DNA of 64,000 nt from Atopococcus tabaci (GTDB lineage Bacteria; Bacillota; Bacilli; Lactobacillales; Carnobacteriaceae_A), in NCBI GenBank assembly GCA_030535975.1, contig JAUNQW010000001.1:1-64000 (forward strand). The letters are read 5' to 3'. A program made the position numbers and the translations under genes. Position 1 is the first letter of the stretch. Every line of letters begins with the position of its first letter. The notes under the pieces were generated by a model that did no database searches, was not told where the DNA came from, and worked only from the letters and a program-made list of their open reading frames with translations. Positions 1 through 64,000 of this stretch are shown here, piece by piece.

Positions 1-53
1 AGAGCGCATGACTGTTAATCATGATGTCACAGGTTCGAGCCCTGTTTGCGGAG
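1..53 (+). tRNA. tRNA-Asn (anticodon GTT), 5' truncated by the window edge
   Basis: The anticodon arm with loop CTGTTAA, a complete T arm with GTTCGAG and the 3' acceptor strand TTGCGGA plus discriminator G are visible. The 5' acceptor strand and most of the D arm lie outside the window. No CCA is encoded. The position ahead of tRNA-Ser and a terminator suggests the tail of a tRNA array, probably behind an rRNA operon (inference). Confidence 0.93.
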
Positions 54-76
54 TTTTTTAATTTAAAATATAAGAT

Positions 77-162
77 GGAAGGTTGTCCGAGAGGCTGAAG
101 GAGCACGCTTGGAAAGCGTGTAAACGTTTTACGTTTCGAGGGTTCGAATCCCTTACCTTCCT
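77..162 (+). tRNA. tRNA-Ser (anticodon GGA)
   Basis: Acceptor arm GGAAGGT pairs with ACCTTCC. The anticodon loop TTGGAAA gives GGA, reading UCC and UCU. The long variable arm (ACGTTTTACGT region) is typical of class II serine tRNA. The T arm carries GTTCGAA. No CCA is encoded and the base after the acceptor is T, unusual for a serine discriminator. It lies 23 bases after tRNA-Asn and is probably co-transcribed with it. Confidence 0.93.
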
Positions 163-167
163 TATAT

Positions 168-210
168 ACTTTACTACTGCTTAGTATTAGCGGTAGTAAA
201 GTTTTTTTTG
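168..210 (+). terminator. Rho-independent terminator of the Asn-Ser tRNA unit
   Basis: A 13-bp stem, ACTTTACTACTGC against GCGGTAGTAAAGT with one G-T pair and a 9-base loop, is followed directly by a run of eight T. It closes the tRNA transcript right after tRNA-Ser. Confidence 0.92.
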
Positions 211-274
211 TTTTAAATCAGCCATTTGAATTTTTCATCTCAAATCTCAAATAAGGCTGTGACTGTTCTAGTTT

Positions 275-417
275 TCATAAATTTAATATATCTGTGAAGT
301 CTGGATATGAGCAATGAATGGTTTCTACACTGAGAGAAACAAACTGTATTTTAGGATCAATATGTAATCGGCGTGCTTGTAAAAACTGATCAGCTTTAGG
401 TGGATAAAGAAAAAATC
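275..417 (-). pseudogene. Possible 3' remnant of a decayed coding sequence
   Basis: On the minus strand a frame of about 47 codons stays open and ends in TGA at 275-277. It reads like protein, with an RFFLYPPKADQF start and a DFTDILNL end, but has no start codon or ribosome binding site. Its upstream part runs into the degV terminator. The 250 bases between the Ser terminator and degV hold nothing else I can support. It may be the tail of a lost gene, but an open frame of this length in AT-rich DNA can occur by chance. Confidence 0.25.
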
Positions 418-421
418 TGAA

Positions 422-450
422 ATAAAAAACGACACTTGAATAGTGTCGTT
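422..450 (-). terminator. Rho-independent terminator of degV
   Basis: Read on the minus strand, stem AACGACAC, loop of seven bases, stem GTGTCGTT and a T run follow the degV stop by 13 bases. Confidence 0.9.
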
Positions 451-463
451 TAATATTATTAAG

Positions 464-1333
464 TTAGCGCTCAGGGGACCAAATGAGTCCAATAGCACCA
501 TGCCCTACATGGATAGATGCAATAGGACCCATCCGATTGTATTCTGTTTTCATATCGGGGTATTTTTCTTTGATTTTCTCTAGTAGAAGTTTCTCATGTT
601 CATTGTTGGTGTTGCCTACTACAATGACGCTTAACTTAATGTTATCATCCTGAGCTTTTTCTACGGCTTTCTCCAGATCTAAGAAGAGTTTTTCAATGGC
701 TTCATCGCTGTTTTTTGCTTTCCATAATAATTGAGGGTCATCGTGGATCTCGACCCCTACATATTGGCCGTCACCTTTTTCAATCTGTAACTCTTCCAAG
801 GTTTCTTTGAAGCGGCCCCCTTCTGTAATATAATAAGGTTCTGCAGCATAATGAGAGTTGGTATGTTCAGCTAATTCATCAAGTGCCTTAATGACTTCTT
901 CAAGTGATTTTCCTTGGTTTCTTAAACGGACCGCTTCTCTATAATAAGGAATAGCACCGGAGAAGATGTTTGGCGTATCGTAAACTATAATATTTGTATC
1001 ATAATCTTCATTTAATTGTTTAGCGACCATGGATCGTATATTGATCCCGCCGGAATACCCGCTGGTCATAGCCAGACACAGTACATCATTGGATTCTTTA
1101 GCTGCTTTAAGCATAACTTCCATAGTGACACCGGGTGCAGCTGCTCCTGTTTTCGGAACGCTATCTGATTGACTGTCAATTTCTAGGAAACTGTCGGTAT
1201 CCATATCGATATATTCATTATAGTTAGTGCCCGCAACTGATAAGCCGTTGCTGATGAGATGGATATTGTACTCCTCAGCTTCTTCAAAAGTTAAACCCAT
1301 CGTTGTATCAGTGACAATTGAAATTTTTGTCAT
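464..1333 (-). CDS. DegV family protein (fatty-acid binding, FakB-like)
   Basis: A 289-residue protein of the DegV fold, which in Gram-positives binds a fatty acid so that the kinase FakA can phosphorylate it for incorporation into phospholipid; other paralogues have unknown ligands. The N-terminal TDTTMGLT segment matches the family's TDS(T/S) ligand site, residues near 90 read TSGYSGG like the usual SSxLSGT loop, and the C-terminal HVGHGAIGL matches the family's H(T/V)GPGxxGL. The ATG at 1333 has AAGGAGG six bases upstream. It is a single gene with its own terminator. FakB activity is inferred from the family; no fakA is in the window. Confidence 0.9.
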   Translation of the reverse strand: MTKISIVTDTTMGLTFEEAEEYNIHLISNGLSVAGTNYNEYIDMDTDSFLEIDSQSDSVPKTGAAAPGVTMEVMLKAAKESNDVLCLAMTSGYSGGINIRSMVAKQLNEDYDTNIIVYDTPNIFSGAIPYYREAVRLRNQGKSLEEVIKALDELAEHTNSHYAAEPYYITEGGRFKETLEELQIEKGDGQYVGVEIHDDPQLLWKAKNSDEAIEKLFLDLEKAVEKAQDDNIKLSVIVVGNTNNEHEKLLLEKIKEKYPDMKTEYNRMGPIASIHVGHGAIGLIWSPER

Positions 1334-1487
1334 TTATTTCCTCCTTAAAAGTAACAAGCATCAGCAAATAATAAAATTGCTGTTATCTAATATACCACTT
1401 CCAGCTGTTTAATTCTACATAGATCATTATGTGTGACGATTTATTTTTTGGATTATGTTTGCTTTTGCTATTGAATGTTATCCGCTT

Positions 1488-1493
1488 TATAAT
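1488..1493 (+). promoter_or_regulatory. Probable -10 box of folP
   Basis: A perfect TATAAT lies about 60 bases before the folP start. The best -35 is a weak TTTGCT 18 bases upstream. No operator or riboswitch was recognised. Confidence 0.5.
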
Positions 1494-1553
1494 ATATAGT
1501 ATAGAGGATATGTCTTAAATATAGATAAATCATCGACTGAAGGAGTTTGAATA

Positions 1554-2522
1554 ATGAAAAATCTAGTCTTCAATTTTAACAATAAAACCATTGTCCATGG
1601 TGAACCGACTCGAGTATGTGGAATTGTCAACGTAACACCTGACTCGTTTTCGGATGGGGGCAGATGGTTCGGTAAAGATAAGGCAGTTAAACATGCTTTG
1701 GAATTAATTGAACAGGGCTGCCAAATGATTGATTTAGGCGGGGAATCTACCCGGCCCGGCAGCAGTTATGTTGATATTCAAGAAGAGATTGACCGCGTCG
1801 TGCCGGTAATTAAGGAATTGAAAGAACAGGTGGATGTTCCACTTTCCATAGATACTTGGAAACCGGAAGTAGCCAAGGCTGCTATTGAGGCAGGGGCGGA
1901 TATTGTCAATGACATTACGGGCCTTTTGGGCAGGGAAGGTATGGCAGATGTTGTTGCTCAATCCTCCGCAGGGGTGATAGTTATGTTTAACCCTGTGATA
2001 GCACGTCCCGATCATCCAGGTTCTAAAATATTCCCATCTTTTGGCGGAGAAGAATCATTCAGTGATGAAGAGTTGAAATCTTTTGAGGACATGGATGAAA
2101 TCACATTGATGAGAGCTTATTTTGAACGGGCGATTGAAAAAGCGCATGAAGCGGGTATCCCAGATAACCGCATCCAATTAGATCCGGGAATTGGTTTTGG
2201 TTTGACAAAAAAAGAAAACTTGAATATCATCCGTCAAACTGAAGTTATCCATGAAATGGGCTATACATGCTTTTTAGGTGTTTCCCGTAAACGCTTCATT
2301 CAAAATATTTTGGATGAGGCCGGCTTTAATATGGATCCTGACACCGAGACGGGATATAAGAATCGTGACCTGGCATCCGCTGCTCTGACCGCTGTGGCAG
2401 CTTCTAAAGGAGTGGAAGTTGTTCGTGTCCATTCAGCTGAAGAACATGCCATTGCAGCAACAATTGGGGATATGGTAAGATTAGCTGAAAATATCGAAGA
2501 CATAAACTTTACCGCCTATTAA
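1554..2522 (+). CDS. folP: Dihydropteroate synthase
   Basis: Condenses 6-hydroxymethyl-7,8-dihydropterin pyrophosphate with p-aminobenzoate in folate synthesis; target of sulfonamides. The TIM-barrel signatures are present: GIVNVTPDSFSDGG at residues 23-36, DLGGESTRPGS at 60-70, SIDTWKPEVA, VNDITG, DPGIGFG, LGVSRKRFI and a C-terminal RVHS. At 322 residues it is about 40-50 longer than the usual 270-285. The excess lies around residues 148-180 (an acidic, Ser/Phe-rich insert) between the VNDITG strand and the DPGIGFG loop. GAAGGAG precedes the ATG by about eight bases. No other folate gene is nearby, unlike the usual fol cluster, and the esterase gene follows 33 bases later. Confidence 0.93.
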   Translation: MKNLVFNFNNKTIVHGEPTRVCGIVNVTPDSFSDGGRWFGKDKAVKHALELIEQGCQMIDLGGESTRPGSSYVDIQEEIDRVVPVIKELKEQVDVPLSIDTWKPEVAKAAIEAGADIVNDITGLLGREGMADVVAQSSAGVIVMFNPVIARPDHPGSKIFPSFGGEESFSDEELKSFEDMDEITLMRAYFERAIEKAHEAGIPDNRIQLDPGIGFGLTKKENLNIIRQTEVIHEMGYTCFLGVSRKRFIQNILDEAGFNMDPDTETGYKNRDLASAALTAVAASKGVEVVRVHSAEEHAIAATIGDMVRLAENIEDINFTAY

Positions 2523-2555
2523 AATTTATAAAAGAAGACTGGAGACGGAATAATT

Positions 2556-3446
2556 ATGATTCATGAGTCCATACAACTTTATTCAGATCGGGAGGAAGTA
2601 AGTCTGGTCACCTATATTCAAGACTCCACGCGTCTGGTCTTTGGTAAAGAGAAGAAACCTGCTGTTATTATCTGCCCGGGCGGGGCTTATTTATATTTAT
2701 CAGATCGTGAAGCTGAGCCGGTAGCCTTGGCTTTTTCTAAGATGGGCTATCAAGCATTTATCTTAAATTATTCTGTTTATGGACAGGTGAATGAGGAATT
2801 AGAAGAGAATCCCCACTCGAAATTCCCTGCTCCTATGCAGGACATCGCACGGGCAATGGAGATCATCCATCAAAACTCCGAAAAATGGCATATTAACGAA
2901 TCGAAAATAGGTTTAATAGGATTCTCAGCAGGAGGGCATAATGTAGCCTCATATGGCAATATGTGGCGCTCTGAAGAGGTTAATCAAGGAACAAGCCTGG
3001 AAGTCGAGAAATTAAGACCCGCTTTCAGCGTACTTGCCTATCCGGTAACCAATTATTGGTCACTTTACCAGTCCTACCTTCCCTTGGAACAATTGGAGGA
3101 AGACAAGAAAAAAACAGCCTATGCATTCGCTGTGGCCAGTTTTGGTACGACAGAGGCTGATGAGACTATACTCAAAAAGTGGAGTCCGGCTTTAACGGTC
3201 AATGAGGATACGCCGGCTACTTTTATATGGACAACGAGAGAAGATGAAGTAGTACCCGCTTCTCAAACTTTAGAAATGATGACCGCATTGGATCAGGCAA
3301 ACATACCTTATGAAGGTCATGTTTTTTCAGAAGGACCTCATGGCTTGTCACTGGCACAAGAAACCACAGCCGTGCAATCACATCAGGTGAATCCAGAAGC
3401 AAGTACCTGGTTACCCATGCTCCGATCTTGGTTAAACAAAATCTAG
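2556..3446 (+). CDS. Alpha/beta hydrolase (acetyl-esterase/BD-FAE-like)
   Basis: A 296-residue cytosolic alpha/beta hydrolase; no signal peptide. The oxyanion-hole loop is ICPGGAY (near residue 39), the nucleophile elbow is GFSAGGH (near 127), the likely acid is D in TREDEVVP (near 230) and the likely base is H in EGPHGLSLA (near 270). This layout matches esterases that remove acetyl groups from sugars or small esters; the substrate cannot be named from sequence. It begins 33 bases after folP and may share its transcript. A weak AAATCT/AGATTT inverted repeat and a T run follow the stop, a poor terminator. Confidence 0.85.
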   Translation: MIHESIQLYSDREEVSLVTYIQDSTRLVFGKEKKPAVIICPGGAYLYLSDREAEPVALAFSKMGYQAFILNYSVYGQVNEELEENPHSKFPAPMQDIARAMEIIHQNSEKWHINESKIGLIGFSAGGHNVASYGNMWRSEEVNQGTSLEVEKLRPAFSVLAYPVTNYWSLYQSYLPLEQLEEDKKKTAYAFAVASFGTTEADETILKKWSPALTVNEDTPATFIWTTREDEVVPASQTLEMMTALDQANIPYEGHVFSEGPHGLSLAQETTAVQSHQVNPEASTWLPMLRSWLNKI

Positions 3447-3558
3447 AAAGAGAAAGATTTGAGTCCCAGCCTTTTTTTTGTCCTTGCATTAGATAAGTGA
3501 ATTTGATACTATATATAAGCACTACTTTTTTGAAGGAAAATAAACCAGAAAAAAAGTC

Positions 3559-3587
3559 TTGCATCCAAAGTTAAGATATGCTAGTAT
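3559..3587 (+). promoter_or_regulatory. Promoter of the seven-tRNA operon
   Basis: TTGCAT (-35) and TAGTAT (-10) are separated by 17 bases, about 60 bases upstream of tRNA-Glu. No coding sequence lies between the esterase stop and this promoter. Confidence 0.6.
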
Positions 3588-3647
3588 ATAACATGTCGCT
3601 TCATTATTTTTGAAGTGAGTAATCATGACAATATAAAGTATCATATT

Positions 3648-3719
3648 GGCCCGTTGGTCAAGCGGTTAAGACACCGCCCTTTCACGGCGGTAACACGGGT
3701 TCGAGTCCCGTACGGGTCA
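3648..3719 (+). tRNA. tRNA-Glu (anticodon TTC)
   Basis: Acceptor GGCCCGT pairs with ACGGGTC, discriminator A. Anticodon loop CTTTCAC and T loop TTCGAGT are present. First gene of a seven-tRNA operon. No CCA is encoded. Confidence 0.97.
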
Positions 3720-3742
3720 TTGACTAACGATTAAAAATATTT

Positions 3743-3815
3743 GGTCCGGTAGTGTAGCGGTTAACATGCCTGCCTGTCACGCAGGAGATCGCGGGTTCGA
3801 TTCCCGTCCGGACCG
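3743..3815 (+). tRNA. tRNA-Asp (anticodon GTC)
   Basis: Acceptor GGTCCGG pairs with CCGGACC, discriminator G. Anticodon loop CTGTCAC and T loop TTCGATT are present. No CCA is encoded. Confidence 0.97.
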
Positions 3816-3829
3816 TTTTTCTATTTAAA

Positions 3830-3902
3830 GGCGCAATAGCTCAGTTGGCAGAGCACGTGATTGAAGCTCACGGTGTCGGCAGTTCGATTCTGTCTTGCGC
3901 CA
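3830..3902 (+). tRNA. tRNA-Phe (anticodon GAA)
   Basis: Acceptor GGCGCAA pairs with TTGCGCC, discriminator A. Anticodon loop TTGAAGC flanked by a GTGA/TCAC stem gives GAA. No CCA is encoded. Confidence 0.97.
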
Positions 3903-3907
3903 TATAT

Positions 3908-3989
3908 GGAGGGGTAGCGAAGTGGCTAAACGCAGCGGACTGTAAATCCGCCCTCATCGAGTTCGGGAGTTCGAATCTCTCCCCCTCCA
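3908..3989 (+). tRNA. tRNA-Tyr (anticodon GTA)
   Basis: Acceptor GGAGGGG pairs with CCCCTCC, discriminator A. Anticodon loop CTGTAAA and a class II variable arm (CCCTCATCGAGTTCGGG region) are present. It starts five bases after tRNA-Phe. No CCA is encoded. Confidence 0.97.
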
Positions 3990-4002
3990 TTTACTTTCGC
4001 TT

Positions 4003-4073
4003 AGGGGTATAGTTTAATGGTAAAACAACGGTCTCCAAAACCGTTGATGTGGGTTCGATCCCTGCTACCCCTG
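4003..4073 (+). tRNA. tRNA-Trp (anticodon CCA)
   Basis: Acceptor AGGGGTA pairs with TACCCCT, discriminator G. Anticodon loop CTCCAAA gives CCA. No 3' CCA is encoded. Confidence 0.97.
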
Positions 4074-4088
4074 TTTTAAAAATAATAA

Positions 4089-4160
4089 TGGGCTATAGCC
4101 AAGCGGTAAGGCAACGGGTTTTGGTCTCGTCATTCCTGGGTTCGAATCCTAGTAGCCCAA
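4089..4160 (+). tRNA. tRNA-Gln (anticodon TTG)
   Basis: Acceptor TGGGCTA pairs with TAGCCCA, discriminator A. Anticodon loop TTTTGGT gives TTG. No CCA is encoded. A 75-base spacer, the longest in the operon, separates it from tRNA-Leu. Confidence 0.96.
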
Positions 4161-4235
4161 TTTAATTAATATTGACGACAAGTTACTGTTTGCCATCACG
4201 ATGAACAGAAAAGGCTTGCCAGTTCATATGATTTT

Positions 4236-4319
4236 GCCGGTGTGGCGGAATTGGCAGACGCGCGGGATTCAAAATCCCGTGTCCTCTGGGACGTGTCGGT
4301 TCGATCCCGACCATCGGTA
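4236..4319 (+). tRNA. tRNA-Leu (anticodon CAA)
   Basis: Acceptor GCCGGTG pairs with CATCGGT using two G-T pairs, discriminator A. Anticodon loop TTCAAAA and a long variable arm identify a class II leucine tRNA reading UUG. It is the last gene of the operon and borders the accessory region. No CCA is encoded. Confidence 0.96.
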
Positions 4320-4326
4320 TAGGACG

Positions 4327-4358
4327 AGAAGCATTGATCATTCAATGCTTCTTTTTTT
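4327..4358 (+). terminator. Terminator of the seven-tRNA operon
   Basis: Stem AGAAGCATTGA against TCAATGCTTCT with a short TCAT loop is followed by seven T, starting eight bases after tRNA-Leu. Confidence 0.92.
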
Positions 4359-4410
4359 GTTTTAAATGAAATTAGTGATATTAAGAGTTAAAATATCCTT
4401 TTTTAGCAAA

Positions 4411-4434
4411 TATGGGACGAAATTTTGGCACAAA
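4411..4434 (+). repeat. Imperfect 12-bp direct repeat resembling integrase arm sites
   Basis: TGGGACGAAATT and TTGGCACAAACA are adjacent at a 12-base period, sharing the core TKGSACRAA. Such short GGGAC/GCAC-AAA repeats beside a tRNA 3' end resemble arm-type binding sites of tyrosine integrases in Gram-positive integrative elements. No integrase gene is present, so this may be an att-site scar. The remaining bases from 4360 to 4536 hold no gene. Confidence 0.3.
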
Positions 4435-4536
4435 CATTCACAATTTATTTTTGATACTCTATAAACTGTGGGATAAATTAGCAGTTTTTTGTACTAGCTA
4501 CAGTACTAAGAGAAATAGAAGCAATAAAATTACGCG

Positions 4537-4586
4537 AAAAAAACACTTTAAGTCTTTATAGCTGATAAGAACTTAAAGTGTTTTTT
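4537..4586. terminator. Bidirectional terminator after the DUF4041/GIY-YIG gene
   Basis: A 16-bp stem (AAAAAACACTTTAAGT against ACTTAAAGTGTTTTTT) with a 18-base loop has A and T tracts on both sides. It lies about 80 bases past the stop of the minus-strand gene and can also stop plus-strand read-through. Confidence 0.85.
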
Positions 4587-4663
4587 GGTTTATAAAATAG
4601 TGTGATATTTTTATTGGTCTAGAATGAACGCTAAAGGTGCTGTATATAGATATGTAATCCTAT

Positions 4664-6109
4664 CTATTCTTGTGGCTGATTTTCTAAAATCCTCAATGTT
4701 TCTCTATATTGACTAGCTTCTGGCTCGTCAACGAATTGAACTGTATTATTAAACTTTTTATGAACCAAGTCTTTAATTTCATCTAAATTCACTTTGAAAA
4801 ATTCTTTTCTAGGGTTAACCTTGTTAATTTCATAGTCTCTAAAATGATTGTGCAACGTGTTCTCAAGAGCGGGTGCATCTTCACTAAAAATCATCGCATG
4901 AACATCGAACTCGAAAGGTACTGACGCACTAGCAAGTTCCTTGATCCTATCCATAGGCTCTAATCGCCTCGTCATTCCAATTTTATATATGTTCTCTCCG
5001 AAAGAGCCAATGTTGGAAATAATATAAACGAATCCAGCACGTGTATTTGCTTCGCGCTCAAGGACATTTTCTTTATCTTTTTCAAGAATTTTAATTTTTT
5101 CTTCGAGTTCTTTAATCTTTTCTGCATATATATTTCTTTCAATATCAGAATTTGATTTGCTCAGATAGTCTATCATTTTGTTTAATTCGTTATTAAATTG
5201 GCGCTCTTCTTTTTCTGTTTTTCTTTTTTCTTTCTGAAGTTCTCTTTCAACCTTTTGTTGTTCACGAACTTCTTCTTTTTGAGCTTTGAGTAATTCTTTT
5301 TCTGTTTCGATTTTCAGTTGATAGTTATAGGTGATTTCAAGTTGCTCTAATTTGAGTTCTAGTAGCTCTCTGCTAATTTGAACATTATCACTTTTGAATA
5401 AATTATTTAATATATCGTAAGACTTCACTATTTTCTTTCTATGACTATCGACATTTCTATATGTAACATTTGAAAGATAGTAGTCAGATTCTGTATTGAA
5501 TGTTCTTAAAAGTTGGTCTTGATGTTTCTTAGTAGATGTCTCGTCTTTAATAGGTATGATTGCTTTTTTGTTTTTTATTAATTCTTTCTCTGATACTTTA
5601 GCTAGTTCAAGTTGTGTTTTAAGTTCACTAGAAGTGATGTCTTCATCGAATTTAGGTGTTACTTTTATCATTTCATAGTCTTCTGCGTTAATATTAATAT
5701 ATATTTGGATTTCTTGCTTCTTTTGTTCTAGTTCCATTATTTGCTTGTTAACTTTTTCAATTTCGTTATTCATTTTATGCTCAGCATGTTTTTTTTCTTT
5801 CTCTATCTCTTCTTGGAGTCTTTGTTTCTCTTGGACTATTTCCTCATGATTTCTGTACTCATTAAAATATTTTCTTGAAACAATTCGATTCTTAAATACG
5901 AATATATATAAAAGAAACAAAAAACCAAAAATAATTGCACTCACCTGTTCAGTCAGAAGCCATATAACCCATATAATTGATAAACAACCTATCCTAGATT
6001 CTTTATCATTGCTTTCTTCTTTATCATTTTGTTTTTTCTTTTTGTTATTGTTTTCGAATATAACTCCTCCTAAATCTGAGCTAATTATTATTTTAAAATT
6101 CTTTTTCAA
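4664..6109 (-). CDS. Membrane-anchored DUF4041 coiled-coil protein with C-terminal GIY-YIG (T5orf172/MUG113) nuclease domain
   Basis: A 481-residue protein. A polar N-terminus (1-39) is followed by one or two hydrophobic segments (about 40-52 and 56-72), a Glu/Lys-rich coiled coil (about 78-135), a DUF4041-like region (about 140-270), a second coiled coil (270-365) and a GIY-YIG-type domain (about 367-465). The domain shows GFVYII for GIY, YKIGMTRR for YIG plus the catalytic Arg, and ALENTLHNHF with the conserved Glu, so it looks active. Proteins of this architecture occur in prophages and mobile regions; the function is not established. The gene is visibly richer in A+T than its neighbours and lies just past a tRNA operon. 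The start is uncertain: the longest frame begins at TTG (6109) without a ribosome binding site, while AGGAGG lies in front of in-frame ATA at 6061-6059. Confidence 0.8.
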   Translation of the reverse strand: MKKNFKIIISSDLGGVIFENNNKKKKQNDKEESNDKESRIGCLSIIWVIWLLTEQVSAIIFGFLFLLYIFVFKNRIVSRKYFNEYRNHEEIVQEKQRLQEEIEKEKKHAEHKMNNEIEKVNKQIMELEQKKQEIQIYININAEDYEMIKVTPKFDEDITSSELKTQLELAKVSEKELIKNKKAIIPIKDETSTKKHQDQLLRTFNTESDYYLSNVTYRNVDSHRKKIVKSYDILNNLFKSDNVQISRELLELKLEQLEITYNYQLKIETEKELLKAQKEEVREQQKVERELQKEKRKTEKEERQFNNELNKMIDYLSKSNSDIERNIYAEKIKELEEKIKILEKDKENVLEREANTRAGFVYIISNIGSFGENIYKIGMTRRLEPMDRIKELASASVPFEFDVHAMIFSEDAPALENTLHNHFRDYEINKVNPRKEFFKVNLDEIKDLVHKKFNNTVQFVDEPEASQYRETLRILENQPQE

Positions 6110-6192
6110 AAAATGTTTTACAGCAAAATTACTCTTGTTTTTATCAGCTGCTCATTGCTCTTATGACTGATAAAGTTTAGAGTATACATCTC

Positions 6193-6474
6193 TTAAAGTA
6201 TGCCCGTCACATAAAGTATGACTAGAATAAGCGCACCTAATATGATGATTAAGTAGATCAGTTGGAAGAAACAGTTTTTTCCAGAAAAAGGATCCATAGT
6301 TTCGTCTAATTCTTCATCTGTGAAGCCGCCTGTCCAGCTGTCACTGTCGCTTGTATCTTCCGGTGTCTGATCTTCTGTTTCCTGCGGTGGTTTTTTTACT
6401 GTTTCTTCTTTTTCATCAATGCTCTTTTTTCTATTTTGCAGAATATGCTGATTTCTTTTCTTTTTCTCCTTCAT
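6193..6474 (-). CDS. Small C-terminally anchored membrane protein, unknown function
   Basis: A 93-residue protein not recognised. Residues 1-23 are very basic, 24-67 are acidic and rich in Pro, Thr, Ser and Asp (disordered in appearance), and 69-92 form one hydrophobic helix ending the protein. With no signal peptide, this suggests a tail anchor with a cytosolic N-terminus. AGGGGG precedes the ATG at 6474. It is divergent from the YtxH-like gene, with about 110 bases between them. Whether it belongs to the same acquired block as the nuclease gene downstream is unknown. Confidence 0.65.
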   Translation of the reverse strand: MKEKKKRNQHILQNRKKSIDEKEETVKKPPQETEDQTPEDTSDSDSWTGGFTDEELDETMDPFSGKNCFFQLIYLIIILGALILVILYVTGIL

Positions 6475-6563
6475 TTTGTGTCCCCCTGTCCTTTTGACTA
6501 GTATAACTTAAATATTTAAGATTTGGGCTGGCATTAATTGGGACAAAGTAACTATATTCCATG

Positions 6564-6569
6564 TATAAT
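6564..6569 (+). promoter_or_regulatory. -10 box of the YtxH-like gene
   Basis: A perfect TATAAT with a weak GGGACA 18 bases upstream lies 24 bases before the chosen start. Confidence 0.45.
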
Positions 6570-6592
6570 GACTATTAAAAGAGGTGAGAGAT

Positions 6593-6868
6593 ATGTCATT
6601 TTTAGTAGGGACCCTGCTTGGAGCAGGTGGTGGATATGTGGCAGCTTTATTATTAGCTCCTCAAAAAGGCGCAGATACCCAAGAGGCTATTAAAAAACAA
6701 AAAGAAGAAATCAAATTCCAGGCCATGGATCAGTTGGAAAAAACTATGGCAGAAACGGAGGAGTTGCTGGAAAGTGTTGAAAGGTCTCTAAGATCAAAGC
6801 CAGATCAAGAAAGACAACGTGATGAGCAATTGAGAAAAGAGCATCTATTGATCAAAAAAGATAAATAA
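6593..6868 (+). CDS. YtxH domain protein (general-stress type)
   Basis: A 91-residue protein. One N-terminal hydrophobic helix (about 2-21) carries the glycine-rich pattern GTLLGAGGGYVAALLLAPQKG typical of YtxH proteins. A charged amphipathic coiled-coil tail follows. YtxH proteins are often stress induced; their biochemical role is not known. I chose ATG 6593 over GTG 6584 because GAGGTGAG (6581-6588) then sits as the ribosome binding site; with the GTG start it would be inside the gene. Confidence 0.75.
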   Translation: MSFLVGTLLGAGGGYVAALLLAPQKGADTQEAIKKQKEEIKFQAMDQLEKTMAETEELLESVERSLRSKPDQERQRDEQLRKEHLLIKKDK

Positions 6869-6900
6869 ACAATAAAAGTTGAAATAAAGATAAAAATCTA

Positions 6901-6928
6901 TTGTTTTTTCTAATAGATGTGCTATATT
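6901..6928 (+). promoter_or_regulatory. Promoter of the trmL leader
   Basis: TTGTTT and TATATT are separated by 16 bases, placing the transcript start near 6935. No other promoter is visible between here and trmL. Confidence 0.5.
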
Positions 6929-6934
6929 AATTAG

Positions 6935-7057
6935 GAAGGAACTTCTTTCATCTTTTTATCAATGCAGTTGGGAAAATTGATAAAGATTTTGAAGTAAGAC
7001 CTTACAGCGTATTTTCTCGCCGTGGTATACACCGAGGAAGTACGCTTTTTATTTTTA
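6935..7057 (+). ncRNA. Structured leader or small RNA ending in a terminator, before trmL
   Basis: The predicted transcript holds an 11-bp hairpin (6953-6963 with 6976-6986), possibly closed by ACTTC/GAAGT (6941-6945 with 6991-6995), a small GTAA/TTAC pairing, and a strong terminator stem of about 17 bp (7006-7024 with 7030-7046, two bulged C) followed by TTTTTATTTTT. The terminator ends 20 bases before trmL. This is the layout of a transcription attenuator, but I recognise no known riboswitch or T-box motif, and a free small RNA is equally possible. Confidence 0.5.
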
Positions 7058-7077
7058 AAAAAGAAAAAGGTGACTAT

Positions 7078-7587
7078 ATGACGAATCATATTGTTTTATT
7101 TGAACCGCAGATACCTCCGAATACTGGGAATATTGCCCGCACTTGTGCAGGAACAAACTCCAGCCTGCATTTAATTGAACCTCTGGGATTTCAGTTAGGT
7201 GACAAGCACTTGAGACGAGCAGGTCTGGATTACTGGGATGACCTGAATGTTTATATTCATGAAAGTTTAGATGCTTTTCTATCAACAATCGATCTTTCAG
7301 ATTTATTCCTGATCACTAAATTTGCTGAGAAGATATATACGGACCAGGATTTTTCAGATATTGATAAAGATTATTATTTAATGTTTGGTAAGGAAACGAC
7401 AGGTTTACCGGAAGAATTCATGAAAACATACGCCGACCGCTGCTTACGGCTGCCCATGAATGATGAGCATATTCGCTCTTTGAATTTGTCTAATAGTGCA
7501 GCAATTGTTATCTATGAACTGCTGCGCCAGCAAAATTTTGCTCAATTAGAACTCATGCATCACTATGAAAAAGATAAGCTGAAGTAA
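7078..7587 (+). CDS. trmL: tRNA (cytidine(34)-2'-O)-methyltransferase, SPOUT class
   Basis: A 169-residue SPOUT methyltransferase that 2'-O-methylates the wobble base of certain leucine tRNAs. N-terminal HIVLFEPQIPPNTGNIARTC is the family hallmark, FGKETTGLP (near 104-112) belongs to the trefoil-knot SAM site, and IRSLNLSNSAAIVIYE (near 136-151) completes the knot. AAAAGGTGA lies before the ATG. It is preceded by a structured leader with a strong terminator. A weak GAAG-CGA hairpin with a short T run (7597-7620) follows. Confidence 0.93.
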   Translation: MTNHIVLFEPQIPPNTGNIARTCAGTNSSLHLIEPLGFQLGDKHLRRAGLDYWDDLNVYIHESLDAFLSTIDLSDLFLITKFAEKIYTDQDFSDIDKDYYLMFGKETTGLPEEFMKTYADRCLRLPMNDEHIRSLNLSNSAAIVIYELLRQQNFAQLELMHHYEKDKLK

Positions 7588-7673
7588 ATAAAAAATGAAG
7601 TCGATTTATCGCTTCTTTAAATAAAAAGTCTTATACTGAATGAAGATAAGTAAGAATTAAGGGAGGACTTAAG

Positions 7674-8861
7674 ATGAATTACGATTTTACAAGTTTATCA
7701 GACAGACGGTCGATGGGTTCTTTGAAGTACTATTACACGGATCAATGGAATCCTGATTTGGATGAAGATGTGGTTCCTTTATCGACAGCTGATATGGAGT
7801 TTAAAAATGCGCCGGAAGTGATAGAGGGTCTTAAAAACTATTTAGATGAGACAGTTTTAGGTTATACGATGGCGGGTCATGCTTATTATGACTCGATTCA
7901 AAGCTGGATGAAACGCAGGCATCAATGGGATATTGAAATGGAATGGATCGTTCCGGTCCCTGGGATAGTTACTGCCATCCATTTAGCTTTGGAGGCTTTC
8001 ACGCAGCCGGGAGACGGGGTTATCATCTTCCGTCCTGTTTATCATCAATTTGGTCTGATGGTAGAAAGTGATCGTCGGAAAGAAGTTAATGTTCCTTTAA
8101 TTGAAAAGGGAGAGGGCCATTACGAGATTGACTTCGATTTGTTTGAAAAAGAAGCAAGTAAAGCAGAAAATAAAATGTTGATTTTCTGCAGCCCTCATAA
8201 TCCTGTGGGAAGAGTATGGACAAAAGAAGAGTTGAAGAAAGTCGATGAAATTTCCCGCAAGCATGATTTAATCGTCGTATGTGATGAAATATGGCATGAC
8301 ATCACCTTTGAGGGTCAGGAGCATACGGCTTATCCAACCGTCAGCAGCCAAGCAGCTGATAATGTCATCGTCTGCACCTCGGTCTCTAAAACATTCTCTT
8401 TAGCAGCGATTAACACATCCAATATCATCATACCGGATGAAGGCTTGCGTCAAACTTTTGCGGATAAAGTCAGTCAAGGCCATTATGCAGTGAATGCTTT
8501 TGGTTATAAGGCAACAGAGCTGGCCTACAATCATGCTGAAGGGTGGCTGGATGCAGTAAATGAAGTTATTTGGGCTAACCATCATTTCCTAGTGGACTAC
8601 TTCAAGGAGCATCTGCCTAAAGTCAAAGCTTATGTTCCAGAGGGGACCTATGTGTCCTGGATAGACTTCAGAGAGCTGGGACTTGGTAATAGGGAGTTGG
8701 AGAAGTTAGTGCACGAAGAAGCACAATTTATGACCAATCATGGGCGGATTTTTGGAGAAGAGGGCGCAGGATTTGAGCGGGCCAATATCGCTCTTCCTCA
8801 AAATAATTTAGAAGTTCAACTGGAACGCCTGGTGAAAGTATTAAAAGGTAACGGTTTTTAA
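7674..8861 (+). CDS. PatB/MalY-type PLP-dependent C-S lyase (cystathionine beta-lyase-like)
   Basis: A 395-residue fold-type I aminotransferase-like enzyme. PatB/MalY members cleave C-S bonds of cystathionine and cysteine conjugates rather than transaminate. VPGIVTAIHLAL and FCSPHNPVGRVW match conserved PLP-site segments, VCDEIWHDI carries the Asp that contacts the pyridine nitrogen, and SVSKTFSLA has the Schiff-base lysine (K239). GGGAGGA precedes the ATG. It has no methionine or cysteine genes beside it, so substrate preference is open. The gene stands alone and ends at a bidirectional terminator shared with argS. Confidence 0.87.
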   Translation: MNYDFTSLSDRRSMGSLKYYYTDQWNPDLDEDVVPLSTADMEFKNAPEVIEGLKNYLDETVLGYTMAGHAYYDSIQSWMKRRHQWDIEMEWIVPVPGIVTAIHLALEAFTQPGDGVIIFRPVYHQFGLMVESDRRKEVNVPLIEKGEGHYEIDFDLFEKEASKAENKMLIFCSPHNPVGRVWTKEELKKVDEISRKHDLIVVCDEIWHDITFEGQEHTAYPTVSSQAADNVIVCTSVSKTFSLAAINTSNIIIPDEGLRQTFADKVSQGHYAVNAFGYKATELAYNHAEGWLDAVNEVIWANHHFLVDYFKEHLPKVKAYVPEGTYVSWIDFRELGLGNRELEKLVHEEAQFMTNHGRIFGEEGAGFERANIALPQNNLEVQLERLVKVLKGNGF

Positions 8862-8865
8862 ATAG

Positions 8866-8908
8866 AAAGAGGGTCGAGACTCTAGATATAAGCCTCGACC
8901 CTTTTTTA
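8866..8908. terminator. Bidirectional terminator between the patB-like gene and argS
   Basis: Stem GGGTCGAG (8871-8878) against CTCGACCC (8894-8901) is flanked by T on the plus side and gives a short T/C-rich tract on the minus side. The two genes converge here. Confidence 0.85.
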
Positions 8909-8909
8909 T

Positions 8910-10610
8910 TTACATTTTGTCTGGTGAAGAAACACCGAGCAGCCTTAAGGATTCCTTCAATACTATAGTTAATGCGTGGACAAGTGCCAGTCTGGCCGGT
9001 CGCTCTTCTGATTCATCCAAGACGCGGACATTCGCATAAAATTGATTGAATGCTGAAGCCAGTCGAACAGCATGACGAGCGACGATAGAAGGCTCGTTCT
9101 TTTCATAAGCTGATACAATAACGGACGGAAATTCGTGTAAATACTTAATGATTCTCCAGGAATAGTCGTCCGATAAATTATAGATGCCTGTATCTTTATA
9201 ATCGATGCCCTGATCATCCGCTTTTCTGAGCATGCTCATAGCTCGTGCCCGGCTGTACTGAACATATGGACCTGTTTCACCTTCGAATTTTACAATTTCG
9301 TCTAAATCAAAGTCGAAGTTATTGGTACGTTCGTTGTGAAGGTCATTGAAAATAACAGCCCCCACACCGACCTCTTCTGACACAACTTCTTTGTTATCGA
9401 GGTCTGGATTCTTTTGAGAGATCTGTTCATAAGCTTTATTCACCGCTTCATCTAGAACATCGTTGAGCAGGACAACTTTACCTCGGCGGGTGGACATTTT
9501 TTCTCCATCAATAGAAATCAGACCGAAGGCGATATGTAAGACCTCGTCAGCCCAGTCATAACCCATTTCTTTTAAGACGGCCTGTAATTGTTGGAAGTGG
9601 TAGTTTTGATCTTGACCGACGACATAAAGTGCTCGATTAAATTCAAACTTATTGTAACGGTTGATGGCAGCTGTGACATCACGTGTCATGTATAAGGTCG
9701 CTCCATCTTGTTTTTTAATCAAAGCTGGATTCAGATCATAATCATCTAAGTAGACCACCTGGGCTCCCTGATCTTCTTTTAAGAGATTTTTATCATCTAT
9801 GAGTTGAACGACCTCATCCATCTTATCATTGTAATAAGCCTCTCCATTAAAGGAGTCAAAAGTGATTTCTAAACGGTCGTAGACTTTGTTGAATTCTTTT
9901 AAGGACTCTTCTCGAAACCACTGCCATAATTCGATGGCTTCCTCGTCACCGTTTTCTAAGCGTCGGAACCACTCCCGACCTTCATCTTCTAATTCCGGCT
10001 CTTCTTCTGCTGCTTCATGGAAGTGAACATAAAGTTCGTTGAGTTCCTGAATTGGATTTTCGCGGACTTTTTCCGGATCTCCCCATTTCTTATAAGCACA
10101 GATTAATTTACCAAACTGGGTTCCCCAGTCTCCCAGGTAATTAATTTTGACCGGATTAAAACTAATTTTTTGATAGATATTGGCTAAGGCATTTCCGATA
10201 ACAGTTGACCGTAGATGTCCCATAGACATTGGTTTTGCGATATTAGGAGAAGACATATCTAAAATAACATTTTCATTGCCACCAATATTTTGTTCGCCAA
10301 ATGCTGATCCTGCAGCTAGAACTTCTTGTACTACTGCCTGCCCTACAGTCTTTCGATTGAGGAAGAAGTTAAGGTAAGGACCGACTGCCTGCACGCGGTC
10401 GATCAAAGGGTCTTCGATCTGATCCGCCAGATTCCCAGCGATTTCCTGCGGTGCTTTTCTAAAGACTTTAGCTAATTGAAAAGCTGGAAAAGCTAAATCT
10501 CCATGGTCGTCAGATTTAGGTTTTTCAAGCAAATTTATAATTTCGTCAACTGAAAGCTCATCTTCCAGAACATGATGCAGAATTTCAGCAATATCTTTTT
10601 GATAATCCAT
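8910..10610 (-). CDS. argS: Arginyl-tRNA synthetase
   Basis: Class Ia synthetase charging tRNA-Arg. An N-terminal add-1 domain leads to the HIGH-type motif in PMSMGHLRST (near residue 130), the KMSTRRGK signal, and a C-terminal anticodon-binding domain rich in Ala and Arg. The ATG at 10610 gives 566 residues and places AAGGAG ten bases upstream; an upstream TTG at 10619 would sit almost on the ribosome binding site. It is divergent from argR, an arrangement seen in other Lactobacillales. Confidence 0.96.
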   Translation of the reverse strand: MDYQKDIAEILHHVLEDELSVDEIINLLEKPKSDDHGDLAFPAFQLAKVFRKAPQEIAGNLADQIEDPLIDRVQAVGPYLNFFLNRKTVGQAVVQEVLAAGSAFGEQNIGGNENVILDMSSPNIAKPMSMGHLRSTVIGNALANIYQKISFNPVKINYLGDWGTQFGKLICAYKKWGDPEKVRENPIQELNELYVHFHEAAEEEPELEDEGREWFRRLENGDEEAIELWQWFREESLKEFNKVYDRLEITFDSFNGEAYYNDKMDEVVQLIDDKNLLKEDQGAQVVYLDDYDLNPALIKKQDGATLYMTRDVTAAINRYNKFEFNRALYVVGQDQNYHFQQLQAVLKEMGYDWADEVLHIAFGLISIDGEKMSTRRGKVVLLNDVLDEAVNKAYEQISQKNPDLDNKEVVSEEVGVGAVIFNDLHNERTNNFDFDLDEIVKFEGETGPYVQYSRARAMSMLRKADDQGIDYKDTGIYNLSDDYSWRIIKYLHEFPSVIVSAYEKNEPSIVARHAVRLASAFNQFYANVRVLDESEERPARLALVHALTIVLKESLRLLGVSSPDKM

Positions 10611-10752
10611 TAAAAGCAAACTCCTTAATTTTATTATATTTTCCTATAAAAACAAGAAAACTCGGCTCATACTTTTGATACGAGACGAGACTTCGATACC
10701 TTCTGTATTCTAACAAATATAGAAATACTCGTCTATAGGAAGAGTTGAAAAA

Positions 10753-10774
10753 TGAATAAAATAATAAATATTCA
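10753..10774. promoter_or_regulatory. Putative ARG-box-like operator between argS and argR
   Basis: TGAATA and TATTCA form a 22-base inverted repeat with an A/T-only centre. ARG boxes are A/T-rich palindromes built on TGAAT/ATTCA half-sites. It lies 73 bases upstream of the argR start, in front of a TATAAT-type -10. The spacing is wider than the 18-bp consensus, so binding is an inference. Confidence 0.35.
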
Positions 10775-10846
10775 CATTAACGTGTATATTTTTGAGTAAC
10801 TATGATATAATTGTGAGGCTTAAATGTCAGGAGGAGGACATATTAT

Positions 10847-11314
10847 ATGAGGAAAAATGACCGTCAATTATTAATTAAACAGTTAATTTTAGATCATGAT
10901 ATTTCGACACAGGAAGAGTTGCTGAACTATTTGAAAGTGGAGGGTGTCCATGCGACCCAAGCAACGATTTCGAGGGATATTAAAGAGTTAAATTTAGTTA
11001 AAACACCTGTCACGGGAGGCAAGACTAAATATACTTTATATCAGTCAAATCAAACATCTAAAAATAAATTAGAAGCTACTATCACAGACCGCGTCACCGG
11101 TATTACACGAGTGGAGTTTATAGTTATCTTGAAGACTTTAAAGGGAAATGCCAATGCAGTAAGTGCTTTAATCGATGACATGTCTTTTCCAGAAGTTATT
11201 TCTACCCTCGCAGGGCATGATACTGTTGTTATTTTCTCACATAATGCTAAAGAAGCTGAAAAAATATTTGATTATCTGGGGGAACATGCCAGTAAATCAA
11301 TCATGAATTATTAG
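10847..11314 (+). CDS. argR: Arginine repressor family regulator (ArgR/AhrC)
   Basis: A 155-residue transcriptional regulator of arginine metabolism. The N-terminal winged helix includes ATQATISRDIKELNL (near 37-51), the ArgR recognition helix. The C-terminal oligomerisation and arginine-binding domain has STLAGHDTVVIF where typical members have G-x-I-A-G-D-D-T: the first Asp of the pair is His124. This Asp contacts arginine in characterised ArgR, so ligand binding may be altered. GGAGGA precedes the ATG. Lactobacillales often carry two paralogues, ArgR and AhrC; which this is cannot be settled here. Confidence 0.9.
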   Translation: MRKNDRQLLIKQLILDHDISTQEELLNYLKVEGVHATQATISRDIKELNLVKTPVTGGKTKYTLYQSNQTSKNKLEATITDRVTGITRVEFIVILKTLKGNANAVSALIDDMSFPEVISTLAGHDTVVIFSHNAKEAEKIFDYLGEHASKSIMNY

Positions 11315-11344
11315 TCAAATATTCATGAATTATATACACTTATA

Positions 11345-11378
11345 AAAAAAGGCTGGAATCTCGATTCCAACCTTTTTA
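11345..11378. terminator. Bidirectional terminator between argR and the DUF1189 gene
   Basis: AAAGG-TGGAAT against ATTCCA-CCTTT with a CTCG loop has an A run before and a T run after, so it can serve both converging genes. Confidence 0.88.
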
Positions 11379-11394
11379 TTTATTATGAGGGACT

Positions 11395-12150
11395 TTAGCG
11401 AGAGTGTTTTTCCGGGTCATAAAAAATAGAGTAAACGGCCAGTAAAATAGGTATAATACGGATGATCGAGGTTAAAAAGAGCGAATTAAGATTGAGAAGT
11501 GTGGCAGCAAATGCAATTAATCCAGGGATTAAGAATGCTGCAAGAACTATTTTCCAAACTTGACCAAAGCTATACTTATAGCCGTTGAGCAAGGTAATGA
11601 GCTTTACAAAAAGAGCGGTAAATAGGGATGTTAATATAACAGCAGTAAAAACTGATACAATTAATACGAGACTAAAAACAGCTAGGAATTGAGTGAAAAA
11701 AGAGCCTGAGAAGATGGACTGGTCTAACCCGTTGACAGCTTGGTAGGGTAAAGAGATTTCATTTAATTGATTAGCGACATATAATTCATTTTCTAAAAAT
11801 CCGCCCGCCATAAGATAACCATTTTCCAGGTTTTTATTAATAGTTTCTCGACTCATTTCACCATGGGGGTCAAATATGAAGAGGCTGGAATCAATCTCGT
11901 AAATAAAGCTGTTGACATCTTCTTCCAGTATCATTTCACTGTTTTGAATTTCAAAATCAGGGATTTTAGACTGAATATCAGCTAAACTAGGAGAAAGGTC
12001 TTGGTAGCTGCGATAAAGTTGAGTAAAAATGGGTAGAAGAGTCACCCCTGAAATAATGATGACTAATCCAAAAGCCTGCCAAAAAGAAAGTTTTTTGGCT
12101 TGATGTATCTTTTTAGGTTGGGTGATGAATATTTTCAGATAATTTAGCAT
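11395..12150 (-). CDS. DUF1189 family membrane protein
   Basis: A 251-residue integral membrane protein. A hydrophobic helix near 24-45 follows the N-terminal LKIFITQPKKI segment typical of DUF1189. An extracytoplasmic region (about 50-148) has many acidic residues. Four more hydrophobic segments (about 150-245) follow. DUF1189 proteins are sometimes encoded near maltose transport genes, but none is here, and no activity is established. It is a single gene, divergent from the threonine/serine exporter pair. Confidence 0.75.
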   Translation of the reverse strand: MLNYLKIFITQPKKIHQAKKLSFWQAFGLVIIISGVTLLPIFTQLYRSYQDLSPSLADIQSKIPDFEIQNSEMILEEDVNSFIYEIDSSLFIFDPHGEMSRETINKNLENGYLMAGGFLENELYVANQLNEISLPYQAVNGLDQSIFSGSFFTQFLAVFSLVLIVSVFTAVILTSLFTALFVKLITLLNGYKYSFGQVWKIVLAAFLIPGLIAFAATLLNLNSLFLTSIIRIIPILLAVYSIFYDPEKHSR

Positions 12151-12349
12151 GAGTACACCTTTCTAACTGTTGATCGGGTCCGGGCATTTTATTTATTTTA
12201 ATACACAATCATTAAAATAAAATTAATTAGATTGACAAAAAAATCTTTTTATCTAAAATTGGAATTCTGTTCTATCTTTAGTAAAGACAGAAAACAGAAA
12301 AATCTTAATACATAAATTATTGAATTATTATTTAATGGGGTGATGAGTG

Positions 12350-13132
12350 ATGACTAGAAACAAATTGATTGTTGATTGTGCGACACTGGCCGGAAAAGTT
12401 ATGCTGGAGTCGAATGCTGAAAGTTACCGTGTAGAAGAAACCATTTTAAAAATATTAGAAACCTCCGGCTTAAATGTGACCGAAGCAATTACGATGACGA
12501 CGGGTATTATTTTTACTTTGGATGACCCGGAAACGAATAATCCGCCATTTACCGTCGTCCGTCGAATATATGAAAGAAATAATCAGCTGAGAAATATTCA
12601 AAGTGTCAATAATATATCCCGGGCGCTGACAGCTGGTCAGATCTCACCTCAAGAAGCTTATGACCAACTACTCATTGTAGAAGGTTCCGAATACTCGCAG
12701 GGGATCAAAACATTGGGCTCCATGTTTTTGGTTTTAGGTTTTACAATTTTACTGGGAGGACTCAACCTAAAAGCGATGCTGGTATCTCTTTTCACAGGTC
12801 TGCTTGTAGGAAGCTCCAGCAGCTTAAGAAATCGTTTTAAAGTTACTGGTTTTTTATACTCTTTATTTACAACAACTGTTGTTTCATTTTTAGTCTATCT
12901 TATCGGCTATTTTATAGATATGCCGTCGACGGCTATCAATATAGTCATCACGGCCAGCTTTATGCCGATGTATCCTGGGACTTCATTAACTAACGGTATC
13001 CGGGATACTCTGAAGGGTGATTATATATCTGGCGTGGCTCGAATTATAGAATCTATCGTAGTAGCCATCAGTTTGGCCCTGGGAGTAGCTGTTGGATTAA
13101 CTCTCTATAATGGGGTGATGTCATGGATTTAA
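12350..13132 (+). CDS. ThrE-type threonine/serine exporter, large subunit (DUF1212)
   Basis: Residues 1-115 form the soluble N-terminal domain with the conserved SNAESYRVEETILKI segment, followed by about five membrane helices (118-258). It matches the N-terminal half of the ThrE exporter, here a separate protein. ATG 12350 is used; GGGGTGATGAG lies upstream, and a GTG at 12347 would be too close. The stop overlaps the next gene, which has the complementary half, so the two likely form one transporter. The leader contains a 7-bp TTCTGTT/AACAGAA hairpin (12265-12301). Confidence 0.85.
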   Translation: MTRNKLIVDCATLAGKVMLESNAESYRVEETILKILETSGLNVTEAITMTTGIIFTLDDPETNNPPFTVVRRIYERNNQLRNIQSVNNISRALTAGQISPQEAYDQLLIVEGSEYSQGIKTLGSMFLVLGFTILLGGLNLKAMLVSLFTGLLVGSSSSLRNRFKVTGFLYSLFTTTVVSFLVYLIGYFIDMPSTAINIVITASFMPMYPGTSLTNGIRDTLKGDYISGVARIIESIVVAISLALGVAVGLTLYNGVMSWI

Positions 13133-13593
13133 TTGTACAAGTCATTGCTGCTTATATCGTGACGGTAGCTGCAGGTGTGACTCTGGAGTCTCCGAGACGA
13201 ATTGTCTACAGGACAGGGATCATTGGAGCGGTTTCCTATGCGGTCTATCTTATACTGGCTAACTATTTTGGTGTAGGGCAGGTGATGGGCTATTTTATAT
13301 CTTGTTTAATTGCTTCCATCATTTCTCAGTTTTTTGCCCGCAGGTATAAAACAGCAGTGATTCTTTTCTATGTTCCTACTTTTTATCTTTATGTGCCCGG
13401 TTCAACGATTTATCAGATGGCCTATAATTTTATAAGCGGCCAGCCGGATGCTGGAGCTCAGTCTCTTGTGCAGACCTTGATGATCGCAGGAGCTATCGCA
13501 CTGGGTATTTTTATTGCCGACTCTATTATGACTATATATTTAGATGTTAAAAATAGAAGTATTCAAAGTCTTACAAAGATAAATAAAAGATAA
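13123..13593 (+). CDS. ThrE-type threonine/serine exporter, small subunit (ThrE_2/DUF3815)
   Basis: A 156-residue protein with about five membrane helices, matching the C-terminal half of ThrE exporters. Its ATG lies inside the end of the preceding gene (10-base overlap), with GGGGTGATG as ribosome binding site within that gene, so translation is probably coupled. The conserved FYVPTFYLYVPGS segment sits near 85-97. Substrate is inferred from the family. Confidence 0.85.
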   Translation: MDLIVQVIAAYIVTVAAGVTLESPRRIVYRTGIIGAVSYAVYLILANYFGVGQVMGYFISCLIASIISQFFARRYKTAVILFYVPTFYLYVPGSTIYQMAYNFISGQPDAGAQSLVQTLMIAGAIALGIFIADSIMTIYLDVKNRSIQSLTKINKR

Positions 13594-13606
13594 ATAAATT
13601 ATACTG

Positions 13607-13652
13607 AAAAACACAGCTTCTATATCTTGTTTTATAGAAGCTGTGTTTTTTT
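13607..13652. terminator. Bidirectional terminator between the exporter pair and yfhO
   Basis: AAAACACAGCTTCTATA pairs with TATAGAAGCTGTGTTTT and has A and T runs outside the stem. It overlaps the last bases of the minus-strand yfhO gene. Confidence 0.9.
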
Positions 13653-16311
13653 ATTTTTTATTCTTAGAAAGACCAGAGACAGGGTATTTATTGATGATGA
13701 ATAAAATAAAAATTGACATTAGACTGATGAGCCAGGAGATTTTTCCATAAGGTGTTCGGTAGTTCATTTCTATTGTGTAATTACCTTCACTTAGTTTCAA
13801 TCCTAAAAAGCTGTCCATGACAGGATGAGCTGAAATCTCTTCTCCATTCGCTGTAATCTGCCAGGAGTCATCATAAGGAATAGTCAGCATGACCATCTCT
13901 TGACTGTCTGTGATTTGTGTTTGGAAACTTAAACTTGAGTCTGTATAATTTTCTATCTCGATACTGTTATTTTTTGCTTGTGTAATAATGCCTTCGAAAT
14001 CATCGATAGCCATTTGATAAAAACCTGATCGAGACAGGTAGAAGTCATCTGCTGTCACCTCAATTTCCAGTTCGATCCTGTCATTTTTATCTGCTTCTAA
14101 ATTGACCACAACATCATGATAAAAAGTGTTGTACTGGTACTGGGGTTGACCGTTAACCTTAATTTCGAAATTATCCCATGTATTAAATCCATTGAGAATA
14201 TAGTAATAAGACATGTCTTCTTCGGCTGTTAAGCTGGCCCGGATATAAGCCGGCTGTTCGGGATTGTTGACTTTAGCCAACCTTTCCCGGCCATGGTCTT
14301 CTATTTCAATATTTTCATAAGTCTGGTCAGCTTCAACTGGCTTAAATAATTCTGTTGGATTGTGCTCTGGACTGAAGGATCGAGCCAATTGGTTTTGGTA
14401 AAACATGGGATGATTATTGACTAAATCAAGATCCATTAAGTCATCATTTACTTTCAATCCTAAAGGCAGGGCATAAGGATTTCTGTAGATGGTGTACTGA
14501 TCGGTAAAAAACAAAGGATCATAATGGACCAGATCCGCTTTGCTTTGAATGATGGACATGGGCAGAGCCTGGTCAGCATTTGTATTGTAATAGGGTGTGT
14601 GTTCATAAACGTTAATCTCATTGTCTGCTGCATAATATTTGATAGAAAAAAGAGCATCAGTTAAAAGCGTCCCGTTAGAATAGGCAGAATAGCCACTGCC
14701 CCCTGGAAAACCCAGTCCAGTAAATCCTTCATAGGAATGGGCTTCATAGGTAGAGCCAAAATGGGAGGCGCTTTTAAAGTTGACCTGGTGGCTGTCATTT
14801 TTTGTTCTTTGAAAGGTCTTTTCAATCCTATAGAAACTGTCTGACGGGTTATCGTGTTCATGTATGGTTTCAGTCATCTCAGTCAGGATACTCTGAGCCT
14901 CAATAAAGCGGCTGCGATCCACATAGTTTAATTCGTTGAGAGATAGACTTGCATTTCCAGTGAGCTCTAATGTGACCAGACTCAGCAGCAAAAGACTTCT
15001 CAGTAATACTTTATTTGAATAAAAGATTAAAACAATAAAATAGAGGACGATTAATAATAAAGTGAATAAGATCTTATAAGAACTTAAGTAATCAAAGTCC
15101 TGACTCATGAGATAAATAGAGATGAGAACAGAAAGGCCTGCACCATGCAGGAGCTCTTGAAGTGTAAGTTGACTTTGATGAGCACTTTGGCGATAAGCAA
15201 TATAAATTAACAGAAAAATGAAAACAAAACTATACCGATAAGGAAACCAGTTAGGATTTTGGAAACCATGCCAGATCTTATTAATAACTTCTAAGTTGAA
15301 TGATAAAGTCAGTATAAGTATAAATAAGGCAGAAGCTGTTTTTTCCTGCCATTTAAAAGAAGAGTTAAAAAAGTATCTCAGCACCTGGATAAGGATCAGG
15401 GCAGAAACAAAAATATTAGGCAGGCCGTCAGGAAATTGATCGAAATTAAAAGCCCCAATAGTAAATTTACTTACTAAGTCCATCAGGGGGAATTTAGCTG
15501 AAAAATCCCAGCTGAAGTTAGAAGCTGCTGCCTTGCTCTGCATCAACTGAACAAAGGTTGGAATAAGAATGAAAGCACTGATACCGGCCGCCAGGATAGA
15601 GTAGCCTGCAAAACGACTGATCAGCTGAATGCTCTGTTTCTTCCAGTTTTCCCTTGTGATATAGGAAGTTAACCGGTAAAAGAAGTAAAGGATCATAAAT
15701 AAACAAACCATGAAAGCAATATAATAGTTAGAGATAAGACATAAAGCTAATGTAACCGTGTAGAGAAGAGGGGATTTGCCCTGCAAGATTCTTTCTACTC
15801 CCAGGCAGATGAGGGGTAAGAGTATAAATCCATCCATCCACATTAAATTGAATTGATAATTGACCATGTAGCCGCTCAAGGCATAACTGGTGGAAAAAAC
15901 AAGAAGTCGACTGAGTGAAGAAGCCTGCATATTTTTGAGGTAATAGCCCATCGACCAGCCTGCCAGGCCGTATCGTATTAAAATCAACAAGGTGACAGCC
16001 AGGTCTAAATATCGGAAAGGTGTGATTAAAAAGATGAGGTTAAGCGGGCTCATCAAATAATAAGCCCAAATACCCGTCATCTCACCTCCAATCCCTTTAT
16101 TAAAGCTGTAGATCAGCCTCTCCAGATGCCCTGACCAGGTATGTTTGTATTCAGCATAAAAATCAACATACTGCTGGCCTAAATCAATCGTGAAGAGAGT
16201 CTTGTCACCAAAAGGAAAAACTCCCATAGAGATAAAGATGATGGTTAGGATAAGAATCGGCAGGAAAAATGTTGTTAAAGAGTAACGGTATTTATAAAGA
16301 ATCTCTTTCAT
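13651..16311 (-). CDS. YfhO family polytopic membrane protein (putative GT-C-like glycosyltransferase)
   Basis: An 886-residue membrane protein. A hydrophobic N-terminal half with about 12 helices carries the family's TIDLGQQYVDFYAEYKH loop after the first helix, with acidic residues in the position used by GT-C enzymes, and GGEMTGIWAYYLMSPLNL. Residues about 470-850 form a soluble extracytoplasmic region, and a last helix precedes a basic tail. Family members such as YfhO and GtcA-associated proteins add sugars to lipoteichoic acid or related polymers; the acceptor here is unknown. A single gene ending on a shared terminator. Confidence 0.85.
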   Translation of the reverse strand: MKEILYKYRYSLTTFFLPILILTIIFISMGVFPFGDKTLFTIDLGQQYVDFYAEYKHTWSGHLERLIYSFNKGIGGEMTGIWAYYLMSPLNLIFLITPFRYLDLAVTLLILIRYGLAGWSMGYYLKNMQASSLSRLLVFSTSYALSGYMVNYQFNLMWMDGFILLPLICLGVERILQGKSPLLYTVTLALCLISNYYIAFMVCLFMILYFFYRLTSYITRENWKKQSIQLISRFAGYSILAAGISAFILIPTFVQLMQSKAAASNFSWDFSAKFPLMDLVSKFTIGAFNFDQFPDGLPNIFVSALILIQVLRYFFNSSFKWQEKTASALFILILTLSFNLEVINKIWHGFQNPNWFPYRYSFVFIFLLIYIAYRQSAHQSQLTLQELLHGAGLSVLISIYLMSQDFDYLSSYKILFTLLLIVLYFIVLIFYSNKVLLRSLLLLSLVTLELTGNASLSLNELNYVDRSRFIEAQSILTEMTETIHEHDNPSDSFYRIEKTFQRTKNDSHQVNFKSASHFGSTYEAHSYEGFTGLGFPGGSGYSAYSNGTLLTDALFSIKYYAADNEINVYEHTPYYNTNADQALPMSIIQSKADLVHYDPLFFTDQYTIYRNPYALPLGLKVNDDLMDLDLVNNHPMFYQNQLARSFSPEHNPTELFKPVEADQTYENIEIEDHGRERLAKVNNPEQPAYIRASLTAEEDMSYYYILNGFNTWDNFEIKVNGQPQYQYNTFYHDVVVNLEADKNDRIELEIEVTADDFYLSRSGFYQMAIDDFEGIITQAKNNSIEIENYTDSSLSFQTQITDSQEMVMLTIPYDDSWQITANGEEISAHPVMDSFLGLKLSEGNYTIEMNYRTPYGKISWLISLMSIFILFIINKYPVSGLSKNKK

Positions 16312-16411
16312 TTTATAAGTCCTTTTTCTGATATTTGATTTAGTTTATCATAATTATTTTTTAAATAAATTTTAAGCTGCAGAGGCTGTTATTTATAAAA
16401 TTAAGAAAAAA

Positions 16412-16440
16412 TTGATATTTTTCTTATAAGTTTAGATAAT
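16412..16440 (+). promoter_or_regulatory. Putative promoter of the PBP gene
   Basis: TTGATA and GATAAT are separated by 17 bases, about 75 bases upstream of the start codon. The 200 bases between yfhO and the PBP gene hold no gene. Confidence 0.45.
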
Positions 16441-16514
16441 AATGCTAATATAATAGTAGCAAGTAATAATAGCCCTGGTCATTTTAGATAAAAAAAGCAG
16501 AGAGAAGGCTCAGA

Positions 16515-18644
16515 ATGAAAAATTCAAACCGAACAAAACCAAACAAAGAACAGATGAGTCGTTCTCATATTCCGAGTCGATTAAATTTAATGTTTTTTAT
16601 TGTTTTTGTACTTTTTGTTACCTTGATATTTAGATTAGCCTATTTACAAATTATTCAGGGGGATGAGTTTGCTGCTGAAGTACAAAGAACAGAAAAAACG
16701 ATTGTGGCAGGTAATGTGCCCCGCGGGGAGATTTATGATGCCAACCATCAGCCTTTAGTTATGAATGAAGCTAAGCAGACGATTACTTATATGAGAGGAA
16801 AAGATGTCGGAGTTCCTGAAATGGCCAATGTGGCTGAAAGATTAGCCCAGTTTATCGCGATGCCGCATGAGACAGAATTGACTCAAGACAGGGATTTTGA
16901 TTTAAGTATTCGTGACTTAAAAGATTATTATGTGGCGGTGAATGCTGATGAAATCAATGACCGTTTAACAGATGAAGAAAAGCAGTTAAGCGGCTCTGAA
17001 TTCTATAATGTTCAGTTGGAAAATGTGACGACAGATGATCTTGAAAAAATGGATGAAGATGATCTGGCAGCAGCAGCTATTTTCCAGCGGATGAATTCGG
17101 GTTACGCTCTAAGTAATCAAACGATTAAAAATGAAGAAGTAACAGACAAAGAAATCGCTGATGTTAGTGAACATCTGGCAGAACTGCCCGGAGTAAGTAC
17201 AGGGACGGACTGGGAAAGAACTTACCCTCATGAGGATATGTTACGAAGTGTGCTGGGCTCTGTGTCCACTGAAGAACAGGGGATTCCTGAACAAGCTTCC
17301 GATATTTATCTGGCCCAAGGTTATTTAAGAAACGATCGAGTAGGACAGTCTTATTTGGAAGAAGAGTACGAGCCGGTACTGAAAGGCACTAAATCACGCT
17401 ACATCACTGAAACTAACCAAAATGGCGAAATCACTAATCAGATAGAAGACTATGCAGGTAAAAAAGGAAGCAATCTAGTCTTAAATGTGGATATGGATTT
17501 CCAAGAAAGAATCGAAAATCTGGCAGTTGATTATCTAGGAAATTATCAACAGGGCTTAAATAATCAGATTTATATCGTTGCTCAAGATCCCATGAACGGT
17601 GATGTGAAAGCTCTGGTAGGTAAAAAGATAAACTTCGAAACGGGTGAGATAGAGGACGATGCTCTGGGGACCTTTACTCAGAACTTCGAAGCCGGTTCGG
17701 TCATTAAGGGAGCAACTATACTGGCTGCTTCTATGGATGGTGTGCTGGACAGCAGTAACAATATCATCGTTGACCAGCCTCTTTATATGGCAGGCACTCC
17801 GCCTGTCCGATCCGTTTTCAACCCCGATGGATCAGAAGCGCTGAATGATATTACAGCCCTGGAGGTTTCGTCTAACATTTATATGGGGAAATTAGCCATG
17901 AGAATGGGTGGAGTTTTTGATTTTGAAAATGGTGATGCATTAGTTTTAGATGAAGTGGCTACGATAGAAAAAATGAGACGCTACTTTGAGCAGTTTGGCC
18001 TGGGAGCAGAGACGGGCATCGATTTACCAGGTGAGCAGGTGGGCTACAAAGGTCCGATCGATCATCCGGGCCAGGCGGTCTACTTTAGTTTTGGTCAATT
18101 CGATAGTTATACGCCCCTGCAGCTTTCTCAATACATTACAACGATCGCTAATGGAGGAGTCCGTTATGCTCCGAATGTCGTGTCAGAAATCCGTGCCACT
18201 GATGAAGAAGGGAATGTGGGGGCCTTAGAAGCCCAAAATACAGCCCGTATCTTGAATACGGTCGATGCTGATCCAGCTCAAATGGAGAGGGTCCAGCAAG
18301 GGATGTATCAAGTAATTCATGGTTCAAGAGGAACAGCGAGCAACTTCTTCACAGATGCAGAATTTGCCGCTGCTGGAAAAACGGGAACAGCAGAGGCGGT
18401 CTATTATGGAGACAGTGAAGAGAATCGTGGAGATGAAATTATTAACCGTCTCTTTGTCGGCTATGCTCCTTATGATAATCCAGAAATTGCTATTACGGTT
18501 GTTGTACCCTATCTGCCTTTAGGAAATAATAATTATGAAATTAATAATGTCTCTAAAAGAGCATTTGATGCTTACTTCCAAACGGGGGAATATGCAGCCG
18601 CCGGTGAAGAAGCTTTAGATGAAGAGAATCAAGAGGAAGATTAG
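16515..18644 (+). CDS. Class B penicillin-binding protein (PBP2B-type transpeptidase)
   Basis: A 709-residue septal-type D,D-transpeptidase. A short basic N-terminus, one membrane helix (about 26-47), the dimerisation/pedestal domain with VPRGEIYDANHQPL (near 70-83), then the transpeptidase domain with S395-V-I-K398, S452-S-N454 and K622-T-G624. No PASTA domains follow; the tail is acidic. Class B PBPs with this layout work with SEDS partners in septal peptidoglycan synthesis. It stands outside the dcw cluster. GAGAAGG lies nine bases before the ATG. Confidence 0.92.
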   Translation: MKNSNRTKPNKEQMSRSHIPSRLNLMFFIVFVLFVTLIFRLAYLQIIQGDEFAAEVQRTEKTIVAGNVPRGEIYDANHQPLVMNEAKQTITYMRGKDVGVPEMANVAERLAQFIAMPHETELTQDRDFDLSIRDLKDYYVAVNADEINDRLTDEEKQLSGSEFYNVQLENVTTDDLEKMDEDDLAAAAIFQRMNSGYALSNQTIKNEEVTDKEIADVSEHLAELPGVSTGTDWERTYPHEDMLRSVLGSVSTEEQGIPEQASDIYLAQGYLRNDRVGQSYLEEEYEPVLKGTKSRYITETNQNGEITNQIEDYAGKKGSNLVLNVDMDFQERIENLAVDYLGNYQQGLNNQIYIVAQDPMNGDVKALVGKKINFETGEIEDDALGTFTQNFEAGSVIKGATILAASMDGVLDSSNNIIVDQPLYMAGTPPVRSVFNPDGSEALNDITALEVSSNIYMGKLAMRMGGVFDFENGDALVLDEVATIEKMRRYFEQFGLGAETGIDLPGEQVGYKGPIDHPGQAVYFSFGQFDSYTPLQLSQYITTIANGGVRYAPNVVSEIRATDEEGNVGALEAQNTARILNTVDADPAQMERVQQGMYQVIHGSRGTASNFFTDAEFAAAGKTGTAEAVYYGDSEENRGDEIINRLFVGYAPYDNPEIAITVVVPYLPLGNNNYEINNVSKRAFDAYFQTGEYAAAGEEALDEENQEED

Positions 18645-18693
18645 GCTTTCTTACTCTCGACTGACTCTTGAGATGATGCAGAAGACAAAAAAT

Positions 18694-18740
18694 AAAAAGA
18701 CAAGTTCCTTTTTCATTCAAAGGAAACTGGTCTTTTTTTG
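18694..18740. terminator. Bidirectional terminator between the PBP gene and the YceG-like gene
   Basis: AAAAAGAC-AGTTCCTTT pairs with AAAGGAA-CT-GTCTTTTT with two small bulges; A and T runs lie outside. The genes converge here. Confidence 0.85.
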
Positions 18741-18754
18741 ATAGTACTTTAATC

Positions 18755-19147
18755 TTATTCGGTTTCATCAGCATCTATTTTGTCAGTTTGACCTGTGACT
18801 ACTTGAGCGATATCTTTCATGGTCATCTCACTATTGATCTGATACTCTCCTGCTTGAAAATTTTCATGATAGCCATTTTCCATCATAAATGTTTCGAAAG
18901 TTTCTAAGTCATCGATCAATCCTTGATCGGCCAAGGACCGGCCGATTTCTTCGGCAGTCGAGTTTTCCCTTACCTGGATGGTTGCGACAGCTTCTGTTTT
19001 AAGTTGGTCTTGTTGCTCTCCGGTCTCTATAGAGGCAGCATCTTGGACTGGAGAAAAGAGGGCTGCAAAAGATACGATCATTCCAGCAAGCAGAAATGCA
19101 ATGCCGGCACTTCGTAAATTACTTTTTGAAAAATTAAATTTCCGCAT
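18755..19147 (-). CDS. Short membrane-anchored protein with a YceG/MltG-like (LysM-like) domain, no catalytic part
   Basis: A 130-residue protein. A membrane helix (about 15-33) is followed by a linker and then a region (about 60-122) that follows the MltG N-terminal pattern: TIQVRENSTAEEIGRSLADQG, LIDDLETFETFM, FQAGEYQINSEMT and IAQVVTGQ. The MltG transglycosylase catalytic domain is absent; the protein ends with an acidic tail. It could bind or modulate a peptidoglycan partner (inference). ATG 19147 has AGGGAGA upstream and lies 10 bases after the preceding gene, so the two form one operon. Confidence 0.72.
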   Translation of the reverse strand: MRKFNFSKSNLRSAGIAFLLAGMIVSFAALFSPVQDAASIETGEQQDQLKTEAVATIQVRENSTAEEIGRSLADQGLIDDLETFETFMMENGYHENFQAGEYQINSEMTMKDIAQVVTGQTDKIDADETE

Positions 19148-19157
19148 CACGATCTCC

Positions 19158-19514
19158 CTAATTTGAACCTTTATCAATATAGTCTTCAATAGTATGGGTG
19201 ATATCTTCTTCTCTCAAATCCAGAGCTTCGGAAATCTCCGTTTCAGTTTGACCCTCGGTATATAAGGCGATGACCCGATTGATCGTCCCTGGCAGGAGCG
19301 TGTGACCCTCAGTATCTGTAAGTGTTTGAAGATCTAATTTTTTTTCGATTTGATCTAATCTTTTTTTTATTTGAACATTTTCCTGGTACAAATCAAGAGA
19401 AGTCTGCTCTACTTCTTCTTGCAGCGTCAGTGTAGTGTCTTTTTTATAGTAGGATAAAATCAGTAAAATAACAGCAATAATAAAAAATAAAGCAGCTAAA
19501 TTCCACATAGTCAT
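19158..19514 (-). CDS. Membrane-anchored coiled-coil protein with C-terminal helix-turn-helix (SwrB/YlxL-like)
   Basis: A 118-residue protein. An N-terminal membrane helix (3-21), a coiled coil (about 30-63) with heptad Leu/Ile, and a C-terminal segment (about 75-115), GTINRVIALYTEGQTETEIS plus ALDLREEDI, that reads like a sigma-r4-type helix-turn-helix. This layout resembles the SwrB/YlxL group, but no flagellar genes are present. First gene of a two-gene operon. GGAAACC-type ribosome binding site lies before ATG 19514. Confidence 0.6.
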   Translation of the reverse strand: MTMWNLAALFFIIAVILLILSYYKKDTTLTLQEEVEQTSLDLYQENVQIKKRLDQIEKKLDLQTLTDTEGHTLLPGTINRVIALYTEGQTETEISEALDLREEDITHTIEDYIDKGSN

Positions 19515-19660
19515 CGGCGGTTTCCTTTCTTTTTATAGCCATCATTCTATCACAGCTGTTAAAAAAATAAAAAAATACTAGAGTTATTAATTAAGCTATG
19601 GTAAAATATTTATGTTATAGACTAAGGTCTAGTTATCATATAGGGAATAGGGGGATTATC

Positions 19661-19813
19661 ATGCGTGTTAATATTACATTAGAGTGTACGGACTGCAAGG
19701 AGCAGAATTACATCACAACTAAAAATAAAAGCAACCAGCCAGACCGTATTGAAATGACAAAATATTGTCCTCGTGAACGTAAAAAAACGGTTCACCGCGA
19801 AACTAAAAAATAA
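19661..19813 (+). CDS. rpmG: 50S ribosomal protein L33
   Basis: A 50-residue protein with the L33 pattern [27 protein letters not shown] and HRETKK. Cysteines remain at 9, 12 and 36; the fourth of a C-x2-C/C-x2-C zinc site is missing (CPRE), so it belongs to the zinc-independent form with a half-kept motif. ATG 19661 is chosen over one at 19598 because GGGGGA precedes it and the family length fits. A terminator follows. Confidence 0.95.
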
Positions 19814-19821
19814 AGAGACTT

Positions 19822-19854
19822 AAAAGCTAACTATATTTTTTAGTTAGCTTTTCT
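19822..19854 (+). terminator. Terminator of rpmG
   Basis: AAAAGCTAACTA pairs with TAGTTAGCTTTT around a T-rich loop. Confidence 0.8.
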
Positions 19855-19878
19855 TCATCATCATGACCTATTGAAAGG

Positions 19879-20550
19879 ATGAATATGAATACCAATCCAT
19901 TTAGAATTAAACCTGTGGTAACGTATAGTTTGCTTGCCATTATGGCAGTGATGTTTTTAGTCATGGAATTTGCAGGGGGCAGTCAAGATACTTCTGTTCT
20001 CGTCTTTTTTGGAGCGAAATTTAATCCTCTGATTGCCATGGGGCAGTATTGGCGGCTGATCACTCCTATGTTTTTACATATCGGTTTTCTGCACCTCGTC
20101 ATGAATGGGGTTGCTATTTACTTTTTAGGGCAAGACTTAGAAGATGTTTACGGTCATTTCCGATTCCTTTTAATATTTTTATTAAGTGGACTAATGGGTA
20201 ATATTTTTTCGTTTGCTTTTAACAATGCCATCTCAGCAGGGGCATCAACTGCTGTTTTTGGTCTGTTTTCTACGATTATCGCAATGGCTCAAGCAGACCC
20301 TGATAATAGTTACCTGCAAGCCGTCGCCAGGTCTTACTGGATATTGATCATTATAAATATTGTTTTTAACCTGTTCAGTCAAGGCGTTGATTTAGCCGGC
20401 CACCTGGGCGGCTTCTTTGGTGGATATTTTGTAGCTACTGCGCTGACTCACCCTGTTCGAAAGTGGCGCATAGGTCATGGAGTAGCCGGTGTTGTACTAG
20501 CTGTTTTAATATTCTTATACGGCTTGGTTAGAGCCGGCTATACTTTTTAA
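19879..20550 (+). CDS. Rhomboid family intramembrane serine protease
   Basis: A 223-residue polytopic protein with about six or seven helices. The catalytic dyad is S123 in GASTAVFG (the family usually has GxSG; the last Gly is Thr) and H175 in AGHLGGFFGG. The HLVMN segment of helix 2 is at HIGFLHLVMNG. Rhomboids cut transmembrane segments; the substrate is unknown. Two start codons (19879 and 19885) are close; GAAAGG suits the second. It is followed 15 bases later by a rhodanese-like gene, a pairing seen in Firmicutes, so they likely share a transcript. Confidence 0.9.
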   Translation: MNMNTNPFRIKPVVTYSLLAIMAVMFLVMEFAGGSQDTSVLVFFGAKFNPLIAMGQYWRLITPMFLHIGFLHLVMNGVAIYFLGQDLEDVYGHFRFLLIFLLSGLMGNIFSFAFNNAISAGASTAVFGLFSTIIAMAQADPDNSYLQAVARSYWILIIINIVFNLFSQGVDLAGHLGGFFGGYFVATALTHPVRKWRIGHGVAGVVLAVLIFLYGLVRAGYTF

Positions 20551-20565
20551 TAAAGGAGGGATCTC

Positions 20566-20961
20566 ATGGATATTAATCAAATTATCGTTATTCTGCTTAT
20601 TCTTCTTGTTGTTGGTGCACTCATTTATTTTGCGGTTCAATATTATCGAGGAAGTAAAGCAGCAGTAAGACTGGAACCGGATGAATTTTCTAAGGACCTC
20701 CGGCGGGTTCAGCTCGTAGATCTTCGCGAAAAAGATGATTATGACAGTGGACATATCTTGGGCGCAAGAAATATTCCGATGACTCAGTTGAAAATGCGAA
20801 TTGAAGAAATGCGCCGGGATAAACCAGTTTATCTTTATGAAGAAGGAGAAACTCTGACCCGCCGTGCAGCTCTCACCCTTCAAAAAGAAGGATTTTCAAA
20901 AATCTACCGCCTCAAAGGAGGATATAAGGGCTGGGAAGGTCGTATTAAGAGAAACAAATAA
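20566..20961 (+). CDS. Membrane-anchored rhodanese-like protein lacking the catalytic cysteine
   Basis: A 131-residue protein. A membrane helix (about 4-23) is followed by a rhodanese domain: VQLVDLREKDDYDSGHILGARNIP (near 49-72) matches the CH2A region, and GGYKGW near the end is typical. The active-site loop that normally reads YC-x-x-G-x-R/S is VYLYEEGETLTRRAA, with Glu in place of the sulfur-carrying Cys. It cannot act as a sulfurtransferase by the known mechanism, and may be a binding module. AAAGGAGGG precedes the ATG. It follows the rhomboid protease gene. Confidence 0.88.
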   Translation: MDINQIIVILLILLVVGALIYFAVQYYRGSKAAVRLEPDEFSKDLRRVQLVDLREKDDYDSGHILGARNIPMTQLKMRIEEMRRDKPVYLYEEGETLTRRAALTLQKEGFSKIYRLKGGYKGWEGRIKRNK

Positions 20962-20969
20962 GAATTAAG

Positions 20970-21018
20970 AAAAACTTTTAACTTGCTCCTTAACCCGATG
21001 CTTAGTTAAAAGTTTTTT
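20970..21018 (+). terminator. Terminator of the rhomboid-rhodanese operon
   Basis: AAAACTTTTAACT pairs with AGTTAAAAGTTTT around a 20-base loop, followed by T. Confidence 0.85.
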
Positions 21019-21144
21019 GTTGTTAACAGGGCTGGAAGTTATGTATTGACCTGTGGAAGCAAGGGGTTTCTTTGATAAAGAACTGCTTCTTGTGGTATTC
21101 TGGTAAAAATTAGAGATCGATAGTTGAAAGGAAGAAGCTGATTC

Positions 21145-22083
21145 ATGTCAAAAGAAAAAATATTAATTATTGTGGGACCGACAGCTGTCGGAAAAACTGC
21201 TCTAAGTATTGAATTGGCTGAAGAGTTTTCCGGTGAAGTTATCAGTGGAGACTCTATGCAGGTCTATAAACATTTAGATATAGGAACAGCTAAAGTAACA
21301 GCTGAAGAAATGCAGGAGATTCCTCACCATTTAATTGATATTCTAGACATAAACGATGAGTATTCTGCCTCAGATTTTCAAAAACAGGCAAAAGCTTTAA
21401 TAAAAGATATAAGTCAAAAAGGTCAGCTGCCTATTGTCGCAGGAGGTACAGGACTCTACATCGAATCCTTAATTTATGATGTCAGCCATGGAGGATCCAG
21501 TCCTAAAAATGACCGCTTCCGCCAGGAAATGGAGGACTTTGCTTTGAGTCACGGCAAGCTTGCTCTCTGGAGCAAACTCGAAGCTAGAGATTCCCAGGCT
21601 GCCGCTAAAATTCATCACAACAACCAGCCCCGGGTGATCAGAGCCTTAGAAGTCATCCATGAAACAGGTCGGAAATTTTCAGACTTTCAAACAGAAAGAG
21701 AAGATAACGATTTAATCTATGATAGTTTTATTGTGGCCCTGGATACTGACAGAGAGCAGCTCTATGACCGTATCAATCATCGAGTGGATGTGATGATGGA
21801 GCAGGGCTTGTTAGATGAGGCTCGGATGTTGTATCAAAAAAGCCGGACGGATGCGCCGGCCCGCAGAGGAATCGGCTATAAAGAATTCTTCCCTTATTTC
21901 AACGGTGAAAAGAGTTTGGATGAGGCAGTCGAACAATTAAAGCAAAATTCAAGGCGCTATGCAAAAAGACAGTTGACTTGGTTTAGAAATCGAACACCTG
22001 TGGATTTGTGGGTGGATGTCGGAGATGAACCTTATCCCATGGCAGAAATCAAACAGAGGATTGGGAAGTTTTTAACTAGATAA
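21145..22083 (+). CDS. miaA: tRNA dimethylallyltransferase
   Basis: Transfers a dimethylallyl group to A37 of tRNAs reading UNN codons. 312 residues. The P-loop is GPTAVGKT (residues 11-18), followed by SGDSMQVYKHLDIGTAK, the tRNA/prenyl-binding VAGGTGLYIESL (near 100), and the conserved RRGIGYKEF near 240. AAAGGAAG lies before the ATG. hflX begins 11 bases downstream, so the two are co-transcribed, as miaA-hflX are in many bacteria. Confidence 0.96.
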   Translation: MSKEKILIIVGPTAVGKTALSIELAEEFSGEVISGDSMQVYKHLDIGTAKVTAEEMQEIPHHLIDILDINDEYSASDFQKQAKALIKDISQKGQLPIVAGGTGLYIESLIYDVSHGGSSPKNDRFRQEMEDFALSHGKLALWSKLEARDSQAAAKIHHNNQPRVIRALEVIHETGRKFSDFQTEREDNDLIYDSFIVALDTDREQLYDRINHRVDVMMEQGLLDEARMLYQKSRTDAPARRGIGYKEFFPYFNGEKSLDEAVEQLKQNSRRYAKRQLTWFRNRTPVDLWVDVGDEPYPMAEIKQRIGKFLTR

Positions 22084-22094
22084 GGAGTTTTTTT

Positions 22095-23315
22095 ATGCGA
22101 GAAGAAAAGGTAATATTAGTCGGGCTGCAGACAAGAGAAGAAGACAGCCACTTCAACTATTCGATGGGTGAATTAGCCCAATTGGTAGATACTGCGGGGG
22201 GAGAAGTGGTCATGACTTTTACCCAGAAGAGAAATACGATCGACTCACGGACTTTTGTAGGAAAAGGGAAAATCCAGGAAATCAGCCGTGCGGCGGAGGA
22301 GACCCAGGCTCAAACGATTGTTTTTAACCAAGCCCTGTCGCCTCGCCAGGTGAGAAACATTCAAGACGTGATCGAAGCTAAGATTATCGACAGAATGCAG
22401 TTGATTTTAGACATCTTTGCTATGCGGGCGAATAGCCGTGAAGGACGCCTGCAGGTGGAACTTGCCCAGCAGGAATATCTTCTGCCTCGTCTGGTCGGTC
22501 AAGGAGTGAATCTTTCCCGACTGGGTGGAGGGATCGGAACACGTGGACCTGGAGAAACTCAGCTGGAAAGTGACCGCCGCTATATTCAGGGCCGCATTAC
22601 AGATATCAAAAAAGAACTGAAAAAAGTGAGTGCACACCGTGAACGTATCCGTCAAAGAAGACAGGACCAGCAGGTTTTTCAAATTGGCTTAGTCGGCTAT
22701 ACGAATGCCGGCAAGTCTACCCTGTTAAATGCTTTAACACAGGCGGACACTTTTGAAGAAGACACTTTATTTGCGACCTTAGATCCTCTGACCCGTCAAT
22801 ACGAACTGGGATCGGGTATGGAAGTAACCTTGACTGATACAGTAGGTTTTATTCAGGACTTACCGACAGAGCTGGTCGCTGCTTTCCAGTCTACTTTGGA
22901 AGAGACCCGCAATATGGACTTACTTTTACATGTGATCGATGCTTCTTCAGACTATATAGAGATTCAGGAAGAAACAGTGGTCGAGTTATTGGAAGACATG
23001 GATAGTCATCATATCCCAAGACTGGCTGTCTATAATAAAGCCGATCTGGCAGATGCAGACTTTGTTCCTCAACTCTCCCCTCATATTACTGTATCGGCTA
23101 AAGATGAAGAGGATGTTCTTCGCCTGCACGAGGCCGTTGAGGAACACATAAAAGAAATCCTCGTGCCCTACCGACGAATTCTTCCCGCACAGGAAGCTTC
23201 TGAACTCGCCCACATGCAGAAGGAAAGTCTGGTGACTCAGTGGTCTTTTGATGATGCAACCAATGAATATATTGTAGAAGGCTATGCCAAACCTTCTTCT
23301 AAGTGGGTAACCTAA
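22095..23315 (+). CDS. hflX: GTPase HflX
   Basis: A 406-residue GTPase that binds 50S or 70S ribosomes and splits stalled ribosomes. An N-terminal HflX domain (1-165) includes RLGGGIGTRGPGETQLE with the conserved Gly-rich loop, then a coiled-coil link and a G domain with GLVGYTNAGKST (G1), FATLDPLTR (G2), DTVGF (G3) and NKADL (G4). AAGGAG precedes the ATG. It is the second gene after miaA. The tRNA-Arg promoter lies just downstream; no terminator is obvious. Confidence 0.95.
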   Translation: MREEKVILVGLQTREEDSHFNYSMGELAQLVDTAGGEVVMTFTQKRNTIDSRTFVGKGKIQEISRAAEETQAQTIVFNQALSPRQVRNIQDVIEAKIIDRMQLILDIFAMRANSREGRLQVELAQQEYLLPRLVGQGVNLSRLGGGIGTRGPGETQLESDRRYIQGRITDIKKELKKVSAHRERIRQRRQDQQVFQIGLVGYTNAGKSTLLNALTQADTFEEDTLFATLDPLTRQYELGSGMEVTLTDTVGFIQDLPTELVAAFQSTLEETRNMDLLLHVIDASSDYIEIQEETVVELLEDMDSHHIPRLAVYNKADLADADFVPQLSPHITVSAKDEEDVLRLHEAVEEHIKEILVPYRRILPAQEASELAHMQKESLVTQWSFDDATNEYIVEGYAKPSSKWVT

Positions 23316-23343
23316 CGGGTGAAAAAAATTATCTTTAAAAGAG

Positions 23344-23372
23344 TTGACAATGTCAGAAATACAGAGTAAGAT
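23344..23372 (+). promoter_or_regulatory. Promoter of tRNA-Arg
   Basis: TTGACA and TAAGAT are separated by 17 bases and lie 23 bases upstream of the tRNA. Confidence 0.8.
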
Positions 23373-23394
23373 ACAGGACGTTACGTAATTTATA

Positions 23395-23468
23395 GGTCGT
23401 GTAGCTCAGCTGGATAGAGCATTCGCCTTCTAAGCGAAATGTCGGGGGTTCGAATCCCTCCACGATCG
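23395..23468 (+). tRNA. tRNA-Arg (anticodon TCT)
   Basis: Acceptor GGTCGTG pairs with CACGATC (one G-T), discriminator G. Anticodon loop CTTCTAA gives TCT, reading AGA and AGG. T loop TTCGAAT. It has its own promoter and terminator. No CCA is encoded. Confidence 0.96.
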
Positions 23469-23474
23469 TCATGC

Positions 23475-23508
23475 AACGTCTAATATTATTTATTAGACGT
23501 TTTTTGTT
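23475..23508 (+). terminator. Terminator of tRNA-Arg
   Basis: AACGTCTAATA pairs with TATTAGACGTT and is followed by six T, seven bases after the tRNA. Confidence 0.92.
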
Positions 23509-23591
23509 TCATAACCAGCAAAGCCCAGTAATAGTTAAGTTAGTTTAATTATGCTATATTGATGAGGATTAAGTTCATAGGAGGATCGATT

Positions 23592-23948
23592 ATGTCAGAA
23601 GAGAAAATAGAAGAGAAAAAAACACCCAAAGTGTCGCCTAAAATGAAAGAGCTAGTAAAGACAGAACTACGTAAAGGATCAAGTAATTCGAGAATTGCAA
23701 AACTTTTAGAAAAAGAATATGAAGAAGCTGTCCAAATTATCGACTACATCAAAGAAATCATACGACCAGAAGTGGGACAAGTGATTGAATTTACTTTTCG
23801 CGATGAAAAAATGGTCGGTACGATAGAAAATTTATTAGACAATAGTTCAGTAGTCAAAATTGACTGGACCCGTTCTGAAAAAGGGATGCACGAGCTGCTT
23901 GAAGACAAAACAATCGTTAACTTCAAAGATATTGAAGGGTATTTATAA
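23592..23948 (+). CDS. DUF2187-like protein
   Basis: A 118-residue cytosolic protein. The N-terminal half (1-60) is Lys/Glu-rich and may form a helix-turn-helix-like fold (KGSSNSRIAKLLEKEYEEA). The C-terminal part (66-118), GQVIEFTFRDEKMVGTIENL and NSSVVKIDWT, matches the small beta-barrel DUF2187/YkvS domain. ATG 23592 follows GGAGG by seven bases; the upstream ATGs lack a ribosome binding site. Function unknown. Confidence 0.7.
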   Translation: MSEEKIEEKKTPKVSPKMKELVKTELRKGSSNSRIAKLLEKEYEEAVQIIDYIKEIIRPEVGQVIEFTFRDEKMVGTIENLLDNSSVVKIDWTRSEKGMHELLEDKTIVNFKDIEGYL

Positions 23949-23999
23949 AAAGGCAGAGCAAGAGACAAACTTTTTAACAGCCCCGTTTGGAGGTTTAGG

Positions 24000-24941
24000 A
24001 TGGGAGATTGCATAGAATTTCCGAATCAGTATAATACCCACATTAAAAATGGTCTTGCAGCTGTGCAGACCGAGCGGTGGCATGAAGCTGAAAAATCATT
24101 CCGTGCTGCCTACCAATTAAGACAAACGGCAGAAAGCAACTATCTCTACTTTACAGTCTTAACTGAACTGGGCCGCTTTGATGAAGCCGTTCGACTCTGT
24201 GAAGAATTGATGACTTATTATCTTGAAGATGATCTGCTCTATGCAATGTATATCGAAGCGGTCATTAGCAGCGGACAGTTTCTGAAAGCTGAATCTTTAA
24301 TACTTGATAAGATAAAAAATGCAAAGAGGCAGGAAACAAGAGCGAAATGGAAGAGACAGCTGGATCACCTCGACCAGTCCAGGCAGGAAGTAGTCCTTGA
24401 AAAAGAAAAACAAGATAAAATTCTGGAAAAAAAGCTCTACAGCCTCTCTGAATATACACCTCTTGAGCAGTTAGAAATACTTAAAGATGTAAAAGGTTTA
24501 TCCCAAAAAACATTGAAAAAGGCTTATTATTCGCTCTTGACTAATCCTTTCGTGAGTCAGACAGCCAAAACTTACTGTCTTCTTGCTCTTCTGGAACAAG
24601 GAGAGACCGCAACAGCTGATTTAATATGGTTTGGTGAAGATAAAAAAATAGACTTAAACCAATTAGAAGTTTTTGAAAAGCATCCGATCGTACAAGAATT
24701 ACAAGGCTTGCTTGAAGAAAATTTATATAAGGATCCTTTAGAAATGAAAATGATTCAGCAGGAGCTGAACTTTCATCTCATGCAAATTTATCCTTTTATT
24801 GAAGAAGTCATACAAGATAGTCACTTTTGGCTGCACTTGTATATCGATCGTTATATACACTACTCAAAAGAGAGTGATTATGAAAACGAAGAAGAAATAA
24901 GGATGTACGAGTGGTTTGAAAGCTTAACTCAAAATATATAA
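24000..24941 (+). CDS. Tetratricopeptide-repeat protein, unknown function
   Basis: A 313-residue soluble protein. Residues about 8-105 contain two or three TPR-like helical pairs (KNGLAAVQTERWHEAEKSFRAAY; FTVLTELGRFDEAVRLCEEL). A charged linker and a helical C-terminal region with no recognised domain follow. TPRs mediate protein contacts; the partner is unknown. GGAGG lies seven bases before the ATG. It sits 51 bases after the DUF2187 gene and may be co-transcribed with it. Confidence 0.7.
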   Translation: MGDCIEFPNQYNTHIKNGLAAVQTERWHEAEKSFRAAYQLRQTAESNYLYFTVLTELGRFDEAVRLCEELMTYYLEDDLLYAMYIEAVISSGQFLKAESLILDKIKNAKRQETRAKWKRQLDHLDQSRQEVVLEKEKQDKILEKKLYSLSEYTPLEQLEILKDVKGLSQKTLKKAYYSLLTNPFVSQTAKTYCLLALLEQGETATADLIWFGEDKKIDLNQLEVFEKHPIVQELQGLLEENLYKDPLEMKMIQQELNFHLMQIYPFIEEVIQDSHFWLHLYIDRYIHYSKESDYENEEEIRMYEWFESLTQNI

Positions 24942-24947
24942 ACTAAC

Positions 24948-24977
24948 GAGGCCGGGGAGGGGATCCCCCGGCCTTAA
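24948..24977 (+). terminator. GC-rich hairpin after the TPR gene, probable terminator
   Basis: AGGCCGGGG pairs with CCCCGGCCT around a short AGGGGAT-type loop. The T tract behind it is poor (TTAATTAATTTT), so termination may be partial. Confidence 0.65.
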
Positions 24978-25027
24978 TTAATTTTATAATAGGATGAATC
25001 ATCCAAGTCAAGAGAAGATAAATTAAG

Positions 25028-25056
25028 TTTACAAAAATTAAAAATTAATGTATTAT
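25028..25056 (+). promoter_or_regulatory. Promoter of tig
   Basis: TTTACA and TATTAT are separated by 17 bases, 55 bases before the tig start. Confidence 0.55.
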
Positions 25057-25110
25057 GTTTAGGTATGCAATTTACTAGATAAAACAAAATAAGTCGGAGG
25101 TAATAATTTC

Positions 25111-26415
25111 ATGACAGTTAACTATGAAAAAACAGGCGCTACAACAGGTGAATTAACTTTTACTATTGAAGAAGAAAAAGTTAAGCAGGGACTGGACATC
25201 GCTTTTAAGCGCGTGAAAAACCAACTATCAGTTCCAGGATTCCGTAAAGGTAAAGTTCCTCGCAAGATGTTCAACCAAATGTATGGTGAAGAGGCTCTAT
25301 ATGAAGATGCGCTAAACGCAATCTTACCAGAAGCATATATGGAAGCTTTGAGTGAAGCAGACGTTGAACCTGTAGATCAGCCGGATTTTGAACCTGAAAA
25401 AATGGAAAAAGATTCAGACTGGGTGATTAAAGCACTCCTTACATTAAAGCCTGAAGTTAAATTAGGTGACTACAAAAACTTAGACGTTACTAAACAAGAC
25501 CGCGAAGTTGAAGAGAGCGACGTTGACGAGCAATTAGAAGAGGAACGCGAACAGCATGCAGAATTAGTTGTTGTCGACCGTGAAGCAAAAGAAGGCGACA
25601 CAGTTGTCATTGATTTCTTAGGTAAAAAAGACGGTGAAGCTTTTGACGGCGGAGCTGGAAACAACTACCCATTAGAAATAGGATCAAATTCATTTATTCC
25701 TGGTTTTGAGGAACAGTTAGTGGGTACTCAAGCAGAAGATCAAGTGGATGTCGAAGTAACATTCCCAGAAGACTATACAGAAGAATCTCTAGCAGGTGAA
25801 GAGGCAGTCTTTGAAGTAACCGTCCATGAAGTTAAAGAGCGTCAAGTTCCGGAGTTGGACGATGATTTTGCTCAAGATGTTGACGAAGACGTTGAAAACT
25901 TGGCAGAATTACGTGAAAAACGCCTGGAAGAGTTAAAAGAGTCTAAAGAAGCACAGGCTAAAGCAGCTATTGAAGAAGAAGCAATCCGTAAAGCGGTAGA
26001 AAATGCTGAGATCGAAGAAATTCCAGAGGCAATGACTCACGAAGAAGTTCACCGTCAAATGGAGATCTTCTTAAATAATTTACAATCTCAAGGAATTTCA
26101 CCAGAAATGTATTACCAGATCTCTAATACAACTGAGCAGGACTTACACGAATCAATGGAAGAAGATGCTGAATTACGTGTCCGTACGAATTTAGTTTTAG
26201 AAGAGATTGTTGCACAAGAAAATATTGAAATTTCTGAAGAAGAGCGCGACAGCGAAATCAATAACCTGGCAAAAGAGTATGGCCTGGATGTAGAGACAGT
26301 TAAAGAAGCTTTAACTGATGATATGTTAGATCATGATATTAAGCTTAAGCAAGCAATCGATATTATTGTTTCTTCAGCAAATGAGTCTTTAGAATCTGAA
26401 GAAGAAGAAAAATAA
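25111..26415 (+). CDS. tig: Trigger factor
   Basis: Ribosome-bound chaperone and prolyl isomerase that meets nascent chains at the exit tunnel. 434 residues. The N-terminal ribosome-binding domain has GFRKGKVPRKM (near 44-54), the FKBP-type domain runs about 160-245 (VVIDFLGKKDGEAFDGG, FIPGFEEQLVG), and the long helical C-terminal arm follows with an acidic end. TCGGAGG precedes the ATG. The order tig-clpX-engB matches other Firmicutes; lon genes found there in Bacillus are absent. Confidence 0.97.
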   Translation: MTVNYEKTGATTGELTFTIEEEKVKQGLDIAFKRVKNQLSVPGFRKGKVPRKMFNQMYGEEALYEDALNAILPEAYMEALSEADVEPVDQPDFEPEKMEKDSDWVIKALLTLKPEVKLGDYKNLDVTKQDREVEESDVDEQLEEEREQHAELVVVDREAKEGDTVVIDFLGKKDGEAFDGGAGNNYPLEIGSNSFIPGFEEQLVGTQAEDQVDVEVTFPEDYTEESLAGEEAVFEVTVHEVKERQVPELDDDFAQDVDEDVENLAELREKRLEELKESKEAQAKAAIEEEAIRKAVENAEIEEIPEAMTHEEVHRQMEIFLNNLQSQGISPEMYYQISNTTEQDLHESMEEDAELRVRTNLVLEEIVAQENIEISEEERDSEINNLAKEYGLDVETVKEALTDDMLDHDIKLKQAIDIIVSSANESLESEEEEK

Positions 26416-26448
26416 AAGCTTTCGAAGAAATAAGACTTAATTAACTAT

Positions 26449-26488
26449 CCAGAACGGTCAAGAGATCGCTCTGGGTGTTTTTTCGTTT
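26449..26488 (+). terminator. Weak terminator of tig
   Basis: CCAGA-CG pairs with CG-TCTGG around a 10-base loop, followed by TTTTTT after two bases. Confidence 0.55.
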
Positions 26489-26567
26489 AGGAGTGCTTTA
26501 AAATAGAGTTAGATAAAGTCATATGTTAAAGTAAAGAAAGACTATTGGAAAGGAAGTGAAGCTGCCT

Positions 26568-27827
26568 ATGTATAGTGATGATAATCGCAACGGCCTTATT
26601 TCATGTTCTTTTTGTGGTAAGTCACAAGATCAAGTGAAAAAAATAATTGCTGGACCAGGCGTTTATATATGCGATGAGTGTGTAGAGCTTTCGCAACATA
26701 TTATCGAGGAACAGCTGGCAGAAGGGCAGACTGAATTTGAAGTCGGTGAAGTGCCTACACCGCAGGAAATACGTCATGCATTAGACGAGTATGTGATTGG
26801 ACAAGGACTAGCAAAAAAAACCTTGTCAGTAGCAGTATATAACCATTATAAAAGAATTAATCAATTGGGCAAAGACTATTCAGATGAGGAAGAAAATGTC
26901 GAAGTACAAAAAAGTAACATCCTTTTAGTAGGGCCTACGGGCTCAGGAAAAACTTATCTGGCACAGACATTAGCTAGAATCATTGATGTACCCTTTGCTA
27001 TTGCTGATGCTACTAACCTGACAGAAGCAGGTTATGTAGGTGAAGACGTAGAAAACATCTTGCAAAAATTACTTCAAAGTGCAGACTACGATATTGAATC
27101 CGCTCAGCGAGGTATCATTTATGTCGATGAGATTGATAAAATAGCTAAAAAAAGTGAAAATGTTTCAATTACTCGAGATGTGTCCGGAGAAGGTGTGCAG
27201 CAGTCCTTACTGAAAATCATTGAAGGAACTGTATCGAATGTCCCCCCACAAGGAGGAAGAAAGCATCCTAACCAAGAGATGATTCAAATTGATACCAGTA
27301 ATATCCTTTTCATTGTTGGCGGGGCTTTCTCAGGTATTGAAGATATTGTCAAAAATCGATTAGGCGAAAAAGTTATCGGATTTGGTCAAAATGCTTCTTC
27401 TAAAGTAGATGAGGACGAAGCTGTATTATCTCAATTAATCCCGGAAGACTTGCAAAAGTACGGATTAATCCCGGAATTTATTGGACGTCTACCCATTATT
27501 GCGACGCTGAATTCCCTGGACCAGGATGACTTGATTCGAATTTTATCAGAACCTAAAAATTCACTGGTCAAACAGTACATCAAATTAATGGATCTGGATG
27601 ATGTCTCGCTTGAATTTGACGAATCGGCCTTAGAAGCGGTAGCTGAGCTGGCCATCGAAAGAGAAACAGGTGCCCGGGGTCTGCGGTCCATCATTGAAAA
27701 AGTGATGCTGGACATCATGTATGAGGTTCCGAATCGTGAGGATGTTAAGAAAGTAGTTATTACAGAAGAAACTGTTAAAAAAGGCGAAAAAAATTATTAT
27801 GACAAGGATGACAAAATGGTGTCATAA
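26568..27827 (+). CDS. clpX: ATP-dependent Clp protease ATP-binding subunit ClpX
   Basis: AAA+ unfoldase feeding ClpP. Starting at ATG 26568 gives 419 residues with an N-terminal C4 zinc finger (CSFC near 13-16, CDEC near 35-38), GPTGSGKT Walker [12 protein letters not shown] Walker B, the [11 protein letters not shown] segment and the [12 protein letters not shown] sensor 2 region. A GTG at 26556 would put the ribosome binding site inside the gene. clpP is not adjacent. It lies between tig and engB. Confidence 0.96.
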
Positions 27828-27850
27828 TTTAATAATGGATCATGAATATC

Positions 27851-27888
27851 ACAAAGTCAGGTGAATGCCTGACTTTGTTTTGTTTTTT
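27851..27888 (+). terminator. Terminator of clpX
   Basis: CAAAGTCAGG pairs with CCTGACTTTG around a GTGAATG loop, followed by TTTTGTTTTTT. Confidence 0.92.
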
Positions 27889-27939
27889 ATGATTCTATCT
27901 GTTTGTGTTATAATATTTAGAGTTTGAGGAGGAGTTAAG

Positions 27940-28524
27940 ATGAAGCAGATTCAAAAGGCAGAAATAGTGATGAGTGCTGTTAGTCAAAAGCAGTACCCTA
28001 AAGATCAATTACCGGAAATTGCCGTGGCCGGACGAAGTAATGTTGGAAAATCATCCTTCATCAATTCGTTACTCAGTCGCAAAGGGCTGGCACGAACTTC
28101 TTCTAAACCGGGGAAGACACGGACCATAAATTTCTTTTTGATTGATGAAAAATTTTATCTTGTGGACGTTCCAGGATATGGTTATGCAAAAGTTTCAAAA
28201 CAAGAAAGAAATAAATGGGGACAAATGATGGATGAATATTTTACCCAGCGTGAAAGCTTACAGCTAACTGTCTTATTAGTAGATGCTAGACACGATCCAT
28301 CAGAATTAGATATTCAGATGTATGAATTTTTGAAGCATTATGGTCTGCCTGTTCTTGTAGTTGCAACTAAATGTGACAAAATTAAACCTTCAAAAAGGCC
28401 GAGACATTTAAAAGCTGTCAAGGAAGGATTAAACCTGGAACCTGGAGATGAAGTTGTTTTATATTCTTCTGAGAAATTAGATGGCAGAAATGAAGTTTGG
28501 AAATATGTTAACGACCATCTTTAG
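27940..28524 (+). CDS. engB: Ribosome biogenesis GTPase (EngB/YsxC)
   Basis: A 194-residue essential GTPase in 50S subunit assembly. G1 is [10 protein letters not shown] (near 30-39), G2 involves [13 protein letters not shown]3 is DVPGYG, and G4 is TKCDKI. GAGGAG lies six bases before the ATG and a TATAAT is about 30 bases further up. It is followed by the hemA-like gene, as ysxC lies near hemA in Bacillus. Confidence 0.96.
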
Positions 28525-28558
28525 ACAAAGTTATAGCTTTAATTATAAGGGGTAACCA

Positions 28559-29650
28559 ATGAAATTACTATTGTATGGTGCTGATCAAAACTCAATCAGT
28601 CAGGATGATATCCACAGATATATATTGAGTGATGAAGAAGCCAAAAAACAATTAAATGATCTAAAAAGCTTGGATGGTGTAGATGAACTTATTATTTATA
28701 ATAATGAGTGGTTTACCGAGTATTATTTTTTAGTGGATGAAACACTTTTCCAGCATGGAGACTTTTTAACCTATCTTTCTAACTCTACGGAAAAAGAAAT
28801 TGATGAGGTTATTCTGGACACTTACAGTAAATTCAATGCTGACTTAATCACTCATCTCCTCACCGTTCTTGTGGGTATAGATTTTGAGATGAATAGTGTG
28901 GCATTCCTTGCAGATGCTGAGAAAGCTGTAGTGGAGAGTGGAGAAGAGCTGGAAAACACTTTCTTAAATCAGTTGTTTATACAAGCTGTCCAGTTTATCA
29001 GTGAATTACGTACTCTGCCGGAGTTGCATGACATGTTTCAATCCCGAACTGATCTTACCCTGCAACATATTTTAACCTGCTTTAGACACTTGATTTTTAA
29101 TCGTTTTTATATCGCTGGCAGTGAAGAATATATTGTAGCTTTGGGCAAAATGCTCTATCGTAATGGGGCCCAGCATATCACTTTATCGTCTACTGATAAG
29201 GCAAGAGATGCAGATATCATTCAATCTCTCAATGATTGGGCTGAGAGTCTTTCCAGTAAGCCGCTGAAGAAAAATTTTTATACCCCTATTACTAAAAATG
29301 CTCAACTGTATTATTTATCTTCAGCCGACGGGATCATCATCGAGCAGATTACTGAAGAACCTGGCAGCAAAGAGGAATGGTTTTATGATCAGCTTAATCA
29401 GCTGCTCAAAGAAATTGAAACGATCAGACATAATAAGAAGAAACAGTGTCTTTTTATCTTAAATGAAGAGAATAATGAATTTTCTTGTGACGATATGGAG
29501 CAGAAAATTTATAATATTACTCCGGATACCGAAGTTTCCTTATCCATTGAAACTCAGGTAGAAGTCGCCAAAGACTACTTTGAGCGTCAAGCAGAGTTGG
29601 AGACAGAAAAATTATACACCAGTTACAAAATTTACTCCAAAGAGATGTAA
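28559..29650 (+). CDS. Glutamyl-tRNA reductase-like protein (HemA homologue) without catalytic residues
   Basis: A 363-residue protein. The N-terminal 60 residues follow the GluTR pattern without gaps: MKLLLYGAD, LDGVDELIIYNNEWFTEYY and LVDE align with the family's ...E-x-I-I-V-S-T-C-N-R-T-E-I-Y...V-D. The catalytic Cys (50 in Bacillus HemA) is Glu50, and C-N-R reads E-W-F. FLNQLFIQAVQ (135-145) matches the conserved F-N-x-L-F-x-Q-A-V. The nucleotide-binding segment (182-212), RFYIAGSEEYIVALGKMLYR, has lost the Gly-x-Gly-x-x-Gly loop. The C-terminal dimerisation domain is short. The position after engB is the hemA position in Bacilli, but no other heme gene is here. The intact frame and good ribosome binding site suggest a kept, non-catalytic function. 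Confidence 0.8.
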   Translation: MKLLLYGADQNSISQDDIHRYILSDEEAKKQLNDLKSLDGVDELIIYNNEWFTEYYFLVDETLFQHGDFLTYLSNSTEKEIDEVILDTYSKFNADLITHLLTVLVGIDFEMNSVAFLADAEKAVVESGEELENTFLNQLFIQAVQFISELRTLPELHDMFQSRTDLTLQHILTCFRHLIFNRFYIAGSEEYIVALGKMLYRNGAQHITLSSTDKARDADIIQSLNDWAESLSSKPLKKNFYTPITKNAQLYYLSSADGIIIEQITEEPGSKEEWFYDQLNQLLKEIETIRHNKKKQCLFILNEENNEFSCDDMEQKIYNITPDTEVSLSIETQVEVAKDYFERQAELETEKLYTSYKIYSKEM

Positions 29651-29788
29651 TGCGATCCGTATTAATAAGCCGACAGGACGAAGAATAATCATTTCTGTTA
29701 TTGTTTCGTTCTTTTTATTTTTAGCCTATAATAGGACAAGTAAATTTAGTTTATATCACAGACTGATATAAAAGAGAGGAGGATGTAA

Positions 29789-31084
<1,296 letters not shown>

Positions 31085-31105
31085 GCAGGAATAGAAGGAA
31101 TAAAT

Positions 31106-32029
31106 ATGGAATTGTTATTTTTAGGTACGGGGTCGGGTGTCCCGGCCAAAGAAAGAAACACCCAGAGTATCGCTTTGAAGATGCTCAATGAGCGCAATGA
31201 AGTCTGGCTGTTTGATTGTGGTGAAGCCACCCAGCATCAAATATTAAAGACCAGTCTCAAGCCAAGAAAGATTACTAAAATTTTTATTACCCATATGCAC
31301 GGAGATCATATCTATGGTCTGGCTGGATTTTTAAGCAGCCGTTCTTTTCAAGGTGGAGATGAGTCACTCACTATATATGGTCCCAAGGGAATCAAAAACT
31401 TCGTGATGACCAACTTAAAATTATCTCAGACTCATTTGAGTTATTTTATTCATTTTGTCGAACTGGATCAAGAATCAGGTCAACTTTTTGAAGATGAACA
31501 GCTGCTTGTAACTTATGGCCTGCTTGATCATGGTATTCCATGTTACGGTTTTCGAATCGAAGAGAAGAAAAAGCCGGGAACTCTGCTTGTTGATAAGCTG
31601 CGTGAAGATCAAGTGCCATCTGGTCCTGTCTACGGCAAACTGAAAAAGGGTGAAAGTGTCCAGTTAGAAGACGGGCGTATCATCGATGGAAGAGATTACA
31701 TAGGTGAGCCTATTGAAGGATGTGTTGTGACGATTCTTTCCGACACGAAGCCTTGCCCTTCCAGGGAGAAATTAGCAGACCAGGCAGACATGCTGGTTCA
31801 TGAAAGTACCTTTTCAGCCCAAGAGGCAGACTTGGCGAAAGCCTACAATCATTCCACCTCGCTGGATGCTGCACGGCTGGCCGACAAGGTCAATGCTAAG
31901 AAGTTACTCTTGACTCATGTCAGCTCAAGATATGTCGGCAGCTTGGCTAAGCAGTTAGAAGAAGAAGCCCGGACTATTTTTCCAAATACTCAAGTTGTTC
32001 ATGATTTTTTTGAAATAGAAATTAAATGA
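31106..32029 (+). CDS. rnz: Ribonuclease Z
   Basis: A 307-residue metallo-beta-lactamase endonuclease that cuts pre-tRNA 3' trailers, creating the substrate for CCA addition. GTGSGVPAKERNTQS opens the protein, the metal motif is FITHMHGDHIYGL (near 61-73), and later ligands include LLDHGIPC, VTILSDTK and LVHESTF. All tRNA genes in the window lack CCA, so this enzyme is expected to process them. It follows obgE closely and ends in a long hairpin terminator. Confidence 0.95.
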   Translation: MELLFLGTGSGVPAKERNTQSIALKMLNERNEVWLFDCGEATQHQILKTSLKPRKITKIFITHMHGDHIYGLAGFLSSRSFQGGDESLTIYGPKGIKNFVMTNLKLSQTHLSYFIHFVELDQESGQLFEDEQLLVTYGLLDHGIPCYGFRIEEKKKPGTLLVDKLREDQVPSGPVYGKLKKGESVQLEDGRIIDGRDYIGEPIEGCVVTILSDTKPCPSREKLADQADMLVHESTFSAQEADLAKAYNHSTSLDAARLADKVNAKKLLLTHVSSRYVGSLAKQLEEEARTIFPNTQVVHDFFEIEIK

Positions 32030-32039
32030 TTCACCTATA

Positions 32040-32110
32040 CCCGTCAGCACCCAACATGCCCCCTTTCTTGTATGATAAGGGCGGCCTGGAGATTGTGCTG
32101 CGGGTTTTTC
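32040..32110 (+). terminator. Long two-level terminator hairpin after rnz
   Basis: CCCG-CAGCAC (32040-32050) pairs with GTGCTGCGGG (32095-32104) with one bulge, then five T. Inside the 44-base loop a second stem CCCTT/AAGGG forms. It is larger than a normal terminator and could be the end of a small RNA. Confidence 0.8.
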
Positions 32111-32239
32111 TTTTGTTAATTTTTAAAAAAGGTTTTTAAGCTGAAGTGTTGAGATCATATTTTATGATAGAGGGTCTTTTATTTATTTGCTTGCTGGATA
32201 GTCTGATATAATACAAGAGTTGAAGGAGTGGTTTTCTTG

Positions 32240-34534
32240 ATGAATCGTAAGGAATGGAAAATAAAAAAACAAGCTGGTGAAGAAGATGTAAGACGCCTGG
32301 TGGAAGAGAGCGGTATTTCTGAGATCTTTGCAGCACTCTGTGTACAAAGAGGAATCACCAGTCTCGTGGACTTGAAAAGAATGACAGAACCCGACCTTTC
32401 TTTATTACATGATCCCTTTCTTCTCTTTGAGATGGAAAAGGCGGTTGAACGTATCACAGCAGCTATTATGGATGAGGAAAAAATTACTGTTTATGGTGAT
32501 TATGATGCCGACGGGATTACGAGTACAGCCTTGTTGGTCGAAACATTGGAGATGTTGGGTGCTTCTGTCGATTACTATATTCCGAATCGTTTCACAGAAG
32601 GTTATGGACCTAATCCCCAAGCCTTTCAGACGATGATCGACCAAGGAAGCCGCCTCATTATTACTTGTGATAATGGTGTGCAGGGTCACGAGTCGATCGA
32701 ACTGGCTCAAAAACAGAGTGTAGATGTCATCGTGACCGATCACCATGAGCTGCCCGAAGTGCTGCCGGAGGCTTTTGTTGTTATCCACCCGGATCACCCA
32801 AAAGGCAGTTATCCTTTTAAATATCTGGCAGGTGTGGGTGTAGCCTTTAAGCTGGCTCATGCTCTGCTGGAAGAATTTCCTTATGAAAGTTTAGATTTGG
32901 TCGCCATCGGAACAGTAGCAGATTTAGTGTCTTTGACTGGTGAAAATCATATTATGGTCAAGTATGGGATGCGGGCTTTAAGTGAAACTTCACGGCCCGG
33001 CTTACATGCCCTCTATGAGCAAAGTCAAACTGATCATCAACGCATCGATGAAGCAAGCATAGGCTTTAGGATTGCTCCGCGGTTAAATGCTGCCGGACGG
33101 ATGGCTGACGCTGAATCAGCGGTAGAACTTTTGATCACTCACTCTCCTGAAGAAGCCCAGGCGGGTGCAGAAGAGTTAGAGAGACTGAATGACGAGAGAA
33201 AGACAGTAACCGATCAAGTGTTTCAAGAAGTTGAATCTAAAATAAAACCGAAAGCAAGCGTTAATGTCATAGCAGGAGAAAATCTGCATGAAGGTGTTCT
33301 GGGCATTGTAGCGAGCCGGCTGGTGGAAGCGACAGGAAAACCCAGTCTCGTCTTTAATATAGATGAGGAGAGTCAATCAGCTAAGGGAAGCGGAAGAAGC
33401 TTGGGCAGTTTTAATTTATTTCGTGCTTTAGATAGATTTGGCGATCTTTTTACTACCTACGGCGGACATGCCATGGCTGCCGGTATGAGTCTTCCGATAG
33501 AAAACTTAACACTGTTGGAGGAGAGTTTGGACCAGTATTTATTGGATCATTATGATCCTCAGGATATCAACGAGGTACTTGAGATTGATTTAAAGGTAGA
33601 TCCTCAGGATTTTTCGCTGGAAACGGTCAAAGAAATAAATAGCTTAGAACCATATGGCAGTGATCATAGTGCGCCCTTATTTTTATTTGAAAATATCCAA
33701 GCCTCTCATGTTAAGAAGATAGGCAGTGATCAGACCCATCTAAAACTTCAAATGATCTCTGAAGAAGAAAGCTTGGACTGCATCGCATTTGGCCTCGGTC
33801 ACTTAACTGATTATTTAGGGGATGATCCTTGCATAGATGTGGTGGGAGAAGTTACCATCAATGAATGGAATGGAAGACGTAATTTACAAGTGCAGGCGAA
33901 AGACTTAAGGCCGGCAGATATTCAAGTCATAGATAAACGTTCGCGATATGCCCCCCAATGTGCCTGGGAAGACACTGGCTTTGCCTATATTTTTTCTAAT
34001 CCCAGCTTTTATGAACATATCAGCAGTAAGTATCCACAGGCTGAGCATTTTTATAAGATAGAAGAAGACTCGGCGATAGCTGAAGAACGGCTTGTATTCG
34101 TAGATATGCCTAAAAATAAAAAAAGCATACAAGACTTGTTAGTCCATCATACTTTTAGTCATATCTATGCTGTCTTTCACAGTTTTGAAGATGTTTATAT
34201 GCAAGGTATGGCTAAGAGAGAAGATTTTGCTAAGGTGTATAAATATATATTTTCACACGAAGATATTGACTATAAAAAGAGGGATGATTTAGCTAAGTAC
34301 TTGAAAATTCCTATTAATTTATTAAATCATATCATCTTTGTGTTTATAGAAGCCGGATATGTTACAATTTCTAATGGAGTAATCGTCAAGCAGGAAAATA
34401 TAGAACAGACTGACTTGACAGAAACTCAGGCATATATCCAGCGGCATGAACAATTGCAATTAGAAGAGCTCTTGCTCTATAGCTCAGCTAAAGAATTATC
34501 TGAATTGCTGATTCAATGGTCTAAAGAGGAGTAA
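32240..34534 (+). CDS. recJ: Single-stranded-DNA-specific exonuclease RecJ
   Basis: A 5'-3' exonuclease of the DHH family acting in recombination and mismatch repair. [16 protein letters not shown] (near 85-100), [25 protein letters not shown] and [23 protein letters not shown] provide the DHH metal motifs. The DHHA1 domain has [11 protein letters not shown] and [12 protein letters not shown], an OB-like domain follows, and a C-terminal RecJ_C-type extension (about 560-764) contains helix-turn-helix-like [14 protein letters not shown]. The start is ATG 32240, or TTG 32237, which is better spaced from GAAGGAG. apt follows within 5 bases of its stop. Confidence 0.95.
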
Positions 34535-34538
34535 TGAA

Positions 34539-35054
34539 ATGGATTTATCAAATTATATAGAGACAATAGAAAATTATCCTGAAGATGGTATCAGTTTCCG
34601 GGACATCACCCCGCTGATGGCTGATGGTGAAGCCTACAGGGCTGCCATCAACCAGATTGTTGACTATGCGGAAGGTAAAAAAGTTGACGTGGTGTGTGGT
34701 CCTGAAGCCCGAGGGTTTATTGTAGGCTGCCCGGTTGCTTATGAATTGGGAGTAGGTTTTGTACCCGCCCGAAAAAAAGATAAACTGCCGAGGGAGACGG
34801 TAGAAGCTTCCTATGGTCTTGAATATGGTGAAGATGTGATACAAATCCATCAGGCAGATATAAAAGAAGGACAAAAAGTCCTGATTGTGGATGATTTACT
34901 GGCAACAGGCGGTACAGTCAAAGCAACAATAGAGCTGGTGAACCGACTGGGCGGAGAAGTTGTAGGGGCTGCCTTTTTGATTGAATTAATAAGCTTAAAA
35001 GGTAGAGAGAAAATTCAGGAATATGATATTTTTTCTCTGATGAAGTACGATTAA
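34539..35054 (+). CDS. apt: Adenine phosphoribosyltransferase
   Basis: Makes AMP from adenine and PRPP in purine salvage. A 171-residue type I phosphoribosyltransferase with [18 protein letters not shown] (near 55-64), [10 protein letters not shown] and the PRPP motif [13 protein letters not shown] (near 112-124). It starts four bases after the recJ stop with AGAGGAG inside the recJ end, so translation is coupled; recJ-apt pairing is common in Firmicutes. The terminator behind it is shared with lexA. Confidence 0.96.
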
Positions 35055-35094
35055 TAAATTAAGCTAAATCAGCGTGAGAAGGATTTAACTGAAA

Positions 35095-35146
35095 AAATAA
35101 AACGCTTGGTTACTGCATATACAGCAGCAATCAAGCGTCTTTCTTT
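35095..35146. terminator. Bidirectional terminator between apt and lexA
   Basis: ACGCTTG pairs with CAAGCGT with an inner TGC-ATATA-GCA hairpin; A-rich and T-rich tracts flank it on each side. Confidence 0.85.
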
Positions 35147-35775
35147 TAATATATATTCGGACGGTAAAGCCCGATGACTTTGCCTAAAATTGAAACATTA
35201 TCAAAGAGGAGAGCTTCCATCTCTTCATTTTCAGGTTCTAACCGGATAAATTCATCTTCCTTATAGAAACGTTTACAGGTCGCCTCGTCTTCCTCAGTCA
35301 TAGCGATAACAATCTCACCATTGCTGGCGGTTGTCTGTTTACGTACGATGACTTGATCCCCATCCAAAATCCCGGCATTAATCATACTGTTTCCACGGAT
35401 CGTCAACATGAACAGAGCTTCATTTTCGTTCATAAGGTTGTCGGGGACAGGAAAAAAATCTCTCGTCTCTTCGATAGCAGTGATCGGATTACCTGCGGTT
35501 ACTACACCGACCATAGGAATCTTATCGGTAAATCGATCAATATCGAGCAAGTCAAGGGCTTTGCTTGTCACTTCAATTGCCCTCGGTTTGCTTGAATCTC
35601 TTACGATATAACCGTTTTTCTCCAGTTTTTCTAGATGTCCATGAACGGTTGAAGTAGAAGAGAGGTCGACAGCCTCACAGATTTCACGGACCGTAGGGGG
35701 ATAGCCTTTGGTATTAACTTCTTCATAGATACAATCTAAAATCTGTTGTTGACGGGCACTGATTTGTGAAGTCAT
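35146..35775 (-). CDS. lexA: SOS repressor LexA
   Basis: A 209-residue repressor that self-cleaves when RecA filaments form. The N-terminal winged helix contains [10 protein letters not shown] and [19 protein letters not shown]. The cleavage bond is A94-G95 in VVTAGNP, and the catalytic residues are S130 (RGNSM) and K168 (CKRF). ATG 35775 is preferred to an upstream TTG because AAAGGTG then sits eight bases upstream. Its own promoter contains two LexA boxes, so it is autoregulated. It is divergent from DUF896/ynzC. Confidence 0.96.
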
Positions 35776-35807
35776 GATTAACACACCTTTCTTGACTTTT
35801 CAGGGAT

Positions 35808-35836
35808 ATTATACCAAACGTATGTACCCTAGTCAA
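35808..35836 (-). promoter_or_regulatory. lexA promoter
   Basis: On the minus strand TTGACT (35836-35831) and TATAAT (35813-35808) are separated by 17 bases. One LexA box lies in the spacer and the other overlaps the -35. Confidence 0.85.
35816..35827. promoter_or_regulatory. LexA box 1 (AAACGTATGTAC)
   Basis: Matches 10 of 12 positions of the Gram-positive palindrome GAAC-N4-GTTC extended as GAACATATGTTC in its core, and lies in the lexA promoter spacer. Confidence 0.7.
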
Positions 35837-35846
35837 ACAGATGTTC
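35835..35846. promoter_or_regulatory. LexA box 2 (AAACAGATGTTC)
   Basis: An AAAC-N4-GTTC palindrome overlapping the lexA -35 and ending 26 bases upstream of the ynzC -35. Its start is 19 bases from that of box 1, close to two helical turns. Confidence 0.72.
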
Positions 35847-35871
35847 GGAGAGTAGGCAAGTGATCTGTTTA

Positions 35872-35900
35872 TTGCAAGTTAAAGTTTTCTATTGTAGAAT
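35872..35900 (+). promoter_or_regulatory. Promoter of the DUF896/ynzC gene
   Basis: TTGCAA and TAGAAT are separated by 17 bases, 32 bases upstream of the ATG. Confidence 0.7.
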
Positions 35901-35931
35901 AAGAAAGGAATTCGACGAAAAGAGGTTAACT

Positions 35932-36186
35932 ATGACACATGAAGAATTGATAGCACGCATCAATGAATTAGCAGCTAAAAGAAAAGCTGAAGGGTTGACT
36001 CCCGAAGAAGAAAAAGAGCGTAAAGAACTTCATCAGCTTTACTTAAAGGGTTTTCGTTCAGGTATAAAGACTCAAATTGAGGGAATGAAAGTAGTAGACA
36101 GTAAAGGGAAAGATGTTACGCCGGATAAATTAAAAGAGATACAAAAAAAGCGTCACTTACACAATCGTCATTTAGATAAAGAATAG
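35932..36186 (+). CDS. DUF896 family protein (YnzC-like)
   Basis: An 84-residue cytosolic protein. Two antiparallel helices (LIARINELAAKRKAEGLTPEEEKERKELHQLYLK, given here only in outline: residues 4-38) and the following IKTQIEGMKVVD match DUF896. The YnzC fold binds no known ligand; in Bacillus it lies in the SOS-induced yneA-yneB-ynzC operon divergent from lexA. Here yneA and yneB are missing and ynzC itself faces lexA. ATG 35932 follows AGAGG; longer upstream frames lack a ribosome binding site. Confidence 0.85.
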   Translation: MTHEELIARINELAAKRKAEGLTPEEEKERKELHQLYLKGFRSGIKTQIEGMKVVDSKGKDVTPDKLKEIQKKRHLHNRHLDKE

Positions 36187-36204
36187 TATAAGGGGTTTTT
36201 ATTA

Positions 36205-36444
36205 ATGAATATTTGGTTAGCAGTTGTTTTAATCATTCTTGCTTTAGTAGGAGGAATAGTCATCGGCTTCTTCCTGTCTAAGAAGTATATGGAGAATTAT
36301 TTACAAGAAAATCCTCCGGTAGATGAGGATTTTATTCGTGCCATGATGGGACAAATGGGACAAAAGCCATCAGAAGCACGTGTGCGTCAAATGACCACCA
36401 TGATGAAATCTCAAAATAAGAAAAAGAAAAAATCTAAAAAATAA
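36205..36444 (+). CDS. YneF family membrane protein (UPF0154)
   Basis: A 79-residue protein. One N-terminal membrane helix (about 4-24) is followed by KKYMENYLQENPPVDEDFIRAMMGQMGQKPSE, summarised as the conserved UPF0154 core (26-58), and a Lys-rich tail. Function unknown. AAGGGG precedes the ATG. It begins 18 bases after ynzC and likely shares its transcript; yneF lies in the same neighbourhood in Bacillus. Confidence 0.88.
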   Translation: MNIWLAVVLIILALVGGIVIGFFLSKKYMENYLQENPPVDEDFIRAMMGQMGQKPSEARVRQMTTMMKSQNKKKKKSKK

Positions 36445-36451
36445 ATAAAAT

Positions 36452-36490
36452 AAAATCCGCCATTTCATTGAAAAATGGCGGATTTTTTGT
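36452..36490. terminator. Bidirectional terminator between yneF and plsC
   Basis: AAAATCCGCCATTT pairs with AAATGGCGGATTTT around a short loop with T on the plus side and T/A-rich sequence on the minus side. Confidence 0.92.
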
Positions 36491-36497
36491 GGAAAAA

Positions 36498-37091
36498 TTA
36501 TTTTGAAGCATCAATTTCATTCTGGAGACGAATAAAGCTGTCTTCAATGGCTTGATTGTATTCTTTTTCTAATTCTTTATTTTTCTTGGAATCAATTTTA
36601 ATAGGGGATCCAAATCTGACAATCATTTTCTGGCGTGTGAAGAGGCCCTTAAAAGTCAGCGGACCGTCGTAGACAACCGGAACAATATTTTTCTTGCTCA
36701 GGCGGGCAATAATGACAGCCCCACTTTTTATTTCAGTGGAATGACGAGAACCTGTGGGAAAGAGCATGAAGGATTTTTCTCCCTCTTTCAATATACGGAC
36801 AGGACCTTTTAAAGCACTTGGTCCTGGATTTTCTCGATCCACCGGCACAAAATCCAACTTATTAAATAACCAATTGAATAATTTGTTTTCTACCAGTTCT
36901 TCTTTGATCATGAAGCTGTACTCTTCTGGAAAACCGGCAAGAGCGATGGGAACGGGATCGACTAATGAGCGGTGGGGGGCAACCAGGATATAATTACCTT
37001 CTTCTTTGATTAAATGTTTGTTTTGAGTTTCGACCCGTCCATTGATTATAAAAATAATAAAACGAATGATACGGACAATAAATTTATACAT
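36498..37091 (-). CDS. plsC: 1-acyl-sn-glycerol-3-phosphate acyltransferase family protein
   Basis: A 197-residue acyltransferase that makes phosphatidic acid from lysophosphatidic acid. The catalytic H-x4-D is H40-RSLV-D45, DFVPVDREN corresponds to motif II, FPTGSR stands where most have FPEGTR, and VPVVYDGP matches motif IV. A hydrophobic N-terminus (3-17) points to membrane association. ATG 37091 follows GAGGTGAAA. The Glu-to-Thr change in the FPEGTR motif is unusual but substitution there is tolerated in some paralogues, so the exact acceptor is open. Confidence 0.88.
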   Translation of the reverse strand: MYKFIVRIIRFIIFIINGRVETQNKHLIKEEGNYILVAPHRSLVDPVPIALAGFPEEYSFMIKEELVENKLFNWLFNKLDFVPVDRENPGPSALKGPVRILKEGEKSFMLFPTGSRHSTEIKSGAVIIARLSKKNIVPVVYDGPLTFKGLFTRQKMIVRFGSPIKIDSKKNKELEKEYNQAIEDSFIRLQNEIDASK

Positions 37092-37173
37092 ATTTTCACC
37101 TCGAAGTATTGATTTCATACCTTTGGATTATAACATATTTTTTATAGAGCAAAATAATAAATATAGAATAAAC

Positions 37174-37202
37174 TTGTATTGGAAAAGTCTATCCTGTATA
37201 AT
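37174..37202 (+). promoter_or_regulatory. Promoter of rpsB-tsf
   Basis: TTGTAT and a perfect TATAAT are separated by 17 bases, giving an untranslated leader of about 130 bases. Confidence 0.8.
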
Positions 37203-37208
37203 AGCAAA

Positions 37209-37325
37209 CGGTGTGTAGTCATTTATACACTTAATTCACACTTGAACAGATGTAGCAGATGGTGCTTCTGATAATAGAAGTGTCTGTGCAGTTGACGTTC
37301 AGGGACGAAAAATTAAAAAACCAAA
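37209..37325 (+). promoter_or_regulatory. Structured rpsB leader, candidate S2 autoregulatory element
   Basis: A 7-bp hairpin GTGTGTA/TATACAC (37211-37230) is followed by a longer interrupted hairpin GCAGA...CTTCT/AGAAG...TCTGTGC (about 37257-37291). No terminator is present. Ribosomal protein leaders in Firmicutes often bind their own product; S2 binding here is inference. Confidence 0.45.
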
Positions 37326-37338
37326 GGAGAATATGATT

Positions 37339-38172
37339 ATGTCAAATGTATCTATGAAACAATTATTAGAAGCCGGGGTTCATTTTGGACACCAAACACG
37401 TCGTTGGAATCCAAAGATGGCACCTTATATCTTTACTGAAAGAAACGGTATCTATATTATTGATTTACAACAAACTGTAAAATTAATTGATAATGCTTAT
37501 AACTATGTGCGTGATATTGCAGCTAAAGGTGGAAACATCTTATTTGTTGGAACTAAAAAACAAGCTCAAGAATCTGTAAGAGATGAAGCAGAACGTGCCG
37601 GCCAATACTATGTAAACCACAGATGGTTAGGTGGAACTCTTACGAACTGGAACACTATCCAAAAACGTATTAAGTACTTAAAAGATATCTACACTATGGA
37701 AGAAGATGGAACTTTCGATGTTTTACCTAAAAATGAAGTTTCACAATTAATTAAAGAACGTGAAAAATTAGAGCGTAACTTAGGTGGAATTAAAGATATG
37801 CCTGGAAAACCAGATGCGTTATTCGTGGTTGACCCGCGCAAGGAATACATCGCAATCAGTGAAGCTCGAAAATTAGGTATTCCAGTTATCGCAATGGTTG
37901 ATACAAACTGTGACCCTGATGAAGTAGATATCGTGATCCCAGCAAACGACGATGCAATCCGTGCAATTAAATTGATTGCTCAAACATTAGCAGATGCATA
38001 TATTGAAGGTTCTCAAGGACAGGACAATCTTGAAGAAGAATTAACAGCATCAGCTGAAGAAACGACAGAAGAAAAAGAAGAAAAAATTATCGAAATTTCA
38101 GATGAAGATAAAGTTAAAACATCTTCTCTAGAAGATTTAGCAGAAATCGTTGAAGGAAATAACGAAGAATAA
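37339..38172 (+). CDS. rpsB: 30S ribosomal protein S2
   Basis: A 277-residue ribosomal protein. [22 protein letters not shown] near the start and [15 protein letters not shown] near 180 are S2 signatures. The last ~45 residues form an acidic, Glu/Thr-rich tail beyond the usual end. ATG 37339 is nine bases from AAAGGAG; ATG 37333 is too close. First gene of the rpsB-tsf operon. Confidence 0.97.
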
Positions 38173-38236
38173 ATCAGATCATGCTGTCAGAGCTCTTTAG
38201 TAAAAAATAGTGATTATTAATTAGGAGGAAATTGGA

Positions 38237-39115
38237 ATGGCAAAAATCCCAGCAGCACAAGTTAAAGAATTACGTGAAAAAACAGGTGTCGGTATGATGG
38301 ATGCTAAAAAAGCATTAGTTGAAACTGACGGTGATATGGACGCAGCGATTGAATTATTACGTGAAAAAGGTATGGGAGCTTCAGACAAAAGAGCGCACCG
38401 TATCGCAGCTGAAGGACTTTCTACAATTGCTATAGATGGAAACAAAGCGACAATCATTGAAGTTAACTGTGAAACAGACTTCGTAGCTAAAACAGATGAT
38501 TTCAAACAATTAGTAGAAGAGATTGCAAAAGCAATTAACGCTGCTGAACCTGCGGACTTAGAAGAAGCGGGATCTGCTGAATTAGATGGTCAGACAATTT
38601 CAGATGCAATTAATGAAGCTACTAATAAAATCGGAGAAAAAATTACTTTACGCCGCTTTGCTTTATTAACTAAAGAAGACGACCAAGTATTCGGTCCTTA
38701 CATCCATGGTGGAAACCAAATCTCTACTGTTACTTTATTAAATGGTGGAAATGAAGAGGTTGCTCGTGACGTTTCAATGCATGTTTCAGCGATTGACCCT
38801 CGTTATATCAGCCGTGAAGAGGTTCCAGCTGAAGATTTAGCAGCTGAAAAAGAAGTTTTATCTAAAGAAGCTCTTGATGAAGGTAAACCGGAAAACATCG
38901 TTGAAAAAATGGTTGAGGGACGCTTAAATAAATGGTTAGCTGAAATTTCATTAGTTGATCAAGAATTCGTTAAAAATCCTGATCTTACGGTAGCACAATA
39001 TCTTGAAGAAAATAAAGCTGAAGTAGTAAATTATACACGCTTTGAAGTTGGAGAAGGTATTGAAAAACGAGTTGAAAACTTAGCTGACGAAGTAGCTAAA
39101 GAATTAAACAACTAA
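38237..39115 (+). CDS. tsf: Elongation factor Ts
   Basis: Guanine-nucleotide exchange factor for EF-Tu. 292 residues. The N-terminal module has LREKTGVGMMDAKKAL and the conserved TDFVAKTDDF (near 80-89); the core domain and C-terminal GEGIEKR follow. AGGAGGAAA precedes the ATG, 64 bases after rpsB. A strong terminator ends the operon. Confidence 0.97.
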   Translation: MAKIPAAQVKELREKTGVGMMDAKKALVETDGDMDAAIELLREKGMGASDKRAHRIAAEGLSTIAIDGNKATIIEVNCETDFVAKTDDFKQLVEEIAKAINAAEPADLEEAGSAELDGQTISDAINEATNKIGEKITLRRFALLTKEDDQVFGPYIHGGNQISTVTLLNGGNEEVARDVSMHVSAIDPRYISREEVPAEDLAAEKEVLSKEALDEGKPENIVEKMVEGRLNKWLAEISLVDQEFVKNPDLTVAQYLEENKAEVVNYTRFEVGEGIEKRVENLADEVAKELNN

Positions 39116-39126
39116 TTAATTTTCAT

Positions 39127-39158
39127 AAGAGCGCATCTTCTTTGCGCTCTTTTTTTAT
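39127..39158 (+). terminator. Terminator of rpsB-tsf
   Basis: AAGAGCGCA pairs with TGCGCTCTT around a TCTTCTT loop, followed by T7. Confidence 0.93.
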
Positions 39159-39207
39159 AGAAAGAATCAACCACTGATGAATTTGATAGAATATTTGGAG
39201 GGGAATA

Positions 39208-39933
39208 ATGAGTCACGAAAAATATAAGCGTATCGTCTTAAAACTTTCTGGAGAAGCTATGGCTGGAGACTTAGGAACGGGTATCCACCCGCCGACTGTC
39301 CAAGATATTAGTAGAGAAGTAAAAGCAGCGCATGATTTAGGTGTAGAGATCGCCATTGTGGTCGGCGGAGGAAATATCTGGCGTGGTAAAACGGGAGAAG
39401 AGCTGGGAATGGATCGTGCCCAGGCCGACTATATGGGGATGCTGGCTACGATAATGAATGCCTTAGCACTTCAGGATGCCTTAGAAAATATTGATGTCCC
39501 TACTCGTGTTCAAACTTCAATGGAAATGAAAGAAGTAGCAGAACTATATATCCGCCGTCGTGCAGAGCGTCATTTAGATAAGGGCCGTGTGGTTATTCTG
39601 GCAGGAGGAACAGGAAATCCGTATTTCTCTACAGATACTGCTGCTGCCTTGAGAGCTGCTGAGCTAGAAGCAGATGCAATCTTAATGGCTAAAAATAATG
39701 TAGACGGTATTTATTCCTCTGATCCCCATCTCAATAAAGATGCCGAAAAATATGAGCATTTGACCTATTTAGATATCATTAATAAAGATCTGAAAGTAAT
39801 GGATACAACAGCGTCTTCATTAAGTATGGATAATAAAATTCCATTAGTTGTTTTTAACCTTAATGAAAAAGGCAATATTAAGCGAGCTGTTCTTGGTGAT
39901 GATATTGGTACTACTGTATCTGATCATGTATAA
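39208..39933 (+). CDS. pyrH: UMP kinase
   Basis: Phosphorylates UMP to UDP. A 241-residue amino-acid-kinase-fold hexamer with KLSGEAMAG (near 12-20), [26 protein letters not shown] and [28 protein letters not shown] lies before the ATG. It begins a new unit with frr after the rpsB-tsf terminator. Confidence 0.97.
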
Positions 39934-39967
39934 TAGAAGTACAACTAGATAAAGAGGGAGAACATTT

Positions 39968-40525
39968 ATGTCAAACCAGTTATTAAATGAGACAAAAAAC
40001 CGTATGTCCAAGTCAGAGGAAAGCTTACGAAGTGAATTATCTACCTTGCGCGCCGGTAATGCGAATCCTAACTTATTGAATCATATCACTGTTGATTATT
40101 ATGGTGTGCAGACACCCGTTAACCAATTAGCGCAAGTCGCTGTCCCGGAGGCTCGTATGATTACTGTTAAACCCTATGACAAGGGAGCTTTAGGTGATAT
40201 CGAGCGTGCCATTCAGGTAAGTGATTTAGGGATTGCTCCTCAAAATGATGGAGAATTAATTCGTTTATCTATCCCGCAGCTGACTGAAGAACGTCGTAAA
40301 GAGTTAGCTAAAAAAGTTGGTGAGTATTCTGAAAATGCCAAAATATCTGTACGTAATATCCGTCGAGACGCTATGGATCAAGTAAAGAATGATGAAAAAT
40401 CAGGATCCATCACGGAAGATGAATTACGTCAATATGAGAAGCAGATTCAAGATATTACTGATCAGAGTGTCGGTAACATCGATCAGATTGCCAAAGAAAA
40501 AGAAGAAGAATTATTAACTGTTTAA
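39968..40525 (+). CDS. frr: Ribosome recycling factor
   Basis: Splits post-termination ribosomes with EF-G. 185 residues with the conserved ELSTLRAGNANPNLLNHI near 22-40, PEARMITVKPYDK, and the C-terminal helix pair. GAGGGAG precedes the ATG. It follows pyrH by 34 bases. A terminator separates it from uppS. Confidence 0.97.
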   Translation: MSNQLLNETKNRMSKSEESLRSELSTLRAGNANPNLLNHITVDYYGVQTPVNQLAQVAVPEARMITVKPYDKGALGDIERAIQVSDLGIAPQNDGELIRLSIPQLTEERRKELAKKVGEYSENAKISVRNIRRDAMDQVKNDEKSGSITEDELRQYEKQIQDITDQSVGNIDQIAKEKEEELLTV

Positions 40526-40548
40526 TATAAAACTTCTGATAAAAGAGA

Positions 40549-40587
40549 GAAAACTCGACAAGGTAAATTTACTTTGTCGAGTTTTAA
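40549..40587 (+). terminator. Terminator of pyrH-frr
   Basis: AAAACTCGACAA pairs with TTGTCGAGTTTT around a GTAAATTTAC-type inner hairpin. Confidence 0.88.
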
Positions 40588-40597
40588 TATTTAAATT

Positions 40598-40625
40598 AAA
40601 AAATCAACAGGTAGCCTGTTGATTT
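40598..40625 (-). terminator. Terminator of the 34-residue peptide gene
   Basis: A perfect 11-bp stem AAATCAACAGG/CCTGTTGATTT with a three-base loop; on the minus strand it is followed by six T and lies 15 bases past the peptide stop. Confidence 0.85.
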
Positions 40626-40639
40626 ACTGGTTCGTATAT

Positions 40640-40744
40640 TTATTTATTGCTTTTGAAAATCCACGATGTGATAGTGGTGACTAAGAAGGTGATGACGATA
40701 CCCGTCAGCCATTGGACAATTTTTCTTTGTAATCTTTTTTTCAT
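40640..40744 (-). CDS. 34-residue single-helix membrane peptide, candidate toxin or small regulator
   Basis: Reads MKKRLQRKIVQWLTG, a hydrophobic stretch rich in Ile, Val, Thr and Phe (residues 9-30), then a KSNK end: a basic N-terminus, one membrane helix with two Trp, and a basic tail. GGAGG lies six bases before the ATG, a TATAAT/TTAACA promoter lies upstream and a perfect hairpin terminator follows, so it is a full expression unit in a 425-base gap between frr and uppS. The size and layout resemble type I toxin peptides (Fst group) and other short membrane peptides; no antisense RNA promoter was found. Function unknown. Confidence 0.6.
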   Translation of the reverse strand: MKKRLQRKIVQWLTGIVITFLVTTITSWIFKSNK

Positions 40745-40773
40745 GATAATCCTCCATTCCTCATATCGAACTT

Positions 40774-40801
40774 ATTATAACAAGCTCTTAATAAATGTTA
40801 A
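40774..40801 (-). promoter_or_regulatory. Promoter of the 34-residue peptide gene
   Basis: On the minus strand TTAACA and TATAAT are separated by 16 bases, about 30 bases before the start codon. Confidence 0.6.
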
Positions 40802-40951
40802 AATGTTTTGCTTTTTTATTTTATAAAATATTAAACAAAATAGATTATGATGACTTGGCACTCATATAGCCTCTCTTTATTTTGAGGTGGGAAATAAACC
40901 CGATTTTTGATATAATAAAAAGGTGCGAATTTGATTTGTGGAGATGAAAGT

Positions 40952-41683
40952 ATGACTCAGGAAAATAAAAAACTCTATCCCAAACATATAGCAATAATTA
41001 TGGATGGAAATGGTCGTTGGGCTAAAGAGCGTGGATTAAAGCGTTCCGAAGGACATGATCAAGGCATGATCAATATCCAAAAGATCAGCAGAGAAATAAT
41101 TAAATATGAAGGTATTAAAGTCCTAACCCTGTATGCTTTTTCTACAGAAAATTGGCACAGACCTATTCTGGAAGTTAATCACTTGATGAACTTACCAGGA
41201 CGTTTTTTTAAAGAATTTATGCCAGAAATTCAAGAAAATAATATTCGAATCAAATTAACTGGATTCCCCCATCAAGTTCCTAGAAAAACAAGAAAAGTAG
41301 TAGAAAAAGCAGCTGAGGAGACTAAAGATAATACCGGCTGCATTTTAAACTTTGCATTGAATTACGGCGGCCGCCAGGAAATTGTTGACGCAGCTAAGCA
41401 GATTGCCGAGAAAGTCAAAAATGAGGAATTAAAAGTGTCTGATATTGACATCGATTTATTTGATTCACACTTGTTAAACACTCAATCGACTCAACCTTAT
41501 CAAGACATTGACTTGCTCATACGTACCAGTGGCGAAGAGCGGTTAAGTAACTTTTTATTATGGCACAATGCTTATAGTGAATTTTATTTCAGTGACGCTT
41601 ATTGGCCGGAATTTGATAAGGATGAATTAAAGAAGGCAATTGAGGCCTACCAAAATCGCAGCAGACGGTATGGAGGCATTTAG
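40952..41683 (+). CDS. uppS: Isoprenyl transferase (undecaprenyl diphosphate synthase)
   Basis: Makes the C55 lipid carrier for cell-wall synthesis. 243 residues from ATG 40952, with HIAIIMDGNGRWAKERG (catalytic D18), TLYAFSTENWHRP, NFALNYGGRQEI and LIRTSGEERLSNFLLW. The TTG at 40931 is not used because GGAGATG lies before the ATG. First gene of uppS-cdsA-rseP-proS. A TATAAT lies near 40913. Confidence 0.96.
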   Translation: MTQENKKLYPKHIAIIMDGNGRWAKERGLKRSEGHDQGMINIQKISREIIKYEGIKVLTLYAFSTENWHRPILEVNHLMNLPGRFFKEFMPEIQENNIRIKLTGFPHQVPRKTRKVVEKAAEETKDNTGCILNFALNYGGRQEIVDAAKQIAEKVKNEELKVSDIDIDLFDSHLLNTQSTQPYQDIDLLIRTSGEERLSNFLLWHNAYSEFYFSDAYWPEFDKDELKKAIEAYQNRSRRYGGI

Positions 41684-41705
41684 TGAAGAACTGGGAGGTT
41701 AGATT

Positions 41706-42503
41706 ATGTTACAAAGAATATTGACAGCTCTGGTCTATTTAGCGATCTTCATCCCTGTATTAATGATAGGCGGCTGGGTATTTGATCTTTTTGCTTTTCT
41801 TATCGCTGCAATTATATTTTCTGAACTCATTTCAATGAAAGGGATAGCGACGAACTCTTTCGAAGCAATTATAGGTTATATTTCTTTGTTTTTTATTGTT
41901 TTAGCGGATCGGTTTGTAGAAAATTTTCCTTTTATGACAAGTGCGAATGTTGTCATCTTAACAACCTTGCTTTTGCTGGTTTCTATGCTCTATTCCAAGT
42001 GGGAGATCACTATCGATAAGGTTGGCCTGCTGCTGTTGGGCATCTTTTATATAGGAAATGCCTTTCAGACTTTTGTAGTTATCAGGGATGTAGAATTCTT
42101 GGCTATCTTTTACATCATGGTTATCATCTGGACAACGGATTCAGGCGCTTATCTCATTGGACGAAAATATGGTAAAAACAAGTTATCTCCAATCATCAGT
42201 CCCAACAAAACTATAGAAGGAGCTGCCGGAGGAGTAGTTATAAGTCTTGCGGCATCTTACTTATTTATGCTCTTATTTCCTGTTACACGGACAATTTACC
42301 CCAGCTTTCTAATTGTTATTTTACTTTCTATTGGGGGTCAGCTGGGAGATCTTATAGAATCGGCGATCAAGAGACATTACAATGTCAAAGATTCCGGGAG
42401 TATGCTCCCTGGTCATGGAGGGTTATTCGATCGATTTGACAGCTTGATTTTTGTCATGAATATTATCAAGTTTTTAATGGATTTTGGAATATTTGCCTAC
42501 TAG
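41706..42503 (+). CDS. cdsA: Phosphatidate cytidylyltransferase
   Basis: Makes CDP-diacylglycerol from phosphatidate and CTP. A 265-residue membrane protein with about seven helices. SPNKTIEGAAGG and the C-terminal signature GDLIESAIKRHYNVKDSGSMLPGHGGLFDRFDS, cited by its ends (about 223-255), are diagnostic. It starts 22 bases after uppS. Confidence 0.96.
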   Translation: MLQRILTALVYLAIFIPVLMIGGWVFDLFAFLIAAIIFSELISMKGIATNSFEAIIGYISLFFIVLADRFVENFPFMTSANVVILTTLLLLVSMLYSKWEITIDKVGLLLLGIFYIGNAFQTFVVIRDVEFLAIFYIMVIIWTTDSGAYLIGRKYGKNKLSPIISPNKTIEGAAGGVVISLAASYLFMLLFPVTRTIYPSFLIVILLSIGGQLGDLIESAIKRHYNVKDSGSMLPGHGGLFDRFDSLIFVMNIIKFLMDFGIFAY

Positions 42504-42516
42504 GAAGGAATAAATT

Positions 42517-43779
42517 ATGGCCATCATAGCTTTTATCATTATATTTGGACTGATAGTAATTGTTCATGAGTTTGGACACTATTACTTTGCTAAAAAATCA
42601 GGGGTGCTGGTTAGAGAGTTTGCGGTGGGATTCGGACCAAAAGTTTTTAATCATCATGGCGACGAAACTACTTATACGCTGCGTCTGCTGCCTATGGGCG
42701 GTTATGTCAGATTGGCAGGAGCAGAGGAGGAAGCTGAACTTCAGCCCGGCATGCCGGTTACTTTGGATCTGGATGAGAATGAAAAGGTCACCCTGATAAA
42801 CACAAGTGAAGAAGAAAACCTGGGCAGCAGCCTGCCGCTTGAAATCGCAAATTTTGATTTAGTAGATGATATGTACATCGAAGGTTATACACCTGGCCAG
42901 GAGGGGCTCATCCGCTATCAGGTGTTAAAAACAGCTAAAGTCATTGAGCGGGATGGAACCCAAGTTCAAGTAGCACCTATCGAAAGGCAGATTCAATCTG
43001 CCCCTGTGCTGAATAGAATGCTGGTTAATTTTGCCGGACCGCTTAATAATTTCATTTTAGCCGTCTTTGTATTTATTGCTTTAGCTTTTGTCCAGGGGGG
43101 AGTCCCTGTGGATGAGCCTGTTTTGGGGCAGATTCAGGAGGAAACTCCTGCTGCTCAAGTGGATTTGCAGGAGGGAGACCGGGTGCTTGAAGTTGCTGGA
43201 GAAACAGTGGAAAGTTGGTCTGAGCTCCAGCAGACAGTGGCTCAAAGTCCCGGAGAAGAAATCACTTTACTGATCGAGCGTGAGGGTCAAGAAGAGACGA
43301 TCCAGATAACCCCCGCTCCTATAGAGATTGAAGGCTCTGAAGAAAGAGTCGGCCAGATGGGGGTAATGGCCCCGATGGATGATTCGCTAGGTTCGAAATT
43401 AATCTTCGGATTTAAAGAGACTTATAATATCATGATAGGGATTGTAGATGCACTAAGACAGATGGTTACCGGGCGGTTCAGCATCGATAATCTGGGAGGA
43501 CCTGTGGCGATCTATGCCCTGACAGATAATGCTGTCCAACAAGGTCTGACATCGCTCTTGTTTTTCACAGGCTACTTAAGCGTAAACTTGGGTATCGTGA
43601 ATCTTCTGCCTATCCCGGCCTTGGATGGCGGTAAAATCATATTTAATATTATTGAAGGTGTTAGAGGAAAACCAGTCAGCCAGTCAGTTGAAACATGGGT
43701 GACATTAATCGGCGTGGGTATTATTTTCACATTAATGATTGCTGTAACTTGGAATGATATCCAGCGATTTTTCTTTTAA
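42517..43779 (+). CDS. rseP: RseP/RasP-type site-2 metalloprotease
   Basis: Intramembrane zinc protease that clears signal-peptide remnants and anti-sigma factors. 420 residues: metal motif H17-EFG-H21, FAVGFGPK and LLPMGGYVRLAG on helix 1-2, a single PDZ domain (about 195-270, QVDLQEGDRVLEVAGE), and the C-terminal NLLPIPALDGG with the third metal ligand. It starts 14 bases after cdsA. Confidence 0.96.
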   Translation: MAIIAFIIIFGLIVIVHEFGHYYFAKKSGVLVREFAVGFGPKVFNHHGDETTYTLRLLPMGGYVRLAGAEEEAELQPGMPVTLDLDENEKVTLINTSEEENLGSSLPLEIANFDLVDDMYIEGYTPGQEGLIRYQVLKTAKVIERDGTQVQVAPIERQIQSAPVLNRMLVNFAGPLNNFILAVFVFIALAFVQGGVPVDEPVLGQIQEETPAAQVDLQEGDRVLEVAGETVESWSELQQTVAQSPGEEITLLIEREGQEETIQITPAPIEIEGSEERVGQMGVMAPMDDSLGSKLIFGFKETYNIMIGIVDALRQMVTGRFSIDNLGGPVAIYALTDNAVQQGLTSLLFFTGYLSVNLGIVNLLPIPALDGGKIIFNIIEGVRGKPVSQSVETWVTLIGVGIIFTLMIAVTWNDIQRFFF

Positions 43780-43803
43780 GCCAAATCAAAGAAGGAGTTT
43801 TGT

Positions 43804-45507
43804 ATGCTACAATCTAAAGTTTTTATTCCTACACTTAAAGAAACCCCTAACGATGCAGAAATTATCAGTCATCAACTCTTGCTTCGTGCGGGCTATGTCC
43901 GACAAGTGACCAGTGGTGTCTATACTTATCTACCCCTGGGTCACCGCGTCATTCAAAAGATAGAGAAAATTATCCGTGAAGAACATGAAAAGTACGATGT
44001 AGTAGAATTGATGATGCCTATCTTATTACCGGCTGACTTATGGAAGCGCTCCGGACGTTATGACACCTACGGACCTGAATTGTTCAGACTGAACGACCGT
44101 CACGAACGTGACTCTATCCTGGGGCCGACGCATGAAGAGACCTTTACTGAAATATTAAAAGGTGAAGTAAAGTCTTATAAGCGTCTGCCGCTGCATTTAT
44201 ATCAAATCCAGACAAAGTTCCGAGATGAAAAACGTCCACGCTTCGGTCTCTTACGGACACGCGAATTTATCATGAAAGATGCTTATTCCTTTGATGTGGA
44301 TCAAGCAGGCTTAGATGCTTCCTATCAGATGTATGATGAGATGTATGCTGAGATATTTGACCGGATGGGTCTGAACTATCGCGGAATCATCGGAGACGGC
44401 GGGGCTATGGGCGGCTCTGACTCTAAAGAATATATGGCGGTTGCTGAAACAGGAGAAGATACGATTGTTTATTCCGATGAGAGCGACTATGCAGCTAACT
44501 TAGAGATGGCAGCTGCCTATTTCGATAAAAAAGAAAACGATGAAGAGTTAAAAGCCTTAGAATTAGTTGAAACTCCTGATGTAAAAACGATGGAGGATCT
44601 CAGTTCTTTCCTGGATGTATCCTTGGATCAAACACTGAAATCACTGCTTTTTATAGCAGATGAAAAGCCGGTCCTCGTGGTAGTACGCGGAGACCATGAT
44701 GTGAATGAAGTCAAACTGACTAATTACCTGTCAGCAGATTCTCTAGAGCTGGCAAGTGATATAGAGACAGAAGAATATACAGGTTCCACTCCAGGATCAG
44801 TCGGTCCAGTTCAATTAAAAAGTGATGTTCGTATCGTTGCTGACCGCCATGTTGAATTGATGAAAAATGTGGTAGTCGGTGCTAACCAAGAGGGTCACCA
44901 CTACATCAATGCCAACTTAAATCGGGACATGCCGGCAATGGAATTTGAAGACCTCCGCCTGGTTCAAGAGGGTGAAAGATCCCCTGATGGTAAAGGCCGA
45001 TTGAAATTCGCTAAAGGTATTGAAATTGGACACATCTTTAAGTTAGGGACTCGATACAGTGAGTCTTTAGGTTTAGAAGTGATCGATAATACTGGTAAAT
45101 CTAACCCGGTCGTCATGGGATCTTATGGAATCGGTGTGAGCCGTGTAATGGCTGCGATTGCTGAGCAGTATGCAGATGAGAGCGGACTGGTCTGGCCAAA
45201 AGAAATCACACCTTATCATGTGCACTTGATTCCTGTCTCCATGAAGGATGAGACGCAGCAGGCACTTGCGCAGGAGATTTATACTCTGCTTGAGGATGCT
45301 GGTTTTGAAGTCTTGGTCGATGATCGTGATGAACGTGCCGGAGTAAAATTTGCAGACTCTGACTTAATTGGTTTACCTGTGCGCATCATAGTGGGTAAAA
45401 AAGCCGGCGAAGGAATCATTGAATTTATTAATCGTCAAACAAAAGAAAAAATTGAAATACCAACAAGTGAAATTTTAGAAAATGTAAAAAAACTTTTAGA
45501 AGTTTAA
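43804..45507 (+). CDS. proS: Prolyl-tRNA synthetase
   Basis: A 567-residue class II synthetase of the bacterial type. Motif 1 region (RAGYVRQVTSGVYTYLPLG), motif 2 (KFRDEKRPRFGLLRTREF), an editing INS domain (about 230-390, for removing misacylated Ala) and motif 3 (GSYGIGVSRVMAAI, near 440) are in order, followed by the anticodon-binding domain. AAGGAG precedes the ATG. No T-box is seen; it is expressed with rseP. Confidence 0.96.
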   Translation: MLQSKVFIPTLKETPNDAEIISHQLLLRAGYVRQVTSGVYTYLPLGHRVIQKIEKIIREEHEKYDVVELMMPILLPADLWKRSGRYDTYGPELFRLNDRHERDSILGPTHEETFTEILKGEVKSYKRLPLHLYQIQTKFRDEKRPRFGLLRTREFIMKDAYSFDVDQAGLDASYQMYDEMYAEIFDRMGLNYRGIIGDGGAMGGSDSKEYMAVAETGEDTIVYSDESDYAANLEMAAAYFDKKENDEELKALELVETPDVKTMEDLSSFLDVSLDQTLKSLLFIADEKPVLVVVRGDHDVNEVKLTNYLSADSLELASDIETEEYTGSTPGSVGPVQLKSDVRIVADRHVELMKNVVVGANQEGHHYINANLNRDMPAMEFEDLRLVQEGERSPDGKGRLKFAKGIEIGHIFKLGTRYSESLGLEVIDNTGKSNPVVMGSYGIGVSRVMAAIAEQYADESGLVWPKEITPYHVHLIPVSMKDETQQALAQEIYTLLEDAGFEVLVDDRDERAGVKFADSDLIGLPVRIIVGKKAGEGIIEFINRQTKEKIEIPTSEILENVKKLLEV

Positions 45508-45598
45508 TTATCGATTTTATTTCGAGACCAGTGAAAGGTACATCTAATCATGTACCTTTTTCTGATTTTTAAGAAATGAAAGGTGGGAAGGATAGATT

Positions 45599-48500
45599 AT
45601 GGATTTAAATCATAAAGAATTATTCGAAAAATTACTCCAACAACTTCAACTGAATCATCACCCGGATTATATGGAGTATTTCAAGGATGGAAGCTTGGAC
45701 TCTGTGGTGGTCTATAAACAATCCAAACGTTGGAAATTCATTCTTTCTTTTTCAGATATCCTCCCTTTTGAGGTGTATCAAGCATTGGAATTAAGATTGA
45801 AAGAAAGTTTTGAATCGATTGCCGAGACAGAACTGAGCATAGTAAGCAGAGAAGCTCGATTGACTCCAAGCCATTTAGAAAATTACTGGAAAAAAGCAAT
45901 CCACGTCAGTCAGATTAAATCTCCTTTATGTAAGGATCTGGCAGACAAACAAGTGCCCCAATTAAAAGATGGCCAGGTGCTTGTAGGTGTTGAAAACAAT
46001 ATCATCAAGAAGCAGGCTGAAGAAAACTTCTTCCCTGTAATAGAGAAGGCTTATCAACAGATGGGATTCCCCCCATTTAAGATTCGAGCCGTCATTGATG
46101 AGGAGCTCTCCAATTCGAATAAAGAAGCTTTTCAAGAACGTCAGGCGAATTTAGATGAGATGAATGCGAAAATAGCAGCTGAAAGTCTGGAAAACAGAAA
46201 GCAGAAGCAGAACCAAAGAACCATTGAAGGTGGACGGGTCACCCTGGGAAGAAAAATAGCAGAGACTGAAGAAATCACCCGTATGATAGATATTGCCGAA
46301 GAAGAGAGGCAGATCTGCATCGAGGGCTATGTCTTTGACCATGAAATCATCCATCTAAGATCCGGTCGTAAACTCCTGCAAGTTAAAATAACTGATTATT
46401 CGTCTTCTTTCACCGTCAAAATGTTTTCGAATAATGAGCAGGATGAAGCAGTTTTTGAAAAAATATCCGTCGGCATGTGGCTGAGAGCCAGAGGAAGTAT
46501 TCAGGAAGATACCTTTGTGCGGGATCTAGTCATGATGGCCCGGGATATTACTGAATGGGACCATGAAGAGAGACAGGATACTTATCCTGAAGATGAGAAA
46601 AGAGTAGAGCTGCATCTTCATTCGAATATGAGTCAGCTGGACGGTATCAGCGGTATTTCAGATTATGTGGCTCAAGCTGCCCAATGGGGGCATTCCGCAT
46701 TGGCCCTGACTGATCATGCAGGCATCCAATCTTTCCCTGAAGCTATGTATGCTTCTCAGGACAAGGATATTAAGATGCTTTACGGTATGGAAGCTTATGT
46801 CGTTAATGATGGGGTCCCTGTTGCTTATAATTTACAGGATATCGACTTAGCTGAAGCAGAATTTGTAGCATTCGATGTGGAAACAACAGGCTTATCGGCA
46901 GTCTATGACTCTATTATTGAATTGTCCGGCGTAAGAACATTTAAAGGGAATGTCACGGCTACTTTTGAAGAATTTATTGATCCGGGTTTTCCTATACCTG
47001 AAGACATCACTAACTTGACAGGGATCACGGATGAAATGGTTGCTGGTTCTAAAGCAGAAGAAGAGGTCATTAAAAACTTCAAAGAGTTTATTGAAGGGGC
47101 AATTTTGATTGCTCATAATGCGAACTTCGATATCGGCTTTATTAATCGTGCCTACCAAAAATATGATATGGATAAGAACAGCCAGCCTGTCATAGATACA
47201 TTAGATCTGTCTCGATTTTTACATCCAGAATTCAAGACCCACCGTTTGAATACACTGGCCAAGAAGTATGATGTTCATTTGGAGCAGCACCACCGTGCCA
47301 TTTACGATGCTGAAACAACGGGTAATTTATGTCATATTTTCTTAAAAGAAGCTGAAGAGAATTATGAAATCACCAACTTAAATCAATTAAATGATTATGT
47401 GGGTCACGGAGAGTCTTACAAACAATCTCGCCCTTACCATCTGACGATCTTGTGCCAGAATTATACCGGCCTGAAAAATTTATTTAAGCTTGTATCTGCA
47501 TCTAACATCGATTATCTTTATCGAACACCGCGTATTCCGCGTTCTGTGCTGGAGAAATACAGAGAAGGGTTGCTTCTAGGGACAGCCTGCAGTCAAAATG
47601 AGGTCTTTGAAGCACTTCTGCAGACTGGTTATGAAAAAGCTCGGGATCTGGCCGTTTTTTACGATTTTATCGAAGTCCAGCCCAAAGAAGCCTATTTATC
47701 TGAAGTCAACCACGGCCGCATCAAAAGTTTGAAAGCAGTTCAGGATATTCAAAATAATTTAGTTAAGATCGGTGAAGAATTAGAAATCCCAGTGGTCGCG
47801 ACAGGTAATGTGCATTACATTGATGAAGAAGACCAGGTCTACCGCGATATTCTTATCGAAACACAGATGACGAGTGAAATCGGTCGGGAACATTCGAAGC
47901 TTCACTTTTTAACCACGGATGAAATGATGGAAGCTTTTGACTTTCTAGGTGAAAAGAAAGCCTATGAAATTGTAGTCAGCAACACTCAAAAAATCGCTGA
48001 CTCCATTGAAGCGATTAAGCCTCTGAAAGAGGACTTATACACCCCGAATATCGAAGGATCTAATGAAGAAATTCGAAATATGACCTATCAAAAAGCCCAT
48101 GAAATATATGGAGAAGATCTGCCGGAAGTGGTTGAAGCCCGCATTGAGAAAGAACTGAGCAGTATCATCGGGAATGGTTTTTCAGTCATTTATTTAATTT
48201 CTCAAAAATTAGTTGAAAAAAGTGAAGAAGACGGCTATATTGTCGGTTCCCGGGGGTCTGTAGGTTCCAGTCTGGCAGCTACATTTACAGGGATTACCGA
48301 GGTTAATCCTTTACCGCCTCATTATATTTGTCCCGACTGTCAATACAGTGAATTTATAGAGGATGATGCTGTCAAATCAGGCTTTGATTTAGAAGATAAA
48401 GACTGTCCGGACTGCAGCAGCTCCCTCAATAAGGACGGACAAAATATTCCTTTCGAAACTTTCCTCGGCTTCACAGGTGACAAGGTGCCGGATATCGATT

Positions 48501-49921
48501 TAAACTTTTCCGGAGAGTATCAGGCAGAAGCCCACAGATACACCAAGGAATTATTTGGTGAAGATTATGTCTATCGTGCAGGGACGATTTCGACGATTAA
48601 GGATAAGACAGCTTTTGGTTACGTGAAAGCCCATGAAAGAGAAGCCGGTCTTCATCACAGAAGCGCTGAAGTTGACCGCTTGACCAAAGGACTTGTAGGG
48701 GTTAAGCGCTCTACAGGACAGCATCCGGGGGGAATTGTTGTTATACCCGGGGATATGGATGTTTACGACTTTACGCCTATTCAATATCCTGCCGATGATA
48801 GAGGGTCGGAGTGGAAAACGACTCACTTTGATTTCCATTCGATTGAGGATAATATCTTAAAACTAGATATTTTAGGTCATGATGATCCGACTCACTTGAA
48901 AATGCTGGAAGATTTAACCGGTATAAAACCTCGGGAGATTCCCCTGGATGACAAAGATGTCATGAAGATTTTTTCAGAAACAGATGTGTTAGATGTGACG
49001 GAGGAGCAGATCGGTACTACGGTAGGAAGTCTGGGTGTGCCTGAGTTTGGAACTCCTTTTGTAAGACAGATGCTGGAGCAGACGCATCCTTCTACCTTCG
49101 GTGAATTGCAGCAGATTTCTGGTTTATCTCACGGAACAGATGTTTACTTGGGAAATGCCGAGGTCCTCATCCGCGAGCATGGGATGGCTTTAGCCGATGT
49201 CATCGGCTGTCGTGATGATATCATGAACGATTTGATCAATTACGGCCTGGAAGATGCTCTGGCTTTCAAAATCATGGAGCATGTGCGTAAAGGGCGGGGG
49301 ATACCGGATGACTGGCAGGCAGAAATGCGTGAAAAAGAAGTTCCGGAATGGTATATCAAGTCCTGTTTGAAGATAAAATACATGTTCCCTAAAGCGCATG
49401 CGACGGCTTACATCATCATGGCGCTTCGAGTGGCCTACTTTAAGGTGTACATGCCGATTTACTTCTATGCCAGCTATTTTTCAGTTCGGGCCAGAGACTT
49501 TGACTTACAGGCGATGTGTAAAGGGAAGGAAGCTGTCAAGGCTGCGATCAAGGAAATCAACAGCAAAGGCCATGATGCAACCAATAAGGAAAAGACAACC
49601 TTAGTTGAATTGGAAATCGCGAATGAAATGCTTGAGCGGGGCTTCCATTTTAAGATGGTTGATTTAGACCGCTCAGATGCCAAAAACTTTATTATTGATG
49701 AAGATGAAAAAACATTGATTGCGCCTTTTCGAGCGGTACCAGCTCTCGGTGGAAAAGCAGCTGAACAAGTTGTCCGGGCCAGAGCCGAACAGCCTTTCTT
49801 ATCGAAGGAAGACTTAGCTAAAAGAGGGGGCGTGTCTAAGACTGTTATCGAGTATCTGGATGCCAACAAGGTTCTTGAAGGATTACCTGATGAAAATCAA
49901 TTATCTTTATTTGATATGTAG
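45599..49921 (+). CDS. polC: DNA polymerase III subunit alpha, Gram-positive PolC
   Basis: The replicative polymerase. 1440 residues. An N-terminal domain, an OB domain (about 235-330), a PHP domain (VELHLHSNMSQLDG near 339), a DEDDh 3'-5' exonuclease (FVAFDVETTGL near 422; AHNANFDIGF; RAIYDAETTG), the polymerase core with GSRGSVGSSL, PDIDLNFSG, and a C4 zinc-like site (CPDC near 911, CPDC near 940), then a helix-hairpin-helix and a C-terminal OB/tau-binding part ending QLSLFDM. The end motif resembles a clamp-binding peptide. AGGTGG precedes the ATG. It is followed by a terminator-like hairpin before rimP. Confidence 0.97.
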   Translation: MDLNHKELFEKLLQQLQLNHHPDYMEYFKDGSLDSVVVYKQSKRWKFILSFSDILPFEVYQALELRLKESFESIAETELSIVSREARLTPSHLENYWKKAIHVSQIKSPLCKDLADKQVPQLKDGQVLVGVENNIIKKQAEENFFPVIEKAYQQMGFPPFKIRAVIDEELSNSNKEAFQERQANLDEMNAKIAAESLENRKQKQNQRTIEGGRVTLGRKIAETEEITRMIDIAEEERQICIEGYVFDHEIIHLRSGRKLLQVKITDYSSSFTVKMFSNNEQDEAVFEKISVGMWLRARGSIQEDTFVRDLVMMARDITEWDHEERQDTYPEDEKRVELHLHSNMSQLDGISGISDYVAQAAQWGHSALALTDHAGIQSFPEAMYASQDKDIKMLYGMEAYVVNDGVPVAYNLQDIDLAEAEFVAFDVETTGLSAVYDSIIELSGVRTFKGNVTATFEEFIDPGFPIPEDITNLTGITDEMVAGSKAEEEVIKNFKEFIEGAILIAHNANFDIGFINRAYQKYDMDKNSQPVIDTLDLSRFLHPEFKTHRLNTLAKKYDVHLEQHHRAIYDAETTGNLCHIFLKEAEENYEITNLNQLNDYVGHGESYKQSRPYHLTILCQNYTGLKNLFKLVSASNIDYLYRTPRIPRSVLEKYREGLLLGTACSQNEVFEALLQTGYEKARDLAVFYDFIEVQPKEAYLSEVNHGRIKSLKAVQDIQNNLVKIGEELEIPVVATGNVHYIDEEDQVYRDILIETQMTSEIGREHSKLHFLTTDEMMEAFDFLGEKKAYEIVVSNTQKIADSIEAIKPLKEDLYTPNIEGSNEEIRNMTYQKAHEIYGEDLPEVVEARIEKELSSIIGNGFSVIYLISQKLVEKSEEDGYIVGSRGSVGSSLAATFTGITEVNPLPPHYICPDCQYSEFIEDDAVKSGFDLEDKDCPDCSSSLNKDGQNIPFETFLGFTGDKVPDIDLNFSGEYQAEAHRYTKELFGEDYVYRAGTISTIKDKTAFGYVKAHEREAGLHHRSAEVDRLTKGLVGVKRSTGQHPGGIVVIPGDMDVYDFTPIQYPADDRGSEWKTTHFDFHSIEDNILKLDILGHDDPTHLKMLEDLTGIKPREIPLDDKDVMKIFSETDVLDVTEEQIGTTVGSLGVPEFGTPFVRQMLEQTHPSTFGELQQISGLSHGTDVYLGNAEVLIREHGMALADVIGCRDDIMNDLINYGLEDALAFKIMEHVRKGRGIPDDWQAEMREKEVPEWYIKSCLKIKYMFPKAHATAYIIMALRVAYFKVYMPIYFYASYFSVRARDFDLQAMCKGKEAVKAAIKEINSKGHDATNKEKTTLVELEIANEMLERGFHFKMVDLDRSDAKNFIIDEDEKTLIAPFRAVPALGGKAAEQVVRARAEQPFLSKEDLAKRGGVSKTVIEYLDANKVLEGLPDENQLSLFDM

Positions 49922-49995
49922 TGAAGCATAAGGATTAAATTGCATCACTGACCAGACTATGCTACTATAGAGATAACGATACCAGATGACACGGG

Positions 49996-50022
49996 GAGTG
50001 AGCGGAAACGCTCACTCTTTTT
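49996..50022 (+). terminator. Terminator between polC and rimP
   Basis: A perfect 9-bp stem GAGTGAGCG/CGCTCACTC with a GAAA tetraloop and five T. It is 35 bases upstream of rimP, so rimP transcription past it needs read-through or a promoter in between. Confidence 0.9.
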
Positions 50023-50056
50023 AATGGTAAAAAATGAATAGAAGGAGGCTTATCTA

Positions 50057-50530
50057 ATGTCTAAAACAGAAGACTTAGTTAAAGAAATCGGCACACCTAT
50101 CGCAGAAGAATTAGGTTATGAATTGGCAAATGTAGAATATCTGAAAGAGGGTAAAAATTGGTTCCTGCGTCTCTATATTGATCAAGCCAGCGGCATTTCA
50201 TTAGATGATTGTGTCACCTACAGTGAAAAAATGGGTGAAGCATTAGACAGCCTGGACCCGGACCCTATTCCTCAGGCCTATTTCCTGGAAGTATCATCCT
50301 TAGGGGTGGAACGTCCGTTAGAAACAGATGAGGATTTCCGTCAAAGTGTCGGTAAATATGTGATGGTCACTTTACATGAGGCTGTTGAGGGACAGAGTAT
50401 CTATGAAGGCGACTTAATAGAAGCGACAGATGAAGAGATCGTACTCAAGGTTCGAGTTAAAACGAGGGAAAAAGATATTTCTATACAAAAGAGTAATATT
50501 GCGCGCGCGCAGCTGACAGTGAAACTATAA
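50057..50530 (+). CDS. rimP: Ribosome maturation factor RimP
   Basis: A 157-residue 30S assembly factor. NVEYLKEGKNWFLRLYID and SLDDCVTYSEKMGEALD, then EVSSLGVERPL near 90, are typical. AAGGAGG lies eight bases before the ATG. First gene of rimP-nusA-ylxR-ylxQ-infB-rbfA. Confidence 0.95.
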   Translation: MSKTEDLVKEIGTPIAEELGYELANVEYLKEGKNWFLRLYIDQASGISLDDCVTYSEKMGEALDSLDPDPIPQAYFLEVSSLGVERPLETDEDFRQSVGKYVMVTLHEAVEGQSIYEGDLIEATDEEIVLKVRVKTREKDISIQKSNIARAQLTVKL

Positions 50531-50545
50531 GGAACGGAGAGACAA

Positions 50546-51964
50546 ATGAGCGAGGGAATATTAGAAGCATTGCAAGTCATTGAAGATCAGAAAGGTATTT
50601 CGAAAGAAATTATCATTGAAGCTATCGAAACAGCTTTGATTTCAGCTTACAAAAAGAATTTTGGTCAAACACAGAATGTTGAGGTTGTTTTTAATCGCAG
50701 CAAAGATCAATTTGAAATTTATCAGTCTAAAAAAGTAGTTGAAGAGGTAGAGGATCCTTCATTGGAGATTGCTCTTACTGATGCACAAGAAAAAAACCCA
50801 GCTTATGAACCAGGTGATGTGATCAAGTTTTTAATTGAACCGACATCATTTGGTCGTATTGCTGCCCAGACAGCTAAGCAAGTGATCACGCAGCGTGTCC
50901 GTGAAGAGGAAAGAAACTTAGTCTACGATGAATTTATTCAGTATGAAGATGACCTCTTACAAGGTGTCGTGGAGCGTATGGATAATCGTTTTATTTATAT
51001 TAATCTAGGTAAGATTGAAGCGGCTCTATCTAAGCATGACCGCATACCTAATGAGGATTACCGACCGCATGACCGCATCAAAGTTTATGTTAGTAAAGTA
51101 GAAAATACAACCAAGGGTCCTCAAGTCTACGTGAGTCGTACCCATCCTAATTTAGTCAAGCGACTGTTTGAACAAGAAGTACCCGAAGTCTTTGATGGTA
51201 TAGTTGAAATAAAGTCCATCGCACGAGAAGCGGGTGACCGATCAAAAGTGGCTGTCTATGCGGATGATTCAACGATTGATCCTGTAGGTACTTGTGTAGG
51301 CCCGAGAGGTCAGCGCGTACAAAACGTGGTCAACGAATTAAATGGTGAGAATATGGATATTATTGAGTGGGATACAGATCCTGCCGTATTCATCACCAAT
51401 GCATTAAAACCAGCGGATGTCGTAGATATCCATTTTATCAATGAAGAAAAGACTTCCTGCATCGTGGTCGTACCTGACCATCAATTGTCTCTGGCTATTG
51501 GTAAAAGAGGCCAGAATGTCAGGCTTGCTGCACGATTGACCAACTGTAAGATTGATATCAAGTCTGAATCTGATATGAATGACTTTGACCTTGAAGCAGC
51601 CAAAGCTCTTGCAGCATCTGAAGAGTCAGCGGATCAAAAAGACGTGCCAGAAATTGAAAATGAACAAGAGCCGGCTGTTCAAGAGAATCTGACCACAGAA
51701 AATCTAGAAGCAGTCATTGAAGAAGTGGAAGAAATCGAAGAAGAAGAAATGGATGAAAGCATGGAGTCTGCTTTAGAGAAAGAAGACTATGAAACCGGCG
51801 AGCTGTCCAGTGAACAGGCAGAAGACATGGCTGACTTAGGTCAGATACATGATGAATACCGCCGCATTGACGAAGAGTTTGAAGAGTCTGAAGCTGTTGA
51901 TGAAGAAGCAGTCAAAGATGACCATGACTTAATGGATTCTATCGACGAAGATTTAAGTGAGTAG
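50546..51964 (+). CDS. nusA: Transcription termination/antitermination factor NusA
   Basis: Binds RNA polymerase and controls pausing. 472 residues. The N-terminal domain, the S1 domain (about 130-200), KH1 (DPVGTCVGPRGQRVQNVV) and KH2 (LAIGKRGQNVRLAARL, near 317) are intact. Beyond about residue 350 there is a 120-residue tail of mostly Glu, Asp and Ser, absent from the usual ~370-residue Bacillus protein. GGAACGGAGAG precedes the ATG. Confidence 0.95.
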   Translation: MSEGILEALQVIEDQKGISKEIIIEAIETALISAYKKNFGQTQNVEVVFNRSKDQFEIYQSKKVVEEVEDPSLEIALTDAQEKNPAYEPGDVIKFLIEPTSFGRIAAQTAKQVITQRVREEERNLVYDEFIQYEDDLLQGVVERMDNRFIYINLGKIEAALSKHDRIPNEDYRPHDRIKVYVSKVENTTKGPQVYVSRTHPNLVKRLFEQEVPEVFDGIVEIKSIAREAGDRSKVAVYADDSTIDPVGTCVGPRGQRVQNVVNELNGENMDIIEWDTDPAVFITNALKPADVVDIHFINEEKTSCIVVVPDHQLSLAIGKRGQNVRLAARLTNCKIDIKSESDMNDFDLEAAKALAASEESADQKDVPEIENEQEPAVQENLTTENLEAVIEEVEEIEEEEMDESMESALEKEDYETGELSSEQAEDMADLGQIHDEYRRIDEEFEESEAVDEEAVKDDHDLMDSIDEDLSE

Positions 51965-51977
51965 AGGAGGATCAAGG

Positions 51978-52265
51978 ATGAAGAAAAAGAAAGTTCCTTT
52001 ACGCAAATGTGTTGTGACAAATGAAATGAAACCTAAACAAGAAATGGTACGTGTCGTTAAGGATAAAGAAGACAGTATCACGATTGATCCCAGCGGCAGA
52101 CAGAATGGGCGCGGAGCCTACATTTCCCTGGATCCGACTATTTTAGACAAGGCCCGAAAAGGACGTGCTTTAGACCGTTCTTTAGGCATCACATTGAGCG
52201 AAGAATTCTATGATGAATTAAGCGAGCACATTAACTATCAGTATGCCCGAAAGCAAATTCAATAA
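51978..52265 (+). CDS. ylxR: YlxR family RNA-binding protein (DUF448)
   Basis: A 95-residue protein. LRKCVVTNEMKPKQEMVRVV and DPSGRQNGRGAYIS are the DUF448 signature. ATG 51978 follows GAGGAGGATCAAGG; an upstream GTG inside nusA is less likely. Its stop overlaps the start of the next gene. Role: nucleoid or transcription associated in some species, not settled. Confidence 0.9.
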   Translation: MKKKKVPLRKCVVTNEMKPKQEMVRVVKDKEDSITIDPSGRQNGRGAYISLDPTILDKARKGRALDRSLGITLSEEFYDELSEHINYQYARKQIQ

Positions 52266-52567
52266 TGATGGATCAACAAAAAGCATTAAAATTATTAGGC
52301 TTAGCTTTACGCGCAGGCAAACTGGTGCATGGAGAAGCTTCTGTATTGGCAGCGATCCGTAATAAAAGTGCAGGTTATGTTTTTGTTGCGGCTGATGCAA
52401 GTGATAACACAAAGAAAAACTTTACCGATAAAACAAATCATTATGAAATACCTATTAGTTTTGACTTTTCAAATGAATTGATCAGTCAAGCCATCGGTAA
52501 AAACAGAAGCAGTGTGGCATTGATCGACCAAGGTTTTTCGAAGAGTATGAAGAAATTAATTGAATAA
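52265..52567 (+). CDS. ylxQ: L7Ae/L30e-like RNA-binding protein (YlxQ)
   Basis: A 100-residue protein of the L7Ae family. LLGLALRAGKLVHGEASVLAAIR (near 8-30) and VFVAADASDNTKKN are conserved. It binds kink-turn RNA in characterised relatives. Its ATG overlaps the ylxR stop (TAATG), so translation is coupled. infB follows 20 bases later. Confidence 0.92.
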   Translation: MMDQQKALKLLGLALRAGKLVHGEASVLAAIRNKSAGYVFVAADASDNTKKNFTDKTNHYEIPISFDFSNELISQAIGKNRSSVALIDQGFSKSMKKLIE

Positions 52568-52587
52568 AGTACAGTGGAGGTTAGAGT

Positions 52588-54795
52588 ATGGCGAAAAAAC
52601 GTGTATATGAAGTAGCACGAGAATTAGATATGAAAAGTAAAGAATTGCTGGAATATACTCAAATATTAGGGATGGAATTTTCAAGTCATATGGCATCAAT
52701 GACAGAAGAAGAAATAAATCACGTCCAAAAAGAACTAGCCGGCAATGATACAAAAGAGTCTGATTCAGATCAAGTGCAAGAAGAATTCAGTCCAGACAAG
52801 AAAGAACAAGATGAGACGCGGGCTCCGAGTTCAGAAAAAGAAGAACCGGCCGAGCCTGCAGCAGTGAATGAAAAGCAGCAAGCTGAACCAGCAAAAGCTG
52901 CACCTGTTCAGAATAAAAAGAAAAAGAAAAAATCTAAAAAGAAAAAGAGAAAATTTGATCAGAGAAATATTAAAGATCAAACTCAAGTTGCGCAAGGTAA
53001 AAAGAAAGAGGTGAATGACGATATGTTGGAGTATAGAGATGGGATGACAATTGCAGAGATTGCTGAATCAATTGATCGAGACCCGGCAGATTTAGTCAAA
53101 CAATTATTCATGCTGGGAGTTATGGCCAATCAAAACCAATCCCTGGATACTGATACGATAGAAATTTTAGCAGACGAACTGGGCATTGAAGCCGTTCAGG
53201 CAGAAGCTGAAATAGATTTAGATTCGACAGATCCGGCAGATCCTGTAGGTTTCCAAAGCTTTCTGGAAGAAAATAAAGAGAATGCTGAATTGGCAGAAAG
53301 ACCTCCCGTTGTTACGATCATGGGACACGTTGACCATGGGAAAACAACTTTATTAGATACTTTACGTGATGCCCGGGTAACAGCAGGAGAAGCTGGAGGA
53401 ATCACTCAACATATTGGTGCCTACCAGCTGGAATCTCAAGGTAAAAAAATCACTTTCTTAGATACTCCCGGACACGCGGCTTTTACTACCATGCGTGCAC
53501 GTGGAGCGGATGTGACGGATATTGCTATTATCGTTGTAGCGGCAGATGACGGCGTTAAACCTCAGACTGAAGAAGCGATTAACCACGCTAAAGCAGCCGG
53601 AGTACCAATTATCGTAGCTATCAATAAGATCGATAAGCCGACAGCTAATTCAGACCGTGTAAAGCAGGAACTGATGAATTATGAATTAATTCCTGAAGAG
53701 TGGGGCGGCGATACCATCACAGTAGAGATTTCTGCCTTGATGGGTCAAAACTTAGATGAGTTATTAGAAATGGTCCTTTTAGTAGCTGAAGTGCAGGAAT
53801 TAACAGCACCACCTGAAGGTCGTCCACTGGGTTCTGTGATTGAAGCACGCTTAGATAAGTCACGTGGACCTGTAGCTACTATTTTGGTACAGGAAGGAAC
53901 ACTTCGAGTAGGAGATCCTATCGTTGTAGGTTATACGCATGGACGTATACGTACGATGACAGATGACCTGGGTAACGATATCACTGAAGCCGGTCCGTCT
54001 AAACCGGTCGAAATTACCGGGTTAAACGACACACCTGAAGCTGGAGATAATTTTGTTGTCTTTGATGATGAGAAGACTGCCCGGGCTATCGGACGAAAAC
54101 GTGCGGAAAAACAGCAGGTCGAATCCCGCAGAAAAACCAGCAGCATGTCATTAGAGACCTTATTTGAAAATATTCGTGATGAAGAGTTGAAAGAAGTTGC
54201 CCTCGTTGTAAAAGCAGATGTCCGGGGTTCTGTTGAAGCCTTAGCTTCTTCACTTCAAAAGATTGAAGTGGAAGGTGTTAAAGTAAATATCATCCATACA
54301 GGGGTTGGAGCGATCAATGAAACGGATGTCACGCTTTCAGCAGCTTCTAATGCGATTATCATCGGATTTAGCGTGCGGCCAAATGCTCAAGCAAGCGCTC
54401 TTGCGGAGCAGGAAGGTGTAAGCATCCAGACCTATAATGTCATTTATGACGCTATTGATGATGTCGAAAGTGCGATGAAGGGTCTTCTTGATCCGGAATA
54501 TAAAGAGCAGGTTATCGGCTTAGTGCAAGTGCGCGAAGTCTACAAAGTAACAAAAGTAGGAACGATTGCCGGCTGCTATGTCACCCAGGGACGTATTACC
54601 CGTTCAAGCGGTGTGCGCTTAATCCGTAATGGCGTAGTGATTTACGAAGGTGAGCTGGCAAGTCTGAAGCGTTTCAATGACGATGTTCGTGAAGTGACAA
54701 ACGGCTACGAATGTGGTTTAATGATAGAAAACTATAATGATATTAAAGTCGATGATGAGATTGAAGCTTATGAAATGGTTGAAATCGTTCAGTAA
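52588..54795 (+). CDS. infB: Translation initiation factor IF-2
   Basis: A 735-residue GTPase that places initiator tRNA. A short N-terminal IF2_N module (1-50), a charged Lys/Glu/Ala linker (52-145) with a [12 protein letters not shown] block, a second IF2_N (near 150-200), the G domain with [12 protein letters not shown] (near 247-258), DTPGHAAF and NKIDKP, then domains II-IV. TGGAGG lies before the ATG. Confidence 0.97.
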
Positions 54796-54819
54796 GACTC
54801 TTTAATGGAAGGTGATAAC

Positions 54820-55176
54820 ATGGCAAACCAACAAAGACATGGTCGTGTACAACAAGAGATTTTAAGAAATGTAACAGATATCCTGCAAAAGGAAGTTAAT
54901 GATCCTCGTGTGCAGGGTATCACTGTGACAGAAGTAGAATTGACCGGAGATTTGCAAGATGCGACTGTTTATTACAGCAGCTTAAATGAGGATGCTGAAG
55001 AGAATGAAAACATTCAAAAAGGACTGGATAAAGCAACAGGCTTAGTTCAATCTCAAGTTGGTCAGCGGTTGACCACCTACCATACTCCTCGTCTCGTCTT
55101 CAAAAGAGACAAGTCAATTGAGACGGGGAACCGTATTGATGAGCTGCTCAATAAAATTAAAGACCAGGATGAATAA
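54820..55176 (+). CDS. rbfA: Ribosome-binding factor A
   Basis: A 118-residue KH-fold protein for 16S 5' processing and cold adaptation. HGRVQQEILRNVTDIL, DPRVQGITVTEVELTGDLQDATVYYS and a C-terminal RLVFKRDKSIETGNRIDELL are typical. ATG 54820 follows GGAAGGTGATAAC; the ATG at 54805 lacks a ribosome binding site. It is the last gene before a terminator. Confidence 0.95.
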   Translation: MANQQRHGRVQQEILRNVTDILQKEVNDPRVQGITVTEVELTGDLQDATVYYSSLNEDAEENENIQKGLDKATGLVQSQVGQRLTTYHTPRLVFKRDKSIETGNRIDELLNKIKDQDE

Positions 55177-55236
55177 AACTGCCCCTCACTTCTTTAATAT
55201 AAGTCATAGTGAAAAAGTATAACAGGTTGGATGAAG

Positions 55237-55278
55237 TAGTGTCGGTGACTTATAAATGTTGCCGGCACTATTTTTATT
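55237..55278 (+). terminator. Terminator of the rimP-rbfA operon
   Basis: TAGTGTCGG pairs with CCGGCACTA around a 16-base loop and is followed by TTTTTATT. Confidence 0.85.
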
Positions 55279-55342
55279 GAGAAAATTCTTACAAGAAAAT
55301 ACCGGGAGGACCGGTAAAAAATAATGAAAAGCAGGTGAAGGT

Positions 55343-56263
55343 ATGGATGGAGGAATCATCCCATTATGGAAAGAAAAGGGAGTATACAGCCAGCGCTATA
55401 TCACTCAAATCAGAAGACTTTTAGATATTAAAAAAGTAGGGCATTCTGGAACTTTAGATCCCGATGTCGATGGTGTGCTGCCAGTGGCTTTTGGCTGTGG
55501 AACTAAAGTTTTAGAATATATGCTGGACTCGGATAAAAAGTATCAAGGGTCTGTCACCCTGGGTTATTCTACCACCACAGAAGATGCGAGCGGAGACCGG
55601 GTGGAACACAAGGAGCTTGGGTCTCATGATTTGAATGATGAAAGAATCGATGAAGTTCTTTCTTCTTTTTTAGGCGAAATCGAGCAGACTCCACCGATGT
55701 ATTCTGCCGTTCGGGTGGATGGTGTCCGTCTTTACGAACTCGCCCGTCAGAACATAACGATTGACCGCCCCAGTCGGAAAGTAACTATTTTTGCTTTGGA
55801 AAGAACATCGCCGGTAAAATATGATGAAAAAAATAAACTTTTTACTTTTTCTTTTGATGTTCACTGCAGTAAAGGGACCTATATTCGAACATTGGCTGTG
55901 GATATCGGCCAGGCCATGAATATTCCGTCTCACATGTCCTCTCTTACTCGTATAGAGAGTGCGGGAATCCGTGCCGGCCAGACCTATAAGATGGAAGAGT
56001 TAATCCAGGCTGAAGAAGCCGGGCATTTAGAAGAACTCATCCTGCCGATTGAAGATTTTCTAACCTCTTATGATTTTCTAGAGGTAAGTCAGGATTTAAG
56101 CCAGAGAATTAAGCACGGCGCTCAATTAAATATGAATAATTTCAGAGACAGAAAAGCAGAGTTTCCAGCTCTCTTGACTTATAATAAGGAAGCCTTGGCA
56201 GTCTATGAAGAAAATCCTAAGAGACCGGGCTGGGTTAAGCCCTTAAAAATGATTAGAAGTTAG
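55343..56263 (+). CDS. truB: tRNA pseudouridine(55) synthase TruB
   Basis: A 306-residue synthase making psi55 in tRNA T loops. KVGHSGTLDPDVDGVLPVAFG (given here as its pieces KVGHSGTLD and PDVDGVL) carries catalytic D39, and KGTYIRTLAVDIG and SSLTRIESAGI are conserved. GCAGGTGAAGG precedes the ATG. ribF follows 11 bases later. Confidence 0.96.
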   Translation: MDGGIIPLWKEKGVYSQRYITQIRRLLDIKKVGHSGTLDPDVDGVLPVAFGCGTKVLEYMLDSDKKYQGSVTLGYSTTTEDASGDRVEHKELGSHDLNDERIDEVLSSFLGEIEQTPPMYSAVRVDGVRLYELARQNITIDRPSRKVTIFALERTSPVKYDEKNKLFTFSFDVHCSKGTYIRTLAVDIGQAMNIPSHMSSLTRIESAGIRAGQTYKMEELIQAEEAGHLEELILPIEDFLTSYDFLEVSQDLSQRIKHGAQLNMNNFRDRKAEFPALLTYNKEALAVYEENPKRPGWVKPLKMIRS

Positions 56264-56274
56264 TTGGAGGTCGC

Positions 56275-57219
56275 ATGAAAACAATCTATTTAACGCATCC
56301 TTATCATCCAAACTTAATTGAAAAGAGCAGAGTCGTCTTAGTTTTAGGCTTTTTCGACGGCATTCATCTGGGTCATCAGGCCTTAATAAATGCCGGCAGG
56401 GAAAAAGCAGATAAAGAAGGCTGTCAACTGGCTGTGATGACTTTTAATCGTCATCCCGGCCTGGTTTTTTCAAGAATTCATCCAAGAGACATCCAGTATT
56501 TAATTACATCTGAACAGAAGCAGAAAGAAATGGAAAAGTTAGGTGTAGACCTCTACTATGAGGTGGAATTTACGAGTGCTTTCGGGTCTTTGGCGCCGGA
56601 AGATTTTATCTCTCAATATATTGTCGGTTTGAATGCAGCGGCTGTTGTTGCCGGTTATGATTATACTTTTGGTCCCCCGGGGCAAACCAATATGTCCCTG
56701 ATGGAGGATCTAGCTGATGACCGCTTTGAAGTGATAATGATAGATGAGCAAAGATTAGATTCCGGTCAGGAGATCTCATCGACAGCTATTCGAAAATATT
56801 TAGTGGAAGGTGAGGTTGAAAAAGCCAATCAACTGCTGGGCAGACCTTTTGCAACAACAGGTTACGTCATCCATGGCATGGCTCGCGGTCGACAGCTGGG
56901 CTATCCCACTGCCAATGTGTATCCTGATCAGGGGCTCTTGATTCCAGCAGTGGGTGTCTATGCCAGTAAAGTATGTGTGCAGGGCAGGTGGTATGAGGCC
57001 ATGACATCGATTGGGTATAATGTGACCTTTGGAGATAGTGAAGAATATACCATCGAGGCCAATATTTTAGATTTTGATCAAGAGATTTATGGTGAGAACA
57101 TCACTGTTGCTTGGTATGAGTATATGCGTGATGAAGAAAAATTTGATTCGCTGGAAGATTTAATCGCCCAGCTGGCCCAAGATGAAGTAACTACCCGCAA
57201 GATATTAAAAAATTATTAA
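56275..57219 (+). CDS. ribF: Bifunctional riboflavin kinase/FAD synthetase
   Basis: A 314-residue enzyme. The N-terminal FAD synthetase half has GFFDGIHLGHQALI (near 24-37) and SSTAIRKYL; the C-terminal kinase half has GYPTANVYP and GVYASKV. It makes FMN and FAD from imported riboflavin. GGAGG precedes the ATG. It is translated with truB, as in other Firmicutes. Confidence 0.96.
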   Translation: MKTIYLTHPYHPNLIEKSRVVLVLGFFDGIHLGHQALINAGREKADKEGCQLAVMTFNRHPGLVFSRIHPRDIQYLITSEQKQKEMEKLGVDLYYEVEFTSAFGSLAPEDFISQYIVGLNAAAVVAGYDYTFGPPGQTNMSLMEDLADDRFEVIMIDEQRLDSGQEISSTAIRKYLVEGEVEKANQLLGRPFATTGYVIHGMARGRQLGYPTANVYPDQGLLIPAVGVYASKVCVQGRWYEAMTSIGYNVTFGDSEEYTIEANILDFDQEIYGENITVAWYEYMRDEEKFDSLEDLIAQLAQDEVTTRKILKNY

Positions 57220-57250
57220 GAAAATAAACTTTGTCTGCAAGTTTGATTCA

Positions 57251-57285
57251 GCAGCCTTTTAAACGCTCTCCAAAAGGCTGTTTAA
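57251..57285 (+). terminator. Terminator of truB-ribF
   Basis: CAGCCTTTT pairs with AAAAGGCTG around a short loop followed by TTTAATTTT. Confidence 0.85.
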
Positions 57286-57287
57286 TT

Positions 57288-57316
57288 TTGACATCGCCTC
57301 GACTTTTTGATATATT
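57288..57316 (+). promoter_or_regulatory. hrcA: Heat-shock operon promoter
   Basis: TTGACA and TATATT are separated by 17 bases, directly ahead of the CIRCE element. Confidence 0.9.
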
Positions 57317-57323
57317 ATGTGTG

Positions 57324-57350
57324 TTAGCACTTGGTTGGATTGAGTGCTAA
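57324..57350. promoter_or_regulatory. CIRCE element (HrcA operator)
   Basis: TTAGCACTT, nine bases, GAGTGCTAA. The consensus is TTAGCACTC-N9-GAGTGCTAA, so there is a single change in the left arm. It lies over the predicted transcript start and 46 bases before hrcA. Confidence 0.97.
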
Positions 57351-57396
57351 AAAAAGTTTTTGTGAAGCTTTTCTGTTTGAAGAGATGAGGGAAAAC

Positions 57397-58455
57397 ATGT
57401 TATCGGACAGACAATTATATATTATTAAAGCAATTGTCGAATTATATGCAAAACATGGTGAACCGATTGGATCAAAAACATTAATTGAATTTAAGAAATT
57501 AGATTACAGTTCCGCCACCATACGCAATGATATGAAAGCATTGGAAATGGCTGGACTTTTAGAAAAAACCCATACATCATCAGGACGGATACCATCTGAA
57601 AAAGGTTATCGTTTTTATGTCGATAACTTATCAAAATTGCTCCAAGCAGAGGAAGACACTGAAGAAAAAGACTTGAATTATCAGATGCTTTTCGAAACAT
57701 TAGATAATCCTTTTCAAAGGATCAGTGATATCATTCAATCCTCAGCAAAGATATTATCCACACTAACTAATTATACTGCTTTTATTCTGGGGCCTGAAGC
57801 TGAACATAATAAATTAATCAGCTTTCGAGTGACTCCTATCGCCAATAGACAGATGATGGCAATTATAGTGACTGATAACGGCAGGGTTGAAAACTTAATA
57901 TTCCAACTGCCTCCGAGTATCGATTACAGCAGTATGGTTAAGATGGTTCGAATTATAGAAGAGGAATTAGTGGGTCAGACTTTATATGAAGTTTACCGTC
58001 GTTTAAATAATGATATACCTAAATTAATTCACCGCTATGCGGCCAATGTTGAAAATGTATTCCAAGATATTATAGGAATATTTGAACAGACGTCGGACAA
58101 GACTTTATATGTTGATGGAGAATTAAACTTAATTGATTTTATGAAAGAAGAAAACTTAAATCATTTTAAATCGGTCTATCAACTTTTAGATGACAATAAA
58201 AATCTATTGAACTTGTTAGCCCACAATTCATCTGACACAATCAATGTTCGAATAGGCGGCGAGCTGGAATTTAATGAATTATCTGATTTTAGTTTGATTA
58301 CCGCTGACTATAATGTTAAAGATTATGGAAGTGGTATCATTGCTATATTAGGACCGACTAATATGGCTTATCAAAAGAATATTCAATTAATCGAAGCATT
58401 TCAAAATGTTTTACCAGTCGTGATTGAGCGTTACTATCAGCATCATGATGATTAA
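57397..58455 (+). CDS. hrcA: Heat-inducible transcription repressor HrcA
   Basis: A 352-residue repressor that binds CIRCE. The N-terminal winged helix includes EPIGSKTLIEF, YSSATIRNDMKALEMAGLLEKTHTSSGRIPSEKGYRFYVD, cited as its ends (about 24-71), and C-terminal ELEFNELSDFSLITADYNV is the family's late motif. ATG 57397 follows GAGGGAAA. It is first in hrcA-grpE-dnaK-dnaJ and represses its own operon. Confidence 0.96.
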   Translation: MLSDRQLYIIKAIVELYAKHGEPIGSKTLIEFKKLDYSSATIRNDMKALEMAGLLEKTHTSSGRIPSEKGYRFYVDNLSKLLQAEEDTEEKDLNYQMLFETLDNPFQRISDIIQSSAKILSTLTNYTAFILGPEAEHNKLISFRVTPIANRQMMAIIVTDNGRVENLIFQLPPSIDYSSMVKMVRIIEEELVGQTLYEVYRRLNNDIPKLIHRYAANVENVFQDIIGIFEQTSDKTLYVDGELNLIDFMKEENLNHFKSVYQLLDDNKNLLNLLAHNSSDTINVRIGGELEFNELSDFSLITADYNVKDYGSGIIAILGPTNMAYQKNIQLIEAFQNVLPVVIERYYQHHDD

Positions 58456-58478
58456 TATTTATTGGAAAGAGGTTACTG

Positions 58479-59024
58479 ATGTCAGACAATGAAAAAGATA
58501 TGATTCAAGATGAAATTCAAGAAGAAACAACTGAAAATAGCGAGTCTTCTCAAGAAAACATTGAGAGTGAAGCAGATTATATCAATGAATTAGAAGAAAA
58601 AACTGAAGAATTAGAAGATAAAAATATTCGTTTGCAGGCAGAAATCCAAAACTTGCAGAGACGAAATAGAAAAAACAAAGAAGACAGTGCGAAGTTCCGC
58701 TCTCAACAATTAGCTGAATCACTGATTCCGGCGATCGATAACTTGGAAAGAGTGCTGAGCGTCGAAGTGCAAACTGAAGAAGGCGAAAACATCCAAAAAG
58801 GAATCGACATGGTACTTTCGAGCTTTTATCAAGCTTTTGAAAGTGAGAGCATTGAAGTGATCGATCCTGCAGGTGAAGTCTTTGATCCTAATGTCCATGA
58901 AGCAGTTAATATGCTTCCGGCAGAGGAAGGCAAGGAAAGCGGCACTGTTGCCCAAGTCTTTTCTAAAGGATATGTATTGAACGGCCGTACATTAAGAGCG
59001 GCTCAAGTAGCAATTTATCAGTAA
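58479..59024 (+). CDS. grpE: Nucleotide exchange factor GrpE
   Basis: A 181-residue DnaK cofactor. A disordered acidic N-terminus (1-45), a long coiled coil (about 35-90) with ENLERVLS, and a C-terminal beta domain with DPNVHEAVNM and KGYVLNGRTLRAAQV. It begins 24 bases after hrcA. Confidence 0.96.
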   Translation: MSDNEKDMIQDEIQEETTENSESSQENIESEADYINELEEKTEELEDKNIRLQAEIQNLQRRNRKNKEDSAKFRSQQLAESLIPAIDNLERVLSVEVQTEEGENIQKGIDMVLSSFYQAFESESIEVIDPAGEVFDPNVHEAVNMLPAEEGKESGTVAQVFSKGYVLNGRTLRAAQVAIYQ

Positions 59025-60893
<1,869 letters not shown>

Positions 60894-60922
60894 AAAATAA
60901 AGTACAATAAAATATAAGCTTT

Positions 60923-60958
60923 AGAAAGCCAAAGGAAAAGTCTTTGGCTTTTCTATTT
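60923..60958 (+). terminator. Hairpin between dnaK and dnaJ, probable partial terminator
   Basis: AGAAAGCCAAAG pairs with CTTTGGCTTTTCT around a seven-base loop followed by a moderate T tract. dnaJ lies 70 bases downstream with no clear promoter, so read-through is expected. Confidence 0.7.
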
Positions 60959-61028
60959 TCAAAGAAAAACATGCCGTCTAAAGCACGCTGTTTTTGAGAA
61001 AATATAAGATTAAAAGGGGGAGGAAGTA

Positions 61029-62189
61029 ATGGCAGATAAAAAGGATTATTATGATGTCTTAGGCGTTTCTCGCGATGCATCAGCAGATGAAATCAAAAGG
61101 GCCTATCGTAAATTATCTAAAAAATACCACCCGGATATTAACGATGCTGAGGATGCTAATGAAAAATTTAAGGAAGCTACAGAAGCTTATGAAACCTTAA
61201 GTAATGATCAAAAGCGCCAGCAATATGACCAATTTGGCCATGCCGGTGCTCAAGGTGGTTTCGGTGGTGGTCAAGGTGCCGGCGGTTACGGTGGATTTAA
61301 TGCCGGCGGCTTTGGAGGAGGCGGCGGCTTTGAAGATATATTTAATACATTCTTCGGCGGCGGTTCAGCCACCAGAGACCCGAACGCTCCTGTTCAGGGT
61401 GATGACTTGCAATACACTATGGATTTAGAGTTTGAAGAAGCTGTTTTTGGTAAGGAAGAGACCATCCATTATAAACGAGATGAAACATGTTCTACGTGTA
61501 CTGGGAGTGGGGCTAAGCCGGGGACCGATCCTCAAACCTGTAGTAAATGTCGCGGGAGTGGAACGATGACAAGTGCCCAGCAGACTGCCTTTGGTACCTT
61601 CCAAACTCAAACCACATGTGATCAATGTGGAGGAACGGGTAAAGAAATTAAAGAAAAATGCCAGGACTGTCACGGAGCTGGACGCAGGCGCGAAACTCAC
61701 TCAGTAAAAGTGACTATTCCAGCCGGGATAGAAGACGGAAATCAAATCCGTTTACAAGGTCAAGGAAATGCCGGTGAAAATGACGGACCTTATGGTGATC
61801 TTTATGTTGTGTTCAATGTTAAACCAAGCAGTCAATTTGTCCGTCGCGGAAGTGAAATTTACTATGAGATGCCGATCAACTTTGTCCAGGCAACTTTAGG
61901 TGATGATGTACAGATCCCTACTGTTCATGGGAATGTCAGCTTAAAAATTCCAGCTGGAACCCAGACAGGAACAACATTCCGATTAAAAGGCAAGGGAGCA
62001 CCCAGGTTAAATGGCAGCGGCACTGGAAATCAACAAGTGAAAGTTAAAGTTGAAATTCCTAAAAAATTGACTAAAGAACAAGCTGAAATTTTACGTCAAT
62101 TTGCTGATGTCAGTGACATCCAGGTCAAGGAACAAGCAGATGACTCTTTTTTTAATAAAGTAAAAGATGTTTTCCGTGGTGACAAATAA
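61029..62189 (+). CDS. dnaJ: Chaperone DnaJ (Hsp40)
   Basis: A 386-residue type I Hsp40. The J domain (about 5-68) contains the conserved HPD; a Gly/Phe-rich linker (75-112) follows; the zinc region has four CxxCxGxG repeats ([32 protein letters not shown]) between about 150 and 220; the C-terminal substrate domain completes it. GGGGGAGGAAG precedes the ATG. Confidence 0.97.
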
Positions 62190-62198
62190 AAGAAAATA

Positions 62199-62236
62199 AA
62201 AACTCCTTTGTAATTTTTTCAAAGGAGTTTTTATTA
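62199..62236 (+). terminator. Terminator of the heat-shock operon
   Basis: AAAACTCCTTTG pairs with CAAAGGAGTTTT around a short loop, followed by T. Confidence 0.92.
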
Positions 62237-62381
62237 TGACGCTCAAAATAGAAATTTTGGACTTATTCAGCCTCCATAGTTAACTGGAGAGATAAGTCTC
62301 TGTCTAAATTGTCTAATAGTTGGATTATTTGATATAATAATTGATGAGTAATTTTATTGAAAGAAAGTAGGAACTGTATAC

Positions 62382-64000
62382 ATGGATAAGAAAGAAGCCC
62401 AAAAAAGGATTGAAAATACAAGAAATTTCTCAATCATCGCACACATTGATCATGGGAAATCGACATTAGCTGACCGAATCTTACAGGAAACCCATACCAT
62501 CAGTGAGCGGGAAATGGAAGAACAAGTATTAGACTCCATGGACTTAGAAAAAGAGCGTGGAATTACTATCAAACTAAATACAGTGGAAGTGGAATATCAG
62601 GCTAAAGATGGAGAGACTTACATCATTCATCTGATCGATACTCCCGGACACGTAGATTTTACCTATGAAGTCTCCCGGAGTTTAGCTGCCTGTGAAGGAG
62701 CCATTTTAGTAGTAGATGCTGCCCAGGGGATTGAAGCGCAAACCTTGGCCAACGTTTATTTAGCTGTGGATAATAATTTAGAAATAGTACCTGTCATTAA
62801 TAAAATCGATCTGCCTGCTGCAGATCCGGAACGAGTGAGAAAAGAAATCGAAGATGTCATCGGACTAGATGGAGATACTGCTATCCCGGCCAGTGCCAAA
62901 ACAGGCGAGGGGATAGAAGACATACTGGAAATGATTGTCCAGGAAGTGCCTGCTCCAGATGGCGACTTAGATGCCCCGCTGAAAGCTTTAATTTTTGATT
63001 CTGCTTATGACTCTTATCGTGGGGTGGTTTTAAGTGTCCGTATTATCGATGGAATAATTAAGCCGGGAGACGAGATTCAAATGATGTCGAATGGCAAAAT
63101 ATTTGAAGTAACAGAAGTGGGTGTTTTTTCACCGAGCCCGCTAAAACGCGACCAGCTCATGGTGGGAGAGGTAGGCTATATTACGGCTAATATTAAAACT
63201 GTCCGTGACACACGGGTAGGGGATACTATTACCCTTGCTTCAACTCCGACCGAAGAAGCACTGCCCGGTTACCGTCAAATGAACCCGATGGTTTTCTGTG
63301 GACTGTATCCGACAGATTCAGCGGATTACTTAGATTTACAAGAAGCCCTCGAGCGTCTGCAGTTAAATGATGCCGCTTTATGGTTTGAACCAGAAACGTC
63401 TCAAGCTTTAGGTTTTGGTTACCGCTGCGGCTTTTTAGGTATGCTTCATATGGACGTTATTCAAGAAAGAATCGAGCGTGAGTTTGGTTTAGATATCATC
63501 ACCACAGCTCCTTCTGTTATTTACCATGTCATCAAAACAGATGGTGAATTAATTGAAGTGGATAATCCTTCAGAGATGCCGGACCCCACAGAAATTGAAG
63601 CTGTTGAAGAGCCTTATGCCCGGGCAGAAATTACCGTTCCAAGTGATTATATCGGGGCGGTTATGGAAATTTGTGAAGAGAAACGCGGCAGTTTCCAAAC
63701 CATTGATTATATGGATGATATCCGAGTCAATGTCATTTATGAAATCCCTTTATCAGAGATTGTTTATGATTTCTTTGACCGCTTAAAATCGAATACAAAA
63801 GGATATGCTTCCTTAAGTTATGAACTCATCGGCTATCAGGAAAGCGATTTAGTAAAAGTGGATATTTTACTACACGGTGAACGTGTCGATGCTTTAAGCT
63901 TTATCTCTCATAAAAGCAACTCGCAATTACGTGGCCGCCAAATTGTGAAAAAATTGCGTGAATTAATTCCCAGACAACAATTTGAGATTCCGGTTCAAGC
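62382..64000 (+). CDS. lepA: Elongation factor 4 (LepA), 3' end outside the window
   Basis: A translational GTPase that back-translocates or remodels stalled ribosomes. The frame is open from ATG 62382 to the window end (539 codons, about 90% of the usual ~610). [18 protein letters not shown] holds G1, ERGITIK G2, DTPGHVDF G3, NKIDLP G4, and [17 protein letters not shown] (near 347) is the domain III/V signature. AAGTAGGAACTG before the ATG contains a moderate ribosome binding site. The C-terminal domain is missing only because of the window edge. Confidence 0.96.

Follow-up and report, generated by a model that had tools for sequence, protein, structure and literature searches.

Why should lactic-acid bacteria without a recognizable heme pathway keep a gene resembling hemA directly behind engB? 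The window analysed here, a stretch of 64,000 nucleotides from Atopococcus tabaci (contig JAUNQW010000001.1), carries such a gene, which an earlier note made from the sequence alone had read as a paralogue of glutamyl-tRNA reductase (GluTR, HemA) kept as a non-catalytic protein after the loss of heme synthesis. The intact frame with a normal start described there is present as stated. It opens with an ATG at position 28559, preceded by a Shine-Dalgarno-like AAGGGG at 28547–28552, and runs for 363 codons with zero internal stops (Table 1).

Table 1. Features of the HemA-like locus, numbered from the first nucleotide of the window.
Feature	Positions	Strand	Basis
GluTR-derived, probably non-catalytic protein (HemA-like pseudoenzyme), 363 aa	28559..29650	+	homology, profiles, fold
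N-terminal module, residues 1–105	28559..28873	+	58% mean identity among relatives; dN/dS 0.03–0.06
Residues 49–54, N-E-W-F-T-E, equivalent to GluTR T-C-N-R-T-E	28703..28720	+	alignment
Former catalytic Cys codon (residue 50), now GAG	28706–28708	+	alignment
Residues 182–191, FYIAGSEEYI, degraded former NADPH-binding GxGxM loop	29102..29131	+	
Residues 331–362, remnant of spinal helix; expected GlutR_dimer after it absent	29549..29644	+	
engB/ysxC, ribosome-assembly GTPase, directly upstream	27940..28524	+	
Terminator-like hairpin 3′ of clpX	27851..27878	+	consensus match only
obgE, conserved downstream neighbour	29789..31084	+	

Taken by itself, the window protein offers merely suggestive signs of GluTR homology. 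The Pfam GlutR_N model (PF05201) matches residues 11–108 at 18.2 bits (E = 0.0022), which is under the curated cut-off of 27 bits, and the NCBIfam GluTR model gives 17 bits against a cut-off of 429 bits. Used as the only query, the protein retrieves no relative among the genome contigs or plasmids, and a family alignment is needed. The homology is secure because of the relatives, rather than because of this protein alone. When 27 genomes belonging to this family were searched at the protein level, one orthologue was recovered in each of 25, all intact and spanning eight genera, with Alkalibacterium, Marinilactibacillus, Atopostipes, Lacticigenium and Alloiococcus among the named carriers. The GlutR_N profile search that had been proposed as a check matches all 25 orthologues, 22 of them above the cut-off; the NCBIfam model likewise matches 25 of 25, and the Shikimate_DH (Rossmann) model matches 14. 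When the family profile is compared with the PDB, it finds the GluTRs of M. kandleri (E = 5e-15) and Arabidopsis (E = 2e-13). The alignment with canonical HemA is free of gaps across roughly 110 residues, well beyond the 60 first claimed, and the segment FLNQLFIQAVQ (residues 135–145), previously likened to a conserved GluTR stretch, aligns with the GluTR LxxLFxxAxxF motif. Descent of the frame from GluTR/HemA is thus confirmed. The label of paralogue does not hold, because GlutR_N matches no other protein in this genome, leaving a single copy, and the synteny is conserved; the gene is the lineage's own hemA orthologue.

The predicted structure agrees with this assignment. An AlphaFold model of the window protein (pLDDT 83.6 and pTM 0.84, weaker in the loop at residues 304–329) returns GluTR chains as its top seven Foldseek matches, with E values down to 3e-13. 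VIA-align yields a Z score of 21.7 against 4n7r (320 residues aligned) and 17.6 against 1gpj (306 aligned, reaching chain residue 329 of about 400), whereas the next fold scores well below these at 13.2. The comparison with solved GluTRs that the earlier note had called for therefore gives a match along the whole length of the model, with domains 1 and 2 showing the overall fold of GluTR. The overall rmsd values are high (7.7–12.8), which would fit a changed angle between the domains. The model terminates within the spinal helix, and the dimerisation domain is therefore missing.

The arrangement of neighbouring genes supports the idea of an ancestral hemA slot behind engB, since engB lies upstream and obgE downstream in 21 of 21 flanked loci as well as in the window. 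Two genomes (G002 and G015) have no HemA-like gene, but both lack engB as well, and a contig end falls at obgE, so that the site is unassembled rather than demonstrably lost. At 20 of 22 loci the HemA-like start and the engB stop overlap, by 4 bp in 19 of them and by 1 bp in the other. Gaps of 34 bp and 44 bp occur instead in the window and in Lacticigenium, respectively; the distance to obgE in the window is 138 bp. The 4-bp overlap suggests translational coupling with EngB, and its frequency makes co-expression with engB likely. With a terminator-like hairpin after clpX, engB is probably cotranscribed with the HemA-like gene in the window. Beyond the family, a class-wide search of 399 genomes returned, among the matches listed, only frames of canonical length (about 440–590 aa) save one at a contig end. 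Weak GlutR_N matches were set aside as chance in Alloiococcus (C3 and C8, phage-type amidases), in G093 and G190 (adjoining RNase III and SMC genes) and in G219.

The proposed loss of heme synthesis is borne out across the family. Among its 27 genomes, we found no HemB, no second GlutR_N protein above the cut-off and no HemL above the cut-off of 527 bits. HemL-like matches in 11 of these genomes reach 120–176 bits, far below that threshold, and in all likelihood belong to different class-III aminotransferases. Because completeness of the window genome is 85%, pathway loss is read from the family rather than from this genome alone.

Retention of functional residues was scored in the 25 family members relative to 19 canonical HemAs of the same order. 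Attack of a Cys residue on Glu-tRNA is the established first catalytic step of GluTR (Cys48 in M. kandleri; PMC3778395). This residue, at position 50 here, is kept in one of 25 proteins and is otherwise Asp (11), Glu (10), Ser (2) or Asn (1), which makes GluTR activity of the HemA-like protein very unlikely. The window protein has Glu50 in place of the catalytic Cys and E-W-F in place of C-N-R, as had been read from its letters, and the Gly-rich NADPH loop reported as gone indeed reads GSEEY where GAGxM is expected. Losses elsewhere in the protein recur throughout the family. Of three N-terminal residues that hardly vary in canonical HemA, P14 and R18 survive in none of the 25 and E19 in one; the GLDS..GExQ substrate loop retains S109 in four, E114 in two and Q116 in one; the second Gly of the NADPH GxG motif survives in two; and the dimerisation domain (PF00745), present in Isobaculum HemA, matches no family member. 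Seven residues (G7, E43, E54, D60, H99, F140 and D257) are kept in all 25. R52 is found in 22, being Phe in the window protein and also lost in L026, and Thr or Ser occupies position 49 in 19, with positions 49, 51 and 53 variable. The protein with Cys at position 50 (L023, genome G013; SECQRLEYY) has lost the surrounding motif.

Purifying selection on this gene is evident in the substitution rates. In four close pairs, dN/dS (YN00) is 0.085–0.124, compared with 0.008–0.052 for neighbouring genes where computable, and frameshifts are absent from the relatives. Thus, none of the three outcomes named beforehand as speaking against the earlier note (no structural match to GluTR, a normal hemA pathway in the genome, or neutral rates with frameshifts) was observed. 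Estimates by NG86 are 0.034–0.060 for residues 1–105 and 0.047–0.127 for the remainder, with one dS near saturation. Mean identity in the family is 58% over residues 1–105 and 26–27% elsewhere, and the family alignment contains 20 invariant columns; the corresponding identities for a related Cys-containing HemA (family f2, described below) are 67%, 65%, 47% and 43% over four segments. The N-terminal module is therefore the main target of selection, and the constraint on it is close to that in the Cys-containing HemA. That the chemistry is destroyed but the front part strongly preserved suggests that this dead HemA has a different present job.

An intermediate stage is preserved in Isobaculum and its relatives. 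The genome tool places Alkalibacterium in family f1 and Isobaculum in family f2; NCBI taxonomy assigns both to Carnobacteriaceae. In f2 (loci L080, L083–L087 and L094–L096, Isobaculum melis included), engB is followed by a Cys-containing HemA with an intact TCNRTEYY motif and then by HemL. The engB–hemA gap is about 110–130 bp in two f2 loci that were read and holds three other genes in Isobaculum, and because these gaps are wider, the 4-bp overlap is probably a later tightening. HemB was not found in f2, and HemC is absent from seven of eight genomes tested. The presence of HemA and HemL without HemB represents an apparent aminolevulinate-only route, and f2 HemA may make only 5-aminolevulinate. 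A comparable state, hemA without hemB, hemC, hemD and hemE, has been tabulated for two Carnobacterium species (PMC6857183). One f2 genome, G116 (L085), with HemA and HemL and no HemB, encodes a lone HemC (porphobilinogen deaminase) above the cut-off on contig C5 (298636–299268).

Seventeen residues, all within residues 2–93, are common to the dead proteins and f2 HemA and are absent or rare in other HemAs, whereas the reverse pattern of sharing is not seen at any position. Three class-level HemA N-termini agree that the 17 shared states are derived; such residues survive only under strong selection, and their restriction to 2–93 in part reflects divergence elsewhere. Both groups also share an insertion in the Rossmann-type domain, which occupies up to 13 columns of the alignment (235–247). 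Furthermore, Listeriaceae-type and cobalamin-type HemAs split from f2 plus the dead-HemA family with support of 100/99 in a tree that, owing to five long branches, is unreliable for the order inside the family and was not used for it. The shared residues, insertion, tree and synteny together show that the dead HemA arose by vertical descent in place at the engB–obgE site, where the gene has persisted over a very long period, and f2 HemA is an intermediate stage toward it.

We consider it probable that the lineage's original hemA was kept in place as a pseudoenzyme through stepwise change, with its N-terminal module acting by binding. The protein combines homology to an enzyme, loss of its catalytic residues and selection on the protein. 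If this model is correct, a full ancestral heme pathway of the Listeriaceae type was the first stage, HemA and HemL only, as in the Isobaculum family, the second, and dead HemA alone the last. The N-terminal module, in which some of the ancestral pocket persists across the family (E54, H99 and, in most members, R52), would now serve as a small regulator or adaptor that acts by binding, and the NADPH-type domain would serve as structural support only. Binding may have arisen before catalysis was lost, because the shared N-terminal residues are already fixed in the Cys-containing f2 HemA. EngB or a 50S target would be the first candidate partner, given the usual 4-bp overlap with engB and thus by operon position only, although this overlap may simply reflect ancestral order in a compact operon. 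Several observations fit less easily. The binding role is read from conservation, the window protein is fast-evolving (branch 1.84) and has lost R52 too, L023 still has its Cys, and the 17 residues in common may be no more than ordinary lineage changes in the core of the domain, as opposed to a functional surface. A further and doubtful extension, which we offer tentatively, is that the HemA N-terminal domain gained a second, catalysis-independent role, tied to EngB and ribosome assembly, in a 5-aminolevulinate-making ancestor of these Lactobacillales; this would explain why hemA survived the loss of the whole heme pathway and, later, of its active site.

Other readings of the same residues fare less well. 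The protein could still be an enzyme, with a new NADPH- and thioester-free site formed by Asp or Glu50, Glu54, His99 and usually Arg52. The acidic residue at position 50 in 21 of 25 members, together with the invariance of E54 and H99 and the near-constancy of R52, would suit such a site, but we regard it as unlikely given the eroded substrate loop, the variation at residues 49, 51 and 53, and the lack of R52 in the window protein and L026. The guess that the protein binds tRNA-Glu is weakened because both the dimerisation domain (missing in 25 of 25) and the N-terminal P-x3-RE motif (P14, R18 and E19) are gone. Although the ancestor recognised Glu-tRNA and the pocket is partly kept (T/S49, R52, E54 and H99), a non-catalytic binder of tRNA-Glu or Glu-tRNA, such as a glutamyl-tRNA sensor or chaperone, therefore seems quite unlikely; tRNA binding would be less likely than an EngB or 50S partner. 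A functionless relic in slow decay would account for evolution faster than that of the neighbours (dN/dS of about 0.1 versus 0.01–0.05) and for the poorly conserved C-terminal two thirds, yet it is highly improbable for a frame that is intact in 25 genomes of eight genera, has 20 invariant columns and gives pairwise dN/dS values that are all far below 1, falling to 0.03–0.06 over residues 1–105. Chance or fold-level resemblance, for which the sub-threshold Pfam score of the window protein alone might speak, is refuted by the family-wide matches, the recovery of both GluTR structures in the profile search, the full-length fold match and the hemA position.

Pseudoenzymes keep the fold of an enzyme, have lost its catalytic residues and act by binding. 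Reading the dead HemA as a pseudoenzyme accords with this general pattern, as nucleophile and cofactor site are lost while fold and selection are retained. We know of no GluTR-derived bacterial pseudoenzyme, and the open-access papers searched describe neither such an example nor the HemA-like protein itself. The protein resembles GluTR/HemA (GlutR_N, Shikimate_DH and GlutR_dimer) in its N-terminal fold, Rossmann-type domain, gap-free alignment of about 110 residues and place after engB, but lacks the catalytic Cys (24 of 25), the GLDS..GExQ loop, the NADPH Gly motif, the dimerisation domain and the downstream pathway. With the HemA of Isobaculum melis and its relatives in the same order it shares the engB–hemA order, the 17 derived residues (within 1–93) and the Rossmann-type insertion; unlike the dead protein, f2 HemA has Cys50, about 455–480 aa, the dimerisation domain and an adjoining hemL, with no hemB.

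Full pathway, HemA and HemL only, and dead HemA only thus form a natural series, the last two stages of which occupy one fixed chromosomal site, and the series clearly shows how an enzyme can persist once the pathway around it has disappeared. For annotation it carries a warning, as matches to GluTR models could be miscounted as a sign that heme or aminolevulinate is made in bacteria lacking such synthesis. Discovery of a partner would reveal a second function for the GluTR N-terminal domain, possibly also where HemA works.

Elsewhere in the same order, HemB accompanies canonical HemA in family f7, which appears to be Listeriaceae-like, and in families f4, f5 and f8 with HemA in cobalamin clusters, but not in f2. 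Three f2 loci (L084, L085 and L096) have phage-tail-like and lysin-like genes directly upstream of engB, where others have clpX. In f4, f5 and f8 (L088–L092), canonical HemA lies in cobalamin-type clusters rather than behind engB, and in one of these (L090; G261, 5264–7504) it is contained within a 746-aa frame, an apparent fusion with the next enzyme.
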